Assembly (NCBI RefSeq): GCF_026968045.1
Contig: NZ_JAPVBQ010000005.1
Location: forward strand, 1 to 64,000
Reading direction: 5' to 3'
Origin: Modestobacter sp. VKM Ac-2977
Lineage (GTDB): Bacteria > Actinomycetota > Actinomycetes > Mycobacteriales > Geodermatophilaceae
DNA: 64,000 nt
Of this stretch, positions 1 to 64,000 are shown piece by piece. The translations under genes were made by a program, and so were the position numbers. Position 1 is the stretch's first letter; the number at the start of each line of letters is the position of its first letter. Under the pieces are notes generated by a model. It saw nothing but the letters and a program-made list of their open reading frames with translations, searched no databases and was not told the DNA's origin.

Positions 1-28
1 AGGACGCCGCCGGACATAACTCCCAGGA

Positions 29-56
29 CGGGGTCACAGCTACGGCTGTGGCCCCG
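29..56. terminator. Hairpin, probable terminator
   Basis: Inverted repeat: CGGGG-t-CACAGC pairs with GCTGTG-g-CCCCG around a TACG loop. It is followed by a T/C-rich but not pure-T stretch. It probably ends a gene lying left of the window; which strand it serves cannot be seen. Confidence 0.55.
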
Positions 57-361
57 TTCCTGCATTTCCGGGAGAGGTCGACCTGGGCCACGCCGGCCGG
101 TGTGCCTTCTGTACCGAGAAGGACACGTCGGCTGTCGCCAATCCCACTGCATCCCTCATGCCACTGGCGGTCGAGCGCCGGCTGTCGCCCCACTCCATCA
201 GCGGTACCTGGCGCCGAGGAGATGCCCGGGGCTCCAGGTCGTTGGTCCAGCGCGAGACCCCGATGGTGGTGCCCTGATTCGTCAGACGAGTTATCGGACG
301 CACAGGACGCCGAGCGGCCGGCGCGCCAAGAGCGGGCCGGCCGTCGGTTGTTGCTCGGTGA
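57..361. other. Intergenic stretch, no gene recognised
   Basis: About 305 bases between the left-edge hairpin and the end of the leftward ABC permease. Open frames exist on both strands, but their translations are arginine/proline-rich and low in complexity, have no recognisable domain and lack a ribosome binding site. Less G/C-biased than the flanking genes. It could be a decayed gene remnant; nothing supports a functional call. Confidence 0.4.
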
Positions 362-1060
362 TCAAGGGACAGCGCGTCGCAGCCCCAGGTATGCCAGCGC
401 GGCGAGCGCGAGGGCGGCCACCGCGGGCAGGCCGATGGCGAAGGACTCGACCGAACGGTCGGCCAGCCAGGCCCCCAGCTCTTCCCAGGCCCGGCGCCAG
501 GTGAGCAGTACGACGAGGGCACCGGTCCCCACGATCAGGGCGGCCGTCAGCGCGTAGATGCCCGTCGCCCCCCAGCGCTTGTAGAGCACGCCCAAGCCGA
601 TCCCCATGAAGGCGAAGGCCATCATCGGGACGGCGAAGACGACGACCTGCAGGGCCGGGTTCCCGACGTCCACGGCTCCGGGGGCCCAGAACTCCAGTCC
701 GACGCCCCAGCCGTTCGTGGCGTTCTCGACCGCGGTCAGCGCGGCCAGGGCGATGCCGAAGACGACCGCCTGGACGACGGCGACCAGCGCCGTCCCCAGG
801 TAGAAGACCCGACGGCTGAGGCTGAGCCCCATCGCCAGGGGGAACACCATGGTCACCGCCTGGATGTAGGTCACCAGCACCGTGATGTACAGCGCGGCCA
901 GACCGCCGGTGTTGGAGTCGCTCGCGCTGGTGTCCAGGTCACCGACGCCCCAGATCGCCAGGTTCACGACGAAGGCGAGCGCGACGATCGCCCAGCCGAT
1001 CCCGACGGACAGGAGTGGGTTGATGAGCTGGAGGCGGGCGGCGCCGAGGACACGGTTCAT
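362..1060 (-). CDS. ABC transporter permease (ABC-2-like)
   Basis: A 232-residue integral membrane protein with about six hydrophobic segments (near residues 20-40, 55-80, 90-112, 135-160, 168-190 and 208-228) and no other domain. Its ATG overlaps the TGA of the ATP-binding gene (ATGA), so the two are translationally coupled in a GntR-ATPase-permease operon. This layout is typical of YtrA-regulated transporters in Gram-positive bacteria, which export peptides, lipids or antibiotics or sense envelope stress. The cargo cannot be read from the sequence. Confidence 0.8.
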   Translation of the reverse strand: MNRVLGAARLQLINPLLSVGIGWAIVALAFVVNLAIWGVGDLDTSASDSNTGGLAALYITVLVTYIQAVTMVFPLAMGLSLSRRVFYLGTALVAVVQAVVFGIALAALTAVENATNGWGVGLEFWAPGAVDVGNPALQVVVFAVPMMAFAFMGIGLGVLYKRWGATGIYALTAALIVGTGALVVLLTWRRAWEELGAWLADRSVESFAIGLPAVAALALAALAYLGLRRAVP

Positions 1061-1980
1061 CGGTGGGCTCCCTGCAGAGTGGCGCGGTCGAGAGTCGAGG
1101 GTGTGGCGGGCTGCGCCGCGGCGAGGCTCATGGCGACCACCAGCCGCTGGATCGACGTCTGCTCGACGGCCAGGCCGAGGGTCGTGGCCTCCTGTCGGGC
1201 CGTCGCCGTCGCCGTCCGGACGATCGCCCGGGTCTGGCCGGCCATCGACTCCTGGTGCAGGACAGCGTGGCCGGCGCCGAAGGTGGCCACCTGGGCCGCC
1301 GGGCCGGTGACGGTCAGCGCCGTGGAGCGCAGCGTCTCCGCGTCCGCATCCAGCAGGACTCGGCCGCGGTCGATGAGCAGGACGTGCTCGAGCAGGTCGC
1401 TGATCTCCTCGATGAGGTGCGTGGAGAGCAGGATCGTGCGGGGGTGTTCGGCGTAGTCGGCCAGCAGGCGGTCGTAGAAGAGCTGGCGCGCGACGGCGTC
1501 CAGGCCCAGGTACGGCTCGTCGAAGAGCGTGACCGGTGCACGTGAGGCCAGGCCCAGGACGATGCCGACGGCCGAGTTCATCCCCCGGGACAGCTTCTTG
1601 ATCGGCCGTCTGCCGGGCAGGTCGAAGTCGGTGAGCAGCTGGTCGGCCAGTGGCTGGTCCCAGTTCGGGTAGAGGTGGGCGGCCGCGGAGACGGCGTCAC
1701 AGACGCGGAAGTGGTCCGGGTACCGCTGGCCCTCCTTGATGAAGCACATGCGGCTCAGCACGCCGTCGTTCTCGTACGGCGCTGCACCGAGCACGGTCAC
1801 CTGGCCTGCGGTGGGCACGCGGTGGCCGGTGAGCAGTTGCATGAGCGTGGTCTTGCCGGCGCCGTTCCGGCCGAGCAGGCCGGTGATCGTGTCCGCCTGC
1901 AGCGTGGTGGAGACGTCGGTCAGCGCGGTGTGCCCCCGGAAACGCATGGTGACGCCCAGGAGCGTGGCGGCGGCGGTCAC
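1057..1980 (-). CDS. ABC transporter ATP-binding protein
   Basis: A 307-residue single nucleotide-binding domain. Walker A is GRNGAGKTT at residues 37-45, the signature is LSRGM, Walker B is VTLFDEP, and the H-loop lies in STHLIEE. The signature is the degenerate LSRGM seen in drug and bacteriocin-export ATPases. The GTG start at 1980 overlaps the TGA of the regulator gene (GTGA); the frame stays open far upstream, but that extension is an arginine-rich shadow of the regulator. It should pair with the downstream permease to power efflux. Confidence 0.88.
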   Translation of the reverse strand: MTAAATLLGVTMRFRGHTALTDVSTTLQADTITGLLGRNGAGKTTLMQLLTGHRVPTAGQVTVLGAAPYENDGVLSRMCFIKEGQRYPDHFRVCDAVSAAAHLYPNWDQPLADQLLTDFDLPGRRPIKKLSRGMNSAVGIVLGLASRAPVTLFDEPYLGLDAVARQLFYDRLLADYAEHPRTILLSTHLIEEISDLLEHVLLIDRGRVLLDADAETLRSTALTVTGPAAQVATFGAGHAVLHQESMAGQTRAIVRTATATARQEATTLGLAVEQTSIQRLVVAMSLAAAQPATPSTLDRATLQGAHR

Positions 1981-2339
1981 GACCGGCCTCCCCGCTCGCG
2001 CAGCAGCTGGACGATCTCGGCGATGCTGATGCCGACCTTGTCGGCCTCGGCCAGCAGGGGGGTGAGGTACTGCTCGGCGAACTCGCTGCGGCGCCGCTTG
2101 AGCAGCTGCTCCCGTGCGCCGGTGGCGACGAACATCCCGACTCCTCGTCTCTTGTAGAGGACCCCGTCGGCCACCAGCTGGTTCAGGCCCTTGGCGGCGG
2201 TGGCGGGGTTGATGCGGTGGAAGGCGGCCAGCTCGTTGGACGAGGGCGCCTGGCTCTCCTCGGCGAGGGAGCCGTCGACGATCGCGTCCTCGAGCTGGGT
2301 GGCGACCTGCCGGAAGATCGGCCCGGCGTCCTCGTTCAC
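1977..2339 (-). CDS. GntR family regulator, YtrA subfamily
   Basis: A 120-residue protein. The N-terminal winged helix-turn-helix (about residues 8-75: IFRQVATQLEDAIVDGSL, then NELAAFHRINPATAAKGLNQL) is followed by only about 45 residues, with no effector-binding domain. That short tail is the mark of the YtrA subfamily, whose genes usually head operons for ABC transporters and repress them. Here it is first of three overlapping genes, and a strong dyad lies 27 bases upstream of its start. Autorepression relieved by an envelope or antibiotic signal is the likely mode. Confidence 0.88.
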   Translation of the reverse strand: MNEDAGPIFRQVATQLEDAIVDGSLAEESQAPSSNELAAFHRINPATAAKGLNQLVADGVLYKRRGVGMFVATGAREQLLKRRRSEFAEQYLTPLLAEADKVGISIAEIVQLLRERGGRS

Positions 2340-2365
2340 CGAGGCGCACGACCCGGCACGCTCAC

Positions 2366-2391
2366 TGGTTCATTACTCATGTAGCGAACCA
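2366..2391 (-). promoter_or_regulatory. Dyad operator for the YtrA-type repressor
   Basis: A 26-base near-perfect dyad: TGGTTC at 2366-2371 mirrors GAACCA at 2386-2391, and inner TAC (2374-2376) mirrors GTA (2381-2383), around a TCAT centre. The site is A/T-richer than its surroundings and sits where the promoter of the GntR-ABC operon is expected. Best guess is the binding site of the neighbouring repressor. Confidence 0.65.
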
Positions 2392-2428
2392 TAGAGCCGA
2401 GGAATCGCAGTGCACAAGTCCCCGCAAC

Positions 2429-2487
2429 GGGACCGTCACACGGGCCCGCTAAGTTCCTGACTCCGCCGGCTCGCCGACGTCAGGAGG
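2429..2487 (+). promoter_or_regulatory. Urease leader with two hairpins, the second covering the RBS
   Basis: The first hairpin pairs GGG-a-CCGT (2429-2436) with ACGG-g-CCC (2440-2447). In the second, CCTGAC (2456-2461) pairs with GTCAGG (2479-2484), which contains the start of the AGGAGG Shine-Dalgarno (2482-2487) used by the GTG at 2497. A leader that can hide the ribosome binding site suggests translational control, but no known riboswitch consensus is recognised. Confidence 0.4.
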
Positions 2488-2496
2488 ACGACGCCC

Positions 2497-2799
2497 GTGT
2501 TGCTGTCCCCGCACGAGCAGGAACGGCTGATGCTCAGCTACGCCGCCGAGCTCGCCCGCCGCCGTCAGGCCCGGGGTCTGAGGCTCAACCTCCCCGAGGC
2601 GACCGCGATCGTCACCGACCACGTGCTCGAGGGCGCCCGGGACGGCGAGCTGGTCACCGACCTGATGCAGTCCGGCCGCACCGTGCTGACCCGGGACGAC
2701 GTGATGGACGGCGTCCCGGAGCTGCTGGAGGAGGTGCAGGTGGAGGCGACCTTCCCGGACGGGACGAAGCTGGTGACGGTCCACCACCCGATCTCGTGA
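2497..2799 (+). CDS. ureA: Urease gamma subunit
   Basis: A 100-residue protein of the standard gamma-subunit length, beginning [13 protein letters not shown] and containing [16 protein letters not shown] and [20 protein letters not shown], all hallmark gamma-subunit segments. It forms the (UreABC)3 apo-enzyme in the cytoplasm. The GTG start is set by AGGAGG nine bases upstream. First gene of a six-gene ureABCFGD unit whose members overlap or nearly touch; its stop overlaps the ureB start. Confidence 0.97.
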
Positions 2800-3097
2800 T
2801 CCCCGGCGAGGTCATCACGGCCGAGGGCGTCATCGAGACGCTGCCCGGCGTGCCGCGGATCGAGCTGGCGGTGCACAACACCGGCGACCGGCCGGTCCAG
2901 GTCGGCTCCCACTTCCACTTCGCCCAGGCGAACCGGGCGCTGGCGTTCGACCGGGCTGCGGCGCACGGTCACCGGCTCGACATCGCCGCCGGCACGGCCG
3001 TCCGGTTCGAGCCCGGCATCCAGCGCACCGTCATCCTCGTCCCGCTGGCCGGCGCCCGCGTCGTCCCCGGGCTCACTGCGGAAGGCGGGCTGGCCTG

Positions 3098-3098
<1 letters not shown>
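2796..3098 (+). CDS. ureB: Urease beta subunit
   Basis: A 100-residue beta subunit with the family segments [13 protein letters not shown] at the N-terminus, then [22 protein letters not shown] and [17 protein letters not shown]. The GTG start overlaps the ureA TGA (GTGA), and its own stop overlaps the ureC ATG (TGATG). It is a separate polypeptide, as in most soil bacteria, rather than fused to gamma as in Helicobacter. It has a structural role in the urease trimer. Confidence 0.97.
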
Positions 3099-4818
<1,720 letters not shown>

Positions 4819-4819
<1 letters not shown>

Positions 4820-5466
4820 TGACGGCTGCGCTGCTGACCCTCGCCGACTCGCGACTGCCCGCTGGGGGACACACCCACTCCGGCGGCGTGGAACAGGCCA
4901 TCGCGGCCGGGGTGCTCGCCGACCCGGGCTCGTTGGCGGTCTTCCTGCGCCGGCGGTTGACCACCTCGGGCGCGGTGGCCGCCGGGCTGGCCGCGGCCGC
5001 GTGCCGGGCGGTGGACGACGCCGACCCGGTGGCCGCGCTCGGTGCGCTGGACGCGGAGGCGGATGCCCGTACGCCCTCCCCGGCGCTGCGGGCCGCCTCC
5101 CGCCAGCAGGGCCGGGGGCTGGTGCGGGTCGGCAGCCGTGCCTGGCCGCACCCGGCGTGGGCCGCGCTGCCGACCCAACCCCACCACCCGCTGGCCCTCG
5201 GCATCGCCGCGGCCACCGGCGGGCTGACCCCGCGTGACGCCGCGCACGCCGCTGCCTACCTCTCGATCAGCGGCCCGGCCACCGCCGCCCAGCGGTTGCT
5301 GGCCATGGACCCGATCACCGTGGCCGCGGTGACCGCCCGGCTGGCCCCCGAGGTCGACGAGGTGGCCGACGCCTCCGCCGGAGCACTGCCTGCCGCCACC
5401 GACCCCCTCCTCGACCTGCTCGCCGAGGTGCACGCCGCCCGCGCGGACCGCTTCTTCGCCTCATGA
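4819..5466 (+). CDS. ureF: Urease accessory protein UreF
   Basis: A 215-residue UreF with the family opening LTLADSRLPAGGHTHSGGVE and the central QGRGLVRVGSRAWP. UreF acts with UreD and UreG as the activation complex that gates GTPase-driven nickel delivery. The ATG overlaps the ureC TGA; an upstream in-frame extension inside ureC was discarded. UreE, the nickel metallochaperone, is absent, as in many actinobacterial urease clusters. Confidence 0.92.
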
Positions 5467-5484
5467 CCCCGACCAGGAGTGCCC

Positions 5485-6165
5485 ATGCCGCCTGACCACC
5501 GGATCGACGACTACGTCGACCCGTACACCCCCGAGCACCGGCACGGCGGCCCCCTGCGGGTGGGCCTCGGCGGGCCGGTCGGCTCGGGCAAGACCGCCCT
5601 GGCCGCCGCGCTGTGCCGCACGCTGGGCGCCGAGTACGACCTCGCCGTCGTCACCAACGACATCTACACGACCGAGGACGCCGACTTCCTGCGCCGCAAC
5701 GCCGTACTGCCCGACGACCGGATCGAGGCGGTGCAGACCGGCTGCTGCCCGCACACCGCGATCCGCGACGACATCACCGCCAACCTCGACGCCGTGGAGC
5801 TGCTGGAATCCCGGCACCCAGGGCTGGAGCTGGTCTTCGTCGAGTCCGGCGGTGACAACCTGACCGCCTCGTTCAGCTACGGGTTGGTCGACGTCCAGGT
5901 GTTCGTGGTCGACGTCGCCGGCGGGGACAAGGTGCCGCGCAAGGGCGGGCCCGGGGTGACCGCCTCGGACCTGCTGGTGGTCAACAAGACCGACCTCGCG
6001 CCGCTGGTCGGCGCCGACCTCGGGGTGATGCGCCGCGACTCCGCCGCCGTCCGCGGGGACAAGCCGACGCTGCTGATCTCGCTGCGCGAGGACCCGGCGG
6101 CGACCGAGGTCGCCGAGTGGGTGCGGGAGCAGGTGCGCGCGAGGGCGTTGCAGACGGCGCCGTGA
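5485..6165 (+). CDS. ureG: Urease accessory GTPase UreG
   Basis: A 226-residue SIMIBI-class GTPase that drives nickel insertion. The P-loop is [11 protein letters not shown], switch region [15 protein letters not shown], nickel-binding Cys-Pro-His in [10 protein letters not shown], then [14 protein letters not shown] and the G4 motif NKTD. ATG 5485 is preferred over the in-frame GTG at 5479, because AGGAG at 5475-5479 leaves a sensible five-base gap only to the ATG. Its TGA overlaps the ureD GTG. Confidence 0.95.
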
Positions 6166-6884
6166 GGACGCGGGTGGAGGTGGTCGCCCGGTGCGACGCG
6201 CGGGGGCGCACGACCCTGCCGATCGTGCGCACCAGCGGGCAGCTGGCGGTGCGGCGCACCGGCGCTGCCTCCGTGCACCTGGTCGCCACGGCCTTCGGCC
6301 CGCTGGGCGGGGACGACGTGGAGATCCGGCTCGTCGTGGAGGCAGGCGCCCGGCTCAGCGTCCACACGGTGGCCGCGTCCGTCGTGCTGCCCGCCCGGGG
6401 GGAGTCTCCGCCGTCGCGGCAGGTGGTGCGCGCCGAGGTCGCCGGCGTGCTTCAGCTGGCGCCGGAGCCGACCGTCGTCACCGCGCGCGCCGACCACCGG
6501 GCCGAGCTGCACGCGCAGCTGGCCGATGGCGGCGAGCTGACCGCCACCGAGCAGGTGCTGCTCGGCCGGGTGGGCGAGGAGCCCGGTCGCTGGACCGGCA
6601 CGACCCGGGTCGAGCGGGACGGTCGTCCGCTGGTGCACACCGCGATCGGCCTGGGGCCCGGGGCGCCGGCCTGGCTGCCGCCGGTCGCCCCCAGGGCCTA
6701 CGTCTCCACGGTGTCGATCGGCGACGCGTGGCCCGAGGTGGCGACCGGGGTCGACGCCGTGCGGTTGCCGTTGCCCGGCGGTTGGGTGGGGACGGCGTGG
6801 GGCGACGAGCTGCACGACGCGGTGACCCGGTTGGCGTCGGTGTCGCCGCGACCGGTCGACGAGCTGGCGGAGGTGACGCGGTGA
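6162..6884 (+). CDS. ureD: Urease accessory protein UreD
   Basis: A 240-residue UreD/UreH scaffold protein. Recognisable segments are [58 protein letters not shown] and the C-terminal [13 protein letters not shown]. It binds apo-urease and recruits UreF and UreG. The GTG start overlaps the ureG stop, and its stop overlaps the next gene (GTGA), which links the urease genes to allantoinase in one transcript. Confidence 0.88.
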
Positions 6885-8206
6885 GCGGGTCGTTCGTCGT
6901 GCGGGCCCGGCGGGTGGTGCTGCCCGACGGGGAGCGGTCGGCTGCGGTGCACGTGCAGGACGGCGTCATCGTCGCCGTCACCGGCTTCGGTGAGGTCGAC
7001 GGCCAGGTGGTCACCCTCGCCGAGGACGAGGTGCTGCTGCCCGGGCTGGTCGACAGCCACGTGCACGTCAACGAGCCCGGGCGCACCGAGTGGGAGGGCT
7101 TCGCCTCGGCGACCCGGGCCGCGGCGGCGGGGGGCATCACCACGATCGTCGACATGCCGCTGAACTCGGTCCCGCCGACGGTCGACGTCGAGGCGTTGCA
7201 CGTGAAACGCGCGGCGGCCGAGGGGCAGGTCAGCGTGGACGTCGCCTTCTGGGGTGGCGCCGTGCCCGGCAACACCGGCCAGCTCCCACGGCTGCTCGCC
7301 GCCGGCGCGGTGGGCGTGAAGTGCTTCCTGCTGGACTCCGGGGTGCCGGAGTTCCCGCCGCTGGACGACGCCGGCCTCCGGGCGGCGCTCACCGAGCTGG
7401 CCGCCGTCGACGGGCTGCTCATCGCGCACTGCGAGGACGACGACGTGATCACCGCCGCCCCGCAGCCCGGCGGGCGGAGCTACGCCGACTTCCTCGCCTC
7501 GCGGCCGGGTGCGGCGGAGGAGACCGCGATCGGCCGGCTGATCGCCGCTGCCCGGGACACCGGCGCCCGGGTGCACGTCGTCCACCTGGCCGATGCCGGT
7601 GCGCTGCCGATGCTGCGGGCCGCCCGGGCCGAGGGGGTGCGGATCACCGTCGAGACCTGCCCGCACTACCTGACGTTCAGCGCCGAGGAGGTGCCCGACG
7701 GCGACACGTCGTTCAAGTGCTGCCCGCCCATCCGGGAGGCCGAGCACCGGGAGGCGCTGTGGCGCGCGCTGGCCAACGGCGACATCGACCTGGTGGTCAG
7801 CGACCACTCGCCGTGCACACCGGAGCTCAAGCGGCTGGACGTCGGCGACTTCGCGCTGGCCTGGGGCGGGATCGCCGGGCTGCAGGTGACCCTGCCGGTG
7901 GTGTGGAGCGGGGCCCGGGCGCGGGGGTTCTCCCTCGCCGACGTCGTCCGGTGGATGGCGGCCGCGCCGGCGCGGCTGACCGGGCTGACCGGCAAGGGGG
8001 CGATCGCCGTGGGCAAGGACGCCGACCTGGTGGCGTTCGCCCCCGACGAGCCGTGGCGGGTGGCGCAGCTGCACCACCGCAGCCCGGTCACGCCGTACGC
8101 GGGGCGGGAGCTGACCGGGGTGGTCCGCCGGACCTGGCTGCGCGGGCAGCCGCTGGTCGACGGGGCGGCTCCCCTCGGCCGGTTGCTCGAGCGATCGGAG
8201 GGGTGA
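6881..8206 (+). CDS. allB: Allantoinase
   Basis: A 441-residue cyclic amidohydrolase that opens allantoin to allantoate. Metal ligands are visible: DSHVHVNEPGRTEWEGF (HxH), the carboxylated Lys in GAVGVKCFL, the metal His in LIAHCEDDD, the His in VHVVHLADA, and the Asp in VVSDHSPC. The CxxHSPC-like region and SFKCCPPIRE favour allantoinase over dihydropyrimidinase. The GTG overlaps the ureD stop, so allantoin cleavage and urease are physically coupled. The long upstream open frame inside ureD is not coding. Confidence 0.93.
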   Translation: MSGSFVVRARRVVLPDGERSAAVHVQDGVIVAVTGFGEVDGQVVTLAEDEVLLPGLVDSHVHVNEPGRTEWEGFASATRAAAAGGITTIVDMPLNSVPPTVDVEALHVKRAAAEGQVSVDVAFWGGAVPGNTGQLPRLLAAGAVGVKCFLLDSGVPEFPPLDDAGLRAALTELAAVDGLLIAHCEDDDVITAAPQPGGRSYADFLASRPGAAEETAIGRLIAAARDTGARVHVVHLADAGALPMLRAARAEGVRITVETCPHYLTFSAEEVPDGDTSFKCCPPIREAEHREALWRALANGDIDLVVSDHSPCTPELKRLDVGDFALAWGGIAGLQVTLPVVWSGARARGFSLADVVRWMAAAPARLTGLTGKGAIAVGKDADLVAFAPDEPWRVAQLHHRSPVTPYAGRELTGVVRRTWLRGQPLVDGAAPLGRLLERSEG

Positions 8207-8261
8207 CGGGCCCGCGCCGTGTCACAGTGACCCGCGTCCGTCCCGATCCGTCTGGAGCCCG

Positions 8262-9392
8262 ATGACCGACCCCGCCTTCCTCGCCCTCCCCGACCTGGCC
8301 CGTCGTGACCTCGGCGGCGCCGTCGTCGCCGCGAACGACGAGTTCTTCGCCGCCCGGGAGAACCTGGTGCTGCCGCACCCGGCCGTGCCGCGCACCGAGT
8401 TCGGGCACAAGGGCAAGGAGTACGACGGCTGGGAGACGCGCCGCCGGCGCAGCCCCGGGCACGACTGGGCGATCGTGCGGCTCGGGGCGCCGGGGATCGT
8501 GGCCGGCGTCGTCGTCGACACCGCGTTCTTCACCGGCAACTACCCGCCGCAGGCCTCGCTGGAGGGCGCTGCGGTCGAGGGCCACCCGTCGGTCGAGGAG
8601 CTGACCCGAGCCGACTGGCAGCCGCTGCTGCCGCTGTCGGACCTCGCGGGGGACGCCGCCAACGCCTTCGCCGTCGACTCCGACCGGCGGTACACGCACG
8701 TTCGGCTGTCCATCCACCCCGACGGCGGGGTGGCCCGGCTGCGGGTGCACGGCACCGTCGTCCCGGACCCGCGACTGGTGGACGCCGGGCCGTTCGACCT
8801 GGCCGCCCTGGAGAACGGCGGGCGGGTCACCGGTGTGAGCAACGCCCACTACGGCAGCCCGCACCAGCTGATCGGCCGCGGGACGGCCCGGTCGATGGGG
8901 GAGGGCTGGGAGAACGCCCGCCGCCGCGGCGGGGGCAACGACTGGGTCGACGTCGACCTGGCCTGCGACGGCGTGGTCACCCTCGCCGAACTGGACACCT
9001 CCTGGTTCCTGGGCAACGCCCCGGGCACCGCCTCGCTCACCGGCCGCACCGCCGACGGCGCGGAGGTCGTGCTGCTGCCCCGCACCCGGCTGCAGCCGGA
9101 CACCCGGCACCGGTTCGTCCTGGACGGGGAGACCGGGGTGAGCAGCGTGCGGATGGACGTCTTCCCGGACGGCGGGATGGCCCGGCTGCGGCTGTGGGGG
9201 CGACCCACCGCCGCCGGCCGCGCCGCACTGGGACGCCGCTGGTTCGACGCGCTGCCCGACGTCCCGGCGCTGGAGGTGCTGGGCTCGCTCGGCGTCGACC
9301 CGACCGAGGCGGGCCGGCTGGTCGGGCCCCGCTCGCTGACCGGCGAACTGCCGCCCGCCGTCCGCTCCCTGCTCGACGGTCGGGCCGGCTGA
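8262..9392 (+). CDS. alc: Allantoicase
   Basis: A 376-residue allantoicase hydrolysing allantoate to ureidoglycolate and urea, the substrate of the upstream urease. The family's two homologous halves are visible: GKEYDGWETRRRR...HDWAIVRLG, then MGEGWENARRR...NDWVDVDLA, each followed by a jelly-roll ending in the related SIHPDGGVARLRVHG and DVFPDGGMARLRLWG. It starts 55 bases after allB; the gap contains an inverted repeat GTCACAGTGAC (8221-8231). It ends nine bases from the convergent xanthine dehydrogenase operon. Confidence 0.93.
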   Translation: MTDPAFLALPDLARRDLGGAVVAANDEFFAARENLVLPHPAVPRTEFGHKGKEYDGWETRRRRSPGHDWAIVRLGAPGIVAGVVVDTAFFTGNYPPQASLEGAAVEGHPSVEELTRADWQPLLPLSDLAGDAANAFAVDSDRRYTHVRLSIHPDGGVARLRVHGTVVPDPRLVDAGPFDLAALENGGRVTGVSNAHYGSPHQLIGRGTARSMGEGWENARRRGGGNDWVDVDLACDGVVTLAELDTSWFLGNAPGTASLTGRTADGAEVVLLPRTRLQPDTRHRFVLDGETGVSSVRMDVFPDGGMARLRLWGRPTAAGRAALGRRWFDALPDVPALEVLGSLGVDPTEAGRLVGPRSLTGELPPAVRSLLDGRAG

Positions 9393-9401
9393 CGGGGCTG
9401 G

Positions 9402-11771
9402 TCAGGTGCCGGTGATGTGCTCCGGTCGCACCGGCACCCGGGTCAGCGGGAGGCCGGTCGCGGCGCGGATGGCGGCGAGCACCGCGGGGCCGGAGGAGAT
9501 GTTGGGTGCCTCGCCGACCCCGCGCAGGCCGTAGGGGGCGTGCGGGTCGGCGTACTCGAGGACCTCGATGCGCATCGGCGGCATGTCCAGGATGGTCGGG
9601 ATCAGGTAGTCGGTGAACGACGGGTTCCGCACCTTGCCGTCCTTGATCAGGATCTCTTCCATCACCGCCAGCCCCAGCCCCTGCGCGGTGCCGCCCTGGA
9701 TCTGGCCGACCACCGCCTGCGGGTTGATCGCCTTGCCGACGTCCTGGGTGCAGGCCATCTCGACCACCTTGACCAGCCCGAGCTCGGTGTCGACGTCCAC
9801 CACGGCCCGGTGCGCGGAGAAGGCGTACTGCACGTGCGCGAACCCCTGGCCGGTCTCCGGGTCGATCGCCTCGGTGGGGCGGTGCCGCCACTCGAGGGTC
9901 TCCTCCAGCACGTCGTCGCCCAGCAGGTCGGCCAGCGGGACGGTGATGTCCTCGCTGTCGGACACCACGGCACCACCGGCCAGCCGGAGGTCGGGAACGG
10001 TCCGTCCCACCAGTCGCTCGGCCCGGGCGACCACCTGGGCGCGCACCTTCTCGCAGGCGGCCTTGACCGCCCCGCCGGTGACGTAGGTCTGCCGGGACGC
10101 CGAGGTCGAGCCGGCCGACCCCACGCTGGTGTCCTTGGGGTGCACGACGACGCGCTCCACCCCGAGCTCGGTGCGGGCGATCTGCTGTTCCACGGTGACC
10201 AGCCCCTGGCCGACCTCCGCCGCCGCGGTGTGCACGGTCGCGGTCGGTTCGCCGCCGACCACCTCCAGGCGCACCCGGGCGGTGGAGTGGTCGTCGTAGC
10301 CCTCGGAGAAGGCGACGTTCTTGTACGCCACGGCGTAGCCGACCCCGCGCCGGACGCCCTCCCCGTGGGTGGTGTTGGAGACCCCGCCGGGCATGTCGCG
10401 CAGGTCGACCTCGCCGTCGCCGGACGCGGCAGGCAGCGGCATGGCCTCCAGCCGGCGCAGCAGCTCCGCGACCGGGGCCGGGCTGTCGATCACCTGGCCG
10501 GTGGGGGTGGCCGACCCCTCCTCCATCGCGTTGCGGCAGCGCAGCTCCACCGGGTCCATGCCCAGCTCGGCGGCGAGGGCGTCCATCTGCGACTCGTAGG
10601 CGAAGGCGGTCTGCACCGACCCGAACCCGCGCATCGCCCCGCACGGCGGGTTGTTCGTGTACGCGCCGTAGCAGTCGACGTGCACGTTGGGGACGACGTA
10701 GGGGCCGATCCCCATCGTCCCGCCGTTGCCCACCACGGCCGGGGTGCTGGAGGCGTAGGCGCCACCGTCGAAGTAGATCGCCGCCTTGACGTAGACCAGC
10801 TCGCCGTCCCGGGTGGCGCCGTGCTCGTAGCGCATGGTCGCCGGGTGGCGGTGCACGTGGCCGAAGAAGGACTCCTCCCGGTTGTAGGACATCTTCACCG
10901 GGCGCCCGGTGCGCAGGGCCAGCAGGCAGGCGTGCACGTGCATCGACAGGTCCTCGCGGCCGCCGAAGGCGCCGCCCACGCCGGCCAGCGTCAGCCGCAC
11001 CTGCTCGGGCGGCAGGGCGAGGGCTGCGCAGATCTGCTTCTGGTCCACGTGCAGCCACTGGGTGGCGACGTGCAGCTCCACGCCGCCGTCCTCGGCCGGC
11101 ACGGCGAGGCCGGCCTCCGGGCCGAGGAAGGCCTGGTCCTGCATGCCGACCTCGTACTCGCCCACCACGACGACGTCCGCGGTCGGCGCCGGGTCACCGG
11201 TGCGCACCTTGAGGTGCCGCACGAGGTTGCCCTCCGGGTGCAGGTGGGCGCTCTCCCGGCTCAGCTCGGTGACCTCGGCGGTGGAGTCGTGCACCTGGTT
11301 CCAGGTCGGGTGCCCCAGCGCCGTGCGCGCGTCGGTGACCGGCTCCAGCACGTCGTAGTCGACGTGGATGCGGCCGGCCGCCAGTCGGGCGGTCTCCGGG
11401 TGGTCGGCGGCGACCAGCGCCACCGGTTCGCCCTGGTAGCGGACGACGTCGAGGGCCAGCACCGGCTGGTCGGCCAGCTCGAGCCCGTAGACCTTCTCCC
11501 CGGGCACGTCGTCGGAGGTGAGCACCGCGGAGACGCCGGGGGTGGCCAGCGCCGCGCTGGTGTCGACCGAGCGGATCCGGGCATAGGGATGCGGGCTGCG
11601 CAGGGTGACCCCCCAGAGCATGTCCGCCATCCACAGGTCGCTGCCGTAGGCGAACTCGCCGCGGACCTTGAGGACGCCGTCGGGCCGCTGGGCGTCGTCG
11701 CCGACCCCGCCGCTGCCCGGCCCGGTCAGGTGCTCCGGTGCCCCGGTCGGCGTGCGGGTCGGCGTGCTCAT
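9402..11771 (-). CDS. xdhA: Xanthine dehydrogenase, molybdenum-binding subunit
   Basis: A 789-residue large subunit that oxidises hypoxanthine/xanthine to urate. Molybdopterin-binding features are visible: GVGGAFGGREDLS, KMSYNREESFFGHVHRHP, PPCGAMRGFGSVQ, AAEVGQGLVTVEQQ, and the C-terminal LRGVGEAPNISSGPA carrying the catalytic Glu. The start MSTPTRTPTG overlaps the stop of the iron-sulfur subunit gene (ATGA). Last of three co-oriented subunit genes. Related CO-dehydrogenase-like hydroxylases share the architecture, but the neighbouring purine genes support xanthine as substrate. Confidence 0.92.
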   Translation of the reverse strand: MSTPTRTPTGAPEHLTGPGSGGVGDDAQRPDGVLKVRGEFAYGSDLWMADMLWGVTLRSPHPYARIRSVDTSAALATPGVSAVLTSDDVPGEKVYGLELADQPVLALDVVRYQGEPVALVAADHPETARLAAGRIHVDYDVLEPVTDARTALGHPTWNQVHDSTAEVTELSRESAHLHPEGNLVRHLKVRTGDPAPTADVVVVGEYEVGMQDQAFLGPEAGLAVPAEDGGVELHVATQWLHVDQKQICAALALPPEQVRLTLAGVGGAFGGREDLSMHVHACLLALRTGRPVKMSYNREESFFGHVHRHPATMRYEHGATRDGELVYVKAAIYFDGGAYASSTPAVVGNGGTMGIGPYVVPNVHVDCYGAYTNNPPCGAMRGFGSVQTAFAYESQMDALAAELGMDPVELRCRNAMEEGSATPTGQVIDSPAPVAELLRRLEAMPLPAASGDGEVDLRDMPGGVSNTTHGEGVRRGVGYAVAYKNVAFSEGYDDHSTARVRLEVVGGEPTATVHTAAAEVGQGLVTVEQQIARTELGVERVVVHPKDTSVGSAGSTSASRQTYVTGGAVKAACEKVRAQVVARAERLVGRTVPDLRLAGGAVVSDSEDITVPLADLLGDDVLEETLEWRHRPTEAIDPETGQGFAHVQYAFSAHRAVVDVDTELGLVKVVEMACTQDVGKAINPQAVVGQIQGGTAQGLGLAVMEEILIKDGKVRNPSFTDYLIPTILDMPPMRIEVLEYADPHAPYGLRGVGEAPNISSGPAVLAAIRAATGLPLTRVPVRPEHITGT

Positions 11772-12256
11772 CGGTCTCCCCCTGCCGTGGGCTCGGCCAT
11801 CCGGTCCGCGGCGAGCCGGACGGCGTCCAGGATCTTCTCGTAGCCGGTGCACCGGCAGAGGTTGCCGGCCAGCGCCTCGCGGGTCTCGGCGTCACTGGGC
11901 CGTCCGTGCCGGGCGATCAGGTCGTGCGTGGCCACCAGCAGCCCGGGCGTGCAGAAGCCGCACTGGACGGCGCCGGCGTCCAGGAAGGCCTGCTGCACCG
12001 GGTGCAGCGCCTCGGGGTCGGCCAGCCCCTCGACGGTGCCGACCTGCCGACCCTCGGCCTGGCCGGCGGCGACCAGGCAGGCGCAGACCGGCAGGCCGTC
12101 GAGGTAGACGGTGCAGGAGCCGCACTCGCCCTGCTCGCAGGCGTTCTTCGACCCGGGGAGGCCCATCCGCTCGCGGAGGACGTAGAGCAGGCTCTCGCCC
12201 TCCCAGACGTCGTCCACGTGCTGCTCGGTGCCGTTCACGGTGCAGGTCAGACGCAC
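11768..12256 (-). CDS. xdhC: Xanthine dehydrogenase, [2Fe-2S] subunit
   Basis: A 162-residue small subunit with both clusters. The plant-ferredoxin-type cluster motif is CEQGECGSCTVYLDGLPVCAC in two parts (CxxxxCGxC...C), and the C-terminal cluster is QCGFCTPG...LCRCTGY. It passes electrons from the molybdenum subunit to FAD. The GTG start is preceded by AGGAGG; the FAD-subunit gene ends two bases upstream and the large-subunit ATG overlaps its stop, so all three subunits are co-translated. Confidence 0.95.
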   Translation of the reverse strand: MRLTCTVNGTEQHVDDVWEGESLLYVLRERMGLPGSKNACEQGECGSCTVYLDGLPVCACLVAAGQAEGRQVGTVEGLADPEALHPVQQAFLDAGAVQCGFCTPGLLVATHDLIARHGRPSDAETREALAGNLCRCTGYEKILDAVRLAADRMAEPTAGGDR

Positions 12257-12257
12257 G

Positions 12258-13136
12258 TCAGGCCTCCTGGGTCGCGGAGCGGTGGTCGGCCCAGGCCCAG
12301 GTCAGGGCGCGGCGGGCCATCACGGACAGTGCGTGGACGCGGTAACGGGCACTGCCGCGGACGTCGTCGATCGGGGCGGCCGCGGCGGCGACCAGCTCCC
12401 CGAAGCGGGCGATGGTCGCCTCCGGCAGCTCGGCCCGGGACTCCCACAGGCCGCTGCTGTCGAGCTCGCCGGCCAGGAACTCCTCGGCGGCGGGAGCGCG
12501 GCGCGGCGTCGGCGCGGCCGAGCCGATGCCGGTGCCGACCGCGCGGCGGTCCGGGTGCAGGGCGAGGCCGAACGCGGCGACGGAGATGACCATCGCGTTG
12601 CGGGTGCCGATCTTGCTGTACTGCTGCGGGCCGCTCGGCGGGACGACGGAGACGGCGGTGATCAGCTCGTCGCCGTCCATCGCGTTCCGCTTGACCCCGG
12701 TGTAGAAGTCGTCGATCGGGATCCGGCGGGTGCCCCGCACCGAGGCCACCTCGACCTCGGCCCCCGCCGCCAGCAGCGCGGGGTGGGCGTCGCCGGCCGG
12801 TGAGGCGGTGGCGAGGTTGCCGGCGACCGTGCCCCGGTTGCGGATCTGCGGGGAGCCGATGGTGCGGGAGGCCATGGCCAGGCCCGGCAGGCGGTCGCCG
12901 AGCTCGCTGATCACGCGCGCGTAGCTGACCCCCGCCCCCAGCCGGACCGCGCTGTCAGCGACCTGCCAGTCGCGCAGGTCGGCGATCCGGGTGAGGTCGA
13001 GGAGCAGCGCCGGGCGGAGGTGGCCGAAGTTGAGGCCCACCATCACGTCGGTGCCCCCGGCGATCGGCACGGCGTCGGGATGGGCGGCCTTCGCCTCCAG
13101 CGCCTCCGCCCAGGTGACCGGTTGCAGGAAGTCCAT
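12258..13136 (-). CDS. xdhB: Xanthine dehydrogenase, FAD-binding subunit
   Basis: A 292-residue medium subunit of the FAD-PCMH/CO-dehydrogenase flavoprotein type. FAD-binding motifs are AGGTDVMVGL near residue 28 and TIGSPQIRNRGTVAGNLATA near residue 100; the KIGTRNAMVISVA segment is also typical. ATG 13136 is chosen because AGGAG lies four bases upstream; longer in-frame starts (13148, 13184) lack a ribosome site. First gene of the leftward xdh operon, whose promoter shares the 13137-13340 gap with the divergent deaminase gene. Confidence 0.92.
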   Translation of the reverse strand: MDFLQPVTWAEALEAKAAHPDAVPIAGGTDVMVGLNFGHLRPALLLDLTRIADLRDWQVADSAVRLGAGVSYARVISELGDRLPGLAMASRTIGSPQIRNRGTVAGNLATASPAGDAHPALLAAGAEVEVASVRGTRRIPIDDFYTGVKRNAMDGDELITAVSVVPPSGPQQYSKIGTRNAMVISVAAFGLALHPDRRAVGTGIGSAAPTPRRAPAAEEFLAGELDSSGLWESRAELPEATIARFGELVAAAAAPIDDVRGSARYRVHALSVMARRALTWAWADHRSATQEA

Positions 13137-13340
13137 GGGGCTCCTCATCGGTGGGGGACGGCCACGGTAGCCCGGCCGTGTCACGGGGTGATGACGGCGA
13201 TGCGACCTGGGTCACTCTCGGCGGTCCCGTGGTGGTGAGGACGACGAGCTGTGCGTGGCGCGGGTCATCGCCACGTGGCGGTCGACCGCACCCGCGACGC
13301 CCGTGGCTCGTACACACGCCGGACACGTCCAGGCGGCAGG

Positions 13341-14723
13341 ATGCGCTGGGTGCAGACCGCTGACCTGCTCGTGCACGACGCCGAGCTGATCGCCACCGTC
13401 GACGACGCCCGCCGCGAGCTCGCCGGAGGGTGGGTGGCGATCACCGACGGCGTGGTCAGCGGCCTCGGCGGCCCGGGCGACCCGCAGCCGGCCGCCGTCC
13501 GGCGGGTCGACGCCCGCGGCTGCCTGGTCACCCCCGGGCTGGTGAACAGCCACCACCACCTGTACCAGAACCTGACCCGCGCCTACGCCCCCGCGCTCAC
13601 CGGTGGGCTGTTCGACTGGCTGGTCACGCTGTACCCGCTGTGGGCCCGGCTGGACGAGGAGGCGGCGTACGTCAGCGCGTACGTCGGGCTGGCCGAGCTG
13701 GCGCTCTCCGGCGGCACGACCTCGACCGACCACCTCTACGTGCACCCGCGCGGCGCCGGCGACCTGATCTCGGCGGAGGTGGCCGCGGCACGGGAGCTCG
13801 GCGTCCGGTTCTCGCCCACCCGCGGCTCGATGTCGCTGTCCGTCAAGGACGGCGGCTTGCCGCCGGACTCGGTGGTGCAGGACGACGACGAGATCCTGGC
13901 CGACTCGCAGCGGCTGGTGCAGGCCCACCACGACCCGTCGCCCACCGCGATGACCCGGATCGCGCTGGCGCCGTGCTCCCCGTTCAGCGTCACCCCCGAC
14001 CTGATGCGCCGGACGGCGGAGCTGGCCGAGTCCCTCGACGTCCGGCTGCACACCCATCTCGCCGAGACCGAGGACGAGGACGCCTTCTGCCTGGAGACCT
14101 TCGGCCGGCGCCCGGTCGACCACCTGGCCGACGTCGGCTGGATGACCGACCGGACGTGGCTCGCGCACGTGGTCTGGCCGGACGCCGGGGAGGTCACCCG
14201 GCTCGGCGCGGCCGGGGTCGGGGCAGCGCACTGCCCCTCGTCGAACATGATCCTGGGCAGCGGTCTCGCCCCGGTGGCAGAGCTGCGGGCGGCCGGCGCG
14301 CCGGTCGGGCTGGGCGTCGACGGGTCGGCGTCGGCGGACTCCGCGTCGCTCTGGCTGGAGGCCCGCACCGCGATGCTGCAGGGCAAGCTCCGGCACGGCG
14401 CCGCGTCGATGTCGGCCCGGGACGCGCTGGAGATCGCCACCCGCGGGGGCGCCGCCTGCCTGGGCCGGGCCGGCGAGATCGGGGAGCTGGCCGTCGGTGC
14501 CTGCGGTGACCTGGCCGTCTGGTCACTGGAGGGCGTCCGGTTCGCCGGCGCGCTGTCGGACCCGGTGGAGGCCTGGCTGCGCTGCGGCCCGGTGTCCGCC
14601 CGGCACACCGTCGTGGCGGGGCGCTTCGTGGTCTCCGAGGGCGCCATCGTGCACCCCGGGCTCGAGGAGCAGCTCGCCGTCCACCGGCGGGTGTCGCAGC
14701 GCATGCAGGCCCCGCGCGGCTGA
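13341..14723 (+). CDS. 8-oxoguanine deaminase-like amidohydrolase
   Basis: A 460-residue amidohydrolase of the ATZ/TRZ class. Metal-site motifs are GLVNSHHHLYQNLTRAY, LHTHLAETEDED, the His of LAHVVWPD, AAHCPSSNM and GVDGSASADSASLW. NSHHHLYQNLTR and DGSAS are characteristic of 8-oxoguanine deaminases, which convert 8-oxoguanine to urate, so the product would enter the same pathway as the divergent xanthine dehydrogenase. Guanine or hydroxyatrazine-type substrates cannot be excluded. The ATG at 13341 matches the start of the conserved domain; an upstream open extension has no support. Confidence 0.85.
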   Translation: MRWVQTADLLVHDAELIATVDDARRELAGGWVAITDGVVSGLGGPGDPQPAAVRRVDARGCLVTPGLVNSHHHLYQNLTRAYAPALTGGLFDWLVTLYPLWARLDEEAAYVSAYVGLAELALSGGTTSTDHLYVHPRGAGDLISAEVAAARELGVRFSPTRGSMSLSVKDGGLPPDSVVQDDDEILADSQRLVQAHHDPSPTAMTRIALAPCSPFSVTPDLMRRTAELAESLDVRLHTHLAETEDEDAFCLETFGRRPVDHLADVGWMTDRTWLAHVVWPDAGEVTRLGAAGVGAAHCPSSNMILGSGLAPVAELRAAGAPVGLGVDGSASADSASLWLEARTAMLQGKLRHGAASMSARDALEIATRGGAACLGRAGEIGELAVGACGDLAVWSLEGVRFAGALSDPVEAWLRCGPVSARHTVVAGRFVVSEGAIVHPGLEEQLAVHRRVSQRMQAPRG

Positions 14724-14736
14724 GCGGGCGCCGGGG

Positions 14737-15540
14737 TCAGGTGGAGAGCTCTCCGCGGACCACCGAGACGCCGGAGTGCGTCGGGTCGCCGTCGAGCGGC
14801 TCGACCGAGACGTCGACCAGCGGGAAGGCGGCGAGGTCGATGCCGTCGGGCAGCCGCAGCACGGTGGCGCCCTGCTGGACGATGCCGACCGGCACCATCC
14901 GCTGGGCATCGGCCTGCAGCAGCCACACCTCGTAGTAGGAGCCGTCCAGCGTCGGCACGTCGAGGTCGACCTGCAGCTCCCGGACCCCGCCGCGCTCCCG
15001 GACCTCCGCGGTTCCCGATGCGACCTGCTCCGGCAGCGGATCGAGCCCGGTCTGGGCCACCACGGCACCGCCGGCACCGTCCTGGGTGACCGCGACCGCC
15101 CCGGCGCCGATCAGGCCACCCACGAGCACGGCGGCGGCCAGCGGCAGCCACCGGGTCGCCGGCCGCCGATCGGACCTCGACCGGAAGGGCATGACGGTCG
15201 CCCCTGCCGGAGGGGAGCCAGCCGATCCGGGAACGTCCGTTTCGACCTCGGTCGGCGTGGGCATGGGGATCCCACGCAACAGTCCGGCCTCCATCTCGGC
15301 CGGACGAGGGGACACCGCGACCCCGGTCGCAGCGGCGATGGCCGCCCACACCTGTGGGGGTGGGGCCATCGCCTGACTGGGCGCGGCCAGCGCAGGGACG
15401 GCGAGGACGTCGACGCTGCGCCGGAGCGACGCGACCTCCCGCTGGCACTCGGCACAGTCGGCCAGGTGCGCGGCGCACTCGGGCGACGCCTGCTCGCCGA
15501 GGGCGGCCAGCGCCAACTCGTCAGGATCGCAGTGCTGCAC
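14737..15540 (-). CDS. Anti-sigma factor, RskA-like
   Basis: A 267-residue single-pass membrane anti-sigma factor. An N-terminal zinc-binding anti-sigma domain carries His25, Cys29 and Cys32 (HLADCAEC), with one transmembrane helix at about 131-150. The extracytoplasmic RskA-type domain contains LDVPTLDGSYYEVWLLQAD and a C-terminal LVDVSVEPLDGDPTHSG. It should hold the upstream ECF sigma factor inactive until regulated proteolysis. Its ATG overlaps the sigma gene by 20 bases. It ends 13 bases from the convergent deaminase gene. Confidence 0.9.
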   Translation of the reverse strand: MQHCDPDELALAALGEQASPECAAHLADCAECQREVASLRRSVDVLAVPALAAPSQAMAPPPQVWAAIAAATGVAVSPRPAEMEAGLLRGIPMPTPTEVETDVPGSAGSPPAGATVMPFRSRSDRRPATRWLPLAAAVLVGGLIGAGAVAVTQDGAGGAVVAQTGLDPLPEQVASGTAEVRERGGVRELQVDLDVPTLDGSYYEVWLLQADAQRMVPVGIVQQGATVLRLPDGIDLAAFPLVDVSVEPLDGDPTHSGVSVVRGELST

Positions 15541-16168
15541 CGTCCACCTCCAACCGGTCTCGCAGGCGCTCCAGGGTGCGTCTGATGTGGCTCTTCACGG
15601 TGCCCAGCGGGATGCCGGTGCGTGCCGCGATCTGTGCATGGGTCAGGTCCTCGAAGAACGCGAGCTCGATGATGCTTCGTTGTGGCTGGCCGATCCGGTT
15701 CAACTCGCCCAGCAGGAGGACCCGGTCGGCCACCTCGGTGGCCAGCTCGCTGCCCGGGCCGGTGGTCGGTGCCGAGCGGGCCTCGCTCGCGGCCGCCTCG
15801 GTCGACCGACGTTGCCGCTCCCGCTTGGCCCAGGTGTCGGCGATCTTGTGCCGGCACACCCCCACCAGCCAGGCCGGCAGTGGCCCCTGGTCGGGGCGGT
15901 AGCGGGAACGCCCGGTCCACGCCGAGATGAAGGTCTGCTGGGTGACGTCCTCGGCGTCGGGGCCCGGACCGAAGGCCCGCACCGCCATGCCGTGCACTTG
16001 CGCCGCCCATCGTTCGTAGGCCCAGGCCAGGGCCTGTTCGTCGCCGTCGACGAAGCGCCGGGCGACCTCACTGTCATCGGGTTCGGCGCTCTGCTGCACC
16101 GAACCCTGGGTGGTGGGCACGTCAGCGACCGTACCCAGGGGCGGCAGCCGGACGGCCAGCAGGCTCAT
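15521..16168 (-). CDS. ECF RNA polymerase sigma factor, SigK-like
   Basis: A 215-residue ECF sigma factor. Region 2 (about residues 32-120) includes FVDGDEQALAWAYERW and DAEDVTQQTFISAW; region 4 (about 150-210) ends in LTHAQIAARTGIPLGTVKSH. The ATG at 16168 overlaps the sortase stop (ATGA), favouring it over an in-frame GTG at 16120. It lies between sortase and anti-sigma genes in one leftward operon, so it probably transcribes its own locus, including the DUF4397 genes upstream. The SigK/RskA assignment rests on the partner's domain type and is inference. Confidence 0.88.
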   Translation of the reverse strand: MSLLAVRLPPLGTVADVPTTQGSVQQSAEPDDSEVARRFVDGDEQALAWAYERWAAQVHGMAVRAFGPGPDAEDVTQQTFISAWTGRSRYRPDQGPLPAWLVGVCRHKIADTWAKRERQRRSTEAAASEARSAPTTGPGSELATEVADRVLLLGELNRIGQPQRSIIELAFFEDLTHAQIAARTGIPLGTVKSHIRRTLERLRDRLEVDGAALRS

Positions 16169-16872
16169 GGGAGTGGTTCGGCAACGACGACCACGTTGTC
16201 GCGATAACTGCGGAGCTCGGGGATGAACGGGCCACCACAGGTGATCAACACCAGTCGCGGAGGCCCCTCGCGATTGAAGATCGAGTCCAGCGGCAGGACC
16301 TGCTTGGTGATCAGCTCCCGGGAGACCACCTGCCACCTGGTCTCCGCACCGGTCGCGCCGGTGACCACGACGACGTCGCCGACCTCCGTGGTGCGCAGCG
16401 GGGCCAGGGCGCCCAGCCCCTGCTCCCGGTCGTCGACGTGCCCCGCGAGCACCGCGGAGCCGTCGTCCCCGGGGACGGGCCCGAAGCGGTACCAGCCGAC
16501 CCGGTCCACGTCCTCCGGCAACTCCATCTGGCCGTCCGGGGAGACGCCGACCGCATCGAGCGGGGCGGTCACGCCCTGGGCCGGCAGGCTCAGCCGGACC
16601 GGCGGCGGGACCGGCGCGGCCACGGTCGGCGCCGCATCCCGGATCGGCACCGGTGGGAGGTCGAGTGCAGGCACCGTCGGCGGCACCGCCCCGGAGGGGG
16701 ACGGTGCCGCCGACGGTGCGGGCGACGGCGGCACCGCCGAGGGCGATGGCGCGTCGATCGCCTGCTCCACCGTGGTGCCCGCCGTCGCGTCGGGCCGGGT
16801 CAACGCCCAGGTGATCGGTGTCCCGATCGCCAGGACGAGGCCCAGGACCATCGCGACGACGGAGCTGCGCAC
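16165..16872 (-). CDS. Class F sortase
   Basis: A 235-residue membrane-anchored sortase. An N-terminal membrane helix (residues 5-24) is followed by a Ser/Pro/Ala-rich linker (about 40-90) and a sortase barrel with catalytic His145 (LAGHVDD), Cys212 (LITCGG) and Arg224 (SYRDN). Class F enzymes are the actinobacterial type that attach or crosslink cell-wall proteins. GTG start at 16872, 26 bases after a DUF4397 gene, so co-transcription is likely. A partial copy of its first 35 codons sits at 17813-17932. Confidence 0.9.
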   Translation of the reverse strand: MRSSVVAMVLGLVLAIGTPITWALTRPDATAGTTVEQAIDAPSPSAVPPSPAPSAAPSPSGAVPPTVPALDLPPVPIRDAAPTVAAPVPPPVRLSLPAQGVTAPLDAVGVSPDGQMELPEDVDRVGWYRFGPVPGDDGSAVLAGHVDDREQGLGALAPLRTTEVGDVVVVTGATGAETRWQVVSRELITKQVLPLDSIFNREGPPRLVLITCGGPFIPELRSYRDNVVVVAEPLP

Positions 16873-16898
16873 GGTGGGTGCCTCTGTTCTCGGTCGGG

Positions 16899-17717
16899 TC
16901 AGACCCGGCTGGTGGCGTACTTGCGGCCGGCGAACGCCGCACCGGCGAGGCCGGCCACGGTCAGGCCGACCAGCGGCGCCGGCATGCCCTCGTCAGCGGC
17001 CAGACCCGCCGAGCCGCCGGGGACGCCGGTCGGGGCGGAGGCCCCGGCCTGGACCGTCTGGGTGGCGAGCTCGTAGCCGGCGTCGGCCGACCCCCACGCG
17101 TAGACGATCGTGTTGGCACCCTCGGCCACCGTCACGTCGGCCGGGCCGATCGCCACGGTGTCGGTACCGGCGACGACCACGTCGGCGGACACGGAGCCGG
17201 CCGGGACGGTCACGGACTCCTCGTTCGGGTTGACCAGCCCGTCGATGATGACCTCACCACCGGCGCGGACGTCGACGGCGGGCGCCGCGGCCACGTGGCG
17301 CACGGTGAGCCGGCCCTCGCCCGCGGGCACGGCCGAGGTGTCGTTCACGAACGGGGTGAGCTCCGGGGCGCCGGCCTCGGTGAGGTGGGCTACCACGGTG
17401 GCGTCGGCGCCGGCCGGGATCTCCACGTCGTCGAGGCTGACCGCGACCTCGGCGGTCTCCGGGTCCGCGCCGGCCGGGTAGACCGTCAGGTCGTACTCGC
17501 CGCCGGGCAGCGTGAGCGGGCCGGCGAGGGTGCCGGGCATGAAGTCGGCGATGAGCTCTTCGCCGTTGGCGTAGACGTCGACCGGGGTCTCCGGGATGGC
17601 GTGCAGCACCGAGACCGTCGCGGTGTGCGAGTCGGCCAGCGCGGGGGTGGCCGCGAAGAGCAGGGCGAACGCGCCGGTGGCGCCGGCGGTCAGGGCGATC
17701 GGGCGGGTCTTGTTCAT
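16899..17717 (-). CDS. Secreted DUF4397 protein, copy A
   Basis: A 272-residue exported protein: signal peptide 1-28 (cleavage after ALA), then DUF4397 beta-rich repeats (SVLHAIPETPVDVYANG, LTVRHVAAAPAVDVRAGG), and a C-terminal hydrophobic helix ending in RKYATSRV. The tail looks like a sorting signal but has no LPXTG motif. ATG 17717 is preceded by GGAAGG. Its C-terminal half is identical to copy B while the middle (about residues 55-115) differs. The role in the envelope is unknown; the adjacent sortase and sigma genes suggest a surface or envelope-stress function. Confidence 0.85.
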   Translation of the reverse strand: MNKTRPIALTAGATGAFALLFAATPALADSHTATVSVLHAIPETPVDVYANGEELIADFMPGTLAGPLTLPGGEYDLTVYPAGADPETAEVAVSLDDVEIPAGADATVVAHLTEAGAPELTPFVNDTSAVPAGEGRLTVRHVAAAPAVDVRAGGEVIIDGLVNPNEESVTVPAGSVSADVVVAGTDTVAIGPADVTVAEGANTIVYAWGSADAGYELATQTVQAGASAPTGVPGGSAGLAADEGMPAPLVGLTVAGLAGAAFAGRKYATSRV

Positions 17718-17753
17718 GGTGACGTTCCTTCCGTTGGGGTGGACTGTCATCTC

Positions 17754-17784
17754 GTACTTACTGCCCACCCGCAGCTGCGGATGC
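17754..17784 (-). promoter_or_regulatory. Putative promoter of DUF4397 copy A
   Basis: Reading leftward, GCATCC (17784-17779) is followed after 19 bases by AAGTAC (17759-17754), then about 36 bases to the start codon. The same two boxes with the same spacing occur before copy B, though the spacer between them has diverged. This fits an ECF-type promoter for the neighbouring sigma factor, although 19 bases is longer than the usual ECF spacing. Confidence 0.45.
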
Positions 17785-17812
17785 ACCTGTTCCGGATCAG
17801 GAGTTGATCCGA

Positions 17813-17932
17813 TCAGCGTGGCGACCGGACCGTGGTGCCCGCCGTCGTGTCGGGCCGGGTCAACGCCCAGGTGATCGGTGTCCCGATCGCCAGGACGAGG
17901 CCCAGGACCAACACGACGGCGGAGCTGCGCAC
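17813..17932 (-). pseudogene. Truncated class F sortase 5' fragment
   Basis: The first 35 codons of the sortase gene repeated between the two DUF4397 genes, exactly 1,060 bases from the original. GTG start, same membrane helix (LGLVLAIGTPITWALTRPD) with a few substitutions, then divergence and a TGA after 39 codons. It lacks the catalytic domain entirely and is explained as the junction of the tandem duplication. Confidence 0.85.
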
Positions 17933-17958
17933 GGTGGGTGCCTCTGTTCTCGGTCGGG

Positions 17959-18777
17959 TCAGACCCGGCTGGTGGCGTACTTGCGGCCGGCGAACGCCGC
18001 ACCGGCGAGGCCGGCCACGGTCAGGCCGACCAGCGGCGCCGGCATGCCCTCGTCAGCGGCCAGACCCGCCGAGCCGCCGGGGACGCCGGTCGGGGCGGAG
18101 GCCCCGGCCTGGACCGTCTGGGTGGCGAGCTCGTAGCCGGCGTCGGCCGACCCCCACGCGTAGACGATCGTGTTGGCACCCTCGGCCACCGTCACGTCGG
18201 CCGGGCCGATCGCCACGGTGTCGGTACCGGCGACGACCACGTCGGCGGACACGGAGCCGGCCGGGACGGTCACGGACTCCTCGTTCGGGTTGACCAGCCC
18301 GTCGATGATGACCTCACCACCGGCGCGGACGTCGACGGCGGGCGCCGCGGCCACGTGGCGCACGGTGAGCCGGCCCTCGCCCGCGGGCACGGCCGAGGTG
18401 TCGTTCACGAACGGGGTGAGGGCGGGCTCGCCGGCCTCGGTCAGGTGGGCGGTCACCGTGGCGTTGGCGCCGGCCGGGACCGATACGTCCATCGCCTGCA
18501 GCAGCGGCTCGCCGGAGGCGTCCTCGGCGTCGGCCGGGTAGAGCGCCAGGTCGTAGTCGCCACCGGGGAGGGTGAGCGGGCCGGCAAGGGTGCCGGGCTC
18601 GAAGTCGTCGATCAGCCGCTCGCCGTTGGCGTAGACGTCGACCGGGGTCTCCGGGATGGCGTGCAGGACCGACAGGGTCGCGGTGTGCGAGTCGGCCAGC
18701 GCGGGGGTGGCCGCGAAGAGCAGGGCGAACGCGCCGGTGGCGCCGACGGTCAGGGCGATCGGGCGGGTCTTGTTCAC
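17959..18777 (-). CDS. Secreted DUF4397 protein, copy B
   Basis: A 272-residue paralogue of copy A with the same signal peptide, DUF4397 repeats and C-terminal helix. It starts at GTG where copy A has ATG, with the same GGAAGG ribosome site. From about HLTEAG to the end the protein matches copy A exactly; between about residues 50 and 115 it differs clearly (for example LLQAMDVSVPAGAN in place of LDDVEIPAGAD). Likely co-expressed from a matching promoter. Function unknown. Confidence 0.85.
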   Translation of the reverse strand: MNKTRPIALTVGATGAFALLFAATPALADSHTATLSVLHAIPETPVDVYANGERLIDDFEPGTLAGPLTLPGGDYDLALYPADAEDASGEPLLQAMDVSVPAGANATVTAHLTEAGEPALTPFVNDTSAVPAGEGRLTVRHVAAAPAVDVRAGGEVIIDGLVNPNEESVTVPAGSVSADVVVAGTDTVAIGPADVTVAEGANTIVYAWGSADAGYELATQTVQAGASAPTGVPGGSAGLAADEGMPAPLVGLTVAGLAGAAFAGRKYATSRV

Positions 18778-18813
18778 GGTGACGTTCCTTCCGTTGGGGT
18801 GGACTGTCATCCC

Positions 18814-18844
18814 GTACTTCCTGACCACCCCCGGTCTTGGATGC
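18814..18844 (-). promoter_or_regulatory. Putative promoter of DUF4397 copy B
   Basis: GCATCC (18844-18839) and AAGTAC (18819-18814), 19 bases apart, match the pair before copy A while the spacer between them differs at about half its positions. Retention of only the two boxes argues for a functional promoter. Confidence 0.45.
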
Positions 18845-18871
18845 ACCCGGTCCAGATCCGGCCCGCAGGGA

Positions 18872-20023
18872 TCAGTGCGCCAGTGCCGTGGCCAGCAGGT
18901 CCAGCTGCTCGACGGTCGAGTCCAGGTGCGGGGAGACCCGGAGCACCGCGCCGGTGAGCTCACCGGGTGCCCGCTCCCGGCCGGCCGCCGTCGTCAGCAC
19001 GCTGTGCTCGGTGCGGAGCCGGGCGACCACCTGACGGACGTCGACGCCGTCCGGGGGTCGCAGCGTGGTGATCGCGGTCGGCTCGTCCAGCGGCTCGGTG
19101 ACCTGCCACCCGCCCCGGCCGTCGAGCCGCTCCCTGGTGGCGCGGCCCAGCGCCGCAAGCCGCTCGCGGACCCGCTGTGGGCCGGCGGCCAGGTGCTCGC
19201 CGACGGCGACGACCAGGCCGACCCGGCCGGCCAGGTGCGCGTCGTGCGACTCGTACCAGCGAGCGTGGTCGACGCCGGTGCGGTCGTCGTCGTAGAGCTC
19301 CGGGCCGACCAGCGGGGTCAGCTGTCCGCTGACCGCCGGGCGCAGGACGAGGAAGCCGACGCCGCGAGGCCCGGCGAGCCACTTGCGGGACGTGCCGTAG
19401 GCCGCGTCCGCGCCCAGGTCGCAGTCGACGTGGCCCAGGGCCTGCGCGACGTCCAGCACCAGGGGGACGCCGGCGGCCCGGCAGAGCGCGGCGACCTCCC
19501 GGCCGGGCTGGACGACGCCGCGGTGGCTGGCCACGAGGGTGACGTGCACGAACGCCGGCGGGTCGTCGCGCAGCGCCCGCTCGACTCCGGCGAGGTCGGC
19601 CCGGCCCAGGGCGTCGGCGGGCAGCACCACCGGCGTCAGCCCGGCGTCGGCGAACGTGGCGGCGTTGTGCCAGTACTCCCCGGGCAGGACGGCCACCCGG
19701 GCACCGGGAGCCAGCCGCCAGCGGGAGACCAGCGTGCGCACCGACGCCGACGCGCTCTCGGTGAAGGCCAGGTCGGCCGCGGCCATCCCGACCAGCCCGG
19801 CCAGCACCGAGCGGCCCTGCTGCAGCAGCCCCTCGGCGGCCTGCTCGGCGACGTAGCCGCCCAGCTCGGCCTCGTGCCGGGCGTGCCGGGCGACGGCGTC
19901 GAGCACCGCGGTGCTCTGCCGGCTGCAGGCGGCGTGGTCCAGGTGCACGGCGGCCGGCCGCAGGCGGCCGGCGCGCCAGGTGTCGCCGAGGTCCTCGTGC
20001 GGGAGGCCGCTCACCGTGGGCAC
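18872..20023 (-). CDS. egtE: Hercynylcysteine sulfoxide lyase EgtE
   Basis: A 383-residue fold-type I PLP enzyme of the aminotransferase class V/Csd family, catalysing the last step of ergothioneine synthesis (C-S cleavage of hercynylcysteine sulfoxide). Visible are VHLDHAACSRQS, the PLP aspartate region LVLDVAQALGHVDCDLG and the PLP lysine in AYGTSRKWLAGPRGVGF. Start GTG 20023, five bases after the egtD stop; a longer in-frame ATG would overlap egtD. Last gene of the egtABCDE operon. Confidence 0.9.
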   Translation of the reverse strand: MPTVSGLPHEDLGDTWRAGRLRPAAVHLDHAACSRQSTAVLDAVARHARHEAELGGYVAEQAAEGLLQQGRSVLAGLVGMAAADLAFTESASASVRTLVSRWRLAPGARVAVLPGEYWHNAATFADAGLTPVVLPADALGRADLAGVERALRDDPPAFVHVTLVASHRGVVQPGREVAALCRAAGVPLVLDVAQALGHVDCDLGADAAYGTSRKWLAGPRGVGFLVLRPAVSGQLTPLVGPELYDDDRTGVDHARWYESHDAHLAGRVGLVVAVGEHLAAGPQRVRERLAALGRATRERLDGRGGWQVTEPLDEPTAITTLRPPDGVDVRQVVARLRTEHSVLTTAAGRERAPGELTGAVLRVSPHLDSTVEQLDLLATALAH

Positions 20024-20027
20024 GGGG

Positions 20028-20996
20028 TCACGCCAGGACCGACAGGGAGACCGCGACGTCGCCGGCCTCATCGGTCCACCAGTGCGTCATCCGCAGGCCC
20101 GCGGCGGCCAGCTCCTGCTCGACCCGGGCCCGGCGGAACTTGGTCGACACCTCGGTGCGCATCTCCTCCCCGGCAGTGAAGGGCACCGCCAGCCCGATCG
20201 CGGCCAGGTCCACGACCTGGTCCCGGGTCGAGCGCAACCGCATCTCGACCCGCTCGTGCTCGGGGTCCCAGACCGCGACGTGCTCGAACGCGGCCGGGTC
20301 GGCGTCGCCCGACAGCTCCCGGTTCAGCACCGCGAGCACGTTCCGGTTGAACGCCGCGGTGACCCCGGCGGCGTCGTCGTAGGCGCGGACCAGCCGATCG
20401 GGGTCCTTCACCAGGTCGGTGCCGAGCAGGAACGAGTCCCCCGGCCGCAGGGTCGCCGCCAGCGAGGAGAGGAAGGCCGCCCGCGGCCCGGGCTCGAGGT
20501 TGCCGATCGTGGAGCCCAGGAAGGCGACCAGCCGGCGGCCCTCCTGTGGCAGGTCGCCCAGGTGCACGGTGAAGTCGGCGACGACCGCGTCGACCGCCGT
20601 CCCCGGGTAGGCCGCGGTGATCTGGGCACCGGCCGCCCGCAGCACCGAGGGGTCGACGTCGACCGGCACGAAGCGGCGCAGGGTGCCGGCCTCGGCCAGC
20701 GCGGTGAGCAGCAGCCGGGTCTTCTCGGACGTGCCGCTGCCCAGCTCGACCAGCGTGTCGGCGCCGGTGGCCGCGGCGACGTCCGCGGCGCGCTCGGCCA
20801 GCAGGGCCCGTTCCGCGCGGGTCGGGTAGTACTCCGGCAGCCGGGTGATCTCGTCGAACAGCTCGCTGCCGCGCTCGTCGTAGAACCAGCGGGGCGGCAG
20901 CGTCTTCGGGCTCGCCGTCAGGCCGGCGCGTGCGTCGGCGGCGAGCGCAGCGCCGGCGTCGACCGGGCCGAGGTGGTCGGTGAGCGTGAACGTCAT
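20028..20996 (-). CDS. egtD: Histidine N-alpha-methyltransferase EgtD
   Basis: A 322-residue SAM-dependent enzyme that trimethylates histidine to hercynine. Family features are [32 protein letters not shown], the SAM loop [33 protein letters not shown] and [15 protein letters not shown]. Length matches known EgtD (about 321). The ATG overlaps the egtC stop (ATGA). Confidence 0.97.
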
Positions 20997-21697
20997 GCGG
21001 GCTCCGATGCCTCGAGGGGGGTCAGGGTCAGGCCGTCGGGGGTGACCTCGACGAGCGTCCGGTCGGGGACGTCGGACCAGCGCGGGTCGTCGTCCCACGG
21101 CTCGCTGGCCAGCGCCGTCCCCTCGTCGGTGGCCAGCACCGACAGGGTGTCGCCCCAGGTGGTGGCCAGCAGGCGGGTGCCGTCGGCGGCGAGCAGGTTG
21201 AGCCGGGCGGCCGGGTCGGCGGCCCCCACCTCGCGGACGGTCTCGCCGAGCGCCGCCATGCCGCGGGAGAAGACCAGCGCGGCCAGCAGCGCGCTGTCCA
21301 CCACCGACTCGGCGTCCCGGGCCGGGGGCAGCACCGCCCGGTCGACCCGGCCGTTGTGCGAGAGCAGCCAGCGACCGTCGGTGAACGGGGCGGCCGCCGC
21401 CTCCTCGATCGGCATCCCCACGGTCGCCGAGCGCACCGCGGCCAGCACGCAGCGGGCCGAGACGGCGGGCGCGACCGAGGCGAAGGACGCCGACCCCCAC
21501 AACGGCTGCGCCGACCGCCAGCGGGCCGGTTCCGGACGGCCGTCGGCCCAGAAGCCCACGCCCCAGCCGTCGGCGTTCACCGTGCCGTACCGCTGCCGGC
21601 GGGGGGCGTAGGACTGCACCAGCAGGGACGACGGCGGCTCGAGCACCAGCGCGGCCAGCGTGCGCGGCTGCCCGAGCCACGCCAGGTGCCGGCACAT
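20993..21697 (-). CDS. egtC: Gamma-glutamyl-hercynylcysteine sulfoxide hydrolase EgtC
   Basis: A 234-residue class II glutamine-amidotransferase-like hydrolase that removes glutamate from the ergothioneine intermediate. It begins MCRHLAWLG with catalytic Cys2 exposed after Met removal, then [20 protein letters not shown] and the nucleophile-family segment FSRGMAALG. It starts 13 bases after egtB; its stop overlaps the egtD ATG. Confidence 0.95.
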
Positions 21698-21710
21698 CAG
21701 ACGTCTCCCG

Positions 21711-22988
21711 TCATGCGTCGAAGGCGAGCCGGAAGCCGCTGAAGACCTGCCGGCGCACCGGATGGTCCCAGTTGCGGAAGCTCGGCCGGGACACCGAGGC
21801 GCCCACCGCCCAGGAGCTGCCGCGCAGCACCTTGTAGTCGCCGCCGAAGAAGGGCGCGGAGTAGTCGGCGTAGAGCATCGGGGTGAAGCCGGGCCACGGG
21901 CGGAAGTCCGAGGAGGTCCACTCCCACACGTCGCCCATCAGCTGCTCCACGCCGCAGGCCGAGGCGCCGGCGGGGTAGGCACCCACCGGGGCCGGGCGCA
22001 GTGCCGAGCCGCCGAGGTTGGCCAGCTCCGGGGTCGGCTCGGCCGAGCCCCACGGGAACCGCCGCCGGCTGCCGGTGGCCGGGTCCCAGACGGCCGCCTT
22101 CTCCCACTCCTCCTCGGTCGGCAGCCGCCCCCCGGCCCAGGCGGCGTACGCCTCGGCCTCGAAGAAGGTCACGTGCTGGACCGGTTCGTCCGCCGGCAGA
22201 TCCTCGACCAGGCCGAACCGGTTCCGGGTGCCCTCGGGCCCCCAGGACTCCGGTGCAGTGAGGCCGGCGTCGCAGCGGTGCTGCCAGCCGCGCGCGGACC
22301 ACCAGCGCGGGTCGGTGTAGCCGCCGTCGGCGACGAAGGCGGCGTACTCGGCGTTGGTGACCGGCACCCGCCCGATCCGGAACGCCGGGACGTCGACGAC
22401 GTGCGCCGGCCGCTCGTTGTCCAGGGAGAACGGCTCCTCGGTGCCGTCGACCCCCAGGCGGAAGGGCCCGCCGGGGACCAGCGCGGTGGTGCCGGCCAGC
22501 CCGGGCCGGCCGGGCGGGAGCGGGGAGCCGGTGCCCAGCAGCGGTGGGCCGGCGCGCAGCTGCAGGGTCTGCAGCATCGTCTCGTCGTGCTGCTGCTCGT
22601 GGCTGACGACCATCGCCACGTCGAAGGGGTCGTCGTCCGGCCCGGACCGGTCGAGCCGGTCCAGCACCCGGCCGCGCACCTCGGCGCAGTACGCCCGGGC
22701 CTCCACCGGCGGCAGCAGCGGGAGCCTGACCCGTGCGGCCCGGGGGTGGGTGAAGGCGTCGTACAGCGACTCGACGTCCGGCGGCAGCACCCCGGTGCAC
22801 CGGGCATCGCCGCCGCGCAGCAGCCACAGGTCCTCCTGCTGGCCGACGTGGGCCAGGTCCCAGACCAGCGGGCTCATCAGCGGCGAGTGCTGGCGCAGCA
22901 GCTCGGGCTCGTCGTGCTCGGTGAGCAGCAGGGTGCGCTCCCGGGCGCGGGTGAGCTCCTGGGCGAGCGTCTCTCTCAGGTCGGTCAC
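21711..22988 (-). CDS. egtB: Ergothioneine sulfoxide synthase EgtB
   Basis: A 425-residue non-haem iron enzyme joining gamma-glutamylcysteine (or cysteine) to hercynine with O2. The N-terminal DinB-like domain provides iron ligands ([24 protein letters not shown], the HxxxH motif). The C-terminal formylglycine-enzyme-like domain contains [34 protein letters not shown] and VLRGSSW. The GTG start overlaps the egtA stop; upstream open frames over egtA are not coding. Confidence 0.95.
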
Positions 22989-24259
22989 GTCTCCTCCTCG
23001 GCGTCGTGGGTCGCGGCCAGCAGGGCGGCTGCCGGACCGTGGGTCCGGGCGGTGTGCAGCAGTGCGTCGCCGGGGCTGGCCCGGCGCTCGACCAGCTCGG
23101 CCAGGGCGGTGACCTGTGCCCGCAGGCCCGCCGGCGCCCGGCGCACGGCGACCTCCAGGCAGGCGGAGGCGGCCGCGTGGAGCTCCGGGTCGGCGAGTCC
23201 GAGCCGGGTGGCCGGCTCCCAGCGACCGGTGACCGGCTCGGTCGCGGCGGCGGCGGTGTCGGCGGCCACCGGGTCGTCGAGCAGGGTGCCGGCCACCGCC
23301 GACAGCGCCGGCCACCACGGCTCGGGCGCGGCGTCGAGGTACCGCAGCTCCAGGTAGCCGCGCAGCCGGACCGGTGGGAACAGCGTGGTCAGGTGGTACT
23401 CCAGGTCGGCCACGGTCGGCCGCCGGTCGGCCGGCCCGGCCCCGCGGACCCAGTCGGCGAACGACGTCCGGCCGCGCACCGGGACGGCGTCCCCCGCCGG
23501 CCCGCGCACCAGCATCACCGGCGCCGCCAGGGCGAACGCGGCCCACTCGTCGGCCGGGTCGGGCCCCTCCGGCAGGGGCGCACAGCGAGCGGGGTCCAGC
23601 TCGGCCCAGATCCGCTGCCGGCCGGAGCGCCACCCGGTCTCCCTCCCGGCGAGCAGCGGGGAGCAGGCGGAGACCGCCACCAGCACCGGGCCGAGCGACT
23701 GGGCCAGCCGCACCCGTGCGGCCCAGCCGGACCGGGGCCCGGCCTCCACGTTGACCTGGAGCGCCGCGGTGCTGGTCATCATCGTGACGCCGGCCGCCCG
23801 GTGGCCCAGCGCCTGGAAGTGCTCCTCCATCGCCACGTAGCGGGAGCCCGGGTTCACCCGCTGCGCGGGGCGGCACGGGTCTGCGCCCAGCGGCGCCAGT
23901 CCCAGGCCCGCCGTGCCCAGCCGGCCCCGGACGGCCGCGAGGTCGGACCGCAGGCCGGTGACCGCAGCCGTGACGTCGGGGGCCGGTGGGCCGGACAGCT
24001 CGACCTGGCCGCCGGGCTCGAGGGTGACCCGGCTGCCGCCGTCCAGCGGGGGCAGCGCCGCGACGGCGGCGGTGACCCGGTGCCAGGGCACCCGGGTGCC
24101 GGGGGAGGCCCGGTCGACCAGGTGCGCCTCGAGCTCCAGCCCGATCGGCCCGGTCGCCGCCGGGTGCAGCGCGCGGACGCCGACGTGCTCCCGGGCGGCG
24201 TCGAGGTCGGGCAGGACGTCGTCGGCGGGATGGTCGGCGAGTGCTGTGGACGTGGTCAT
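22985..24259 (-). CDS. egtA: Glutamate-cysteine ligase EgtA
   Basis: A 424-residue GCS2-type ligase making gamma-glutamylcysteine for EgtB. Family features are [36 protein letters not shown], the [14 protein letters not shown] substrate region, and [12 protein letters not shown]. The ATG at 24259 is preceded by GGAGGGGG. It heads the leftward egt operon; the 246-base gap to the divergent MEDS gene should hold both promoters. Confidence 0.95.
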
Positions 24260-24505
24260 GTCGCCCCCTCCAGGTCCGGACCGGTCGTGTCGACCGCGGG
24301 TCGGTGCGGGGGCGGCGTGCCGGGTGGCGGCCGTCCTCGCTGCCCATCTTCCACGCTTGGGCCGACGCGGCAACCCGCACCTCCGGGCCGTCCGGTCAGC
24401 TCGCGGCCGGCCGTACGCCTAGGTCGCCGGGGAGCGGGTAGTGAGCCCGTGGACACGGCTGCCAGGACGGCGGCTCCGCATCGGGCAGGACGGGGATCAG
24501 CACGC

Positions 24506-25480
24506 ATGGACGGGGCAGCCGGGTCCGGCAGACACCGGGCGTTGATCGGCGCGTCGGACAGCGAGTTGGTCGACGGCACCGTCGCGTTCGTCTGCGCCGG
24601 GCTGGACGCCGGGGAGCCGGTGGTGGTCGTCTGCAGCGACCAGACCACCCAGCTCCTGCAGCAGGCGCTCCCCGACCGTCCGCAGGTGATCTGGACCGCG
24701 TGGTCCGACGTGTACGGCAACGGGCCGGCAGCGGCGATCACCGCCGTCCGCCGCCTCGGGGTGCGCCACCGGGTGGCGGCCAGCCCGGTGGTCCGCGTCG
24801 TCCTCGAGCCGCTGCCCGGGTCCGACCCGGACAGCTGGCGGGAGTGGCAGCGCTACGAGGCCGTCCTGGACCACCAGCTCGGTGAGGCGAACCGCGCCGG
24901 GGACGACCCGCTGCTGGTGCTCTGCCTGTGCGACACCCGCCGGGTGCCGACCCCGTTGGTGGACGCCGTGCGGGCCACCCACCCGGTGCTCCAGGTCGAC
25001 GGGCACGAGCAGGTCAACCCCGACCACGTCGACCCCGAGGAGTACCTGGCCTCGCTGCCGGTCCCGCTCGAGCCGCTGGAGTCGACCCAGCCGCTGGTGC
25101 ACGCCGACTCGGTCCGCGACCTGCGCGGACTGCGCCGCGACCTCGCCGCGCGCGCCGCCGAGGCCCGGTTGCCGTCCGGCTCGGAGCCGGCGCTCGAGGA
25201 CTTCCTCCTCGCCGTCGACGAGATGACCACCAACGCGCTGCGACACGGCCGGCCGCCGGTCGACCTGCGGCTGTGGGCCGGCGGCGACCGGCTGGTCTGC
25301 ACGGTGACCGACCACGGCGCCGGGCTGCAGGACCCGTTCATCGGCTACGGGCCGGCACACGGCGACGACCTGTCGCTGGGCGGCATGGGGCTGTGGCTGG
25401 CCCGCCAGCTGTGCGACCACGTCGACATCACCGTGGCCGGCGAAGGCGTGCAGGTCCGGCTCACCACCGTCCTGCGCTGA
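24506..25480 (+). CDS. MEDS-domain anti-sigma regulatory ATPase
   Basis: A 324-residue soluble two-domain protein. Residues about 10-180 are a MEDS (DcmR-sensory) domain (FVCAGLDAGEPVVVVCSD; LLVLCLCDTRRVP). Residues about 195-320 are a GHKL/RsbW-type ATPase with N-box FLLAVDEMTTNALRHG, G1 VTDHGAGLQDP and G2 LGGMGLWLARQL. There is no phosphorylatable His domain, so it resembles actinobacterial anti-sigma or anti-anti-sigma switch kinases rather than a sensor kinase. No partner sigma gene is adjacent; the target is unknown. Confidence 0.8.
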   Translation: MDGAAGSGRHRALIGASDSELVDGTVAFVCAGLDAGEPVVVVCSDQTTQLLQQALPDRPQVIWTAWSDVYGNGPAAAITAVRRLGVRHRVAASPVVRVVLEPLPGSDPDSWREWQRYEAVLDHQLGEANRAGDDPLLVLCLCDTRRVPTPLVDAVRATHPVLQVDGHEQVNPDHVDPEEYLASLPVPLEPLESTQPLVHADSVRDLRGLRRDLAARAAEARLPSGSEPALEDFLLAVDEMTTNALRHGRPPVDLRLWAGGDRLVCTVTDHGAGLQDPFIGYGPAHGDDLSLGGMGLWLARQLCDHVDITVAGEGVQVRLTTVLR

Positions 25481-25481
25481 C

Positions 25482-25994
25482 GTGCCCGGCGCCCCCCGCG
25501 ACCGGGACGACGCCGGCCGGGCCCGTAGTGCCCGACCGCGCGACGCGCTGGGCCGGCCGCTGCCGTACGGCTCGCCGGGGGAGCCGCGGGCGCCCGAGGG
25601 TCTGGTCCGCACGCCGGACCAGACGTTGGTGGAGGCCCAGGAGCTGCTGGACGCCGGCCGGCCGTTCCACGCCCACGAGGTGCTCGAGGACGCGTGGAAG
25701 ACCGGCCCGGACGACGAACGGGACCTGTGGCGCGGCCTGGCCCAGCTCGCCGTCGGCCTGACCCACGCCCTGCGCGGCAACCTGCCGGGTGCGGCGACCC
25801 TGCTGACCCGGGGCGCCCGGTCGCTCGGCACCGCCGGCCCGGCCGCCGCCCGGCACGGGGTGGACGTCGCCGGGCTGGTCGCCTGGGGCGCCCGGCTGGG
25901 TGCGGATGCCGCGGCCGGGGTGCTGCCGGACCCGGCCCCGCCGCGGCTGGCTCTTCCACCGACGAGTGACGGGGAGCACACTCGGTCCCGATGA
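25482..25994 (+). CDS. DUF309 domain protein
   Basis: A 170-residue protein with the compact helical DUF309 core (about 50-130): LVEAQELLDAGRPFHAHEVLEDAWK, in which the AHEVLEDAWK motif defines the family, followed by LWRGLAQLAVGLTHALRGN. The first 45 residues are a variable, Arg/Asp-rich lead. GTG start two bases after the MEDS gene stop; its stop overlaps the next gene. DUF309 has no firm biochemical role. Confidence 0.78.
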   Translation: MPGAPRDRDDAGRARSARPRDALGRPLPYGSPGEPRAPEGLVRTPDQTLVEAQELLDAGRPFHAHEVLEDAWKTGPDDERDLWRGLAQLAVGLTHALRGNLPGAATLLTRGARSLGTAGPAAARHGVDVAGLVAWGARLGADAAAGVLPDPAPPRLALPPTSDGEHTRSR

Positions 25995-26431
25995 GGAGCT
26001 ACGAGGCGGCCACCCGCATCGACGCCGGGGCCGAACAGGTGTGGTCGGTGCTCGTCGACGTCGGCGGCTGGCGTGACTGGCACTCCGGGATCGACCGGGT
26101 GGAGGGGGTCGTCCGGCTGGGCGCGCCACTCCTCCTGGTGGCCACCGGCACCCGGCGCCGGCCGCTGCGGGTCACGGTCACCGAGATCCGGCCGGCGGAG
26201 TCGATGCGCTGGCACAGCGGCCTGCCGCTGGACCTGTTCGTCGCCGAGCGCACCTTCCGGCTCGACCCGCAGGGCGACGGCAGCACGGAGTTCACCGTCC
26301 GTGAGCAGTACCGCGGCCCGCTGGCGCCGCTGATGATGCGCACGGTGCCCGACCTGAACCCGGCCTTCCGCCAGTTCGCGGTCGGGTTGAAGGCCCGGGC
26401 CGAGCAGCGGGCGGCCGAGGTCTCCGCCTGA
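25991..26431 (+). CDS. SRPBCC (polyketide cyclase/START-like) protein
   Basis: A 146-residue single SRPBCC domain opening SYEAATRIDAGAEQVWSVLVDV and WRDWHSGIDRVEG, with the long C-terminal helix PDLNPAFRQFAVGLKARAE. This fold encloses a hydrophobic ligand; the ligand is not predictable. ATG overlaps the DUF309 stop (ATGA), so it belongs to the three-gene MEDS-DUF309-SRPBCC transcript. No secretion signal. Confidence 0.8.
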   Translation: MRSYEAATRIDAGAEQVWSVLVDVGGWRDWHSGIDRVEGVVRLGAPLLLVATGTRRRPLRVTVTEIRPAESMRWHSGLPLDLFVAERTFRLDPQGDGSTEFTVREQYRGPLAPLMMRTVPDLNPAFRQFAVGLKARAEQRAAEVSA

Positions 26432-26526
26432 CGCTGCCTGGCCCCCGTCGTACGGCGTGATTCCGCATGGTGGGAAGCGTGCCCCGTCAGGTGGAAATGT
26501 CGTGGTGGGGGTGCCACGATGGGAAG

Positions 26527-27996
26527 GTGACGTCTCTCACTCCTGGCTCGGCGCCCGCGCCCGTCGTCCACCGCGGTCCGGTGACGTCGGCGTCCTACTC
26601 GATCACCGTGCGGCTCTCCGCCGACGGTGACCCGGCCAGCGTCGGCCGGATCGCCACCGCGGTGGGCAACGCCGGCGGTGCGGTCACCGCGATCGACGTC
26701 GTGGAGTCCCGCCCCGACGGCCTCACCGTCGACGTCACCTGCTCGGCCGCCGACGCCGAGCACTCCGAGGAGGTCGTCGCCGCACTCGACGCCGTCGACA
26801 ACGTGCACGTGCGCAAGGTCAGCGACCGCACGTTCCTGCTGCACCTGGGCGGCAAGCTGGAGGTCGCCTCCCGGGTGCCGCTGAAGACCCGCGACGACCT
26901 GTCGATGGCCTACACGCCCGGCGTCGCCCGGGTCTGCCTCGCGCTGGCCGAGCACCCGGAGGACGTCCGCCGGCTCACCATCAAGGGCAACACCGTCGCC
27001 GTGGTGACCGACGGCTCGGCGGTGCTGGGGCTCGGCGACATCGGGCCGGGCGCCTCGATGCCGGTGATGGAGGGCAAGGCCGCGCTGTTCAAGCGGTTCG
27101 GCGACATCGACGCCTGGCCGATCGCGCTGGACACCCAGGACGTCGACGAGATCGTGCGCACCGTCGAGCTGATCGCCCCCGGCTTCGGCGGGATCAACCT
27201 GGAGGACATCTCCGCGCCGCGCTGCTTCGAGATCGAGGCCCGGCTGCGGGAGAAGCTGGACATCCCGGTCTTCCACGACGACCAGCACGGCACGGCGATC
27301 TGCGTGCTCGCCGCGCTGCGCAACGCGCTGCGCGTCGTCGACAAGCAGCTCGAGGACGTCGCGGTCGTCGTGGCCGGCGGCGGTGCGGCCGGGACGGCGA
27401 TCGTCACCCTGCTGCTGGAGGCCGGGGCGACGAACGTGCTGGTCTGGGACCGGGAGGGCGTCCTCTCCCCCGACGACGAGCGGCTCTCCCCGGCGAAGCT
27501 GGACCTGGCCCGGCGCACCAACCCCGGTTGCCGGCGGGGTGAGCTGGCCGACGCCCTGGTCGGCGCGGACGTGTTCATCGGGGTCAGCGCGGCCAACGTC
27601 ATCCAGGCCGAGGTGCTGGCCGGGATGGCCGACCAGGCAGTGGTCTTCCCGATGGCCAACCCGACGCCCGACGTCGACCCGGTGCGGGCCCGGCAGTACG
27701 CCGCCGTCGTCGCCTCCGGCCGTTCGGACCTGCCCAACCAGATCAACAACGTGCTGGCGTTCCCCGGGGTCTTCCGCGGGCTGCTCGACGCCCGGGCCAA
27801 GGAGATCCGCCCCGGCATGCTGCTGGCCGCTGCCGACGCACTGGCCGCAGTGGTGGGCGACGACCAGCTCAACGCCAACTACATCATCCCCAGCGTCTTC
27901 GACCCGGCCGTCGCGCAGGCGGTGGCGGCCGCGGTGGAGGAGTCGGCCCGCGCCGAGCCCGGGGCCACCGCCGACGTACCCGGCGACGCAGACTGA
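26527..27996 (+). CDS. NAD-dependent malic enzyme with N-terminal ACT domain
   Basis: A 489-residue protein. An ACT-like regulatory domain spans about 20-95 (SYSITVRLSADGDPASVGRIATAV) and malic-enzyme domains follow. Motifs are MAYTPGVARVC, VTDGSAVLGLGDIGP, MEGKAALFKRFGDIDAW, NLEDISAPRCFEIE, VFHDDQHGTAI, and Rossmann VVVAGGGAAGTAIV. It decarboxylates malate to pyruvate. GTG 26527 sits just after GGGAAG; an upstream in-frame ATG (26467) and a downstream GTG (26581) are possible. The ACT domain suggests allosteric control by a small metabolite. Confidence 0.9.
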   Translation: MTSLTPGSAPAPVVHRGPVTSASYSITVRLSADGDPASVGRIATAVGNAGGAVTAIDVVESRPDGLTVDVTCSAADAEHSEEVVAALDAVDNVHVRKVSDRTFLLHLGGKLEVASRVPLKTRDDLSMAYTPGVARVCLALAEHPEDVRRLTIKGNTVAVVTDGSAVLGLGDIGPGASMPVMEGKAALFKRFGDIDAWPIALDTQDVDEIVRTVELIAPGFGGINLEDISAPRCFEIEARLREKLDIPVFHDDQHGTAICVLAALRNALRVVDKQLEDVAVVVAGGGAAGTAIVTLLLEAGATNVLVWDREGVLSPDDERLSPAKLDLARRTNPGCRRGELADALVGADVFIGVSAANVIQAEVLAGMADQAVVFPMANPTPDVDPVRARQYAAVVASGRSDLPNQINNVLAFPGVFRGLLDARAKEIRPGMLLAAADALAAVVGDDQLNANYIIPSVFDPAVAQAVAAAVEESARAEPGATADVPGDAD

Positions 27997-28000
27997 CCGG

Positions 28001-29152
28001 GTGGGCACCTCCTTCGACGCACTGACCGAGGACGCGCTGCGGTCGGCCGGCAGCCTCAAGTGGACGACGTACGGCGACGCGCTGGGCGCGTTCGTCGCCG
28101 AGATGGACTTCGGGACGGCGCCGGTGGTGACCCGCGCGCTGCACGACGCGGTCGATGCCGGGGCGCTGGGCTACCTGCCCACCCCGACCGCCACCGCGAT
28201 GGCGCGGGCGTGCGCCGGCTGGCAACGCCGCCGGTACGGCTGGGAGCTGCCGGCCGAGTGGATCACCCCGCTGGCCGACGTCGTCGCCGGGCTGCAGGCC
28301 GCGATCGAGCACTTCACCCCGCCCGGTGCCCCGGTGGTGCTGCCCACCCCGGCGTACATGCCGTTCCTGAAGGTGCCGCGGCTGATGGGCCGCGAGCTCG
28401 TCGAGGTGCCGATGGTCGTCGACGGCGGCCGGCTCACCCACGACCTCGCGGCGCTGGACCGGGCGCTGACCCCCGGGGCCCTGCTGGTGCACGTCAACCC
28501 GCACAACCCGGTGGGCCGGGTGTTCACCGCCGCCGAGCAGCTCGCGCTGGCCGAGGTGGTGAGGCGCAACGGTGCCCGGGTGTTCGCCGACGAGATCCAC
28601 GCGCCGCTGGTGTACCCGGGGGCGGTGCACCGGCCCTACGCCTCGCTGTCGCCGGTGACCGCCGAGCACACGGTGACCGCGACGTCGGCGTCCAAGGCGT
28701 TCAACGTGCCCGGGCTCAAGGCCGCGCAGCTGCTGCTGTCCAACCCCGCCGACGCCGCGCACTGGGCCGAGGTCGGCGAGCTGGCCGGCCACGGGGCCTC
28801 GACTCCCGGGGTGCTCGCCAGCACCGCGGCGTACGACCAGGGGGAGGAGTGGCTGGACGACGTCCTGGCGTACCTGGACGGCAACCGCCGGCTGCTTAGC
28901 GAGCTGCTCGCCGAGCACCTGCCGCAGGTGCGGTACACCCCGCCGGAGGGCACCTACCTGGCCTGGCTGGACGGCCGGGAACTGGGCATCGAGGAGCCCC
29001 TGGGGGAGTTCTTCCTGCGCGAGGCAGGGGTGGCGCTGGTCGACGGACCGGAGTGCGGTGCTCCCGGGGCCGGGCACGTGCGGCTGAACCTGGCCACCCC
29101 CCGCCCGGTGCTCCGCACCATCGTCGAGCGCATGGCCGCCGCCCTTCCCTGA
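28001..29152 (+). CDS. MalY/PatB-type PLP C-S lyase
   Basis: A 383-residue class I/II aminotransferase-fold protein. SLKWTTYGDALGAFVAEMDF at the N-terminus is the MalY/PatB signature; the PLP pocket shows NPHNPVGRVFT, FADEIHAPLVYPG and the PLP lysine in TSASKAFNVPGLK, and the C-terminus carries GHVRLNLATP. Likely cystathionine beta-lyase or a related cysteine-conjugate lyase; aminotransferase activity is a lesser alternative. GTG start four bases after the malic enzyme stop. Confidence 0.88.
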   Translation: MGTSFDALTEDALRSAGSLKWTTYGDALGAFVAEMDFGTAPVVTRALHDAVDAGALGYLPTPTATAMARACAGWQRRRYGWELPAEWITPLADVVAGLQAAIEHFTPPGAPVVLPTPAYMPFLKVPRLMGRELVEVPMVVDGGRLTHDLAALDRALTPGALLVHVNPHNPVGRVFTAAEQLALAEVVRRNGARVFADEIHAPLVYPGAVHRPYASLSPVTAEHTVTATSASKAFNVPGLKAAQLLLSNPADAAHWAEVGELAGHGASTPGVLASTAAYDQGEEWLDDVLAYLDGNRRLLSELLAEHLPQVRYTPPEGTYLAWLDGRELGIEEPLGEFFLREAGVALVDGPECGAPGAGHVRLNLATPRPVLRTIVERMAAALP

Positions 29153-29160
29153 ACGACGGA

Positions 29161-29187
29161 GGGGCCGAAGTCGCGATTTTGGCCCCT
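29161..29187. repeat. 27-base palindromic repeat, copy 1
   Basis: Hairpin GGGGCC-gaag...ttttGGCCCC just after the PatB-like gene. It matches a second copy at 54351-54377 at 25 of 27 positions, including the TCGCG loop. It may act as a terminator or be one member of a dispersed palindromic family. Confidence 0.7.
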
Positions 29188-29230
29188 GGGGAGGACGACG
29201 GGGACGGCGTCCGGCGTGGATCATGGGCGG

Positions 29231-30100
29231 GTGCCCGAGTTGCCCGAGGTGGAGGCGCTGGCGGCGTTCCTGCGGGAGAACGCGGTCGGCCGGATCGTCA
29301 CGCGCGTCGACCTGGCCGCCGTCCAGGCGATCAAGACCTTCGACCCGGCGCTGTCCTCGCTGGCCGGGCTGGAGCTCACCGGCGCCACCCGGCACGGCAA
29401 GTTCCTCGACCTGGACGTCTCCGGGCTGCACCTGGTCGTCCACCTGGCCCGGGCCGGCTGGCTGCACTGGCGGCAGAACCTGCCCACCGCCCCGCCCAAG
29501 CCGGGGAAGGGCCCGCTGGCGCTGCGGGTGCACCTGGAGCCGCGCGAGGGTGAGCTGCCCGAGGGGTTCGACCTGACCGAGCAGGGCACCCGCAAGGGGC
29601 TGGCGGTCTACGTGGTCCGCTCGCCGGCCGAGGTGCCGGGCATCGCCCGGCTGGGCCCGGACGCGCTGGAGCTGGACGCCGAGACCCTCGGGGCGCTGCT
29701 GGCCGGCCGGCACACCCAGCTCAAGGGCACCCTCACCGACCAGACCGTGCTCTCCGGCATCGGGAACGCCTACTCCGACGAGATCCTGCACGCCGCCCGG
29801 CTCTCCCCGTTCAAGATGGCCGACAAGGTCACCGACGACGAGCTGCTCCGGCTGCACACCGCGATGCGGGAGACGCTGACCGGCGCCCTGGACCGCCAGC
29901 TGGGGCAGCGGGCGGCGACGCTCAAGGGCGAGAAGCGGGCCGGTCTGCAGGTGCACGCCCGCACCGGGCTGCCCTGCCCGGTCTGCGGGGACACCGTGCG
30001 CGAGGTGTCCTTCGCCGACACCTCGCTGCAGTACTGCCCGACCTGCCAGACCGGCGGCAAGCCGCTGGCCGACCGGCGGATGTCCAAGCTGCTGCGCTGA
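29231..30100 (+). CDS. Fpg/Nei family DNA glycosylase/AP lyase
   Basis: A 289-residue base-excision repair enzyme. GTG 29231 is chosen because it leaves catalytic Pro2 and Glu3 at the mature N-terminus (PELPEVE). The H2TH region includes GRHTQLKGTLTDQTVLSGIGN-type residues followed by AYSDEILHAA. The C-terminal zinc finger (CPVC...CPTC) is followed by an unusually long tail, TGGKPLADRRMSKLLR. Oxidised purine or pyrimidine preference cannot be decided; the long tail differs from canonical Fpg. Confidence 0.9.
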   Translation: MPELPEVEALAAFLRENAVGRIVTRVDLAAVQAIKTFDPALSSLAGLELTGATRHGKFLDLDVSGLHLVVHLARAGWLHWRQNLPTAPPKPGKGPLALRVHLEPREGELPEGFDLTEQGTRKGLAVYVVRSPAEVPGIARLGPDALELDAETLGALLAGRHTQLKGTLTDQTVLSGIGNAYSDEILHAARLSPFKMADKVTDDELLRLHTAMRETLTGALDRQLGQRAATLKGEKRAGLQVHARTGLPCPVCGDTVREVSFADTSLQYCPTCQTGGKPLADRRMSKLLR

Positions 30101-30123
30101 GCCGGCCGGGCCACGATGGGCCC

Positions 30124-30786
30124 ATGGCCCTGGTGACCTTCGACCTGTTCAGCGCGCTGATCGACTCCCGGACGGGTGGCTCGGCGACGTTCGACTCCCT
30201 CGCCCAGGGGCACGGCTGGGACGTCTCCGGCACGGAGCTCTACGACGACTGGGACGCCCGGAACAAGGCCTCGCAGAAGGACCTCACCGACTGGATGCCC
30301 TTCGCCGAGCACTGCCGGCGCGCGCTCGCGGACGCCTACGCGGCCCGGGGCCTGGACGCCGACGCCACCGCGGACACCCTCGCGCTGCTGGCGTCGCTGC
30401 CGGACTGGCCGCTGTGGCCCGACGTCGGCCGGGCGCTGCCGCTGGTGGCCGAGCAGCACCAGGTCGGCGTGCTGTCCAACGTGGACGACGACCTGTTCGC
30501 CCGCACCCGGGCGGCCGGCCTGGTGCACCCCGACGCCGTCCTGACCAGTGAGCGGCTGCACGCCTACAAGCCGCATCCGGAGATCTACCGGCGGGCGGCC
30601 GACGCGGGGGCCGCGGTGCACGTCCCCGCGTCGGCGCGGGACACCCGGGGAGCGCTCGAGGCCGGTCTCACCGTCGTCCGGGTGCGCCGGCCCGGGCACC
30701 GGGTCGACCCGGACGGGCCGCAGCCGCAGCACGAGGTCACCGATCTCCTCGAGCTCCCCCGGGTGCTCGCCGCCCTCGCCGGGTAG
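30124..30786 (+). CDS. HAD superfamily hydrolase
   Basis: A 220-residue haloacid-dehalogenase-type protein. Motif I is VTFDLFSALID (nucleophile Asp7), motif II VGVLSNVDDDLF, the lysine lies in HAYKPHPEIYRRAA, and a motif IV-like region SARDTRGALEAGL follows. The last carries Arg/Asp in place of the usual GDxxxxD (GDSxxxD), so metal binding may be atypical. The cap helices lie at about 15-90. Substrate unknown; phosphatase or dehalogenase both possible. Confidence 0.8.
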   Translation: MALVTFDLFSALIDSRTGGSATFDSLAQGHGWDVSGTELYDDWDARNKASQKDLTDWMPFAEHCRRALADAYAARGLDADATADTLALLASLPDWPLWPDVGRALPLVAEQHQVGVLSNVDDDLFARTRAAGLVHPDAVLTSERLHAYKPHPEIYRRAADAGAAVHVPASARDTRGALEAGLTVVRVRRPGHRVDPDGPQPQHEVTDLLELPRVLAALAG

Positions 30787-30840
30787 CGCTCACCGAGGAC
30801 GTGGCCGACCCGGTGGCTGCGCGCGGACGAGGAGGAACCG

Positions 30841-31608
30841 ATGCGGGACACCCCCCGGGTCATGGCGGTGGTCGTCGCGGCGGTCGCCCAGATCGTCGGC
30901 AGCCCGCTGGGCGCGGCGCTCGCCGGTCGCAGCGTCGGCGACGTCAGCGACGCCGACCGCTCCCTGGTCACCCCGGCCGGCTGGGCCTTCAGCATCTGGG
31001 GGGTGATCTTCGCCGGGTCGCTGGCCTGGGCGGTCTACCAGGCGCTGCCGTCGCAGCGCGGACGCGAGGTGCACCGGCGGACCGGCTGGCCGTTGGCCAT
31101 CGCGTTCGCCGGGAACGCCGTCTGGGAGGTGGTCTACCCGCAGGGCGGTGCGTGGCAGTACGTCGCGCAGGTGCTGATCTTCGGCATCACCGCCGCGGCC
31201 GCCGTCGCCTACGTCCGGCTGCAGACGGTGCCGGCCGACGGGCTGGCCCGGGTGCTGCCGCGGGCCACCGCCGGGCTCCTGCTGGGCTGGCTCACCGTGG
31301 CGCCGGTGGCGAACGTGGGCAGCACCGGGGTCGCGCTCGGCATCTCCCCGGACACCCTGGCCGCCCAGGCGTGGGCGGTGGCCGCGCTGGTCACGGTCGC
31401 CGGGATCGCGGCCGCGGTGCTGCTCGGCTCCTACGTGGCTGCCGGTCCGTTCGCCGCTGCCGTCATCTGGGGCCTGCTGGGCATCGCTGCCGCGGAGGGC
31501 CCGCGGCAGGTCGCCGTGGCGGCGGTCTGCGCGGCCGCCGTCGTCCTGGTGGCGCTGGCCGGCCGGGCGCTGACCCGGACGGACCGGAGCGCGCTGCTGG
31601 TCGGCTGA
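30841..31608 (+). CDS. TspO/MBR-like membrane protein
   Basis: A 255-residue multi-pass protein (about seven to eight hydrophobic segments) with the TspO-type signature PAGWAFSIWGVIFAG near residue 45 and WEVVYPQGGAW in the second helix pair. TspO proteins bind tetrapyrroles or other hydrophobic ligands. This one is longer than the 150-residue TspO core, like the 'tryptophan-rich sensory protein' branch found in actinobacteria. AGGAGG precedes the ATG. Confidence 0.72.
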   Translation: MRDTPRVMAVVVAAVAQIVGSPLGAALAGRSVGDVSDADRSLVTPAGWAFSIWGVIFAGSLAWAVYQALPSQRGREVHRRTGWPLAIAFAGNAVWEVVYPQGGAWQYVAQVLIFGITAAAAVAYVRLQTVPADGLARVLPRATAGLLLGWLTVAPVANVGSTGVALGISPDTLAAQAWAVAALVTVAGIAAAVLLGSYVAAGPFAAAVIWGLLGIAAAEGPRQVAVAAVCAAAVVLVALAGRALTRTDRSALLVG

Positions 31609-31617
31609 GCGCCGCCG

Positions 31618-32820
31618 TCAGCCCCGGGAGCCGGCCCGCCGGGCGGTCAGCCGCCGGACGCGGGCGTTGGCGGCCGCCGCACCGCTGGGGGGCAGGTCGT
31701 CGACGGAGCCGACCGCCGTCCACCAGTCGCGCAGCGGCGGCGGGGCGAGCACGTCGACCCGCTCACCGGGCTGCGGGACGACGACCTGCACGTCCCGGGC
31801 CTCGGCGGCGGCGAGCAGCCGCTGCACCGGCTCGGCCCACCGGTGGAAGGCCAGGTTGAACGTCGCCCAGTGGATCGGCACCAGCACCCGGCCACCCAGG
31901 TCACCGTGCGCGCGCACGGCCTCCTCCGGGTCCATGTGGATGGCGTGCCAGGCGTCGTTGTAGGCGCCGATCGGCTGCAGCGTCAGGTCGAAGGGCCCCA
32001 GGCGGGCGCCGATCCCGGCGAAGGCCGGGGTGTAGCCGGTGTCCCCGCCGAAGAAGACCCGGTGCCGGGGGCCGGCGACGACCCAGGACGACCACAGCGT
32101 GGTGTCCCGGGCGAAGAACCGGCCGGAGAAGTGCCGGGCCTCGGTGCAGGTCAGCGTCAGCCCGGCGACGGTCGTGGCGCCGTCCCAGTCCAGCTCGACG
32201 ATCCGCTCGTCGGGCACGCCCCACCGGCGCAGGTGCGCGCCGATGCCCAGCGGGACGACGAACGGCGCCGACTGCTCGCGCACCAGCGCCCGCACCGTGG
32301 GCAGGTCGAGGTGGTCGTAGTGGTCGTGGCTGATCAGCACCGCGTCGACGGGGGGCAGGCTCTCCACCGGCGCCGGCGGCTCGTGCAGGCGGGTGGGGCC
32401 CAGCAGCGGCGACGGTGACACCCGCTCGCCCCACACCGGGTCGACCAGCACCCGCCGGCCGTCGATCTCCAGCAGGGCGCTGGAGTGCCCGAACCAGGTG
32501 ACCGCGAGCTCGGCGGCCTGCTCGGGCACGTCCGGGGTGATCAGCGGGATGGGGCCGCCGGGGAGCCCCTTGTGCCGGTCCTCGTGCCACTGCCGCAGCA
32601 GCCCGTCGCGCGCGTTGGCGGGGGCGAGTGCGGGGGTGGGCAGGTTGTTGTGGAACTTCCCCTCGGAGAACTGGGAGGAGGCGGTGACGGTCGGGCGGAG
32701 CCGGCGCTGGCTGGCGCCGAGGGCGACGGGCAGGCCCCAGGCGGCGCGGGCGACCCAGCTCACGCCGCCCAACAGGGCGGTGGCAGCGGTGGCGGTGGCG
32801 ACACGACGGAGGAACGGCAC
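31618..32820 (-). CDS. MBL-fold hydrolase, UlaG/NAPE-PLD-like
   Basis: A 400-residue metallo-beta-lactamase-fold protein with an N-terminal hydrophobic helix (about residues 8-28) that may anchor it. Visible are VTWFGHSSALLEIDGRRVLVDP, the metal motif SHDHYDHLD (HxHxDH), TEARHFSGR, FFGGDTGYTP and VLVPIHWATF. The set GHSS...DHYDHLD...GGDTGY matches the NAPE-PLD/UlaG branch, which acts on phospholipid-like or lactone substrates. GTG 32820 is chosen over a longer open frame that runs into the terminator hairpin. Confidence 0.85.
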   Translation of the reverse strand: MPFLRRVATATAATALLGGVSWVARAAWGLPVALGASQRRLRPTVTASSQFSEGKFHNNLPTPALAPANARDGLLRQWHEDRHKGLPGGPIPLITPDVPEQAAELAVTWFGHSSALLEIDGRRVLVDPVWGERVSPSPLLGPTRLHEPPAPVESLPPVDAVLISHDHYDHLDLPTVRALVREQSAPFVVPLGIGAHLRRWGVPDERIVELDWDGATTVAGLTLTCTEARHFSGRFFARDTTLWSSWVVAGPRHRVFFGGDTGYTPAFAGIGARLGPFDLTLQPIGAYNDAWHAIHMDPEEAVRAHGDLGGRVLVPIHWATFNLAFHRWAEPVQRLLAAAEARDVQVVVPQPGERVDVLAPPPLRDWWTAVGSVDDLPPSGAAAANARVRRLTARRAGSRG

Positions 32821-32874
32821 GTCCCCAGCATCCCCGACGCAGCTGAGCGCTGCCCAGGAAGTGGTGCGGAAGAC

Positions 32875-32915
32875 GCTCGTGCTCTGCTCACCGTGGGTGA
32901 GCAGAGCACGAGCGG
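32875..32915 (-). terminator. Strong 18-bp hairpin terminator
   Basis: Perfect inverted repeat: 32875-32892 (CGCTCGTGCTCTGCTCAC) pairs with 32898-32915 around a five-base CGTGG loop. It lies six bases beyond the stop of the leftward ABC permease and upstream of the MBL gene, so it most likely ends the exporter transcript. Confidence 0.8.
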
Positions 32916-32920
32916 TGTCC

Positions 32921-35383
32921 TCAGCCGGCGATGGCGGCCACCGGCGGGGTCTTCGCCGCACGGCGGGCCGGCAGCACCGAGGCCAGCAGCCCGGCCACGG
33001 TGGCGACCAGCACGATCGCGCCGATCTGCAGCCACGGGATGCTGATCACCACCTCGCCGATCTCGCCGAGCGCGGAGGCGGCCCCGACCAGGCCGTAGGC
33101 GCCGCCGACCAGCACGCCGAGCACCGCGGCCACGCCGGCGACGAGCACCGCCTCCCAGGCCAGCAGCGCCCGCAGCTGGCGCCGGGTCAGCCCCAGCGCC
33201 CGCAGCAGGCCGCTCTCCTGACGCCGCTCGACCACCGACAGGGCCAGGGTGTTGCCGACCCCGATCAGGGCGATGAGCACCGCCACGCCGAGCAGACCGG
33301 TGACCACCAGCAGCAGGACGTCGACCACCTGGTCGATGGCGGCCCGCTCGCTGGCCAGGCCGGTGACGAACGCGGTGGGCAGTGCGGTGCCGGCCAGGTC
33401 GGTGACCTCGTCGATCGCCGCGGTCTGGTCGATCCCGTCGGCCAGTCGCAGCCACATGGCGTCCACCGCTGCGTCGGGCACCAGGGCCTGCAGGTCGGCG
33501 CGGGTCAGCAGCGTCCGGTCGGTCTCGCCGGCCACCACGGTCAACGTGCGCGAACGGTCACCGGCGGTCAGCGTCAGCGAGTCGCCAGGCTGCACGCTCC
33601 AGGAGTCGGCTTCCCAGTCGGGGAGCACGACCTGGCCGAGCTCGGGCAGCGTCACGTCGGTCGTCGAGCGGAGGACCGGGAGGGCCTGCGCGGCGTCGAC
33701 ACCGGCAGCCCAGGTGTTCACGCCGTCCGGCCCGGTCACCGTCGCGCCGGTGAGCCCGGTGGCGGCGACGACGCCGTCCACCGACTCCAATTGCGACTGC
33801 AGGGAGGGGCGTACCGGTTCGTCGAAGCTCTGCACGATGACGTCGGTCGGGTAGTTGGCCGCCAGTCCGGCCTGGGCGGTCGCCCGGGTGGAGCTGGCCC
33901 CGACGACCATCGCCGTGGTCAGCGTGACGCCGATCAGCAGCGCGGTGGCGGTGGCCGCCGTCCGGCGGGGGTTGCGGGTCGCGTTGCCGGTGGCCAGGCG
34001 CGCCGGCAGCCCGCCGAACCGGCCGAGCAGCCGGCCCGCCGCCGCGACGATCGGCGGAACCGCCCGCTGGGCGAGCAGCAGGAGCCCCAGCGAGCTGAGC
34101 ACCCCGCCGCCCAGTGCGATCAGGATGTCCGCCGTCACCACGCCCAGGGTCATCAGCGCCACGCCGGAGACGGTGAGCAGCAGGCCGGTGACCAGCCGGA
34201 CGACGCCGCCGCGGGAACGCAGCGGAGCCGGGTCCGTCGGGCGGAGCGCGGCCAGCGGGGCGACCCGGGTGGCGGCGCGGGCCGGGGCCAGTGCGGCGAT
34301 CAGCGTGGTCACCGTGCCGACGGCTATGCCGACGCCGACGACGTACAGCGGCACCGAGACCCCGGACAGCGGGATGGGGGAGTCGATGCCGGACACCAGC
34401 GCCGAGACGCCGGCGGCCAGCCCGATCCCGGCGAGCACGCCGATCACGGAGGCGACCAGCCCGGTGAGCACGGCCTCGCCGAGCACGCTGCGACGGACCT
34501 GCCGGGAGGTCGCGCCGACGCAGCGCAGCAGGGCCAGGTCGCGGGTCCGCTGGGCCAGCAGCACGGCGAAGGTGTTGGCGATGACCAGCCCGGCGACGAG
34601 CACCGCGATGGTGGCGAACACGAGCAGGGAGGTGGTGAGCCAGTCGGCGTCACCGGTCAGCATCGCGACGGACTCCTCGGCCTGCTCGGTGCCGGTGCGC
34701 ACGGTGACGTCCTCGCCGGACAGGGTGGCGCGCACCTCCTCGGCCAGGAGGCCGGGGTCTGTGCGGGTCGGCCCGGCGATGCGCAGCTCGGTCGGCTCCG
34801 TCGCACCCCAGGCCTGGGCCTGGTCGGCGGTGACGTAGCCCTTGCCGTAGATGCCGGCGGTGGGGTCGCCGCCCAGGTCGACCACCCCGGTCACGGTGAC
34901 ATCGGCGGTGGTCCCGGTGCCCTCCGCGTCGTAGACGGTGACCGGGAGGACGTCGCCGACGGCGGCACCGACGCGCTCGCTGACCGCGACCTCGCCCGGG
35001 CGCACCGGCAGCGAGCCGTCGCTCAGCTGCTGCCAGCGCAGCGCCGGGTCGCCGGCCACCGACTCGACCAGCAGGTACTGGGCACCGGTGCGGCCGGGGG
35101 CGACTGCCTGGACGGAGGTCTGCCAGGTCGGGTCGACGGCCTGCACGCCGTCCAGCGCCGTGAGGGTGTCGACGTGCTCGGCCAGCCCGGTTCCGCTGTC
35201 GGAGGTGACCACCACGTCGGTGTCGACGTACTGGGCGCCGGCGGCCTCCAGGACGGTGGCCTTCGTGGTCTCGTTGAGCACCAGGGTGGCGACCACGAAG
35301 CCCACCGCGATGACGATCGCCAGGGTCGAGGCGACCAGCCGGCCGGCGTGCGCCCGGATGCTCGCCAGGGTGACTGCACGCAT
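32921..35383 (-). CDS. FtsX/MacB-type ABC transporter permease
   Basis: An 820-residue membrane protein with two FtsX-like units: an N-terminal helix (about 15-38), a large extracytoplasmic domain (about 40-245), a three-helix bundle (about 250-370), helices and a second soluble domain (about 440-680), and a final three-helix bundle ending PARRAAKTPPVAAIAG. LLRCVGATSRQVRRSVLGEA and LLRALGLTRRQLRALLAWEA are the paired coupling segments. Such permeases work by mechanotransmission, in export, lipoprotein release or antibiotic resistance. It starts five bases after the ATPase stop. Confidence 0.88.
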   Translation of the reverse strand: MRAVTLASIRAHAGRLVASTLAIVIAVGFVVATLVLNETTKATVLEAAGAQYVDTDVVVTSDSGTGLAEHVDTLTALDGVQAVDPTWQTSVQAVAPGRTGAQYLLVESVAGDPALRWQQLSDGSLPVRPGEVAVSERVGAAVGDVLPVTVYDAEGTGTTADVTVTGVVDLGGDPTAGIYGKGYVTADQAQAWGATEPTELRIAGPTRTDPGLLAEEVRATLSGEDVTVRTGTEQAEESVAMLTGDADWLTTSLLVFATIAVLVAGLVIANTFAVLLAQRTRDLALLRCVGATSRQVRRSVLGEAVLTGLVASVIGVLAGIGLAAGVSALVSGIDSPIPLSGVSVPLYVVGVGIAVGTVTTLIAALAPARAATRVAPLAALRPTDPAPLRSRGGVVRLVTGLLLTVSGVALMTLGVVTADILIALGGGVLSSLGLLLLAQRAVPPIVAAAGRLLGRFGGLPARLATGNATRNPRRTAATATALLIGVTLTTAMVVGASSTRATAQAGLAANYPTDVIVQSFDEPVRPSLQSQLESVDGVVAATGLTGATVTGPDGVNTWAAGVDAAQALPVLRSTTDVTLPELGQVVLPDWEADSWSVQPGDSLTLTAGDRSRTLTVVAGETDRTLLTRADLQALVPDAAVDAMWLRLADGIDQTAAIDEVTDLAGTALPTAFVTGLASERAAIDQVVDVLLLVVTGLLGVAVLIALIGVGNTLALSVVERRQESGLLRALGLTRRQLRALLAWEAVLVAGVAAVLGVLVGGAYGLVGAASALGEIGEVVISIPWLQIGAIVLVATVAGLLASVLPARRAAKTPPVAAIAG

Positions 35384-35388
35384 GACGG

Positions 35389-36159
35389 TCAGGCCCCCAG
35401 TCCACGCAGCGCGTTGATGATCGAGTCGGTGGTGGGCTGGTGGACCTCGCCGGCCAGCCGGCCGTCGGCCAGCAGCACGACCCGGTCGGCGTAGGCGGCG
35501 GCCACCGGGTCGTGGGTGACCATGACGACGGTCTGGCCGGTCTCCCGCACGCTGGAGCGCAGCAGGTCCAGCACCTCGGCGCCGGCGTGGCTGTCCAGGT
35601 TGCCGGTGGGCTCGTCGGCGAAGACGACGTCCGGGCGGGGGAGCAGCGCCCGGGCAACGGCGACCCGCTGCTGCTGGCCGCCGGACAGCTCGTGCGGGCG
35701 GTGCTGGAGCCGGTCGCGCAGGCCGAGCCGGCCGATGACGGAGTCCATCCACGCCCGGTCCGGGCGCTGTCCGGCCAGCTGCATCGGCAGCAGGATGTTG
35801 TCCTGGGCGTTGAGCACCGGCAGCAGGTTGAACGACTGGAAGACGAAGCCGATCCGCTCGCGGCGCAGCGTGGTCAGCTGGTCGTCGCGCAGGCTGGTGA
35901 GCTCGGTCTCGCCGAGCCAGACCTTGCCGCTGGTCGCGGCGTCCAGGCCGGCCAGGCAGTGCATCAGGGTCGACTTGCCCGAGCCCGAGGGGCCCATGAT
36001 CGCGGTGAACGCCCCCCGGTCGAACGCGACGTCGACGCCGGCCAGTGCGTGCACCGCGGTCTCACCCGAGCCGTAGGTCTTGCGCAGGTCGGTGGCGTGG
36101 ACGGCGGCGGACTGCGTCGCCGCGGGCTCACCCGGGACGGTCATGACGGGGACGGACAC
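35389..36159 (-). CDS. ABC transporter ATP-binding protein, LolD/MacB type
   Basis: A 256-residue ATPase with Walker A GPSGSGKST, Q-loop FVFQSFNLLP, signature LSGGQQQRVAVARAL, Walker B VVFADEPTGNLDS and H-loop VMVTHDPVAAAYADR. It powers the downstream FtsX-type permease. GTG 36159 is chosen because GGAGG lies six bases upstream; the longer frame is unsupported and ATG 36144 is a weaker alternative. It lies downstream of a two-component system in the same orientation, an arrangement like BceRS/LiaRS-linked exporters. Confidence 0.9.
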   Translation of the reverse strand: MSVPVMTVPGEPAATQSAAVHATDLRKTYGSGETAVHALAGVDVAFDRGAFTAIMGPSGSGKSTLMHCLAGLDAATSGKVWLGETELTSLRDDQLTTLRRERIGFVFQSFNLLPVLNAQDNILLPMQLAGQRPDRAWMDSVIGRLGLRDRLQHRPHELSGGQQQRVAVARALLPRPDVVFADEPTGNLDSHAGAEVLDLLRSSVRETGQTVVMVTHDPVAAAYADRVVLLADGRLAGEVHQPTTDSIINALRGLGA

Positions 36160-36321
36160 TTTCGGCCTCCAGGGACGTGGTCTTCGACTGAGATCACGTT
36201 CTCCCGGCGCGACAACCGGCCGCGTCGCCGCAGGGGCTGGTCTCCACGGAGGCTGTGCTGCACCTGTGGGCTGACCCGGGGTCATCCCCCAGGTGCATGC
36301 CCCCGCCCCTGGGTGGCGCCA

Positions 36322-36375
36322 AGTGCTGTGTCGTCGACGCCTCGCCGGGCCGGCAGGCGTCGACAGCTCCGCACT
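36322..36375 (-). terminator. Hairpin between response regulator and ABC genes
   Basis: AGTGC (36322-36326) pairs with GCACT (36371-36375), and inside it GTCGACGCCT (36333-36342) pairs perfectly with AGGCGTCGAC (36355-36364). It lies downstream of the response-regulator gene, so it may end or attenuate transcription before the ABC operon. Confidence 0.6.
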
Positions 36376-36442
36376 CGGCGGACCGGCCCCCTCCAGGGGC
36401 CCGCCGCGAGCCTGCGAGGGGTGGGGAGGAGGGGGTCCTTCG

Positions 36443-37153
36443 TCAGGCGGGGGCGTTCCGCAGCAGGTCGGCGGGGGCCACCAGGCCGGTGCGGTAGGCC
36501 AGGACGACGGCCTGCACCCGGTCCCGGGAGCCGGTCTTGAACAGCACCCGGCCGACGTGGGTCTTCACCGTCGCCTCGCTGACGAACAGCTGCGCGGCGA
36601 TCTCGGTGTTGGACGCGCCGTACGCCATCTGCACCAGCACCTCCCGCTCCCGTGGGGTGAGCTCGGCCAGCGCATCCGGGTCGACCTGGCCGGTCCCGCC
36701 CCCGTTGCCGGCCCCGCGCAGGATCGGCGCGACGTGCTGCAGCAGCCGGCGGGTGGAGCTGGCCGCGATCACCGAGTCGCCGGCGTGCACGGTGCGCACC
36801 GCGGCGAGCATCTCCTCCGGCGGGGCGTCCTTGAGCAGGAAGCCGCTGGCCCCGGCGCCGATCGCCGCGACCACGTACTCGTCGAGGTCGAAGGTGGTGA
36901 GCACGACGACCCGGGGCGGCTCGGGGAGCGCCGTCACCAGCTCGGTCGCGGCGATGCCGTCGGTGCCGGGCATCCGGACGTCCATCAGGACCACGTCGGC
37001 CGGCGTCCGGCGCAGCAGCTCGACCGCCGCGGCGCCGTCCCCGGCCTCCCCGACCACGGTGAGGTCGGGCTGGGAGTCGATCACCATCCGGAACCCGGCC
37101 CGGACCAGCTGCTGGTCATCGACGAGGACGACGCGGATCTGGCTGATGTTCAT
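36443..37153 (-). CDS. NarL/LuxR-type response regulator
   Basis: A 236-residue regulator. The receiver domain (1-120) has Asp12-Asp13, phospho-acceptor Asp58 (VLMDVRMPG), the switch Thr in VVVLTTFD and Lys in FLLKDAPPEE. A LuxR-type helix-turn-helix (about 170-230) reads LTPREREVLVQMAYGASNTE and then ATVKTHVGRVLFK. The ATG overlaps the kinase stop (ATGA). Probably controls the adjacent ABC exporter. Confidence 0.93.
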   Translation of the reverse strand: MNISQIRVVLVDDQQLVRAGFRMVIDSQPDLTVVGEAGDGAAAVELLRRTPADVVLMDVRMPGTDGIAATELVTALPEPPRVVVLTTFDLDEYVVAAIGAGASGFLLKDAPPEEMLAAVRTVHAGDSVIAASSTRRLLQHVAPILRGAGNGGGTGQVDPDALAELTPREREVLVQMAYGASNTEIAAQLFVSEATVKTHVGRVLFKTGSRDRVQAVVLAYRTGLVAPADLLRNAPA

Positions 37154-38865
37154 CGAGGTGGACCGTAGGGCAGGGACGCGTGCACGCCGAACCCGCCGCC
37201 GGTCCGCGGGCCGGCGGTCAGCCGCCCGCCGTGCAGCGCCGCCCGCTCGCGCATGCCCAGCAGGCCCTGTCCCTGGCCGTCGGACTCCACGATCGCCGCC
37301 GATGCGCCCCGGCCGTCGTCCAGCACGGCCAGCTCCAGCGCATCGGGCCGCCAGTGCAGCCGCACCCACGCCCGGCCGGCCGGGCCGGCGTGCTTGAGCA
37401 CGTTGGTCAGCGACTCCTGCACGATCCGGTAGGCGGCCAGCTGCGCGCCGGCCGGCAGCGGCCGCGGGTCGCCCTCGACGATCAGGTCGACGGCCAGGCC
37501 GCTGGCCCGGACGTCGGCCACCAGCTGGTCGATCGCGGCGACGTCGGGCTGCGGGGCGTACTCCTGCCCGTCACCCTCCCGCAGCACCCCGAGCAGTTTG
37601 CGCATGTCGGTCAGCGCCTGCCGGCCGGTGGCCGAGATCGCGTCCAGGGCCCCGGTCGCGGCCGCCGGGTCGGTCTGCCCGGCGTACCGGCCACCGTCGG
37701 CCTGGGCGATGACCACCGACAGCGAGTGGGCGACGACGTCGTGCATCTCCCGGGCGATCCGGGCCCGCTCGGTCGACGCCGCCAGCCGCATCTCCTGCTC
37801 CCGTTCCAGCTCCAGCAGCCGGGCGCGCTCCTCCAGGCCGGCCACCTGCTGCAGCCGGGCGCGGCGCAGGTCGCCCAGCGCCCAGCACGCCACCACGAGC
37901 ACGCCGATGACGCCGGCGGCGAAGACGAAGCCGAACCACGTGCCCGCGCCGAAGTAGACGGCCGAGGCGAGCACGGCACCGACCAGCCCGACGACCAGGC
38001 CGGCCCGACTGGCCCAGCGGGGGGCGTACGCGGCCAGCGCGTAGACCATCACCGGCGCGGCGATGTTGGCGGGGAGGAAGTAGCCCGGCATGAGCACCAG
38101 CTCGAGCAGGCTGGCGACGGTGACGACTGCGGCGGCACGGACCGGTCGGCGGCGGCGCCAGGCCAGCGGGACCAGCAGCGCCAGCGACAGCGGGATCGCG
38201 GCGAGGCCGGACCCGGGGTAGGCGATGTCCGTGGAGGCGCTGACCAGGACGAGCACCGCGACGCCGGCGAGGACGGCGTCGACGCCGAACGGGTGCTCCC
38301 GCAGCCACCCGGCCGCGCGCTCCAGCAGCGGCTGATCCGCAGCGGCGGGGACCCGGTCCGGTTGCGCGTCCTGCACGCGGGTGCGGACCAGCAGCCCCAG
38401 CGCCCAGGCCGCCACCACCAGCACCGCGAGCAAGATCATCAAGGGGATGCCGTCGCTGAGCGGCGCGCCCTGGCCGACCGTGACCGCTGCGAGCCCCGCG
38501 CCGGTCAACCCGGCGGCCAGCCCCGCCCGGCCGGCCCAAGGGGGACCGTGGGCCGCCAGCGCGTAGACCATCATCGGGGCGGCGACGTCAGCGAGCAGGA
38601 GTTCGCCAGGGAGCACGAGGAGCTGGACCAGGCAGACCAGCACCACCGCGGCGGCTGCGGGGACCGGGCGGCGGCGCCGCCAGGCCAGCGGGGCGCACAG
38701 CGCCAGGCCGAGCAGGACGGCCACCTCCGGGCTCGACTCGCTGTAGCCGGACAGCCCGGGCACCGGGACCGTGACCAGCGCGACCAGGCCGGCGAGGGCG
38801 ACGTCCACGCCGAAGGGGTGCCGTCGGAGACGTGTCGCCGCACGTTCGAGCAGCGACCGGACCAT
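37150..38865 (-). CDS. Sensor histidine kinase with duplicated membrane domain
   Basis: A 571-residue kinase. Two homologous membrane modules, about residues 5-165 and 180-338, each begin LLERAA..LR.HPFGVD and contain the PLAWRRRRPV and MVYALAA segments. A HisKA_3 dimerisation helix carries phospho-His375 (AREMHDVVAHSLS), and the HATPase_c domain has N-box QESLTNVLKHAG and G-box LDDGRGAS, then GLLGMRERAALHGG. NarL-class kinases usually have one such module. ATG 38865; a longer open frame upstream is not coding. Confidence 0.9.
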   Translation of the reverse strand: MVRSLLERAATRLRRHPFGVDVALAGLVALVTVPVPGLSGYSESSPEVAVLLGLALCAPLAWRRRRPVPAAAAVVLVCLVQLLVLPGELLLADVAAPMMVYALAAHGPPWAGRAGLAAGLTGAGLAAVTVGQGAPLSDGIPLMILLAVLVVAAWALGLLVRTRVQDAQPDRVPAAADQPLLERAAGWLREHPFGVDAVLAGVAVLVLVSASTDIAYPGSGLAAIPLSLALLVPLAWRRRRPVRAAAVVTVASLLELVLMPGYFLPANIAAPVMVYALAAYAPRWASRAGLVVGLVGAVLASAVYFGAGTWFGFVFAAGVIGVLVVACWALGDLRRARLQQVAGLEERARLLELEREQEMRLAASTERARIAREMHDVVAHSLSVVIAQADGGRYAGQTDPAAATGALDAISATGRQALTDMRKLLGVLREGDGQEYAPQPDVAAIDQLVADVRASGLAVDLIVEGDPRPLPAGAQLAAYRIVQESLTNVLKHAGPAGRAWVRLHWRPDALELAVLDDGRGASAAIVESDGQGQGLLGMRERAALHGGRLTAGPRTGGGFGVHASLPYGPPR

Positions 38866-38963
38866 GCTGCCGACCCTAGGCAGGGTCGCGCCGTCCGTCG
38901 TCGTCCCGCGGGGTGAACCGCGTGTCCGCCTGCGGGATGAGCTGCCGTCCGCGGGCGCCCCGG

Positions 38964-39026
38964 CGCCGAGTGACAGCTCAGCGGGCGACCGGCGGGGTGG
39001 GTTCCCCACTGCGCTGTCACTCGGCG
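38964..39026. repeat. 14-bp inverted repeat in divergent promoter region
   Basis: CGCCGAGTGACAGC (38964-38977) and GCTGTCACTCGGCG (39013-39026) are perfectly complementary, 35 bases apart, between the kinase and the divergent MFS gene. The following CACTCGGCGGACCG (39018-39031) recurs at 36372-36385 beside another hairpin. Operator pair, attenuator or dispersed repeat; the sequence does not decide. Confidence 0.5.
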
Positions 39027-39066
39027 GACCGCCGTGCGGGCTCGGCTGTCGGACCGCACTGGCAGG

Positions 39067-40308
39067 GTGCCGGTCGTGTCCTCGCCCCTCGGTCCGGCGT
39101 TCTGGCGGCTCTACTCGGCCAGCGCCGCGTCCAACCTCGCCGACGGGGTGAACCGGGTCGCCTTGCCGCTGCTGGCCGCGACGCTCACGCGCGACCCGGT
39201 CGCGGTCGCGGCCCTCACGTCGCTGGCGTTCCTGCCCTGGCTGCTGTTCGCCCTGCCGGCCGGTGCCTTCGTCGACCGGACCGACCGCAAGCGGGCGATG
39301 GCCGCCGCCAACGTCGTCCGGGCAGGTGCGCTGGCGGCCACGGTGCTCACCGGGACGACGTCGCTCGTCGTCCTCTACACCGTGGCGTTCGCGGTGGGGG
39401 TCGCCGAGACCGTGTACGACAGCGCGGCCCGGGCGATGCTCCCGCAGGTGGTCCGCCGTGACCAGCTCGACCGCGGGAACGGGCTGCTCACCACCGCCGA
39501 GGAGGCCAGTCAGGGGTTCATCGGCGCGCCGCTGGGCTCGGTGCTGTTCGTCCTCGCGGCCGCCGCGCCGCTGCTCACCACCGCCGGGGGTTTCCTGCTC
39601 GCCGCCGTCCTGGTGGTCGGCATCGCCGGCACGCACCGGCCGGTCCGCGGCGGGGGCCCGCCCACGACGATCCGCCGGGACGTCGCCGAGGGCGTGGGCT
39701 GGCTGTGGCGGCACCGCTTCCTCCGCGGCCTCACCCTCGTCTCGGCGAGCACCGCGCTCACCTCGTCGATGACCACCGGCGTCTTCGTGCTGTACGCGCT
39801 GGACACGCTGGAGATCGGCGCGGCCGGGTACGGGCTGCTGCTCACCGCCGCCGGGGTGGGCGCAGTGGCCGGCGGGCTGACCGCCGCACCGCTGGCCGGC
39901 CGGATCGGCCGCACCGCCACGCTGGTCGCCGGGTCGGTGCTGGCCGCGCTGACCCTGGGCGCCATGGCGTTCACCGAGAACGGCGTCGTGGCCGGGGTGC
40001 TGTTCGGGGCCGGGACGGTGGGGGTGCTGTTCTGGAACGTGCTCACCATGTCGCTGCGCCAGGCGCTCATCCCCGAGGCGCTGTTCGGCCGGGTCCAGGG
40101 CGGCTACCGGACGCTGGTCTGGGGCGGGATCCCGCTGGGCGCGCTGGCCGGCGGGCTGCTGGCCGACGCGACGAGCGTGCCCACCGTGTTCGCGATGTCC
40201 GGCGCCGCCCAGCTGGTGCTCGCCGGGGCACTCTGGTGGCTGCTCGCCGCCCACCGGGACCTGGTGGCCAACGCCTTCGCCGCGGACGAGGAGCCGGCTG
40301 CGCCCTGA
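39067..40308 (+). CDS. MFS transporter
   Basis: A 413-residue, 12-helix major facilitator. The first helix carries FWRLYSASAASNLADGVNRVALPLLA, and the loop motif A-like GAFVDRTDRKRAM lies at about 65-78. LWRHRFLRGLTLVSAS opens the second half, and FGRVQGGYRTLVWGGIPLGALAGG is typical of enterobactin-exporter/macrolide-efflux-like MFS proteins. Substrate unknown; drug or siderophore efflux is plausible. GTG 39067 or 39076 could be the start, neither with a strong ribosome site. Confidence 0.85.
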   Translation: MPVVSSPLGPAFWRLYSASAASNLADGVNRVALPLLAATLTRDPVAVAALTSLAFLPWLLFALPAGAFVDRTDRKRAMAAANVVRAGALAATVLTGTTSLVVLYTVAFAVGVAETVYDSAARAMLPQVVRRDQLDRGNGLLTTAEEASQGFIGAPLGSVLFVLAAAAPLLTTAGGFLLAAVLVVGIAGTHRPVRGGGPPTTIRRDVAEGVGWLWRHRFLRGLTLVSASTALTSSMTTGVFVLYALDTLEIGAAGYGLLLTAAGVGAVAGGLTAAPLAGRIGRTATLVAGSVLAALTLGAMAFTENGVVAGVLFGAGTVGVLFWNVLTMSLRQALIPEALFGRVQGGYRTLVWGGIPLGALAGGLLADATSVPTVFAMSGAAQLVLAGALWWLLAAHRDLVANAFAADEEPAAP

Positions 40309-40322
40309 GTGAGCCGGGACGG

Positions 40323-40775
40323 TCAGGGGACGACGGTCACCGGCCAGCGGCCGACCCGCACCAGCCGGACCGCCACCGACCCGATCACCCGGTGGCCGGC
40401 CTGCTCGGACGCGCCCACCAGCACCGCGTCCGCCGGCAGCTCGTCGGCGATCCGGGACAGCTCGGTCACCGGATCGCCCTGTGCGGTGCGCAGCTCCGCT
40501 GCGATGCCCAGGTGCTCGACCGCGGACTGCAGCTCACGGCGCAGCTCCTCGCCCACCTCGGCAGCGGCGTCCCGGGCGATCGCCTGGGCCTCGGGCACCC
40601 AGCCGACCATCGACGGCGGCTCCTCGACGTAGACCGCGACCAGCCGGGAGCGCTGGCGGCGGGCCAGCCCGGCCGCGTAGGCCGCGGCGCGCAGCGACGT
40701 CGGGGAGCCGTCCACCCCGACGAGGATCACCCGCGGGCCGTCGGTGCCCCGCTCGAACTGCCCCGCTGCGGTCAT
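40323..40775 (-). CDS. Universal stress protein (UspA-like)
   Basis: A 150-residue single Usp domain: VILVGVDGSPTSLRAAAYAAGLA at the N-terminus. The C-terminal ATP-binding G-2xG-9xG(S/T) motif is altered: VGASEQAGHRVIGSVAVRLVR retains G...IGSVA. It may bind ATP; role in stress survival is inferred from the family. Convergent with the MFS gene (14-base gap). Confidence 0.88.
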   Translation of the reverse strand: MTAAGQFERGTDGPRVILVGVDGSPTSLRAAAYAAGLARRQRSRLVAVYVEEPPSMVGWVPEAQAIARDAAAEVGEELRRELQSAVEHLGIAAELRTAQGDPVTELSRIADELPADAVLVGASEQAGHRVIGSVAVRLVRVGRWPVTVVP

Positions 40776-40808
40776 CGGCCCATCCTGCGCGACCGGAGCG
40801 CTGCGGGA

Positions 40809-42062
40809 TCAGGCGGTGGCGCGCCGCTGCAGCTCCTCCGCCTGCCCGGCGGCCGCACCGTCGGCGGCGAAGTCGGCCAGCGTCCGGCGGAGCGCCACCC
40901 CCAGCCGGTCGGCCCGCAGGTGCAGCTCGTCCCGGGGCAGCAGCGGCAGCCCGGTGCCGCCCCAGCGCGCCAGCAACGCGAGGTCCTCGTCGAGCGCGGC
41001 GGTCGCGGACGCCACCGCGGTCGCCAGAGCACGGGGGGAGACCGCGCCGCTGGTCCGCTGCACCAGCACGCAGGTGTGCACCCGGGTCGAGTCGGCGTCC
41101 TCGGGCTGCAGCAGCCGGAGGACCGTGGTCACCACGCCCGTCCGCAGGTCCTCCTCCCGCCGCACCAGCTGGAACGGGGCCCGGTGGACGGCGGTGACCC
41201 GTCGACCGCCCAGCTGCTCCTCCTGTACGCCGGAGAAGCCGTTGCGCTCGTACGTCAGCTCCGGGACGGCCACCTCGGACGTGGGGTGCCCGGCGCGACG
41301 GGAGGTGTCGAGGAAGGCGTCGGCCAGCGCACCGGCCGAGGCGGGACTGCGGGTCGGGGGCAGCCAGCCGGACACGGCCAGCGGGTCGGCGGTCTCCGGG
41401 ACGGCGAGCAGTTCGGCCCACGGCTCGGCCGGTGCGATCCAGACGACCCCGAGGCGTTCCGCGACGCCCCACGCAGGCGGGTCGGCGTCCAGCTCGCCGC
41501 CGGCCCGGCGGTGCACCGTCCAGGTGCGCCCCAGCAACCGGGTCTGCAGGTAGCCGCTCGCACGGAGGTCGGTGGACGGGGCGACCGGGTGCCAGGCGTG
41601 CTCGAGGGCGGGGTGCAGGTTGTCCAGGACCGGTCCCGCCGGCGGTGGCAGATCGGGCACCGGTTCCGGCGACGGCGTCGTCCCGTCGGTGCGCGGTGGC
41701 CGCGCGGCCGGCGTGGGGTCGGGGGCCAGCCACACCCAGCCGTCCCGCTCCTCGACCGCCCAGGGTGCGGACAGGTCGGCCCGCGGAGGAGGGGTGCCGG
41801 CCGGCCCGAGCGACGGGATCTCCACGCAGCGGCCCTCCGCGTTGAACTCCCAGCCGTGGTACGAGCACCGCACCCGCCCGTCGACGACGGTGGCGGTGGT
41901 CAACGGCACCAGCCGGTGCGGACAGCGCGCCGACAGGGCGGTCACCTCGGCCCCCGGCCGGGTGCGGAGGACGACGTAGGCCTGCCCGGCCGCGCCCACT
42001 TGCCGTGGCGTCGTCCCCACCTCACTGGAGCGGGCGACGGGGTACCAGCCGGTGGAGGCCAT
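40809..42062 (-). CDS. Rieske [2Fe-2S] protein with a second, cluster-less Rieske-like domain
   Basis: About 417 residues. N-terminal Rieske domain with Cys47, His49, Cys66 and His69 (CPH; CSYHGW) and GWVWLAP. A second segment (about 155-212) repeats the fold's outline (AWHPVAPSTDL, WTVHRR, VAERLGVVWIAPAEP) without Cys/His ligands. In FLDTSRRAGHP (250-260), where Rieske oxygenases have FLDxxHxxxxH, the first His is Arg. It therefore looks like a ring-hydroxylating oxygenase relative with a questionable catalytic iron site. ATG 42062 matches the domain start; ATG 42122 is an alternative. Confidence 0.7.
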   Translation of the reverse strand: MASTGWYPVARSSEVGTTPRQVGAAGQAYVVLRTRPGAEVTALSARCPHRLVPLTTATVVDGRVRCSYHGWEFNAEGRCVEIPSLGPAGTPPPRADLSAPWAVEERDGWVWLAPDPTPAARPPRTDGTTPSPEPVPDLPPPAGPVLDNLHPALEHAWHPVAPSTDLRASGYLQTRLLGRTWTVHRRAGGELDADPPAWGVAERLGVVWIAPAEPWAELLAVPETADPLAVSGWLPPTRSPASAGALADAFLDTSRRAGHPTSEVAVPELTYERNGFSGVQEEQLGGRRVTAVHRAPFQLVRREEDLRTGVVTTVLRLLQPEDADSTRVHTCVLVQRTSGAVSPRALATAVASATAALDEDLALLARWGGTGLPLLPRDELHLRADRLGVALRRTLADFAADGAAAGQAEELQRRATA

Positions 42063-42290
42063 GGCCCGCCCGCCCGTCAGGGGGGTGGTGGTCCGGGAGT
42101 TCGCGGTCCTGGAGGAGGCCATGCGCCCATGGCACCAGCCGACCGTTTCCCCGGCGTTGCCCCTGCGTGGACTCCAGGCGTCCGCCGAGACCGCTTCGAT
42201 AACTATCGGGACACCCCGGCTGCCATTGTGAGCGTTGACACCCTAGGGTGACCGCGATCACCCGACAGGCGACACACAGTGAGGTGCCAT

Positions 42291-42665
42291 GTGACACCCC
42301 CGAACGAACGCAAGCTGCTGACCCCGGAGGAGTACCGCCAAGCGCAGGACTCCCCGGAGTTCACCGAGCTGCGTCGCCGGTTCCGCAGCTTCGCCGTCCC
42401 GATGACGGTCGCCTTCCTGGTCTGGTACGCGCTGTTCGTCCTGCTCTCCACGTACGCGGCGGACTTCATGTCCACCGAGGTCTTCGGCAACGTCAACCTC
42501 GGCATCCTGCTCGGGCTGGGGCAGTTCGTGAGCACCTTCCTGATCACCCAGCTCTACGTGCGGCACGCGAGCAAGAACACCGACCCCATCTCCGACGAGA
42601 TGCGCACCCGCCTCGAGGCCCACGAGTTCGCCTCCCCCCGGAACGAGGAGACCCCCCGTGGCTGA
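42291..42665 (+). CDS. DUF485 membrane protein
   Basis: A 124-residue protein with two transmembrane helices (about 38-60 and 72-95) and the DUF485 pattern DSPEFTELRRRFRSFAVP, then FGNVNLGILLGLGQFVSTF. DUF485 proteins (YjcH type) are nearly always encoded just before an ActP-type symporter, as here. GTG 42291 follows GAGG by six bases; its stop overlaps the symporter start. A TTGACA (42235-42240) upstream may be a -35 element, though no clear -10 follows. Confidence 0.88.
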   Translation: MTPPNERKLLTPEEYRQAQDSPEFTELRRRFRSFAVPMTVAFLVWYALFVLLSTYAADFMSTEVFGNVNLGILLGLGQFVSTFLITQLYVRHASKNTDPISDEMRTRLEAHEFASPRNEETPRG

Positions 42666-44271
42666 CGTGTTCGCCGCCGAGAGCGCGACCATCGGCGAGC
42701 CGGCGATCAACATCTCGATCTTCGGCGCCTTCGTGGTGGTGACGCTGATCATCACCTTCCGGGCCAGCCGGAACAACAAGAGCGCGGCCGACTACTACGC
42801 CGCCGGCCGCAACATCACCGGCACCCAGAACGGCCTGGCCATCGCCGGCGACTACCTGTCGGCTGCCTCGTTCCTCGGCATCGCCGGCGCGATCGCCATC
42901 TACGGCTACGACGGCTTCCTGTACTCCATCGGCTTCCTCGTGGCCTGGCTGGTCGCGCTGCTGCTGGTCGCGGAGTTGATGCGCAACACGGCCCGGTTCA
43001 CGATGGCCGACGTCCTGGCCTTCCGGATGCGGCAGGGGCCGGTGCGCACCGCGGCGGCCATCTCGACGCTGTTCGTCTCGCTGTTCTACCTGCTCGCGCA
43101 GATGGCCGGTGCCGGTGGCCTGGTCGCCCTGCTGCTGGGGGTCAGCGGCGCCGCGGCCGAGGCGATCGTCGTGGTCGTCGTCGGCGCGCTGATGATCTTC
43201 TACGTGCTGGTCGGCGGCATGCGCGGCACCACCTACGTGCAGATGATCAAGGCGACGCTGCTGATCGCCGGTGCACTGGTCATGACGGTCTGGGTGCTCG
43301 CCGAGTACGGCTTCAGCCTCTCCGCGCTGCTCGGTGGGGCGGTCGCGTCGGAGGGCGGGCAGGTCCTGGAGCCCGGCGCCCAGTACGGGGTGTCGAACGC
43401 CACCCGGCTGGACTTCATCAGCCTCGCGCTGGCCCTGGTGCTCGGCACCGCCGGCCTGCCGCACGTGCTGATGCGCTTCTACACCGTGCCCACCGCCAAG
43501 GACGCCCGGAAGTCGGTCGTCTGGGCCATCTGGCTGATCGGCGGCTTCTACCTGTTCAGCCTGGTCATCGGCTACGGCGCCGGTGCCCTGGTGGGCTCCG
43601 AGACGATCCTGGCCGCACCCGGTGGGGTCAACGCGGCGGCCCCGCTGCTGGCGTTCGAGCTCGGTGGCACCGTGCTGCTGGGCATCATCGCCGGCGTCGC
43701 CTTCGCCACGATCCTCGCGGTCGTGGCCGGGCTGACCATCACCGCGTCGGCGTCCTTCGCCCACGACGTCTACGCCTCGGTGCTGAAGAAGGGGCAGGTG
43801 GACCCGAACGCGGAGGTCCGGGTCGCCCGGATCACCGCCGTCGTCATCGGCGCGGTCTCCATCGGCCTGGGCATCCTGGCGCTCCAGGCCGGGATCAACA
43901 TCGCCTTCCTGGTGGCCCTGGCCTTCGCGGTGGCGGCCTCGGCCAACCTGCCGACGATCCTCTACACGCTCTTCTGGAAGAACTTCACCACCCAGGGCGC
44001 GCTGTGGTCGATCTACGGCGGGCTGATCGTCTGCATCGGTCTGATCATCTTCTCGCCGGTGGTCTCGGGGTCGGAGACGGCGATGTTCTCCAACTTCGAC
44101 ATCGCGTGGTTCCCGCTGCGGAACCCGGGCCTGGTCTCCATCCCGCTGTCGTTCTTCCTCGGCTGGCTGGGCACCAAGGTGTCCAAGGAGAAGCCCGACA
44201 TCGACAAGTACGCCGAGCTCGAGGTCCGGTCGCTGACCGGCATCGGTGCCGAGAAGGCAGTCGCTCACTGA
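42658..44271 (+). CDS. actP: Cation/acetate symporter (SSS family, ActP-like)
   Basis: A 537-residue sodium:solute symporter with about 13 helices. DYYAAGRNITGTQNGLAIAGDYLSAASFLG in two overlapping pieces is the ActP signature; also GGMRGTTYVQMIKA, AGLPHVLMRFYTVPTAKDAR and FATILAVVAGLTITASAS. It imports acetate, and probably pyruvate or propionate, with a cation. GTG start overlaps the DUF485 stop. A terminator hairpin follows 28 bases later. Confidence 0.92.
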   Translation: MADVFAAESATIGEPAINISIFGAFVVVTLIITFRASRNNKSAADYYAAGRNITGTQNGLAIAGDYLSAASFLGIAGAIAIYGYDGFLYSIGFLVAWLVALLLVAELMRNTARFTMADVLAFRMRQGPVRTAAAISTLFVSLFYLLAQMAGAGGLVALLLGVSGAAAEAIVVVVVGALMIFYVLVGGMRGTTYVQMIKATLLIAGALVMTVWVLAEYGFSLSALLGGAVASEGGQVLEPGAQYGVSNATRLDFISLALALVLGTAGLPHVLMRFYTVPTAKDARKSVVWAIWLIGGFYLFSLVIGYGAGALVGSETILAAPGGVNAAAPLLAFELGGTVLLGIIAGVAFATILAVVAGLTITASASFAHDVYASVLKKGQVDPNAEVRVARITAVVIGAVSIGLGILALQAGINIAFLVALAFAVAASANLPTILYTLFWKNFTTQGALWSIYGGLIVCIGLIIFSPVVSGSETAMFSNFDIAWFPLRNPGLVSIPLSFFLGWLGTKVSKEKPDIDKYAELEVRSLTGIGAEKAVAH

Positions 44272-44299
44272 GGGCCTGAGCTGAGCAGGTCCTGAAAGC

Positions 44300-44332
44300 G
44301 CGAGGCGCGTCCCCGGTGGGGGCGCGCCTCGC
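44300..44332 (+). terminator. Terminator of the DUF485-symporter operon
   Basis: GCGAGGCGCG (44300-44309) pairs with CGCGCCTCGC (44323-44332), with CCCC/GGGG extending the stem around a short loop. It lies 28 bases after the symporter stop, and just beyond the end of the convergent small membrane protein gene. Confidence 0.75.
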
Positions 44333-44348
44333 GTCGTCTCCGGGTGCC

Positions 44349-44675
44349 TCAGGCGGCAGCCGGCGCGGTGGCCGGTTCGTCCGGGGCCGTGCCGGGCCGG
44401 ATGGCGGGCTCCGGCAGGACGGCGTCGACGGCGACGGTCGCGACGCTGACCGCGCCGGCGGCGGAGCGGCGCCGGCGGACGACGGAGCGGCTGACCAGCC
44501 CGGCCAGCACCACGAGACCGGCGAGCACGTGCTGCCCGGGGGCGGTGAGGGCGACGGCGATCGCCGCGGCGTAGACCACCGACAGCAGCACCGTGGCGAC
44601 GGGGAGCCGGCCGGGCAGGTGCAGGACCGGCAGGTGGGGGAGAGCGAGGTGGGGGGTGGGGACGGGCAGGTGCAC
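44349..44675 (-). CDS. Small membrane protein of unknown function
   Basis: A 108-residue protein with a Pro/His/Leu-rich N-terminus (VHLPVPTPHLALPHLP), two hydrophobic helices (about 28-48 and 50-66), a basic SRSVVRRRRS stretch and an Ala/Pro/Glu-rich acidic tail. No family recognised. GTG 44675 is supported by GGAGG eight bases upstream; the longer frame is not. It is co-oriented with and 133 bases downstream of the manganese catalase gene. Confidence 0.5.
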   Translation of the reverse strand: MHLPVPTPHLALPHLPVLHLPGRLPVATVLLSVVYAAAIAVALTAPGQHVLAGLVVLAGLVSRSVVRRRRSAAGAVSVATVAVDAVLPEPAIRPGTAPDEPATAPAAA

Positions 44676-44808
44676 GACGTACCTCCAGCGAGTGCTCGGG
44701 CGCCCGCCGGGCCGGCGTCCCAGGTCCGCTGGGGAGCGGAGCCGGGGCGCCGGCACGGCGACGGCGCATCGGGCGGGCCTCCCGTGGCAGATCACAGGAG
44801 GCGGCGCC

Positions 44809-45672
44809 TCACTTGAGGGCGTCCTTGGCCTTCTGGAGGATCCCCTGCATCGGCACCGGCGGGGTGCCGTAGAGGCGCGGGTCGCCCGGGGGCAGGATCG
44901 GGGCGTCGGCGTTCGCCGCGATCGGCCGGGCGGTCAGCTGGTTGTCGGTGCCGTCCAGCGCCGGCCCGTTGGCCCAGCGGCCGTTGGCGGCATCCGGCCC
45001 GTCGGAGGCGTCGAGGAACGCGTAGGCGAACTCCGGCGGCTCCTCGTCCAGCGGGAAGGCGGCCGGCACCGGGATGTTGTCCAGCCCGTCGGCCTTCAGC
45101 TCCTCCGCCGCGGCCAGCCACTGCATCTGGTGGTAGTGGTCCCGCGCGATCAGGAAGCGGAGGGTGTCCTTGACGCCCTTGTCGTCGGTCATGTTGTAGA
45201 GCCGGCTCACCTGCAGCCGGCCCATCATCTCGGCCGTGGCGTTGTAGTGGAAGTCCGCCATCAGGTTCCCGCTGGCGGTCACGTACCCGCCGCTCCACGG
45301 CAGGCCCATGCTGTCCCGGAAGTAGGCGCCGCCGCCGTTGACGATGGCGTGCTGCGGGTTGCTCTGGCCGTACGCGGCTGCGCTCTCCTTCGAGTGGTCG
45401 GCGGAGTCCGGCTTGAGCGGCTGGTGGTCCAGCAGCCGGTCGATCAGCGTCACCAGGATCTCGACGTGCGCGAGCTCCTCGGTGCCGATGGCCAGCAGCA
45501 TGTCCTTGTACTTGCCGGGCAGGCGGCAGTTCCAGCCCTGCAGCAGGTACTGGGTGGCGACGGTCATCTCGCCCCACTGACCACCGAGCACCTCCTGGAG
45601 CCGGCGGGCGTAGTTGGCGTCGGGGCCGTCGGGCTTGGCCTCGTACTGCAGGGCGTGGGTGTGCGTGAACAC
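44809..45672 (-). CDS. Manganese (non-haem) catalase
   Basis: A 287-residue ferritin-like catalase converting H2O2 to water and O2. All five dimanganese ligands fall at the canonical positions: Glu35, Glu66, His69, Glu148 and His181. Full length, with the family's C-terminal strap. GTG start after GAGGGAGAA. An inverted repeat GGTGACA (45714-45720)/TGTCACC (45743-45749) lies upstream and may be a regulatory site. The gene stands alone apart from the small downstream membrane protein. Confidence 0.95.
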   Translation of the reverse strand: MFTHTHALQYEAKPDGPDANYARRLQEVLGGQWGEMTVATQYLLQGWNCRLPGKYKDMLLAIGTEELAHVEILVTLIDRLLDHQPLKPDSADHSKESAAAYGQSNPQHAIVNGGGAYFRDSMGLPWSGGYVTASGNLMADFHYNATAEMMGRLQVSRLYNMTDDKGVKDTLRFLIARDHYHQMQWLAAAEELKADGLDNIPVPAAFPLDEEPPEFAYAFLDASDGPDAANGRWANGPALDGTDNQLTARPIAANADAPILPPGDPRLYGTPPVPMQGILQKAKDALK

Positions 45673-45963
45673 GGGCGTTCTCCCTCTGCGTCGGTCGCTG
45701 TCGCCGCCCTCGCGGTGACAACAGACAGATGCCCCCTCCCGGTGTCACCCCCGTGCCGTCCGCTGGCCCCCGGGGGCCTACCTGTCCGCCGGCCCGGCGC
45801 CGGGAGCTCCGCCCCTGCTCTCCGTGCACGACCGGGTGGCGGGCCCGGCAGCCGGGCCCGGTCGACGCGCGAGTCGGGAGGGGCCGACCGCAGGGCATGC
45901 GGTGTCGACGGGGAGCGGACGAGAACCGTGGGACGGGTGGCAGCGCGCGGATGGCTGCCGAGG

Positions 45964-46629
45964 TCAGCGGTCACCGCCGGCCTCGACCCGATCGATGATC
46001 GCGTCGATGCGATCGTGTCGCTGTGCCGGGTTCGGCACGAGTCCGTAGGGCGGGTCTCCCTCGGTGGTGCCCCAGGGGACGAGCACGTCGAAGTCCAACT
46101 CGCGGACGAGCGCGAGGCTGTCCAGGTAGTCGCGGCGGAGTCCGGAGCTCAGCACGACGGCCTTCCACTCGCCGTCCTCGATCCAGATGAAGTCGCCGGT
46201 GAAGAGGAAGCGGTGGGTGCCGTTGTCCCAGAGGTAGGAGGTCGTCCCCGCGGTGTGGCCGGGGGTGGGGACCACCTCGAGGTCGTCGTCGATCATCCCC
46301 GGCCCATCGAAGGTGCCCGCCACGTCGAGCGACGCCGCGAGCTCCGAGCGGTCGTCCCGGTGGACCCAGATGGGCACGTCGAGGTCGGGTTGCCCGTACA
46401 TCGACTCGTGGCCGTGGTTGACCAGCAGGCGGGCCGGTGCGCCGAGCGCGAGGATCGCCGCCGCCGACTCGCTCACCCCTGGGGAGTTGTAGACGACCAG
46501 GTTGCCCTGCGGGCGCTCGAGCACGTACGAGCGCAGCAGCACGTCGTGCTGGTAGGGGAGCCGTGACGTCGGGGTGGCGAGCAGCCCTTCGATCGGCGTG
46601 TCCAGGGGGTGGTCTCCTGCAGTCGTCAT
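45964..46629 (-). CDS. MBL-fold hydrolase with altered metal motif
   Basis: A 221-residue MBL-fold protein. The usual HxHxDH is replaced by NHGHESM (His72, His74 kept; Asp and second-site His lost), whereas PTPGHTAGTT (His125) and FTGDFIW (Asp146) are intact. It may bind one metal or be non-hydrolytic. It is transcribed divergently from soxR across a SoxR box, so it is a candidate SoxR target. Function unknown. Confidence 0.8.
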   Translation of the reverse strand: MTTAGDHPLDTPIEGLLATPTSRLPYQHDVLLRSYVLERPQGNLVVYNSPGVSESAAAILALGAPARLLVNHGHESMYGQPDLDVPIWVHRDDRSELAASLDVAGTFDGPGMIDDDLEVVPTPGHTAGTTSYLWDNGTHRFLFTGDFIWIEDGEWKAVVLSSGLRRDYLDSLALVRELDFDVLVPWGTTEGDPPYGLVPNPAQRHDRIDAIIDRVEAGGDR

Positions 46630-46761
46630 GGTCGTCCTCCGATGAGTGGTCCGGGCCGGCGTGCGTCGTCGTCGCCACCCCGGGGGGTCGAGCTCCAGCG
46701 GTGCTGTCGTCGTCCCCTCGAGGTCGGTCGGCCGCGCCGTGACTCACCACGAAAGCTAGAA

Positions 46762-46779
46762 GCTCAAGTAACCTTGAGG
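46762..46779. promoter_or_regulatory. soxR box: SoxR box
   Basis: GCTCAAGTAACCTTGAGG closely matches the known SoxR operator CCTCAAGTTAACTTGAGG, with perfect CTCAAG/CTTGAG half-sites. It lies 24 bases before soxR and 133 bases before the divergent MBL gene, so it could serve both autoregulation and activation of the MBL gene. Confidence 0.88.
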
Positions 46780-46802
46780 TCAAGGGGGCCAGGGAGGTCG
46801 GG

Positions 46803-47261
46803 ATGGCGCAGGGGCACTCGCTGGGTGATCGGCTGACGATCGGGGAGCTCGGTCGGCGCAGCGGCGTGGCGGTGTCGGCGTTGCGGTACTACGAGACGCT
46901 GGGGCTGATCGCCGCGGAACGTACGAGCGGGAACCAGCGGCGCTATCCGCGGCACATGCTCCGCCGCGTGTCGCTGGTCACCGTCGCGAAGCGGCTGGGC
47001 GTGCCGCTCGCGGACGTGCAGGAGGCGCTTGCGACGGTGCCGTTGGACCGGACTCCGTCGCAGGCTGACTGGCAGCGGGCGGCGCAGGTGTGGAAGGCGA
47101 CTCTGGAGGAACGCCGCCGCGCCATCGAACGGCTGGAGCGAGAGCTGACCGGTTGCATCGGCTGCGGGTGCCTGTCGATGCGCTCGTGCGCCCTGATGAA
47201 CCCGGACGACGCGCTGGGCGCCGTCGGTCCGGGAGCGCGACGCCTCGCCCCCGAGACCTGA
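46803..47261 (+). CDS. soxR: Redox-sensitive MerR-family regulator SoxR
   Basis: A 152-residue MerR-family protein with a winged helix at residues 10-60 (LTIGELGRRSGVAVSALRYY) and a dimerisation helix at 85-115. The [2Fe-2S] motif CIGCGCLSMRSC provides Cys118, Cys121, Cys123 and Cys129 (CX2CXCX5C). SoxR responds to redox-cycling compounds and in actinobacteria controls small regulons of oxidoreductases and transporters rather than SoxS. GGGAGG precedes the ATG. Its operator overlaps the divergent promoter. Confidence 0.95.
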   Translation: MAQGHSLGDRLTIGELGRRSGVAVSALRYYETLGLIAAERTSGNQRRYPRHMLRRVSLVTVAKRLGVPLADVQEALATVPLDRTPSQADWQRAAQVWKATLEERRRAIERLERELTGCIGCGCLSMRSCALMNPDDALGAVGPGARRLAPET

Positions 47262-47290
47262 GGAGGGCGGTGTCCAGCGGCCCTGCTCTT

Positions 47291-47318
47291 CCCGACGTCA
47301 GGACCGCCTGACGTCGGG
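47291..47318. terminator. Bidirectional terminator between soxR and kinase gene
   Basis: Perfect 12-bp stem CCCGACGTCAGG/CCTGACGTCGGG around an ACCG loop, 30 bases after the soxR stop and 10 bases after the convergent kinase stop. It probably ends both transcripts. Confidence 0.8.
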
Positions 47319-47328
47319 ATCGGGCGGG

Positions 47329-48042
47329 TCAGCGGTCCGGGAGTCGCACCCACAGCGTGAAGGCGCCGTCGGGGCCCTCGGACCAGGCCAGCCGGCCGCC
47401 GAGCTCCCGGGTCTGCCGCTGCACCGACCACAGGCCCAGGCCGCTGAGGTCCACCGGCGGGGTCGTCCGGTTCAGATGACCCAGGACCCGATCGGCCGGC
47501 ACGCCCGGCTGGGTCACGGCGAGGTCGACCCACCCGTCCCGTCGCTCCACCCGCAGCCGGACGGGCCGGCCCCCGCCGTGCCGATGGGCGTTCTCCAGCA
47601 GGTTGGTCAGGATCCGCTGGACGCGGGCGTCGGCGACGGCCACGTCGGCCGCGTCGTCGCCGAGCTCGACCCGCAGCTGGTGGTCGGGCAGACCGGAGGC
47701 GGCGATGGAGGCGCGGACGACGTCGATGAGCCCGCGGGTGCCCGCCCGCTCCGCAGCCCCACCGGTGGCGTTCGCGGTGCGCAGCATGGAGGCCAGGTGC
47801 TGCGCCTGGGCGCGGGCGAGGTCGAGCAGTTCCGGTCGGCTGTCGTCGTCCTCGAGCCGGGCCAGCACCGACTCCAGCGCGGCCAGCGGGCTGCGCATGT
47901 CGTGACAGAGCGCCCGCACCAGCGCGTCGCCGGTGCTCACCGGGTCAGTCGCGGGACGGGGGAGGTGACTGCGCACCACGCGCAGCAGGTCGGTGAACAG
48001 TCCGGGCAGCGTCGCAGGGTGTGTGTCGGCAGCGAGGGTCAC
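47329..48042 (-). CDS. Soluble sensor histidine kinase
   Basis: A 237-residue kinase without membrane helices or sensor domain. HisKA phospho-His47 lies in LCHDMRSPLAALESVL; the ATPase domain has N-box RILTNLLENAHRHGG and GLGLWSVQRQTRELGG, but the G1 aspartate region reads LAVTQPGVP, a weakened DxGxG. Start GTG 48042 has GGAGG five bases upstream (the GTG at 48048 has none of the needed spacing). It is divergent from the response regulator gene, which suggests a pair sharing one promoter region. Confidence 0.82.
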   Translation of the reverse strand: MTLAADTHPATLPGLFTDLLRVVRSHLPRPATDPVSTGDALVRALCHDMRSPLAALESVLARLEDDDSRPELLDLARAQAQHLASMLRTANATGGAAERAGTRGLIDVVRASIAASGLPDHQLRVELGDDAADVAVADARVQRILTNLLENAHRHGGGRPVRLRVERRDGWVDLAVTQPGVPADRVLGHLNRTTPPVDLSGLGLWSVQRQTRELGGRLAWSEGPDGAFTLWVRLPDR

Positions 48043-48103
48043 GGGCACCTCCGGGAGAGCGGTCGGTCAGCCACGCCGAGCGCAGCCGATCTGTGGGAGT
48101 GAC

Positions 48104-48805
48104 GTGGAGGGACTGGACGTCGGTGCCGCTGCTGAGCACCGTCCCCCCGTGGACGTCGTGGTGGTCGATGACCACCCGTTGTTCAGTCGGGGTCTGGAAC
48201 TGCTGTTGCCGCCGGAGAGCGGCGGGCGGGTACGCGTCGTCGGGACGACGGACGACGCCTCGGCCGGTGCGGCGCTGGTGCTCCGGCACAACGCCGACGT
48301 GGCCGTGGTCGACCTGCACATGCCGCCCCCCGGGGGCACCCGGGCCATCGCGGCGATCCGTCGGGCGCGGCCGATGACGCGGATCGTGGCCCTCTCCGGG
48401 CTGGCCGAGGCCGATGCGGCCCTGGAGGCGCTGCGGGCCGGGGCGAGCGGCTTCCTGCCCAAGACCGCCAGCCCCGAGGCGCTGGTGCGTCCGCTGCTCG
48501 CCGTCCTCGACGGCTGGTCGGTGATCCCCGAGTCGCTGCTGCGCCAGCTGCTGGACGACGCGGCGCCCACCGCGGACCAGGGCATCGCCGCTCAGCTGAG
48601 CGCCGACGACCGCCGGCTCTGGCGACTGGTGGCCGCCGGCACCAGCACGGTGGACATCGCCACGACGCTGCACGTCTCCGAGCGCACGGTGAAGCGGCTG
48701 GTGGCCAACCTGCTGCGCCAGCTGAAGGTCTCGACCCGGGTGGAGGCGGCCGCGCTCGCCGGCCGGGTCGGGCTCGAGGCGACCGGGACCAGCCTGGGGC
48801 GCTGA
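48104..48805 (+). CDS. LuxR-type response regulator
   Basis: A 233-residue protein: receiver with Asp22-Asp23 and phospho-acceptor Asp70 (VAVVDLHMPPPGG), then a LuxR helix-turn-helix (about 165-220: LSADDRRLWRLVAAGTSTVD, ERTVKRLVANLLRQL). Start GTG 48104 follows GGGAG; the later GTG at 48149 would remove only a short lead. The receiver has PPPGGTR after the acceptor, unlike the usual PxMDG. Likely partner of the divergent kinase. Confidence 0.87.
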   Translation: MEGLDVGAAAEHRPPVDVVVVDDHPLFSRGLELLLPPESGGRVRVVGTTDDASAGAALVLRHNADVAVVDLHMPPPGGTRAIAAIRRARPMTRIVALSGLAEADAALEALRAGASGFLPKTASPEALVRPLLAVLDGWSVIPESLLRQLLDDAAPTADQGIAAQLSADDRRLWRLVAAGTSTVDIATTLHVSERTVKRLVANLLRQLKVSTRVEAAALAGRVGLEATGTSLGR

Positions 48806-48913
48806 GTGGTGCAGCGGAGCGGCCATCATGCCCCGGCTACCCGGCGCGGCGCGGCGCACCCGCGGACCAAGCAGTTCCGGTTTGCTCCGGCGCGTCGTGG
48901 CTAGGGTCCGACC

Positions 48914-50020
48914 ATGCCTGCACGGATCGTCCTGCTCGGTGCCACCGGCCACACCGGCGGTCGGACGGCGGCCGCCCTGACCTCCCGCGGCGCCCGGCCG
49001 GTGCTCGCCGGGCGCGATCCGGCCCGGCTCGTCCCGCTCGCCGACCGGCTCGGTGGGCCGGCCGGGCCGCTGGAGACCGCGGCCGCCGACGTGACCGACC
49101 CGGGCTCGGTGCGGGCCCTGCTCGGCGCCGGTGACGTCCTGGTCACCACGGTCGGGCCCTTCCAGCGGCTGGGGGAGGCCGCCGTCGCCGCGGCCACCGA
49201 CGCCGGTGCGGTCTACCTGGACTCGACGGGCGAGCCCCCGTTCCTGCGTCGGGTGTTCGAGGAGTTCGGGCCGCAGGCGCAGCAGTCGGGCGCACGGCTG
49301 CTGACCGCCTTCGGCCACGACTACGTACCCGGCGTCCTGGCCGGCGCGCTGGCGCTGGCCGAGGCGGGCGACCGGGCACACCGGCTCGACGTCGGCTACA
49401 GCCTGGACGGCGTCCGGGGACAGGGCTTCTCCCGCGGCACGCTGGTCTCCCTGGTCGGGGTGCTGCTGGAGCAGGGGCACGCCTGGCGCGACGGTCGCCT
49501 GGTCGAGGAGCCGGCCGGCGCGCGGGACTGGTGGTTCGACGTCGCCGGCCGCACCCGCCGCGGGCTCTCGGTGGGCGGCTCGGAGCACCTGACGCTGCCC
49601 GGGCTCTCGCCGTCCCTGCGTGAGGTCGGCGTCTACCTGGACTGGTTCGGCCCGGCCACGCCGGTCGCGCGCCGGCTCGCCCCGCTCGCCCCGTGGCTCG
49701 GCCGGCTCCCCGGGGCCACGGCACGGGTGGAGCAGCTCGCCGACCTGGTCGGACGCCGGTTCGCCGAGGCGCCGACGACCCAGGGAGAGACCCGCACGCA
49801 CGTCGTCGCCGAGGTGCGCGACCGGTCCGGTGCGCGGGTCGCCCGCGTGCGGCTGCTCGGCCCGGACCCCTACGAGCTGACCGCGGACCTGCTGGCCTGG
49901 GGGGCGGTCCGGGCCGCGGAGGGCGGGGTCGCCGGCGCCGGCGCCCTGGGTCCGGTGCAGGCCTTCGGGCTCGACGAGCTCACCGCGGGGGCGGCCACCG
50001 CCGGACTGCGGCCGGCGTGA
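48914..50020 (+). CDS. Saccharopine dehydrogenase-like NAD(P)-binding protein
   Basis: A 368-residue protein with an N-terminal Rossmann fold (IVLLGATGHTGGRTAAAL; VLAGRDPARL) and the family segments VLVTTVGPFQRLGEAAV, YLDSTGEPPFLRRVFEEF and FGHDYVPGVLAG. This branch contains trans-acting enoyl reductases as well as uncharacterised oxidoreductases, and true lysine metabolism is unlikely. Its stop overlaps the start of the MutL-like gene (GTGA), so the two are co-translated. Confidence 0.8.
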   Translation: MPARIVLLGATGHTGGRTAAALTSRGARPVLAGRDPARLVPLADRLGGPAGPLETAAADVTDPGSVRALLGAGDVLVTTVGPFQRLGEAAVAAATDAGAVYLDSTGEPPFLRRVFEEFGPQAQQSGARLLTAFGHDYVPGVLAGALALAEAGDRAHRLDVGYSLDGVRGQGFSRGTLVSLVGVLLEQGHAWRDGRLVEEPAGARDWWFDVAGRTRRGLSVGGSEHLTLPGLSPSLREVGVYLDWFGPATPVARRLAPLAPWLGRLPGATARVEQLADLVGRRFAEAPTTQGETRTHVVAEVRDRSGARVARVRLLGPDPYELTADLLAWGAVRAAEGGVAGAGALGPVQAFGLDELTAGAATAGLRPA

Positions 50021-51261
50021 CCCTGCTCGCCTGCGTCGACGTCGGCTCGACCTGGACGAAGGCGGCGCTGGTCGAGCTGGACACCGGGCGACTGGTCGAG
50101 ACGCGGCAGGCGCCGACGACCCCGGCGGACGTGGTGGCCGGGGTGCTGGCCGCGACGGAGGGCTGGGGCGCGCCGGTGCGCGCGTGCTCCAGCGCCGGTG
50201 GCGGACTCCGGCTGGCGGTCGTCGGCTACGAGGAGCTGATCAGCGCCGAGGCCGGGCACCGGGCGGCCCTGTCGGCGGGCGCCCGGGTGGTGCACGTGGC
50301 CGCGGGTCGGCTGGACGCCGCCGCGCTCCGGCAGCTGGCCGCCGCCGCCCCGGACGTCGTCCTGCTGGTGGGCGGGACGGACGGCGGGGACGCCACCGTG
50401 CTGCGGCACAACGCCGCCGCGCTCGCCGGTACGAACTGGTCCGTCCCGGTCGTGGTGGCCGGGAACGTCGACGTCCGGGCGGAGGTCTGCGCCGTCCTCA
50501 CCACGGCCGGCACCCCGGTCACCGCCGCCGGCAACGTGCTCCCCGACATCGGGCAGCTGGCCCCGGAGTCCGCGCGCGCCGCGATCCGGGACGTCTTCCT
50601 GACCCACGTCATCGGCGGCGCCCGGCTGTCGGCGGATCCGCGGCTGCGCCGGTGGGTGCGAGCGGTGACGCCGGACGCGGTGCTGGACGGCGTGGCGGTG
50701 CTGGCCGAGCTGCGGGCCGGCGCCGACGCCCCGGGCGTGCTGGTGCTGGACGTCGGCGGCGCCACGACCGACGTCTACTGCGTGCCCGCCGTCGACGCCG
50801 AGCAGGCGTCGCTGCACCGGGCGGCGGTCGGGGTGCCGGCCCGCCGGCGCACCGTGGAGGGCGACCTCGGGGTGCACGCCAGCGCCGACGCGCTGCGGGA
50901 GGCGGCCGCGGGCGAGGGGCTCCGCACCCCCGGGGGCGACCCGCTGGACCTCGGCGAGGCCGCGGCGGTGGTGGCGCTGCGCCGGCACCTGCGGGCCGAG
51001 GCCGCCTACGGTCCGGGCGGGGCGAGCGCGCGTGGGGCGGGGCTGGTGGTGCTCTCCGGCGGGGTCTTCCGGCACGCGGCGCCGGCGGTGACGGCCGCGG
51101 TGGTGCAGCGGGTGGCGGCCGACCGGGGCGGGGCGGGGAGTGTGCTGGCCGGCGCACGGGTGGTCGTCGACGACCGGTACGTGCTGGCCGCGGCCGGGCT
51201 GCTCGCCGGGGACGCACCGGCCGCCGCGGCCGGGCTGCTCACCGGCCTGCTGGCGGACTGA
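50017..51261 (+). CDS. MutL/GlmL-type ASKHA protein
   Basis: A 414-residue actin/Hsp70-fold ATPase of the glutamate mutase L (MutL/GlmL) family. Phosphate loops are VDVGSTWTKAAL at the N-terminus and VLDVGGATTDVYCV near residue 245; VLLVGGTDGGDATVL and HVIGGARLS are family segments. GlmL proteins are usually next to adenosylcobalamin-dependent mutases and are thought to be their reactivators, but no mutase is in this window. The partner is therefore unknown, possibly the overlapping dehydrogenase. Confidence 0.82.
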   Translation: MTLLACVDVGSTWTKAALVELDTGRLVETRQAPTTPADVVAGVLAATEGWGAPVRACSSAGGGLRLAVVGYEELISAEAGHRAALSAGARVVHVAAGRLDAAALRQLAAAAPDVVLLVGGTDGGDATVLRHNAAALAGTNWSVPVVVAGNVDVRAEVCAVLTTAGTPVTAAGNVLPDIGQLAPESARAAIRDVFLTHVIGGARLSADPRLRRWVRAVTPDAVLDGVAVLAELRAGADAPGVLVLDVGGATTDVYCVPAVDAEQASLHRAAVGVPARRRTVEGDLGVHASADALREAAAGEGLRTPGGDPLDLGEAAAVVALRRHLRAEAAYGPGGASARGAGLVVLSGGVFRHAAPAVTAAVVQRVAADRGGAGSVLAGARVVVDDRYVLAAAGLLAGDAPAAAAGLLTGLLAD

Positions 51262-51273
51262 CCCGGAGCCGCC

Positions 51274-51915
51274 TCAGCCGACCCTGATGCCGAGCTCGGC
51301 CGCCATCCCGGCGGCCCAGCCGGCCAGCTGGGCGGTGCTGATCGTGCAGCCGCGCAGGTCGGCCACGCCGTCGAGCCGGGTCACCTCCGCGCCGCGCAGG
51401 TCGACCGAGCGGCTGCGGGCACCGCTGAGCACCAGCGACTCCACGGTGCAGTCGACCAGCCGCAGGTCACGCAGGTCGGCGCCGCCGAGGTCCAGCTCGC
51501 CCACGGTGCACCCGGTGAGCGTGACGTCGACCAGGGTGGCGCCCCGCAGGTCGAGGAAGTCGACCTTCACCTCCTGCAGGGCCACCCGGGTGAGCCCGGC
51601 GCCGTGCGCGGTCACCGCGCCGAACCGCCCGCCGGCGACCACGACGTCCAGCAGCGTCGCGTCGACCAGCGACCAGCCGGCCGCGCGCAGGTCGGTGAGC
51701 AGGCAGCTGGACAGCCGGGCGCGGTCGAAGGGCACGCCGGCGAGGTCGCACCCGGTCAGCACGCACTCGAGGAAGGAGGCGTCGGTCGCGTCGCCGGTCA
51801 GCTCCAGGCCGGCGAACCTCAGGCCGTCGGCCGTGCCCGCGCCGGCCAGCTCCGGTCCAGGTGCGTCCGCCAGCGGCGGGAGCAGGGCCTCGAGGTCGGT
51901 CGCGTCGATCGGCAC
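51274..51915 (-). CDS. Pentapeptide-repeat protein
   Basis: A 213-residue protein with about 20 tandem A(D/N)LXX-like pentapeptides, for example FAGLELTGDATDASFLEC, LRGATLVDVTLTGCTVGE and VLSGARSRSVDLRGAEV. It should fold as a right-handed quadrilateral beta-helix. Some relatives protect DNA gyrase (Qnr/MfpA), but no specific feature supports that here. Convergent with the MutL-type gene. Confidence 0.85.
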   Translation of the reverse strand: MPIDATDLEALLPPLADAPGPELAGAGTADGLRFAGLELTGDATDASFLECVLTGCDLAGVPFDRARLSSCLLTDLRAAGWSLVDATLLDVVVAGGRFGAVTAHGAGLTRVALQEVKVDFLDLRGATLVDVTLTGCTVGELDLGGADLRDLRLVDCTVESLVLSGARSRSVDLRGAEVTRLDGVADLRGCTISTAQLAGWAAGMAAELGIRVG

Positions 51916-51958
51916 GGCACCATCCTGGCCGCGCCGCGCGGCAGGGTGCGGGGGAGGG

Positions 51959-53422
51959 TCAGTCGTACGGCGTGAGGGTGGCCGCCCACTCCCCGGAGGC
52001 GGCCCGGGTGAACTCGGCCACCTCGTCGGCGGCCATGTCCCGCGCGGTGTAGCCGCCGCTGCCGGCGCCGACGCAGGCCAGCACGGTCGCCAGCCCGGCC
52101 CGGCGCTGGACCAGCGACTGCCGCACCTCCCAGCCCACGACGGCGCGGTCCTGCAGCACGGTGTGGCTGCGCACCAGCCACCCCGAGCGCAGCGCGAACG
52201 ACCGGGGGCCGGCGACGTGCCCCAGGGCGTTGTAGCGGGCCAGGCCGAGGGGCACGCCGAGCAGCACGAGGGCGGCCCCGGCGGCCAGCAGCGGCCACCA
52301 GCCCGTCAGCGCGAGCACCACCCCACCGGCGGCCGCCACCAGCAGCCCGGGCGTGGTGCCCCGCGCGATGCTGCGCCGACGGGCGGCCGGGGGGTGCCGC
52401 CGCAGCGGACCCGGGTGGTCGACGAGCTCGGTGGAGAGCGCACGGGCGAGCTCCACCGGCCCGAGCGGCAGCACCTGCCCCCGTCGCGTGGCGTCACCGA
52501 GGCCGGTGACCAGGGCGCTGACCCGGGCCGCGCCGACCAGCCGCATGCCCAGCCCCTCGCTGATCGTGCAGCCCCGGATCCGGTCGATGTCCAGCTCTGT
52601 GTGCCGGCGGGTGACCAGTCCACGGACGGCGACGAGCGCCCCACCGCGCCGGAGCAGCCGGAACCGCCAGTTCACCAGGGCGCTGCCGATGATCGAGCCG
52701 AGGATCAGCAGCAGCAGGGCGCTCACCACGAGCCGGACGACGATCCGGGTGTCCGAGACGTCCGGCGACCAGAACTCCGGCAGGAACTGCTCGGGCAGCT
52801 CCTCGGCGGCCCGGAGCAACGCGCCCCCGGCGGCCAGGGGAACCGCCAGGTAGCTGCCCACCAGCGGGGCGTAGACCAGCCACCGGTAGTCGAAGCGGAG
52901 CAGTTCCTCCTCCGGTTCGGCCGCGGCGTGCCGGCCTGCGAGCAGGTCCTGCGCGGAGGCGGCATGGGTGAGCAGCCGGTTGCGCAGCCGGTCGCCCTCG
53001 GCGCGGGTGACACCGTCGATCAGCAGCTCCTCCTCGCTGGTCACCGAGCCGGCCGCCGCGTCGATCCGCACCCGGACGAGCCCCAGCAGCCGGTGCAGCG
53101 CCGGTGCCTCGACCTCGACCCCGCGGATCCGGTCGTTGGGCACCGTGCGCGCCGAGCGGGTCAGCAGCCCGCGGGTGACGACGACCGCGGCGTCCCCGTC
53201 GGTGTAGCTGAACCGCCACCAGCTGATCGCCGCGCCCAGCAGCGACAGCAGCGTGATCCCGGCGACCAGGGCGATCACCGTGCCCAGCCCGTCGCCCAGG
53301 CCTCGGGTGACCCCGAGGGCGAGCACCGCCGGCACCAGGGCCCGCGCCTGGCGGAAGGTCACGGTGTGCAGCACCAGCACCCACGGCGACGTCCGCCGTC
53401 CGAGCGACTCCAGGCCGGTCAC
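51959..53422 (-). CDS. YdbT-like bPH2 membrane protein
   Basis: A 487-residue membrane protein carrying three bacterial PH-like (bPH2) segments: LLTRSARTVPNDRIRGVEVE, LVTRRHTELDIDRIRGCTI and WLVRSHTVLQDRAVVGWEV. Helix pairs lie near residues 30-65, 185-245 and 345-385. The pairing with the upstream single-domain gene matches the Bacillus ydbS-ydbT arrangement, which affects antibiotic and membrane-stress tolerance. GTG start overlaps the previous stop (GTGA). Confidence 0.82.
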   Translation of the reverse strand: MTGLESLGRRTSPWVLVLHTVTFRQARALVPAVLALGVTRGLGDGLGTVIALVAGITLLSLLGAAISWWRFSYTDGDAAVVVTRGLLTRSARTVPNDRIRGVEVEAPALHRLLGLVRVRIDAAAGSVTSEEELLIDGVTRAEGDRLRNRLLTHAASAQDLLAGRHAAAEPEEELLRFDYRWLVYAPLVGSYLAVPLAAGGALLRAAEELPEQFLPEFWSPDVSDTRIVVRLVVSALLLLILGSIIGSALVNWRFRLLRRGGALVAVRGLVTRRHTELDIDRIRGCTISEGLGMRLVGAARVSALVTGLGDATRRGQVLPLGPVELARALSTELVDHPGPLRRHPPAARRRSIARGTTPGLLVAAAGGVVLALTGWWPLLAAGAALVLLGVPLGLARYNALGHVAGPRSFALRSGWLVRSHTVLQDRAVVGWEVRQSLVQRRAGLATVLACVGAGSGGYTARDMAADEVAEFTRAASGEWAATLTPYD

Positions 53423-53934
53423 GTGGCCTCGTCGCGCACCAGCTCCGCCCGCCGCGCCAGGTCGTCGGCGACCCGCCGGGCGACGTCCACCTCCAGGTGC
53501 GGCACCCGGACCGTGCCCTGGGAGGACGCCGTCAGCACCGCGACGGTGGCCAGGCCGAACAGCTGCTGGAAGACCCCGCGGTTGACGTCGACGGTCTGGA
53601 TCCGGGAGATGGGCACCAGGGTCCAGGTGCGGGTCAGCCAGCCGGTGAGTGTGTAGACCGCCTCGGCGGTGACCTCCCAGCGGTGCACCCGGTAGCGCAG
53701 CCGCGGGCGCACCCCGATCGTCACGATGCCGTAGACCACCACGAACGCGGGGCCTCCCCAGCGCAGCAGCGGCACCCACCAGCCTGCGTCCGTGGGCACG
53801 AGGACGATCGCGGTCGCCACGATCACCGCGTAGACGATCGTGCCGAGGACCGCCTGCGTCACCCACAGGCCGATCGCGGAGCGGGACAGCGACCAGGCGG
53901 GTTCCCGGACGGGCGCGGGCGGGGGAGCGGACAT
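53419..53934 (-). CDS. YdbS-like bPH2 membrane protein
   Basis: A 171-residue protein with two helices (about 20-75) followed by one bPH2 domain (RYRVHRWEVTAEAVYTLTG; LVPISRIQTVDVNRGVFQQL; ASSQGTVRVPHLEVD). ATG 53934 begins MSAPPPAPVREPAW. It is the small partner of the downstream YdbT-like protein. Molecular activity unknown. Confidence 0.82.
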   Translation of the reverse strand: MSAPPPAPVREPAWSLSRSAIGLWVTQAVLGTIVYAVIVATAIVLVPTDAGWWVPLLRWGGPAFVVVYGIVTIGVRPRLRYRVHRWEVTAEAVYTLTGWLTRTWTLVPISRIQTVDVNRGVFQQLFGLATVAVLTASSQGTVRVPHLEVDVARRVADDLARRAELVRDEAT

Positions 53935-54006
53935 CGGGACCATCCTCGCAGTGCCCGACCGGCCGAGCGGCCGCACCGCCGGTGGGGCGGCGCACCGCGT
54001 GCCACG

Positions 54007-54351
54007 ATGGATCGCGTGATGATGCCCCAGCAGGTGCCGACCGTCCCCGCCGCCGAGGTGCCCGACGACGCCGTCGTGCTGGACGTGCGCGAGGACGACG
54101 AGTGGTCCGCCGGGCACGTCCAGGGTGCGACGCACATCCCGATGGGCGACGTCCCGGCCCGGCTCGGCGAGGTGCCCGAGGGCGACCCGCTGTACGTCAC
54201 CTGCCGCAGCGGGGGGCGCTCGGCGCGGGTGACGGCGTGGCTCAACCAGAACGGCTACGACGCGGTCAACGTCGGCGGCGGGATGGGCGAGTGGGACGCG
54301 GCCGGCCGGCCCATGGTGAGCGAGACCGGCCGCCCGCCCTACGTCGTGTAG
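54007..54351 (+). CDS. Rhodanese-like protein
   Basis: A 114-residue single rhodanese domain, VVLDVREDDEWSAGHVQGA near residue 22 and the active-site Cys in YVTCRSGGRSARV near residue 65, with a normal six-residue loop. It probably transfers sulfane sulfur. ATG 54007 is the first supported start; the open frame extends far upstream without coding signal. The TAG stop runs into a palindromic repeat. Confidence 0.88.
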   Translation: MDRVMMPQQVPTVPAAEVPDDAVVLDVREDDEWSAGHVQGATHIPMGDVPARLGEVPEGDPLYVTCRSGGRSARVTAWLNQNGYDAVNVGGGMGEWDAAGRPMVSETGRPPYVV

Positions 54352-54377
54352 GGGCCAAAGTCGCGCTTTTGGCCCCT
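54351..54377. repeat. 27-base palindromic repeat, copy 2
   Basis: Hairpin GGGGCCAAAG-tcgcg-cTTTTGGCCCC fills the whole gap between two convergent genes and probably terminates both. It matches the copy at 29161-29187 except at two positions. Confidence 0.75.
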
Positions 54378-55993
54378 CAGTCGTTGACCGGGTAGTCGGC
54401 GAAGCGGGAGCGCAGGTCCTTCTTGGAGAACTTGCCGACGCTGGTCTTGGGCACCTCGTCGATGAACTCGACCGCCTCGGGCAGCCACCACTTGGCCACC
54501 AGCGGGGTGATGTGGTCGATGATCTCCTGGCCGGTCACGGTCTCGCCCTCCCTGAGGACGACGCAGGCGAGCGGCCGCTCGTCCCACTTCGGGTGCGGGA
54601 TCGCGATGACCGCGGCCTCCTTCACCGCCGGGTGGCTCATGATCGCGTTCTCCAGGTCGACGGAGGAGATCCACTCGCCCCCGGACTTGATCAGGTCCTT
54701 CGTGCGGTCGGCGATCCGGATGTTGCCGTTCTCGTCCATCGCCGCGACGTCGCCGGTCTTCATCCAGCCGTCCGGGGTGGCCAGCTCCACCCCGGCGTCC
54801 GGCCGGTAGTAGTCCTGCGCGCACCACGGGCCGCGGACCTGGAGCTCGCCGGTGGCCTTGTCGTCCCAGGGCTGCTCCTCCAGGGTGTCCGCGTCGACGA
54901 TCCGGGCCAGCACGCCGAACAGCGGCAGGCCGGCCCGGGCTCGCCGCTCGGCCTTGGCGCCCTCGTCGGCGTCTGCCCAGCGAGCCGACAGCGTGCCGCC
55001 GGAGGCGACCGGGTGCGTCTCGGTCATGCCCCACGCCTGGTACAGCGGGAGGCCGACCTGCTCGCGGTAGGCCTCCGACAGCGCCTTCGGCACGGCCGAG
55101 CCGCCGCAGCCGATCTTCCGCAGCCGGTGGGTTCGGCCGGCCAGGTGCGGCAGCGCGCCCTGGAAGATCGTCGGCACCCCTGCGGTGAAGGTGACGCCCT
55201 CGTCGATGATCAGGTCGGCCAGTGCCTGCGGCTGCATCATCGCGCCGGGGAAGACCATCGCCGCACCGGACGCGGGGGCGGCGTGCGCGATGCCCCAGGC
55301 GTTGGCGTGGAACATCGGCACGATCGGCATCGCGACGTCCTCGACGCCGATGCCGAAGCCGTTCGGGGAGACCACGGCCATCGTGTGCAGCACCGTCGAC
55401 CGGTGGCTGTAGACGACGCCCTTCGGGTTGCCCGTCGTGCCGCTGGTGTAGCACATGGAGGCGGCCGCGTTCTCGTCCGTGGTGGTGAACTCGACCGGCT
55501 GGGCGTCGGCCAGCAGCGTCTCGTAGTCGAGCACCCGCGGGTCGTCGGGCACCTCGTTGTCGCCGCCGTCGTCCATCACCACCACGTGCCGGACGGTCGT
55601 CATCGTGTCGATCAGCGGCCACAGCAGGGGCAGCACGGTGCGGTCGACGAAGACGACCTCGTCCTCGGCGTGGTTGGCGATGTAGGTCAGCTGCTCGGGG
55701 AACAGGCGCACGTTGAGCGTGTGCAGCACCCGCCCGGTGCAGGGGGCAGCGAAGTACAGCTCGAGGTGGCGGGCCGAGTTCCAGGCGAACGTGCCGACCC
55801 GGCCCTCGGCGCTGACGCCCAGGGTGTCCAGCACCCCGCCCAGCCTCCGGGTGCGGTCGGCCCACTCGGCGTAGGTGGTGCGCACCTTGCCGCTGGGGTT
55901 GTTCGTGACGATCGGGACGTCGCCGTGGTGCTGCTCGGCGTGCCGGAAGATCGTGTCGACGGTCAGGGGGACGTCCTGCATCAGCCCACGCAT
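54377..55993 (-). CDS. Acyl-CoA synthetase (medium/long chain, AlkK-like)
   Basis: A 538-residue adenylate-forming enzyme that activates a fatty acid with ATP and CoA. Motifs are the P-loop-like CYTSGTTGNPKGVVYSHRS, the A5 region YQAWGMTETHPVASGG, the adenylation motif GWMKTGDVA, and the catalytic Lys near the C-terminus in TSVGKFSKKDLRSRF. The pattern LFPEQLTYIANHAEDEVVFVD fits the medium-chain AlkK/FadD branch. ATG 55993 begins MRGLMQDVPLT; a longer frame is unsupported. Confidence 0.88.
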   Translation of the reverse strand: MRGLMQDVPLTVDTIFRHAEQHHGDVPIVTNNPSGKVRTTYAEWADRTRRLGGVLDTLGVSAEGRVGTFAWNSARHLELYFAAPCTGRVLHTLNVRLFPEQLTYIANHAEDEVVFVDRTVLPLLWPLIDTMTTVRHVVVMDDGGDNEVPDDPRVLDYETLLADAQPVEFTTTDENAAASMCYTSGTTGNPKGVVYSHRSTVLHTMAVVSPNGFGIGVEDVAMPIVPMFHANAWGIAHAAPASGAAMVFPGAMMQPQALADLIIDEGVTFTAGVPTIFQGALPHLAGRTHRLRKIGCGGSAVPKALSEAYREQVGLPLYQAWGMTETHPVASGGTLSARWADADEGAKAERRARAGLPLFGVLARIVDADTLEEQPWDDKATGELQVRGPWCAQDYYRPDAGVELATPDGWMKTGDVAAMDENGNIRIADRTKDLIKSGGEWISSVDLENAIMSHPAVKEAAVIAIPHPKWDERPLACVVLREGETVTGQEIIDHITPLVAKWWLPEAVEFIDEVPKTSVGKFSKKDLRSRFADYPVND

Positions 55994-56175
55994 GGCCGAA
56001 TGGTGCCAGTGACCGAGCTCACGTTCTACCCGTGGACGCCACCCGCCGAGGACGCGCCGGTCCACCCCCGGACGGGGGGGCGGGCTGCCGCCTCGGTGCC
56101 GGCCGGCTGCGAGGTGAACGTCCCGTTACGCGACCGTGACGATCCAGTTCGGGTGACGGGCTTGACGGACGGGGG

Positions 56176-56191
56176 TTGTTAGCGCTCACAC
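56176..56191. promoter_or_regulatory. LacI-type operator before sugar importer
   Basis: TTGTTAGCGCTCACAC contains a near-perfect dyad, TGTTAGCGCTCACA (56177-56190), centred on GCGC/AGCGCT. It is closely related to the operator before araB at 61503-61518. It lies about 60 bases upstream of the importer start and is the probable site for the LacI-family regulator encoded downstream. Confidence 0.72.
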
Positions 56192-56251
56192 TGTCTCAGC
56201 CCGCAGCGGCGGGCCTGCGCCACTAGGGGGCAGATGTCTCGAAGGAGAGAT

Positions 56252-57409
56252 GTGGCAGTGAACAAGAAGCTGGGCCTCACCGCCCTGGGCGCCACCCTGG
56301 CCATCGGCCTCACCGCATGTGGTGGCGAGGGCGCCGGCAGTTCCAACGACACCGAGAACGCAGCTCCTGAGGACCTCACGATCGGTGTCTCGATGCCGAC
56401 CGAGACCTCCGAGCGCTGGATCGCCGACGGCGCCAACGTCGAGGACCAGCTCGAGTCGGCCGGGTACCAGGTCGAGCTCCTCTACGCCGGTGACGACATC
56501 CCGACCCAGTCCCAGCAGATCGACCAGATGATCGCCCAGGGCGTCGACGCACTGATCGTCGCGGCGATCGACGGCACCGCGCTCAGCGCGCAGCTGCAGA
56601 ACGCGGCCGACCAGGACATCCCGGTGATCAGCTACGACCGGCTGATCCGGGAGACCGAGAACGTCAACTTCTACGTCAGCTTCGACAACTTCAAGGTCGG
56701 CGTCGCGCAGGGCACCGCCCTGCTGACCGGCCTGGGCATCACCGACGAAGAGGGCAACCCGACCGGGGCCACCGGGCCGTTCAACATCGAGCTGTTCGCC
56801 GGCTCGCTGGACGACAACAACGCCGGCTTCTTCTTCGACGGCGCCATGTCGGTCCTGCAGCCCTACATCGACAACGGCACGCTCGTCGTCAAGTCCGGCC
56901 AGACGAGCATCGAGCAGGCCGCCACGCTGCGCTGGTCGCAGGAGACCGCCCAGCGGCGGATGGAGGACCTCCTCACCTCCAGCTACAACGACGGCTCGGT
57001 CGTCAACGGCGTCCTGTCGCCCTACGACGGCATCTCCCGCGGCATCATCACCGCGCTGCAGAACGCCGGCTACGGCCCGACGCAGGACGCGCAGCCCAAG
57101 CCGATGCCGGTGATCACCGGTCAGGACGCCGAGATCGCCTCGGTCAAGCTGATCGCCGACAACGTCCAGGACTCCACGGTCTTCAAGGACACCCGGCTGC
57201 TGGCCGAGCAGGCCGTCGCCGCCGCGACCGCCTACCTCGAGGGCGAGGAGCCGGAGGCCAACGACACCGAGACCTACGACAACGGTGTCAAGGTCGTCCC
57301 GTCCTACCTGCTCCCGATCGAGACGGTCTACCAGGACGACATCCAGTCGGTCCTGATCGACTCCGGCTACTACACCGCCGAAGAGGTCGCCGCAGGCCAG
57401 ACGGACTGA
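56252..57409 (+). CDS. Sugar ABC transporter substrate-binding lipoprotein (ChvE-like)
   Basis: A 385-residue lipoprotein. Signal peptide with lipobox LTAC, Cys23 as lipidation site, then a type I periplasmic binding fold (IGVSMPTETSERWIADGANVE; QIDQMIAQGVDALIVAAIDG; IPVISYDRLI; SVVNGVLSPYDGISRGII). The ERWIADG and YDRLI segments are typical of the multiple-sugar binders (ChvE/xylose type) that pair with GguAB. GTG 56252 has AGGAG four bases upstream; ATG 56234 lacks one. Genomic context suggests L-arabinose. Confidence 0.92.
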   Translation: MAVNKKLGLTALGATLAIGLTACGGEGAGSSNDTENAAPEDLTIGVSMPTETSERWIADGANVEDQLESAGYQVELLYAGDDIPTQSQQIDQMIAQGVDALIVAAIDGTALSAQLQNAADQDIPVISYDRLIRETENVNFYVSFDNFKVGVAQGTALLTGLGITDEEGNPTGATGPFNIELFAGSLDDNNAGFFFDGAMSVLQPYIDNGTLVVKSGQTSIEQAATLRWSQETAQRRMEDLLTSSYNDGSVVNGVLSPYDGISRGIITALQNAGYGPTQDAQPKPMPVITGQDAEIASVKLIADNVQDSTVFKDTRLLAEQAVAAATAYLEGEEPEANDTETYDNGVKVVPSYLLPIETVYQDDIQSVLIDSGYYTAEEVAAGQTD

Positions 57410-57425
57410 CGTCCGTCCTCCAGAC

Positions 57426-57463
57426 CCGGCCGGGTCCGGCAGCATGCTGTCGGACCCGGCCGG
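57426..57463 (+). terminator. Large intercistronic hairpin
   Basis: CCGGCCGGGTCCG (57426-57438) pairs perfectly with CGGACCCGGCCGG (57451-57463); the loop itself contains the palindrome CAGCATGCTG. It lies 17 bases after the binding-protein stop and 114 before the ATPase start. Such hairpins protect the upstream mRNA and reduce read-through, so the binding protein is made in excess over the membrane components. Confidence 0.75.
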
Positions 57464-57577
57464 CTCCACCCCACCTCGGGCCGGACGCCGGCCGGGTGGG
57501 GGCCCCGCAGGCGCACACCCCGAGTGGTCGACACTCGGCCCACCCATCCCTTGTGAACGACGAGGACGACGGAGTCC

Positions 57578-59112
<1,535 letters not shown>

Positions 59113-59116
<4 letters not shown>

Positions 59117-60366
59117 CCAGGACCGTTCCCCCGCAGGCGGGCCAGACCCCGCCGAACGCGGACTTCACGCCCACCCCGGCCGGGCAGAGCGGTTCCGGCG
59201 ACCTGCGCGAGTTCCTCCGCAGCAACCTGCGGACCAGTGGCATCTACGTCGCCTTCGTCGCGATCGTCGCCCTCTTCGCGTTCCTGACCGACGGCACCCT
59301 GCTCAGCGCCGGCAACGTCACCAACCTCGTCCTGCAGTACTCCTACATCCTGGTGCTGGCCATCGGCATGGTCATCGTGATCATCGCCGGGCACATCGAC
59401 CTCTCCGTGGGGTCGGTGGTCGCGCTCACCGGCGCGGTCTCCGCCGTCCTGGTCATCGACCGAGGACTGCCGTGGTGGGTCGGCATCCTGGCCGCCATCG
59501 CGGTGGGCCTGCTCGTCGGCGCCTGGCACGGCTTCTGGGTCGCCTACGTCGGCATCCCCGCCTTCATCGTCACCCTCGCCGGCATGCTGCTGTTCCGTGG
59601 CCTGACGCTCCAGGTGCTGGACAACGTCTCGCTGTCGCCGTTCCCGGCGGAGTACCGCGAGGTGGCCAGCGGGTTCCTCAACGGCCTGCTCGGCGGCTAC
59701 GGGTACGACACCTTCACCCTGGTGATCGGTGCCATCGCGGTGGCCGGCTACGCGGTCAGCAACTGGCGCTCCCGGGCTGCCCGGGTCCGCTACGGGCAGC
59801 CGGTCGAGTCCCTCGCGCTGTTCGTCCTGAAGGTCGTCGCCGTCGGCGCGGTCGTGATGGCCTTCGCCTGGCAGCTGGCCAACGCCCGCGGCCTGCCCAT
59901 CGTGCTGATCATCCTCGGCGTGCTGGCGATCGCCTACGGCCTGATCACCAAGAACACCGTGTTCGGGCGCCAGGTGTACGCCATCGGCGGCAACCTCTCG
60001 GCGGCGACGCTGTCCGGCGTCAAGGTCAAGGCCGTCAACTTCTGGATCTTCGTCAACATGGGCTTCCTGTCCGCGGTGGCCGGGGTCATCTACTCCTCCC
60101 GGTCCAACGGTGCCCAGCCCGCCGCCGGCGAGATGTTCGAGCTCGACGCCATCGCCGCCGCCTTCATCGGCGGTGCGGCGGTCACCGGTGGTGTCGGCAC
60201 CGTGGTCGGGGCCATGGTCGGTGGCCTGATCATGGCGGTCATGAGCAACGGCATGTCGCTCCTGGGCGTCGACCAGTCGATCCAGTCGGTGGTCAAGGGT
60301 CTCGTGCTGCTGCTGGCCGTCGCCTTCGACGTCTACAACAAGCGGCGCGCCGGCGCCGCCCGCTGA
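59113..60366 (+). CDS. Sugar ABC transporter permease (GguB-like)
   Basis: A 417-residue permease of the AraH/RbsC family, about 10 helices. Markers are [21 protein letters not shown] near residue 90, [33 protein letters not shown] with VKVKAVNFW in the coupling loop, and [20 protein letters not shown]. The extra-long central segment with [13 protein letters not shown] is typical of the GguB type rather than RbsC. The ATG overlaps the ATPase stop (ATGA). Confidence 0.94.
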
Positions 60367-60390
60367 CGCAGGCCGCGGAGCCACCAAGTC

Positions 60391-60443
60391 GAGGGCGGCA
60401 CCGGCGCCGTCCTCACCTCGAGGACGGCATCGGCGCCGTCCTC
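60391..60443 (+). repeat. Tandem twin hairpins after importer operon
   Basis: Two related 24-base hairpins in a row, each with arms GAGG(G/A)CGG and CCGTCCTC: 60391-60414 and 60420-60443. They differ at three positions, are separated by ACCTC, and lie between the permease and the LacI regulator gene. Likely terminator or attenuator arisen by duplication. Confidence 0.65.
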
Positions 60444-60459
60444 TGCTGAAGGGGGAACC

Positions 60460-61494
60460 GTGCTGCCCGATGGAGCGCCGCGCGCGTTGGCACTGTCCGA
60501 TGTCGCCGTGCACGCCGGGGTCTCGCACCAGACGGTGTCCCGGGTCGTCAACGGGCACCCGAACGTGGCCCCGGCGACCAGGGAACGGGTGCAGCGGGCG
60601 ATCACCGAGCTCGGCTACCGGCCGAACACGGCGGCCCGTGCCCTGGTCACCGGGTCCACCCGCTCGTTCGGCCTGGTGACCTCGCACATCAACCAGTACG
60701 GGCCGGCACAGACGCTGCTCGGGCTGGAGAAGGCCGCCCGGGCGGCCGGCTACTCCCTCGGGGTCGCCATCCTCGACGACGACAGCGAGGCGGCGATGCG
60801 CGAGGCGGTCGACCGTTTCGTGGCGCAGTCCGTCGATGCGGTGGTCGCGCTGTCCACCTACGGCCAGGCGGTCGAGGCGCTGCGGCGGTTCGAGGCGCCG
60901 GTGCCGCTGATCGCGGTGCAGGTGGGCAGGGACGAGTCCCGGCCCACCGTGTGGGTCGCCCAGGAGGTGGGGGCGGAGCTGGCCACCCGCCACCTGCTCG
61001 AGCTCGGGCACCGCACCGTGCACCACGTCACGGGGCCGCCGGACTCGCTGGAGGCCCGTGGGCGGATGGTCGGCTGGCGCCGCGCACTGGAGGACGCCGG
61101 CGCACCGGTCCCCGAGCCGTTGCACGGTGACTGGTGGCCCTGCTCCGGGCACGAGGCCGGTCGCGAGCTGGCCGCGCGCGTGCGCGCCGGGCAGGACGAC
61201 GTCACCGCCGTCTTCGTCGCCAACGACCAGATGGCACTCGGCCTGCTCAGCGCCCTGGCCGACGAGGGGGTCTCGGTACCGGGCGACGTCAGCGTCGTCG
61301 GCTTCGACGACGTGCCCGAGTGCGCGTACTTCACCCCGCCGCTCACCACGGTGCGGCAGGACTTCGCCGAGCTGGGCCGCCGCGGGGTCGAGCTCGTGCT
61401 CGCCCGGCTGCGGGGGGAGCCGCTGGAGTCCCAGCCGGTCCTGCCCCAGCTGGTCGTGCGGCGGTCCACCGGACCGGCGCGCACGGCGGTTTGA
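60460..61494 (+). CDS. LacI-family regulator, probable arabinose-type
   Basis: A 344-residue regulator. The N-terminal helix-turn-helix ALSDVAVHAGVSHQTVSRVVNG (two halves: DVAVHAGVSHQTVSRVV) and hinge YRPNTAARAL precede a sugar-binding core with GLVTSHIN, VANDQMALGLLSAL and VPGDVSVVGFDDV. GTG start after GGGGGAA. It lies between importer and araBDA genes, and both have matching operators; it is probably the repressor released by L-arabinose or a phosphorylated intermediate. Confidence 0.92.
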   Translation: MLPDGAPRALALSDVAVHAGVSHQTVSRVVNGHPNVAPATRERVQRAITELGYRPNTAARALVTGSTRSFGLVTSHINQYGPAQTLLGLEKAARAAGYSLGVAILDDDSEAAMREAVDRFVAQSVDAVVALSTYGQAVEALRRFEAPVPLIAVQVGRDESRPTVWVAQEVGAELATRHLLELGHRTVHHVTGPPDSLEARGRMVGWRRALEDAGAPVPEPLHGDWWPCSGHEAGRELAARVRAGQDDVTAVFVANDQMALGLLSALADEGVSVPGDVSVVGFDDVPECAYFTPPLTTVRQDFAELGRRGVELVLARLRGEPLESQPVLPQLVVRRSTGPARTAV

Positions 61495-61502
61495 CGGAGC
61501 TG

Positions 61503-61518
61503 TTGTTAACGCTAACAA
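61503..61518. promoter_or_regulatory. LacI-type operator before araB
   Basis: TTGTTAACGCTAACAA is a near-perfect palindrome with a CG centre, typical of LacI-family operators, located 79 bases before araB. It is related to the operator at 56176-56191 (TGTTAGCGCTCACA) with the shared GTTA-GCGCT-AC frame. Confidence 0.78.
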
Positions 61519-61596
61519 TCCATCCGGTGCCGCGTCCCGCGGCGAACCGGTTCGCTGGGACCAGGCCCGTCACGGTGGGCGGAAGGGGCTCCTGAC

Positions 61597-63261
61597 ATGA
61601 CGATGGACGCCGGCACGGCGATCACCTCGGGTCGCACGGCTCTGGGGATCGAATTCGGATCGACCCGGATCAAGGCGGTGCTGATCGGGCCGGACCACGT
61701 GCCCCTCGCCGTCGGCAGCCACGACTGGGAGAACCAGTTCGTGGACCGGCTCTGGACGTACTCGCTGGACGCCGTGTGGGCCGGGGTGCAGCAGAGCGTC
61801 ACGGCCCTGGCCGAGGACGTACGGCAGCGCCACGGGGTCGAGCTGTCCGGGGTCGGCGCGCTCGGCGTGTCCGCGATGATGCACGGCTACCTCGCGTTCG
61901 ACGCCGAGGGCGAGCTGCTCACGCCGTTCCGCACCTGGCGCAACACGAACACCGGGCGGGCGGCCGAGCGGCTCAGCGCGGAGTTCGGGTGCAACATCCC
62001 GCACCGGTGGAGCGTCGCGCACCTCTACCAGGCGATCCTGGACCGCGAGGAGCACGTCGGCCGACTCGACCACCTGACCACCCTGGCCGGGTACGTGCAC
62101 TGGCAGCTCACCGGCGAGAAGGTGCTCGGCATCGGGGACGCCAGCGGCATGTTCCCGATCGACGCCGCCGGGGGCTACGACACCACGATGCTGCCCCGGT
62201 TCGACCAGCTGGCCGCCGAGGCCGGGGTAGAGCTGACCCTCGCCGAGCTGCTGCCCGGCATCGCCCGCGCCGGACAGCCGGCCGGCACGCTCACCGAGGC
62301 GGGCGCGGCGCTGCTGGACTCGAGCGGCCGGCTGCGTGCCGGCGTCCCCGTCTGTCCGCCGGAGGGTGACGCCGGCACCGGGATGGTCGCCACCAACTCG
62401 GTCGCCCCGCGGACCGGCAACGTCTCCGCCGGGACGTCGATCTTCGCGATGGTCGTGCTCGAGCGGGAACTCGCCCAGGTGCACCGTGAACTGGACCTGG
62501 TCACCACGCCGGCCGGTGACCCGGTGGCGATGGTGCACTGCAACAACGGCGCCAGTGAGCTGGACGCCTGGGCCGGGCTGTTCGCCGAGTTCGCTCGTGC
62601 GCTGGGTGCCGACGTCGACTCCTCGACGGTCTTCCAGACCCTCTTCACCGCTGCCCTGGGCGGCGCGAGCGACTGCGGCGGGATGCTCGCCTACAACTAC
62701 CTCTCCGGGGAGCCGATCACCGACTTCGAGGAGGGCCGGCCGCTCTTCCTACGGTCCCCCGACAGCCCGTTCGACCTGGGCACCTTCATGCGGACGCACC
62801 TGTTCGCCTCCCTGGCCACGCTGAAGATCGGCATGGACGTCCTGCAGAAGACCGAGGGCGTGCGGCTCGACCGGATGTACGCCCACGGTGGCCTGTTCAA
62901 GACCGAGGGCGTGGCGCAGCGCTTCCTGGCCGCCGCCATCGACACCCCGGTCGCCGTCGGCGACGTCGCAGCCGAGGGGGGCGCCTGGGGGATCGCCGTC
63001 CTGGCCGCCTTCGCCGCCGGGCGCGCGCCGGAGCAGGAGCTGGCGGACTACCTGGACGCCGAGGTCTTCACCGACGCGAGCCTGACGACCGCTGACCCCG
63101 ACCCCGCGGACGTCGCGGGCTTCGAGGCGTTCATGCAGCGCTACGTCGCCGCGCTCCCGGTGCAGCGGGCCGCCGTGGACCACGTGGACGTCGGCCACCG
63201 GCCGGCGGCACCGCAGACCGAGACCACCTCTGCCGCCGAGACCGAGGAGCAGCCGGCATGA
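61597..63261 (+). CDS. araB: L-ribulokinase (FGGY family)
   Basis: A 554-residue FGGY kinase. The N-terminal phosphate loop is LGIEFGSTRIKAVLIG; WENQFVDRLWTYSLDAVW and GVSAMMHGYLAFD follow. FRTWRNTNTG resembles the ribulokinase substrate region, and GDAGTGMVATNS and VSAGTSIFAMV are the second-domain loops. It phosphorylates L-ribulose to L-ribulose-5-phosphate. Xylulokinase annotation is the main alternative, but araD and araA follow directly. Its Ala/Glu-rich tail ends overlapping the araD start. Confidence 0.88.
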   Translation: MTMDAGTAITSGRTALGIEFGSTRIKAVLIGPDHVPLAVGSHDWENQFVDRLWTYSLDAVWAGVQQSVTALAEDVRQRHGVELSGVGALGVSAMMHGYLAFDAEGELLTPFRTWRNTNTGRAAERLSAEFGCNIPHRWSVAHLYQAILDREEHVGRLDHLTTLAGYVHWQLTGEKVLGIGDASGMFPIDAAGGYDTTMLPRFDQLAAEAGVELTLAELLPGIARAGQPAGTLTEAGAALLDSSGRLRAGVPVCPPEGDAGTGMVATNSVAPRTGNVSAGTSIFAMVVLERELAQVHRELDLVTTPAGDPVAMVHCNNGASELDAWAGLFAEFARALGADVDSSTVFQTLFTAALGGASDCGGMLAYNYLSGEPITDFEEGRPLFLRSPDSPFDLGTFMRTHLFASLATLKIGMDVLQKTEGVRLDRMYAHGGLFKTEGVAQRFLAAAIDTPVAVGDVAAEGGAWGIAVLAAFAAGRAPEQELADYLDAEVFTDASLTTADPDPADVAGFEAFMQRYVAALPVQRAAVDHVDVGHRPAAPQTETTSAAETEEQPA

Positions 63262-63941
63262 CCACCACCCCGACCCGCACCGAGCAGGGGACGCTGCGCG
63301 CCCAGCGCGAGCACGTCGCCCACCTGCACACCTACCTCACCCGCTACGAGCTGGTGACCTGGACCTCGGGCAACGTGTCCGAGCGGGTCCCCGGCGAGGA
63401 CCTGTTCGTCATCAAGGGCAGCGGCGTCGAGTACGACCAGCTGACCTGGGAGGGCATCACCGTCTGCGACCTGGACGGCAACGCCGTCGACGGCGTCCGG
63501 GCACCCTCCAGCGACACGGCGGCGCACGCCTACGTCTACCGGAACATGCCCGAGGTCAACGGCCAGGTGCACACGCACAGCACCTACGCCGCGGCCTGGG
63601 CGGCCCGGCACGAGGAGATCCCCTGCGTGCTCACGGCGATGGCCGACGAGTTCGGCGGGCCGATCCCGGTGGGGCCGTTCGCGCTGATCGGCGACGACTC
63701 CATCGGCCAGGGCATCGTGGAGACGCTGCAGGGGCACCGCTCGCCGGCGGTGCTGATGAAGAACCACGGCGTCTTCACCATCGGGCCCTCGGCGAAGGCG
63801 GCGGTCAAGGCCGCCGTCATGACCGAGGACGTCGCCCGCACGGTGCACCTCTCCCGCCAGCTGGGAGAGCCCGTCCCGATCGCGCAGGCGGACATCGACT
63901 CGCTGTACGCGCGCTACCAGAACGTCTACGGACAACGATGA
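63258..63941 (+). CDS. araD: L-ribulose-5-phosphate 4-epimerase
   Basis: A 227-residue class II aldolase-fold epimerase. Zinc ligands His-x-His in QVHTHSTYAAAW and the third His in MKNHGVFTIG; also WTSGNVSERV and FVIKGSGVEYDQL for phosphate and substrate binding. It converts L-ribulose-5-phosphate to D-xylulose-5-phosphate. The ATG overlaps the araB stop; it ends just before the araA start. Confidence 0.95.
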   Translation: MTTTPTRTEQGTLRAQREHVAHLHTYLTRYELVTWTSGNVSERVPGEDLFVIKGSGVEYDQLTWEGITVCDLDGNAVDGVRAPSSDTAAHAYVYRNMPEVNGQVHTHSTYAAAWAARHEEIPCVLTAMADEFGGPIPVGPFALIGDDSIGQGIVETLQGHRSPAVLMKNHGVFTIGPSAKAAVKAAVMTEDVARTVHLSRQLGEPVPIAQADIDSLYARYQNVYGQR

Positions 63942-63958
63942 GCACGAAGGAGCAGCAG

Positions 63959-64000
63959 GTGGCATTCGAGGGTTCGGAGATCTGGTTCCTCACCGGCAGT
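63959..64000 (+). CDS. araA: L-arabinose isomerase, 5' end only
   Basis: The window ends 14 codons into this gene: VAFEGSEIWFLTGS matches the AraA N-terminus (E-[VI]-WF-[LV]-TGSQ). GTG 63959 follows AAGGAG by six bases; the in-frame ATG at 63938, which overlaps the araD stop, has no ribosome site. The rest of the gene lies to the right. Confidence 0.85.
   Translation, partial: MAFEGSEIWFLTGS

Follow-up and report, generated by a model that had tools for sequence, protein, structure and literature searches.

The window analysed here, a stretch of 64,000 nt from Modestobacter sp. VKM Ac-2977, contains an ABC-importer cluster in which a very stable hairpin lies between the gene for the binding protein and the genes for the pump. 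An ABC importer generally requires more copies of its binding protein than of its pump, and the locus raises the question of whether the hairpin could set such an excess at the level of the mRNA, or is one more ordinary gene end of its lineage.

Gene organization of the locus

The genes concerned are the following:
56258–57409, + strand: chvE, lipoprotein binding protein of a multiple-monosaccharide ABC transporter (NCBIfam NF040907)
57578–59116, + strand: gguA, ATP-binding subunit (NCBIfam NF040905, above cut-off)
59113–60366, + strand: gguB, permease (NCBIfam NF040906, above cut-off)
60460–61494, + strand: LacI-family regulator gene, start at 60460 or 60508 (best NCBIfam model below its cut-off)
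61597–63261, + strand: FGGY-type sugar kinase gene (XylB model, below cut-off)

The multiple-monosaccharide ABC-importer cluster chvE-gguA-gguB occupies positions 56258–60366, and each of its genes scores above the NCBIfam cut-off; in a profile search ChvE reached 514.8 bits against NF040907 (cut-off 460), and its lipobox reads LTACG. Candidate start codons of chvE are GTG at 56258 and ATG at 56234, and its stop codon is at 57407–57409. Gene order and strand place the transporter genes downstream of chvE and co-directional with it, across a gap of 168 nt. From a start 17 nt past the chvE stop codon, the hairpin extends to 111 nt ahead of gguA, so that it separates the binding-protein gene (chvE, upstream) from the transporter genes (gguA and gguB, downstream), as the first-pass annotation of this DNA had stated. 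No hairpin is possible at the gguA-gguB junction because the two genes overlap, by 4 nt, and leave no gap.

Structure of the hairpin

Three structures are predicted around the chvE stop codon and in the gap that follows it:
57423–57466, + strand: main hairpin (folding, and covariation in an alignment of same-family loci)
57400–57417, + strand: small hairpin of 7 bp with the chvE stop codon in its loop (predicted fold)
57470–57500, + strand: third stem, lying just 3′ of the main hairpin and differing among relatives on visual inspection (predicted fold)

Positions 57426–57463 read CCGGCCGGGTCCG / GCAGCATGCTGT / CGGACCCGGCCGG, and the perfect 13-bp G/C-rich stem with a 12-nt loop described earlier after the lipoprotein gene is exact in the sequence. 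The loop had also been called palindromic; it is self-complementary, but most of it is in fact stem, its ends pairing on as G·U, C-G, A-U, and G-C. The folded RNA is predicted to form a 17-bp stem with one G·U pair, in which 57426–57442 pair with 57447–57463 around a CAUG tetraloop (57443–57446), and two outer pairs beyond one mismatch extend the hairpin to 57423–57466 (−39.9 kcal/mol). A 101-nt region folds with a z-score of −6.1, and none of 200 shuffles was equally stable. Rfam covariance models gave no match up to E = 1 in 55000–60000. The tail of the hairpin, CACCCCACCT, has no U tract, and the structure is thus not a canonical intrinsic terminator; a consensus scan of 52000–63000, uninformative for this GC-rich genome, found no terminator-like site and one weak promoter match.

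Conservation within the family

Of 117 searched genomes, among them the window's own, 97 had a match. The same-family sample, which we take to be Geodermatophilaceae (its named members are Klenkia, Blastococcus, Geodermatophilus, and Modestobacter), consisted of the chvE-gguA gaps of 47 loci with the window among them, and one locus (L003) was dropped because its contig ends in the hairpin. A stem scoring at least 36 is found in the chvE-gguA gap of all 46 remaining loci, window included, where 40 dinucleotide shuffles per locus led to an expectation of 0.20 loci. The hairpin score, its thresholds of 36 and 40, and the gene caller were our own, and the thresholds were fixed after the first data had been seen. 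The 46 family stems have arms of 16–22 nt with up to two mismatches and start 8–30 nt past the stop codon.

An alignment of the 46 loci together with Geodermatophilus sabuli, comprising 17 pairs and 790 cells, is paired in 98.7% of these cells, a value that is favoured by the centring of the aligned stretches on the predicted stem; as an alignment control, sliding the partner by 1–3 columns brought pairing down to 15–50%. Changes on both sides of a pair were detected at 9 of the 17 pairs (33 cells, versus 6.7 in shuffles), and the covariation score was 0.231 compared with 0.150 in shuffles. Conservation of the hairpin lies in its structure and not in its sequence.

A stem of this kind might also be read at the level of DNA, as a dyad bound by a regulator or a nucleoid protein. 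The near-perfect inverted repeat is long, and its sequence is fairly conserved in the family, where 43 of the 46 loci have an 8-mer in common with the window hairpin, both of which speak for such a site. However, some of the changes seen in the family give G·U pairs, as fits RNA better than DNA, and the wider sample described below bears on the same point.

Of the 46 family hairpins, none has as many as four T in the 10 nt that follow the stem (mean 0.93 T). Over the 30 nt after the stem, C outnumbers G roughly two to one in the family (711 versus 336), and this C-rich tail could serve as a Rho loading stretch. Immediately after the stem, at 57464–57475, the tail is well kept across the family, mostly as CACCACC or CTCCACC. 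In the chvE-gguA gap of one locus (L002), a stretch of slightly more than 30 nt with a small stem, located 3′ of the main hairpin, is tandemly duplicated.

Conservation beyond the family

The named-genome sample was made up of the best 80 of at least 574 loci, from which six repeats of family genomes were removed, leaving 74. These best-matching loci include Micromonospora, Kribbella, Cellulomonas, Demequina, and Microbacterium, as well as Rathayibacter, Arthrobacter, Schaalia, and Propionibacteriaceae; one of them (L148) bears the title Proteobacteria and may be mis-binned. A strong stem (score at least 36) lies between chvE and gguA in 68 of the 74 loci so drawn from the best 80 of at least 574, with 0.15 expected. 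The six loci of this best-80 sample that have no strong stem are L106, L125, L156, L158, L159, and L162, of which L125, L156, L158, and L162 have gaps of less than 25 nt, L106 has a weak stem (15), and L159 scores 31. The 68 hairpins of the named loci (best 80 of at least 574) are poor in U as well: one has at least four T in the 10 nt following its stem, and the mean is 1.24 T.

Loop length differs among the named loci in the best 80 of at least 574, and 50 of the 68 stems found there have no 8-mer in common with the window hairpin, which argues against a fixed DNA-binding site. With the sequence turning over while the stem stays, the DNA-binding dyad was set aside as very improbable.

Before counting, L050 and L052 were dropped because the gguA start was mis-assigned, and L057, L058, L060, and L062–L065 because gguA does not adjoin the chvE relative. 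Five of the nine order-level loci with a resolvable gguA score at least 36, and six are above all shuffles; those below 36 are L055 (34), L059 and L061 (both weak), and L056 (gap of 8 nt). Outside the phylum, where five plasmid-borne clusters were taken from 485 matching records, none of the five reached a score of 36. A clear hairpin is located just past chvE in Sinorhizobium (score 35) and Phyllobacterium (32), and the chvE-gguA gaps of Azospirillum, Pseudosulfitobacter, and Enterococcus gave stem scores of 24, 17, and 8, respectively.

In Phyllobacterium, the chvE-gguA junction (L261, 2509–2676) has a hairpin with a U-rich tail, resembling a canonical terminator, 123 nt ahead of gguA. An Arthrobacter plasmid copy of chvE (L263) scored 20 in the scan, and after position 2538 an extended, imperfect inverted repeat surrounding recurrent GCTGCCAGAGC-like units is visible by eye.

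Hairpins at other gene ends of the genome

For a background set, genes were called over a 464-kb portion of this genome, and the best stem was scored in each gap of 40–500 nt. Stems scoring at least 40 were found in 19 of 135 tandem, 12 of 37 convergent, and none of 68 divergent gaps, and in 5 of 1000 coding windows. Stems at least as strong as the window hairpin occur in 10 of the 135 tandem gaps (the window's own included), 4 of the 37 convergent, and none of the 68 divergent gaps, and in 1 of 1000 coding windows, each 168 nt long. The hairpin is therefore far beyond chance, yet it belongs to a type commonly met where genes end in this genome.

These counts raise the possibility that the hairpin reflects nothing more than how abundant GC-rich inverted repeats generally are where genes end, as the tandem gaps with a stem at least as strong would suggest. 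Such abundance does not account for the persistence of the stem at 46 of 46 family junctions and at 68 of 74 named orthologous junctions (best 80 of at least 574), where 0.20 and 0.15 were expected, nor for the better conservation of the chvE-gguA junction than of the other end of the cluster, which carries a second hairpin:
60391–60443, + strand: second strong hairpin, after gguB (stem scan of gaps)

This hairpin was considered as an equally conserved partner, which the relatives did not support. It reaches a score of 36 in 9 of 14 relatives of our own choice, in two of which (L213 and L214) it lies only inside what appears to be the neighbouring regulator gene, leaving 7 of 14; it is kept almost unchanged in L203, L204, L206, and L211 and is variable or absent in the other relatives checked. 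General abundance as the whole explanation is accordingly held to be highly unlikely.

Hairpins at the gene ends of this genome are in general poor in U. In up to 10 nt after stems scoring at least 36, hairpins in convergent gaps have a mean of 0.88 T, with four or more T in none of 16, and those in tandem gaps a mean of 1.30, with four or more T in 1 of 23. It is plausible, then, that the window hairpin is a leaky intrinsic terminator of a U-less, ‘I-shaped’ kind, at which polymerase mostly stops and read-through sets the level of gguAB. The U tract expected of an intrinsic terminator is absent, as it is in the relatives (four or more T in 0 of 46 family hairpins and in 1 of 68 named hairpins from the best 80 of at least 574), but this does not exclude a leaky terminator because the hairpins of convergent gaps, also U-poor, are found at gene ends in the same genome.

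Other strong hairpins listed for the genome differ in sequence from the window hairpin. A degenerate pattern of its arms has 15 exact matches among those listed in the 4.3-Mb genome, a count in which hairpin formation plays no part. The arm-core pattern was rejected as a specific marker: with at most one mismatch it matched 221 times on the forward and 228 times on the reverse strand, compared with 104 and 132 for the reversed pattern. Hairpins made of a G-run followed by a C-run were noticed at L185 (contig C1 of the same genome, after a PF01547 gene) and at C9:149266–149360, and these long G/C-run hairpins could be length-variable or hard to assemble.

Association with binding-protein genes

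Four Pfam families yielded 25 binding-protein genes in the genome, 21 of them with a co-directional gap of at least 40 nt. For PF13407 the top five of 17 matches were used, and the other 12 were excluded as a group, being likely regulators or weak matches. Stems scoring at least 40 are present in 14 of the 21 binding-protein gaps, compared with 16 among 132 other tandem gaps (Fisher p = 3e-7), the control being the 135 tandem gaps minus three binding-protein gaps known in the 464-kb stretch. When only binding-protein genes followed by a permease or ATPase gene were counted, the proportion was 11 of 17 (p = 6e-6). In a second genome from another family (G083), PF01547 alone at a score of 40 gave 3 of 9 versus 12 of 100 (Fisher p = 0.11), with binding-protein gaps still included in the control of 100; the enrichment there is in the same direction and is not significant.

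Promoters and room in the gap

Two sequences with possible roles in initiation were located upstream of chvE and of gguA:
56162–56192, + strand: likely chvE promoter/operator (TTGACG, 19 nt, CACACT), with boxes that recur in relatives
57520–57538, + strand: palindrome CCGAGTGgtcgaCACTCGG, about 40 nt ahead of gguA

A TTGAC box followed at 17–22 nt by CACA(A/C/T)T or AACACT is found upstream of chvE in 49 of 51 loci, the two exceptions (L025 and L033) having coding sequence at the position of the chvE promoter. The palindrome TGTTAGCGCTCACA (56177–56190), which overlaps the chvE −10 box, is presumably a LacI-type operator, and the product of the LacI-family gene at 60460–61494 is possibly the regulator that acts there.

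The palindrome CCGAGTGgtcgaCACTCGG, similar to palindromes that occur in several close relatives, is a possible promoter or operator. A promoter at this position would fit a further reading, in which the hairpin fully terminates a monocistronic chvE unit and gguAB are transcribed from a promoter of their own in the gap. At least 62 nt separate the hairpin from gguA in all 46 family loci, and 18 of the 46 have CACACT, like the probable −10 box of chvE, at a distance of 46–83 nt before gguA; the window has GACACT. With 111 nt between hairpin and gguA in the window and CACACT in those 18 loci, a second promoter is possible. Against this, 28 of the 46 family loci have no CACACT, and inspection by eye did not reveal a TTGAC-like −35 box before CACACT. 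In 14 of the 68 named loci (best 80 of at least 574), moreover, the stem ends 12–30 nt ahead of gguA, with gguA starts extrapolated from tblastn. This leaves little room for a promoter of gguA's own, suggesting that in these loci gguA is probably read through the hairpin. Full termination is thus regarded as unlikely.

Comparison with known systems

The malE-malF element of E. coli is a REP repeat. It was cited as a stabilizer in work on decay-regulated operons in which mRNA half-lives were measured and the mRNA of the binding subunit is favoured (Dar and Sorek, 2018, PMC5927463). The window hairpin is likewise a stable structure after the gene for an ABC-importer binding protein, and in that account no terminator role is needed (PMC5927463). 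Unlike malE-malF, the other strong hairpins of this genome carry different sequences, and the window hairpin is known from sequence rather than from half-lives. The same paper remarks that other lineages have other RNases (PMC5927463).

In Clostridia, Wu et al. (2022, PMC9045158) used a reporter operon and obtained 20.7–96.1% termination at stem-loops after binding-protein genes, and these authors believe internal partial terminators to be widespread in prokaryotes. The clostridial ABC-importer elements occupy the same position ahead of the translocator genes and have long GC stems with low U; as described there, they mostly have some U-rich 3′ tract and range from −10.1 to −38.3 kcal/mol, whereas the window hairpin has no U tract and is at about −40 kcal/mol (PMC9045158). 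Under the rule given for stem-loops of selective RNA processing and stabilization (SRPS), in which those without a poly(U) tail are classed as ‘stabilizer’, the window hairpin would fall into that class by the rule alone, which was derived for Clostridium (PMC8219983). The principle of a hairpin after a binding-protein gene, which the earlier annotation had called a known design, is thus already published, with precedents in E. coli (PMC5927463) and Clostridia (PMC9045158).

Transcript ends mapped in Actinomycetota are also relevant. In Streptomyces griseus, 441 of 2,115 transcript 3′ ends are reported, in a Term-seq study, as structured but without a U-rich motif (PMC8914203), and these ends, some of them non-terminal in operons, resemble the window hairpin as it is read from its letters. 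Of 320 ends mapped to predicted terminators in Corynebacterium glutamicum, the majority fall in the first stem arm, for which processing is one explanation (PMC3890552). The termination seen with low-U, long-GC clostridial stem-loops (PMC9045158) and the structured S. griseus ends without a U-rich motif (PMC8914203) both favour a leaky terminator, which we consider a plausible though less than probable reading; the estimate given to it overlaps partly with that of the preferred one, and the several estimates are not meant to sum to one.

A model for the chvE-gguA junction

The hairpin is stable, it directly follows the gene of an ABC-importer binding protein, the transporter genes downstream are co-directional, and the structure is kept in orthologues. 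It is probably an intercistronic mRNA element that gives a short chvE transcript a defined and protected 3′ end, with more ChvE made than pump. In such a model the transcript would begin upstream of chvE; a fraction of transcripts would end near the hairpin, or be trimmed back to it, giving a stable chvE-only mRNA; and the remainder would read on into gguAB. The outcome would be an excess of the ChvE lipoprotein over GguA and GguB, whose overlapping genes would stay matched. We infer that the hairpin is transcribed, that it folds in the RNA, and that it affects the chvE:gguAB ratio.

We consider an exonuclease barrier, with protection of the 3′ end after Rho termination or downstream endonuclease cleavage, a somewhat better account than termination caused directly by the hairpin, and the two may act together. 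This slight preference for a barrier follows from the missing U tract, which is weak ground because convergent gene ends in this genome also have no U tract.

That the excess of binding protein would be set by the hairpin is the best reading of the locus and is partly supported, by the retention of the structure while its sequence drifts and by the enrichment of strong stems after binding-protein genes in the same genome. It is weakened by the U-poor hairpins at many gene ends here (12 of 37 convergent gaps), given which the hairpin could be the lineage's ordinary terminator, by the 111 nt of room for a promoter in the window, by the enrichment that is not significant in G083, and by the junctions that have no strong stem.

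Whether U-less hairpins act as terminators or as exonuclease blocks is debated for Actinomycetota. To these published cases the locus adds a U-less hairpin that persists at one orthologous junction through extensive sequence turnover. A broader view, offered tentatively and close to an even call, is that the chvE-gguA junction carries a structure-only RNA element across Actinomycetota and perhaps in some Alphaproteobacteria, U-less, with arms of 12–26 nt, remade with new sequence in different lineages and seldom lost, which in GC-rich bacteria with no U tracts at their gene ends would divide expression between binding protein and pump at a fixed ratio. The persistence of the stem indicates that actinobacteria keep a hairpin at one binding-protein/pump junction over wide divergence without U tracts, and hairpins of the same position and different sequence constitute a natural series for asking whether hairpins of the U-less kind can end transcription or do no more than block exonucleases.
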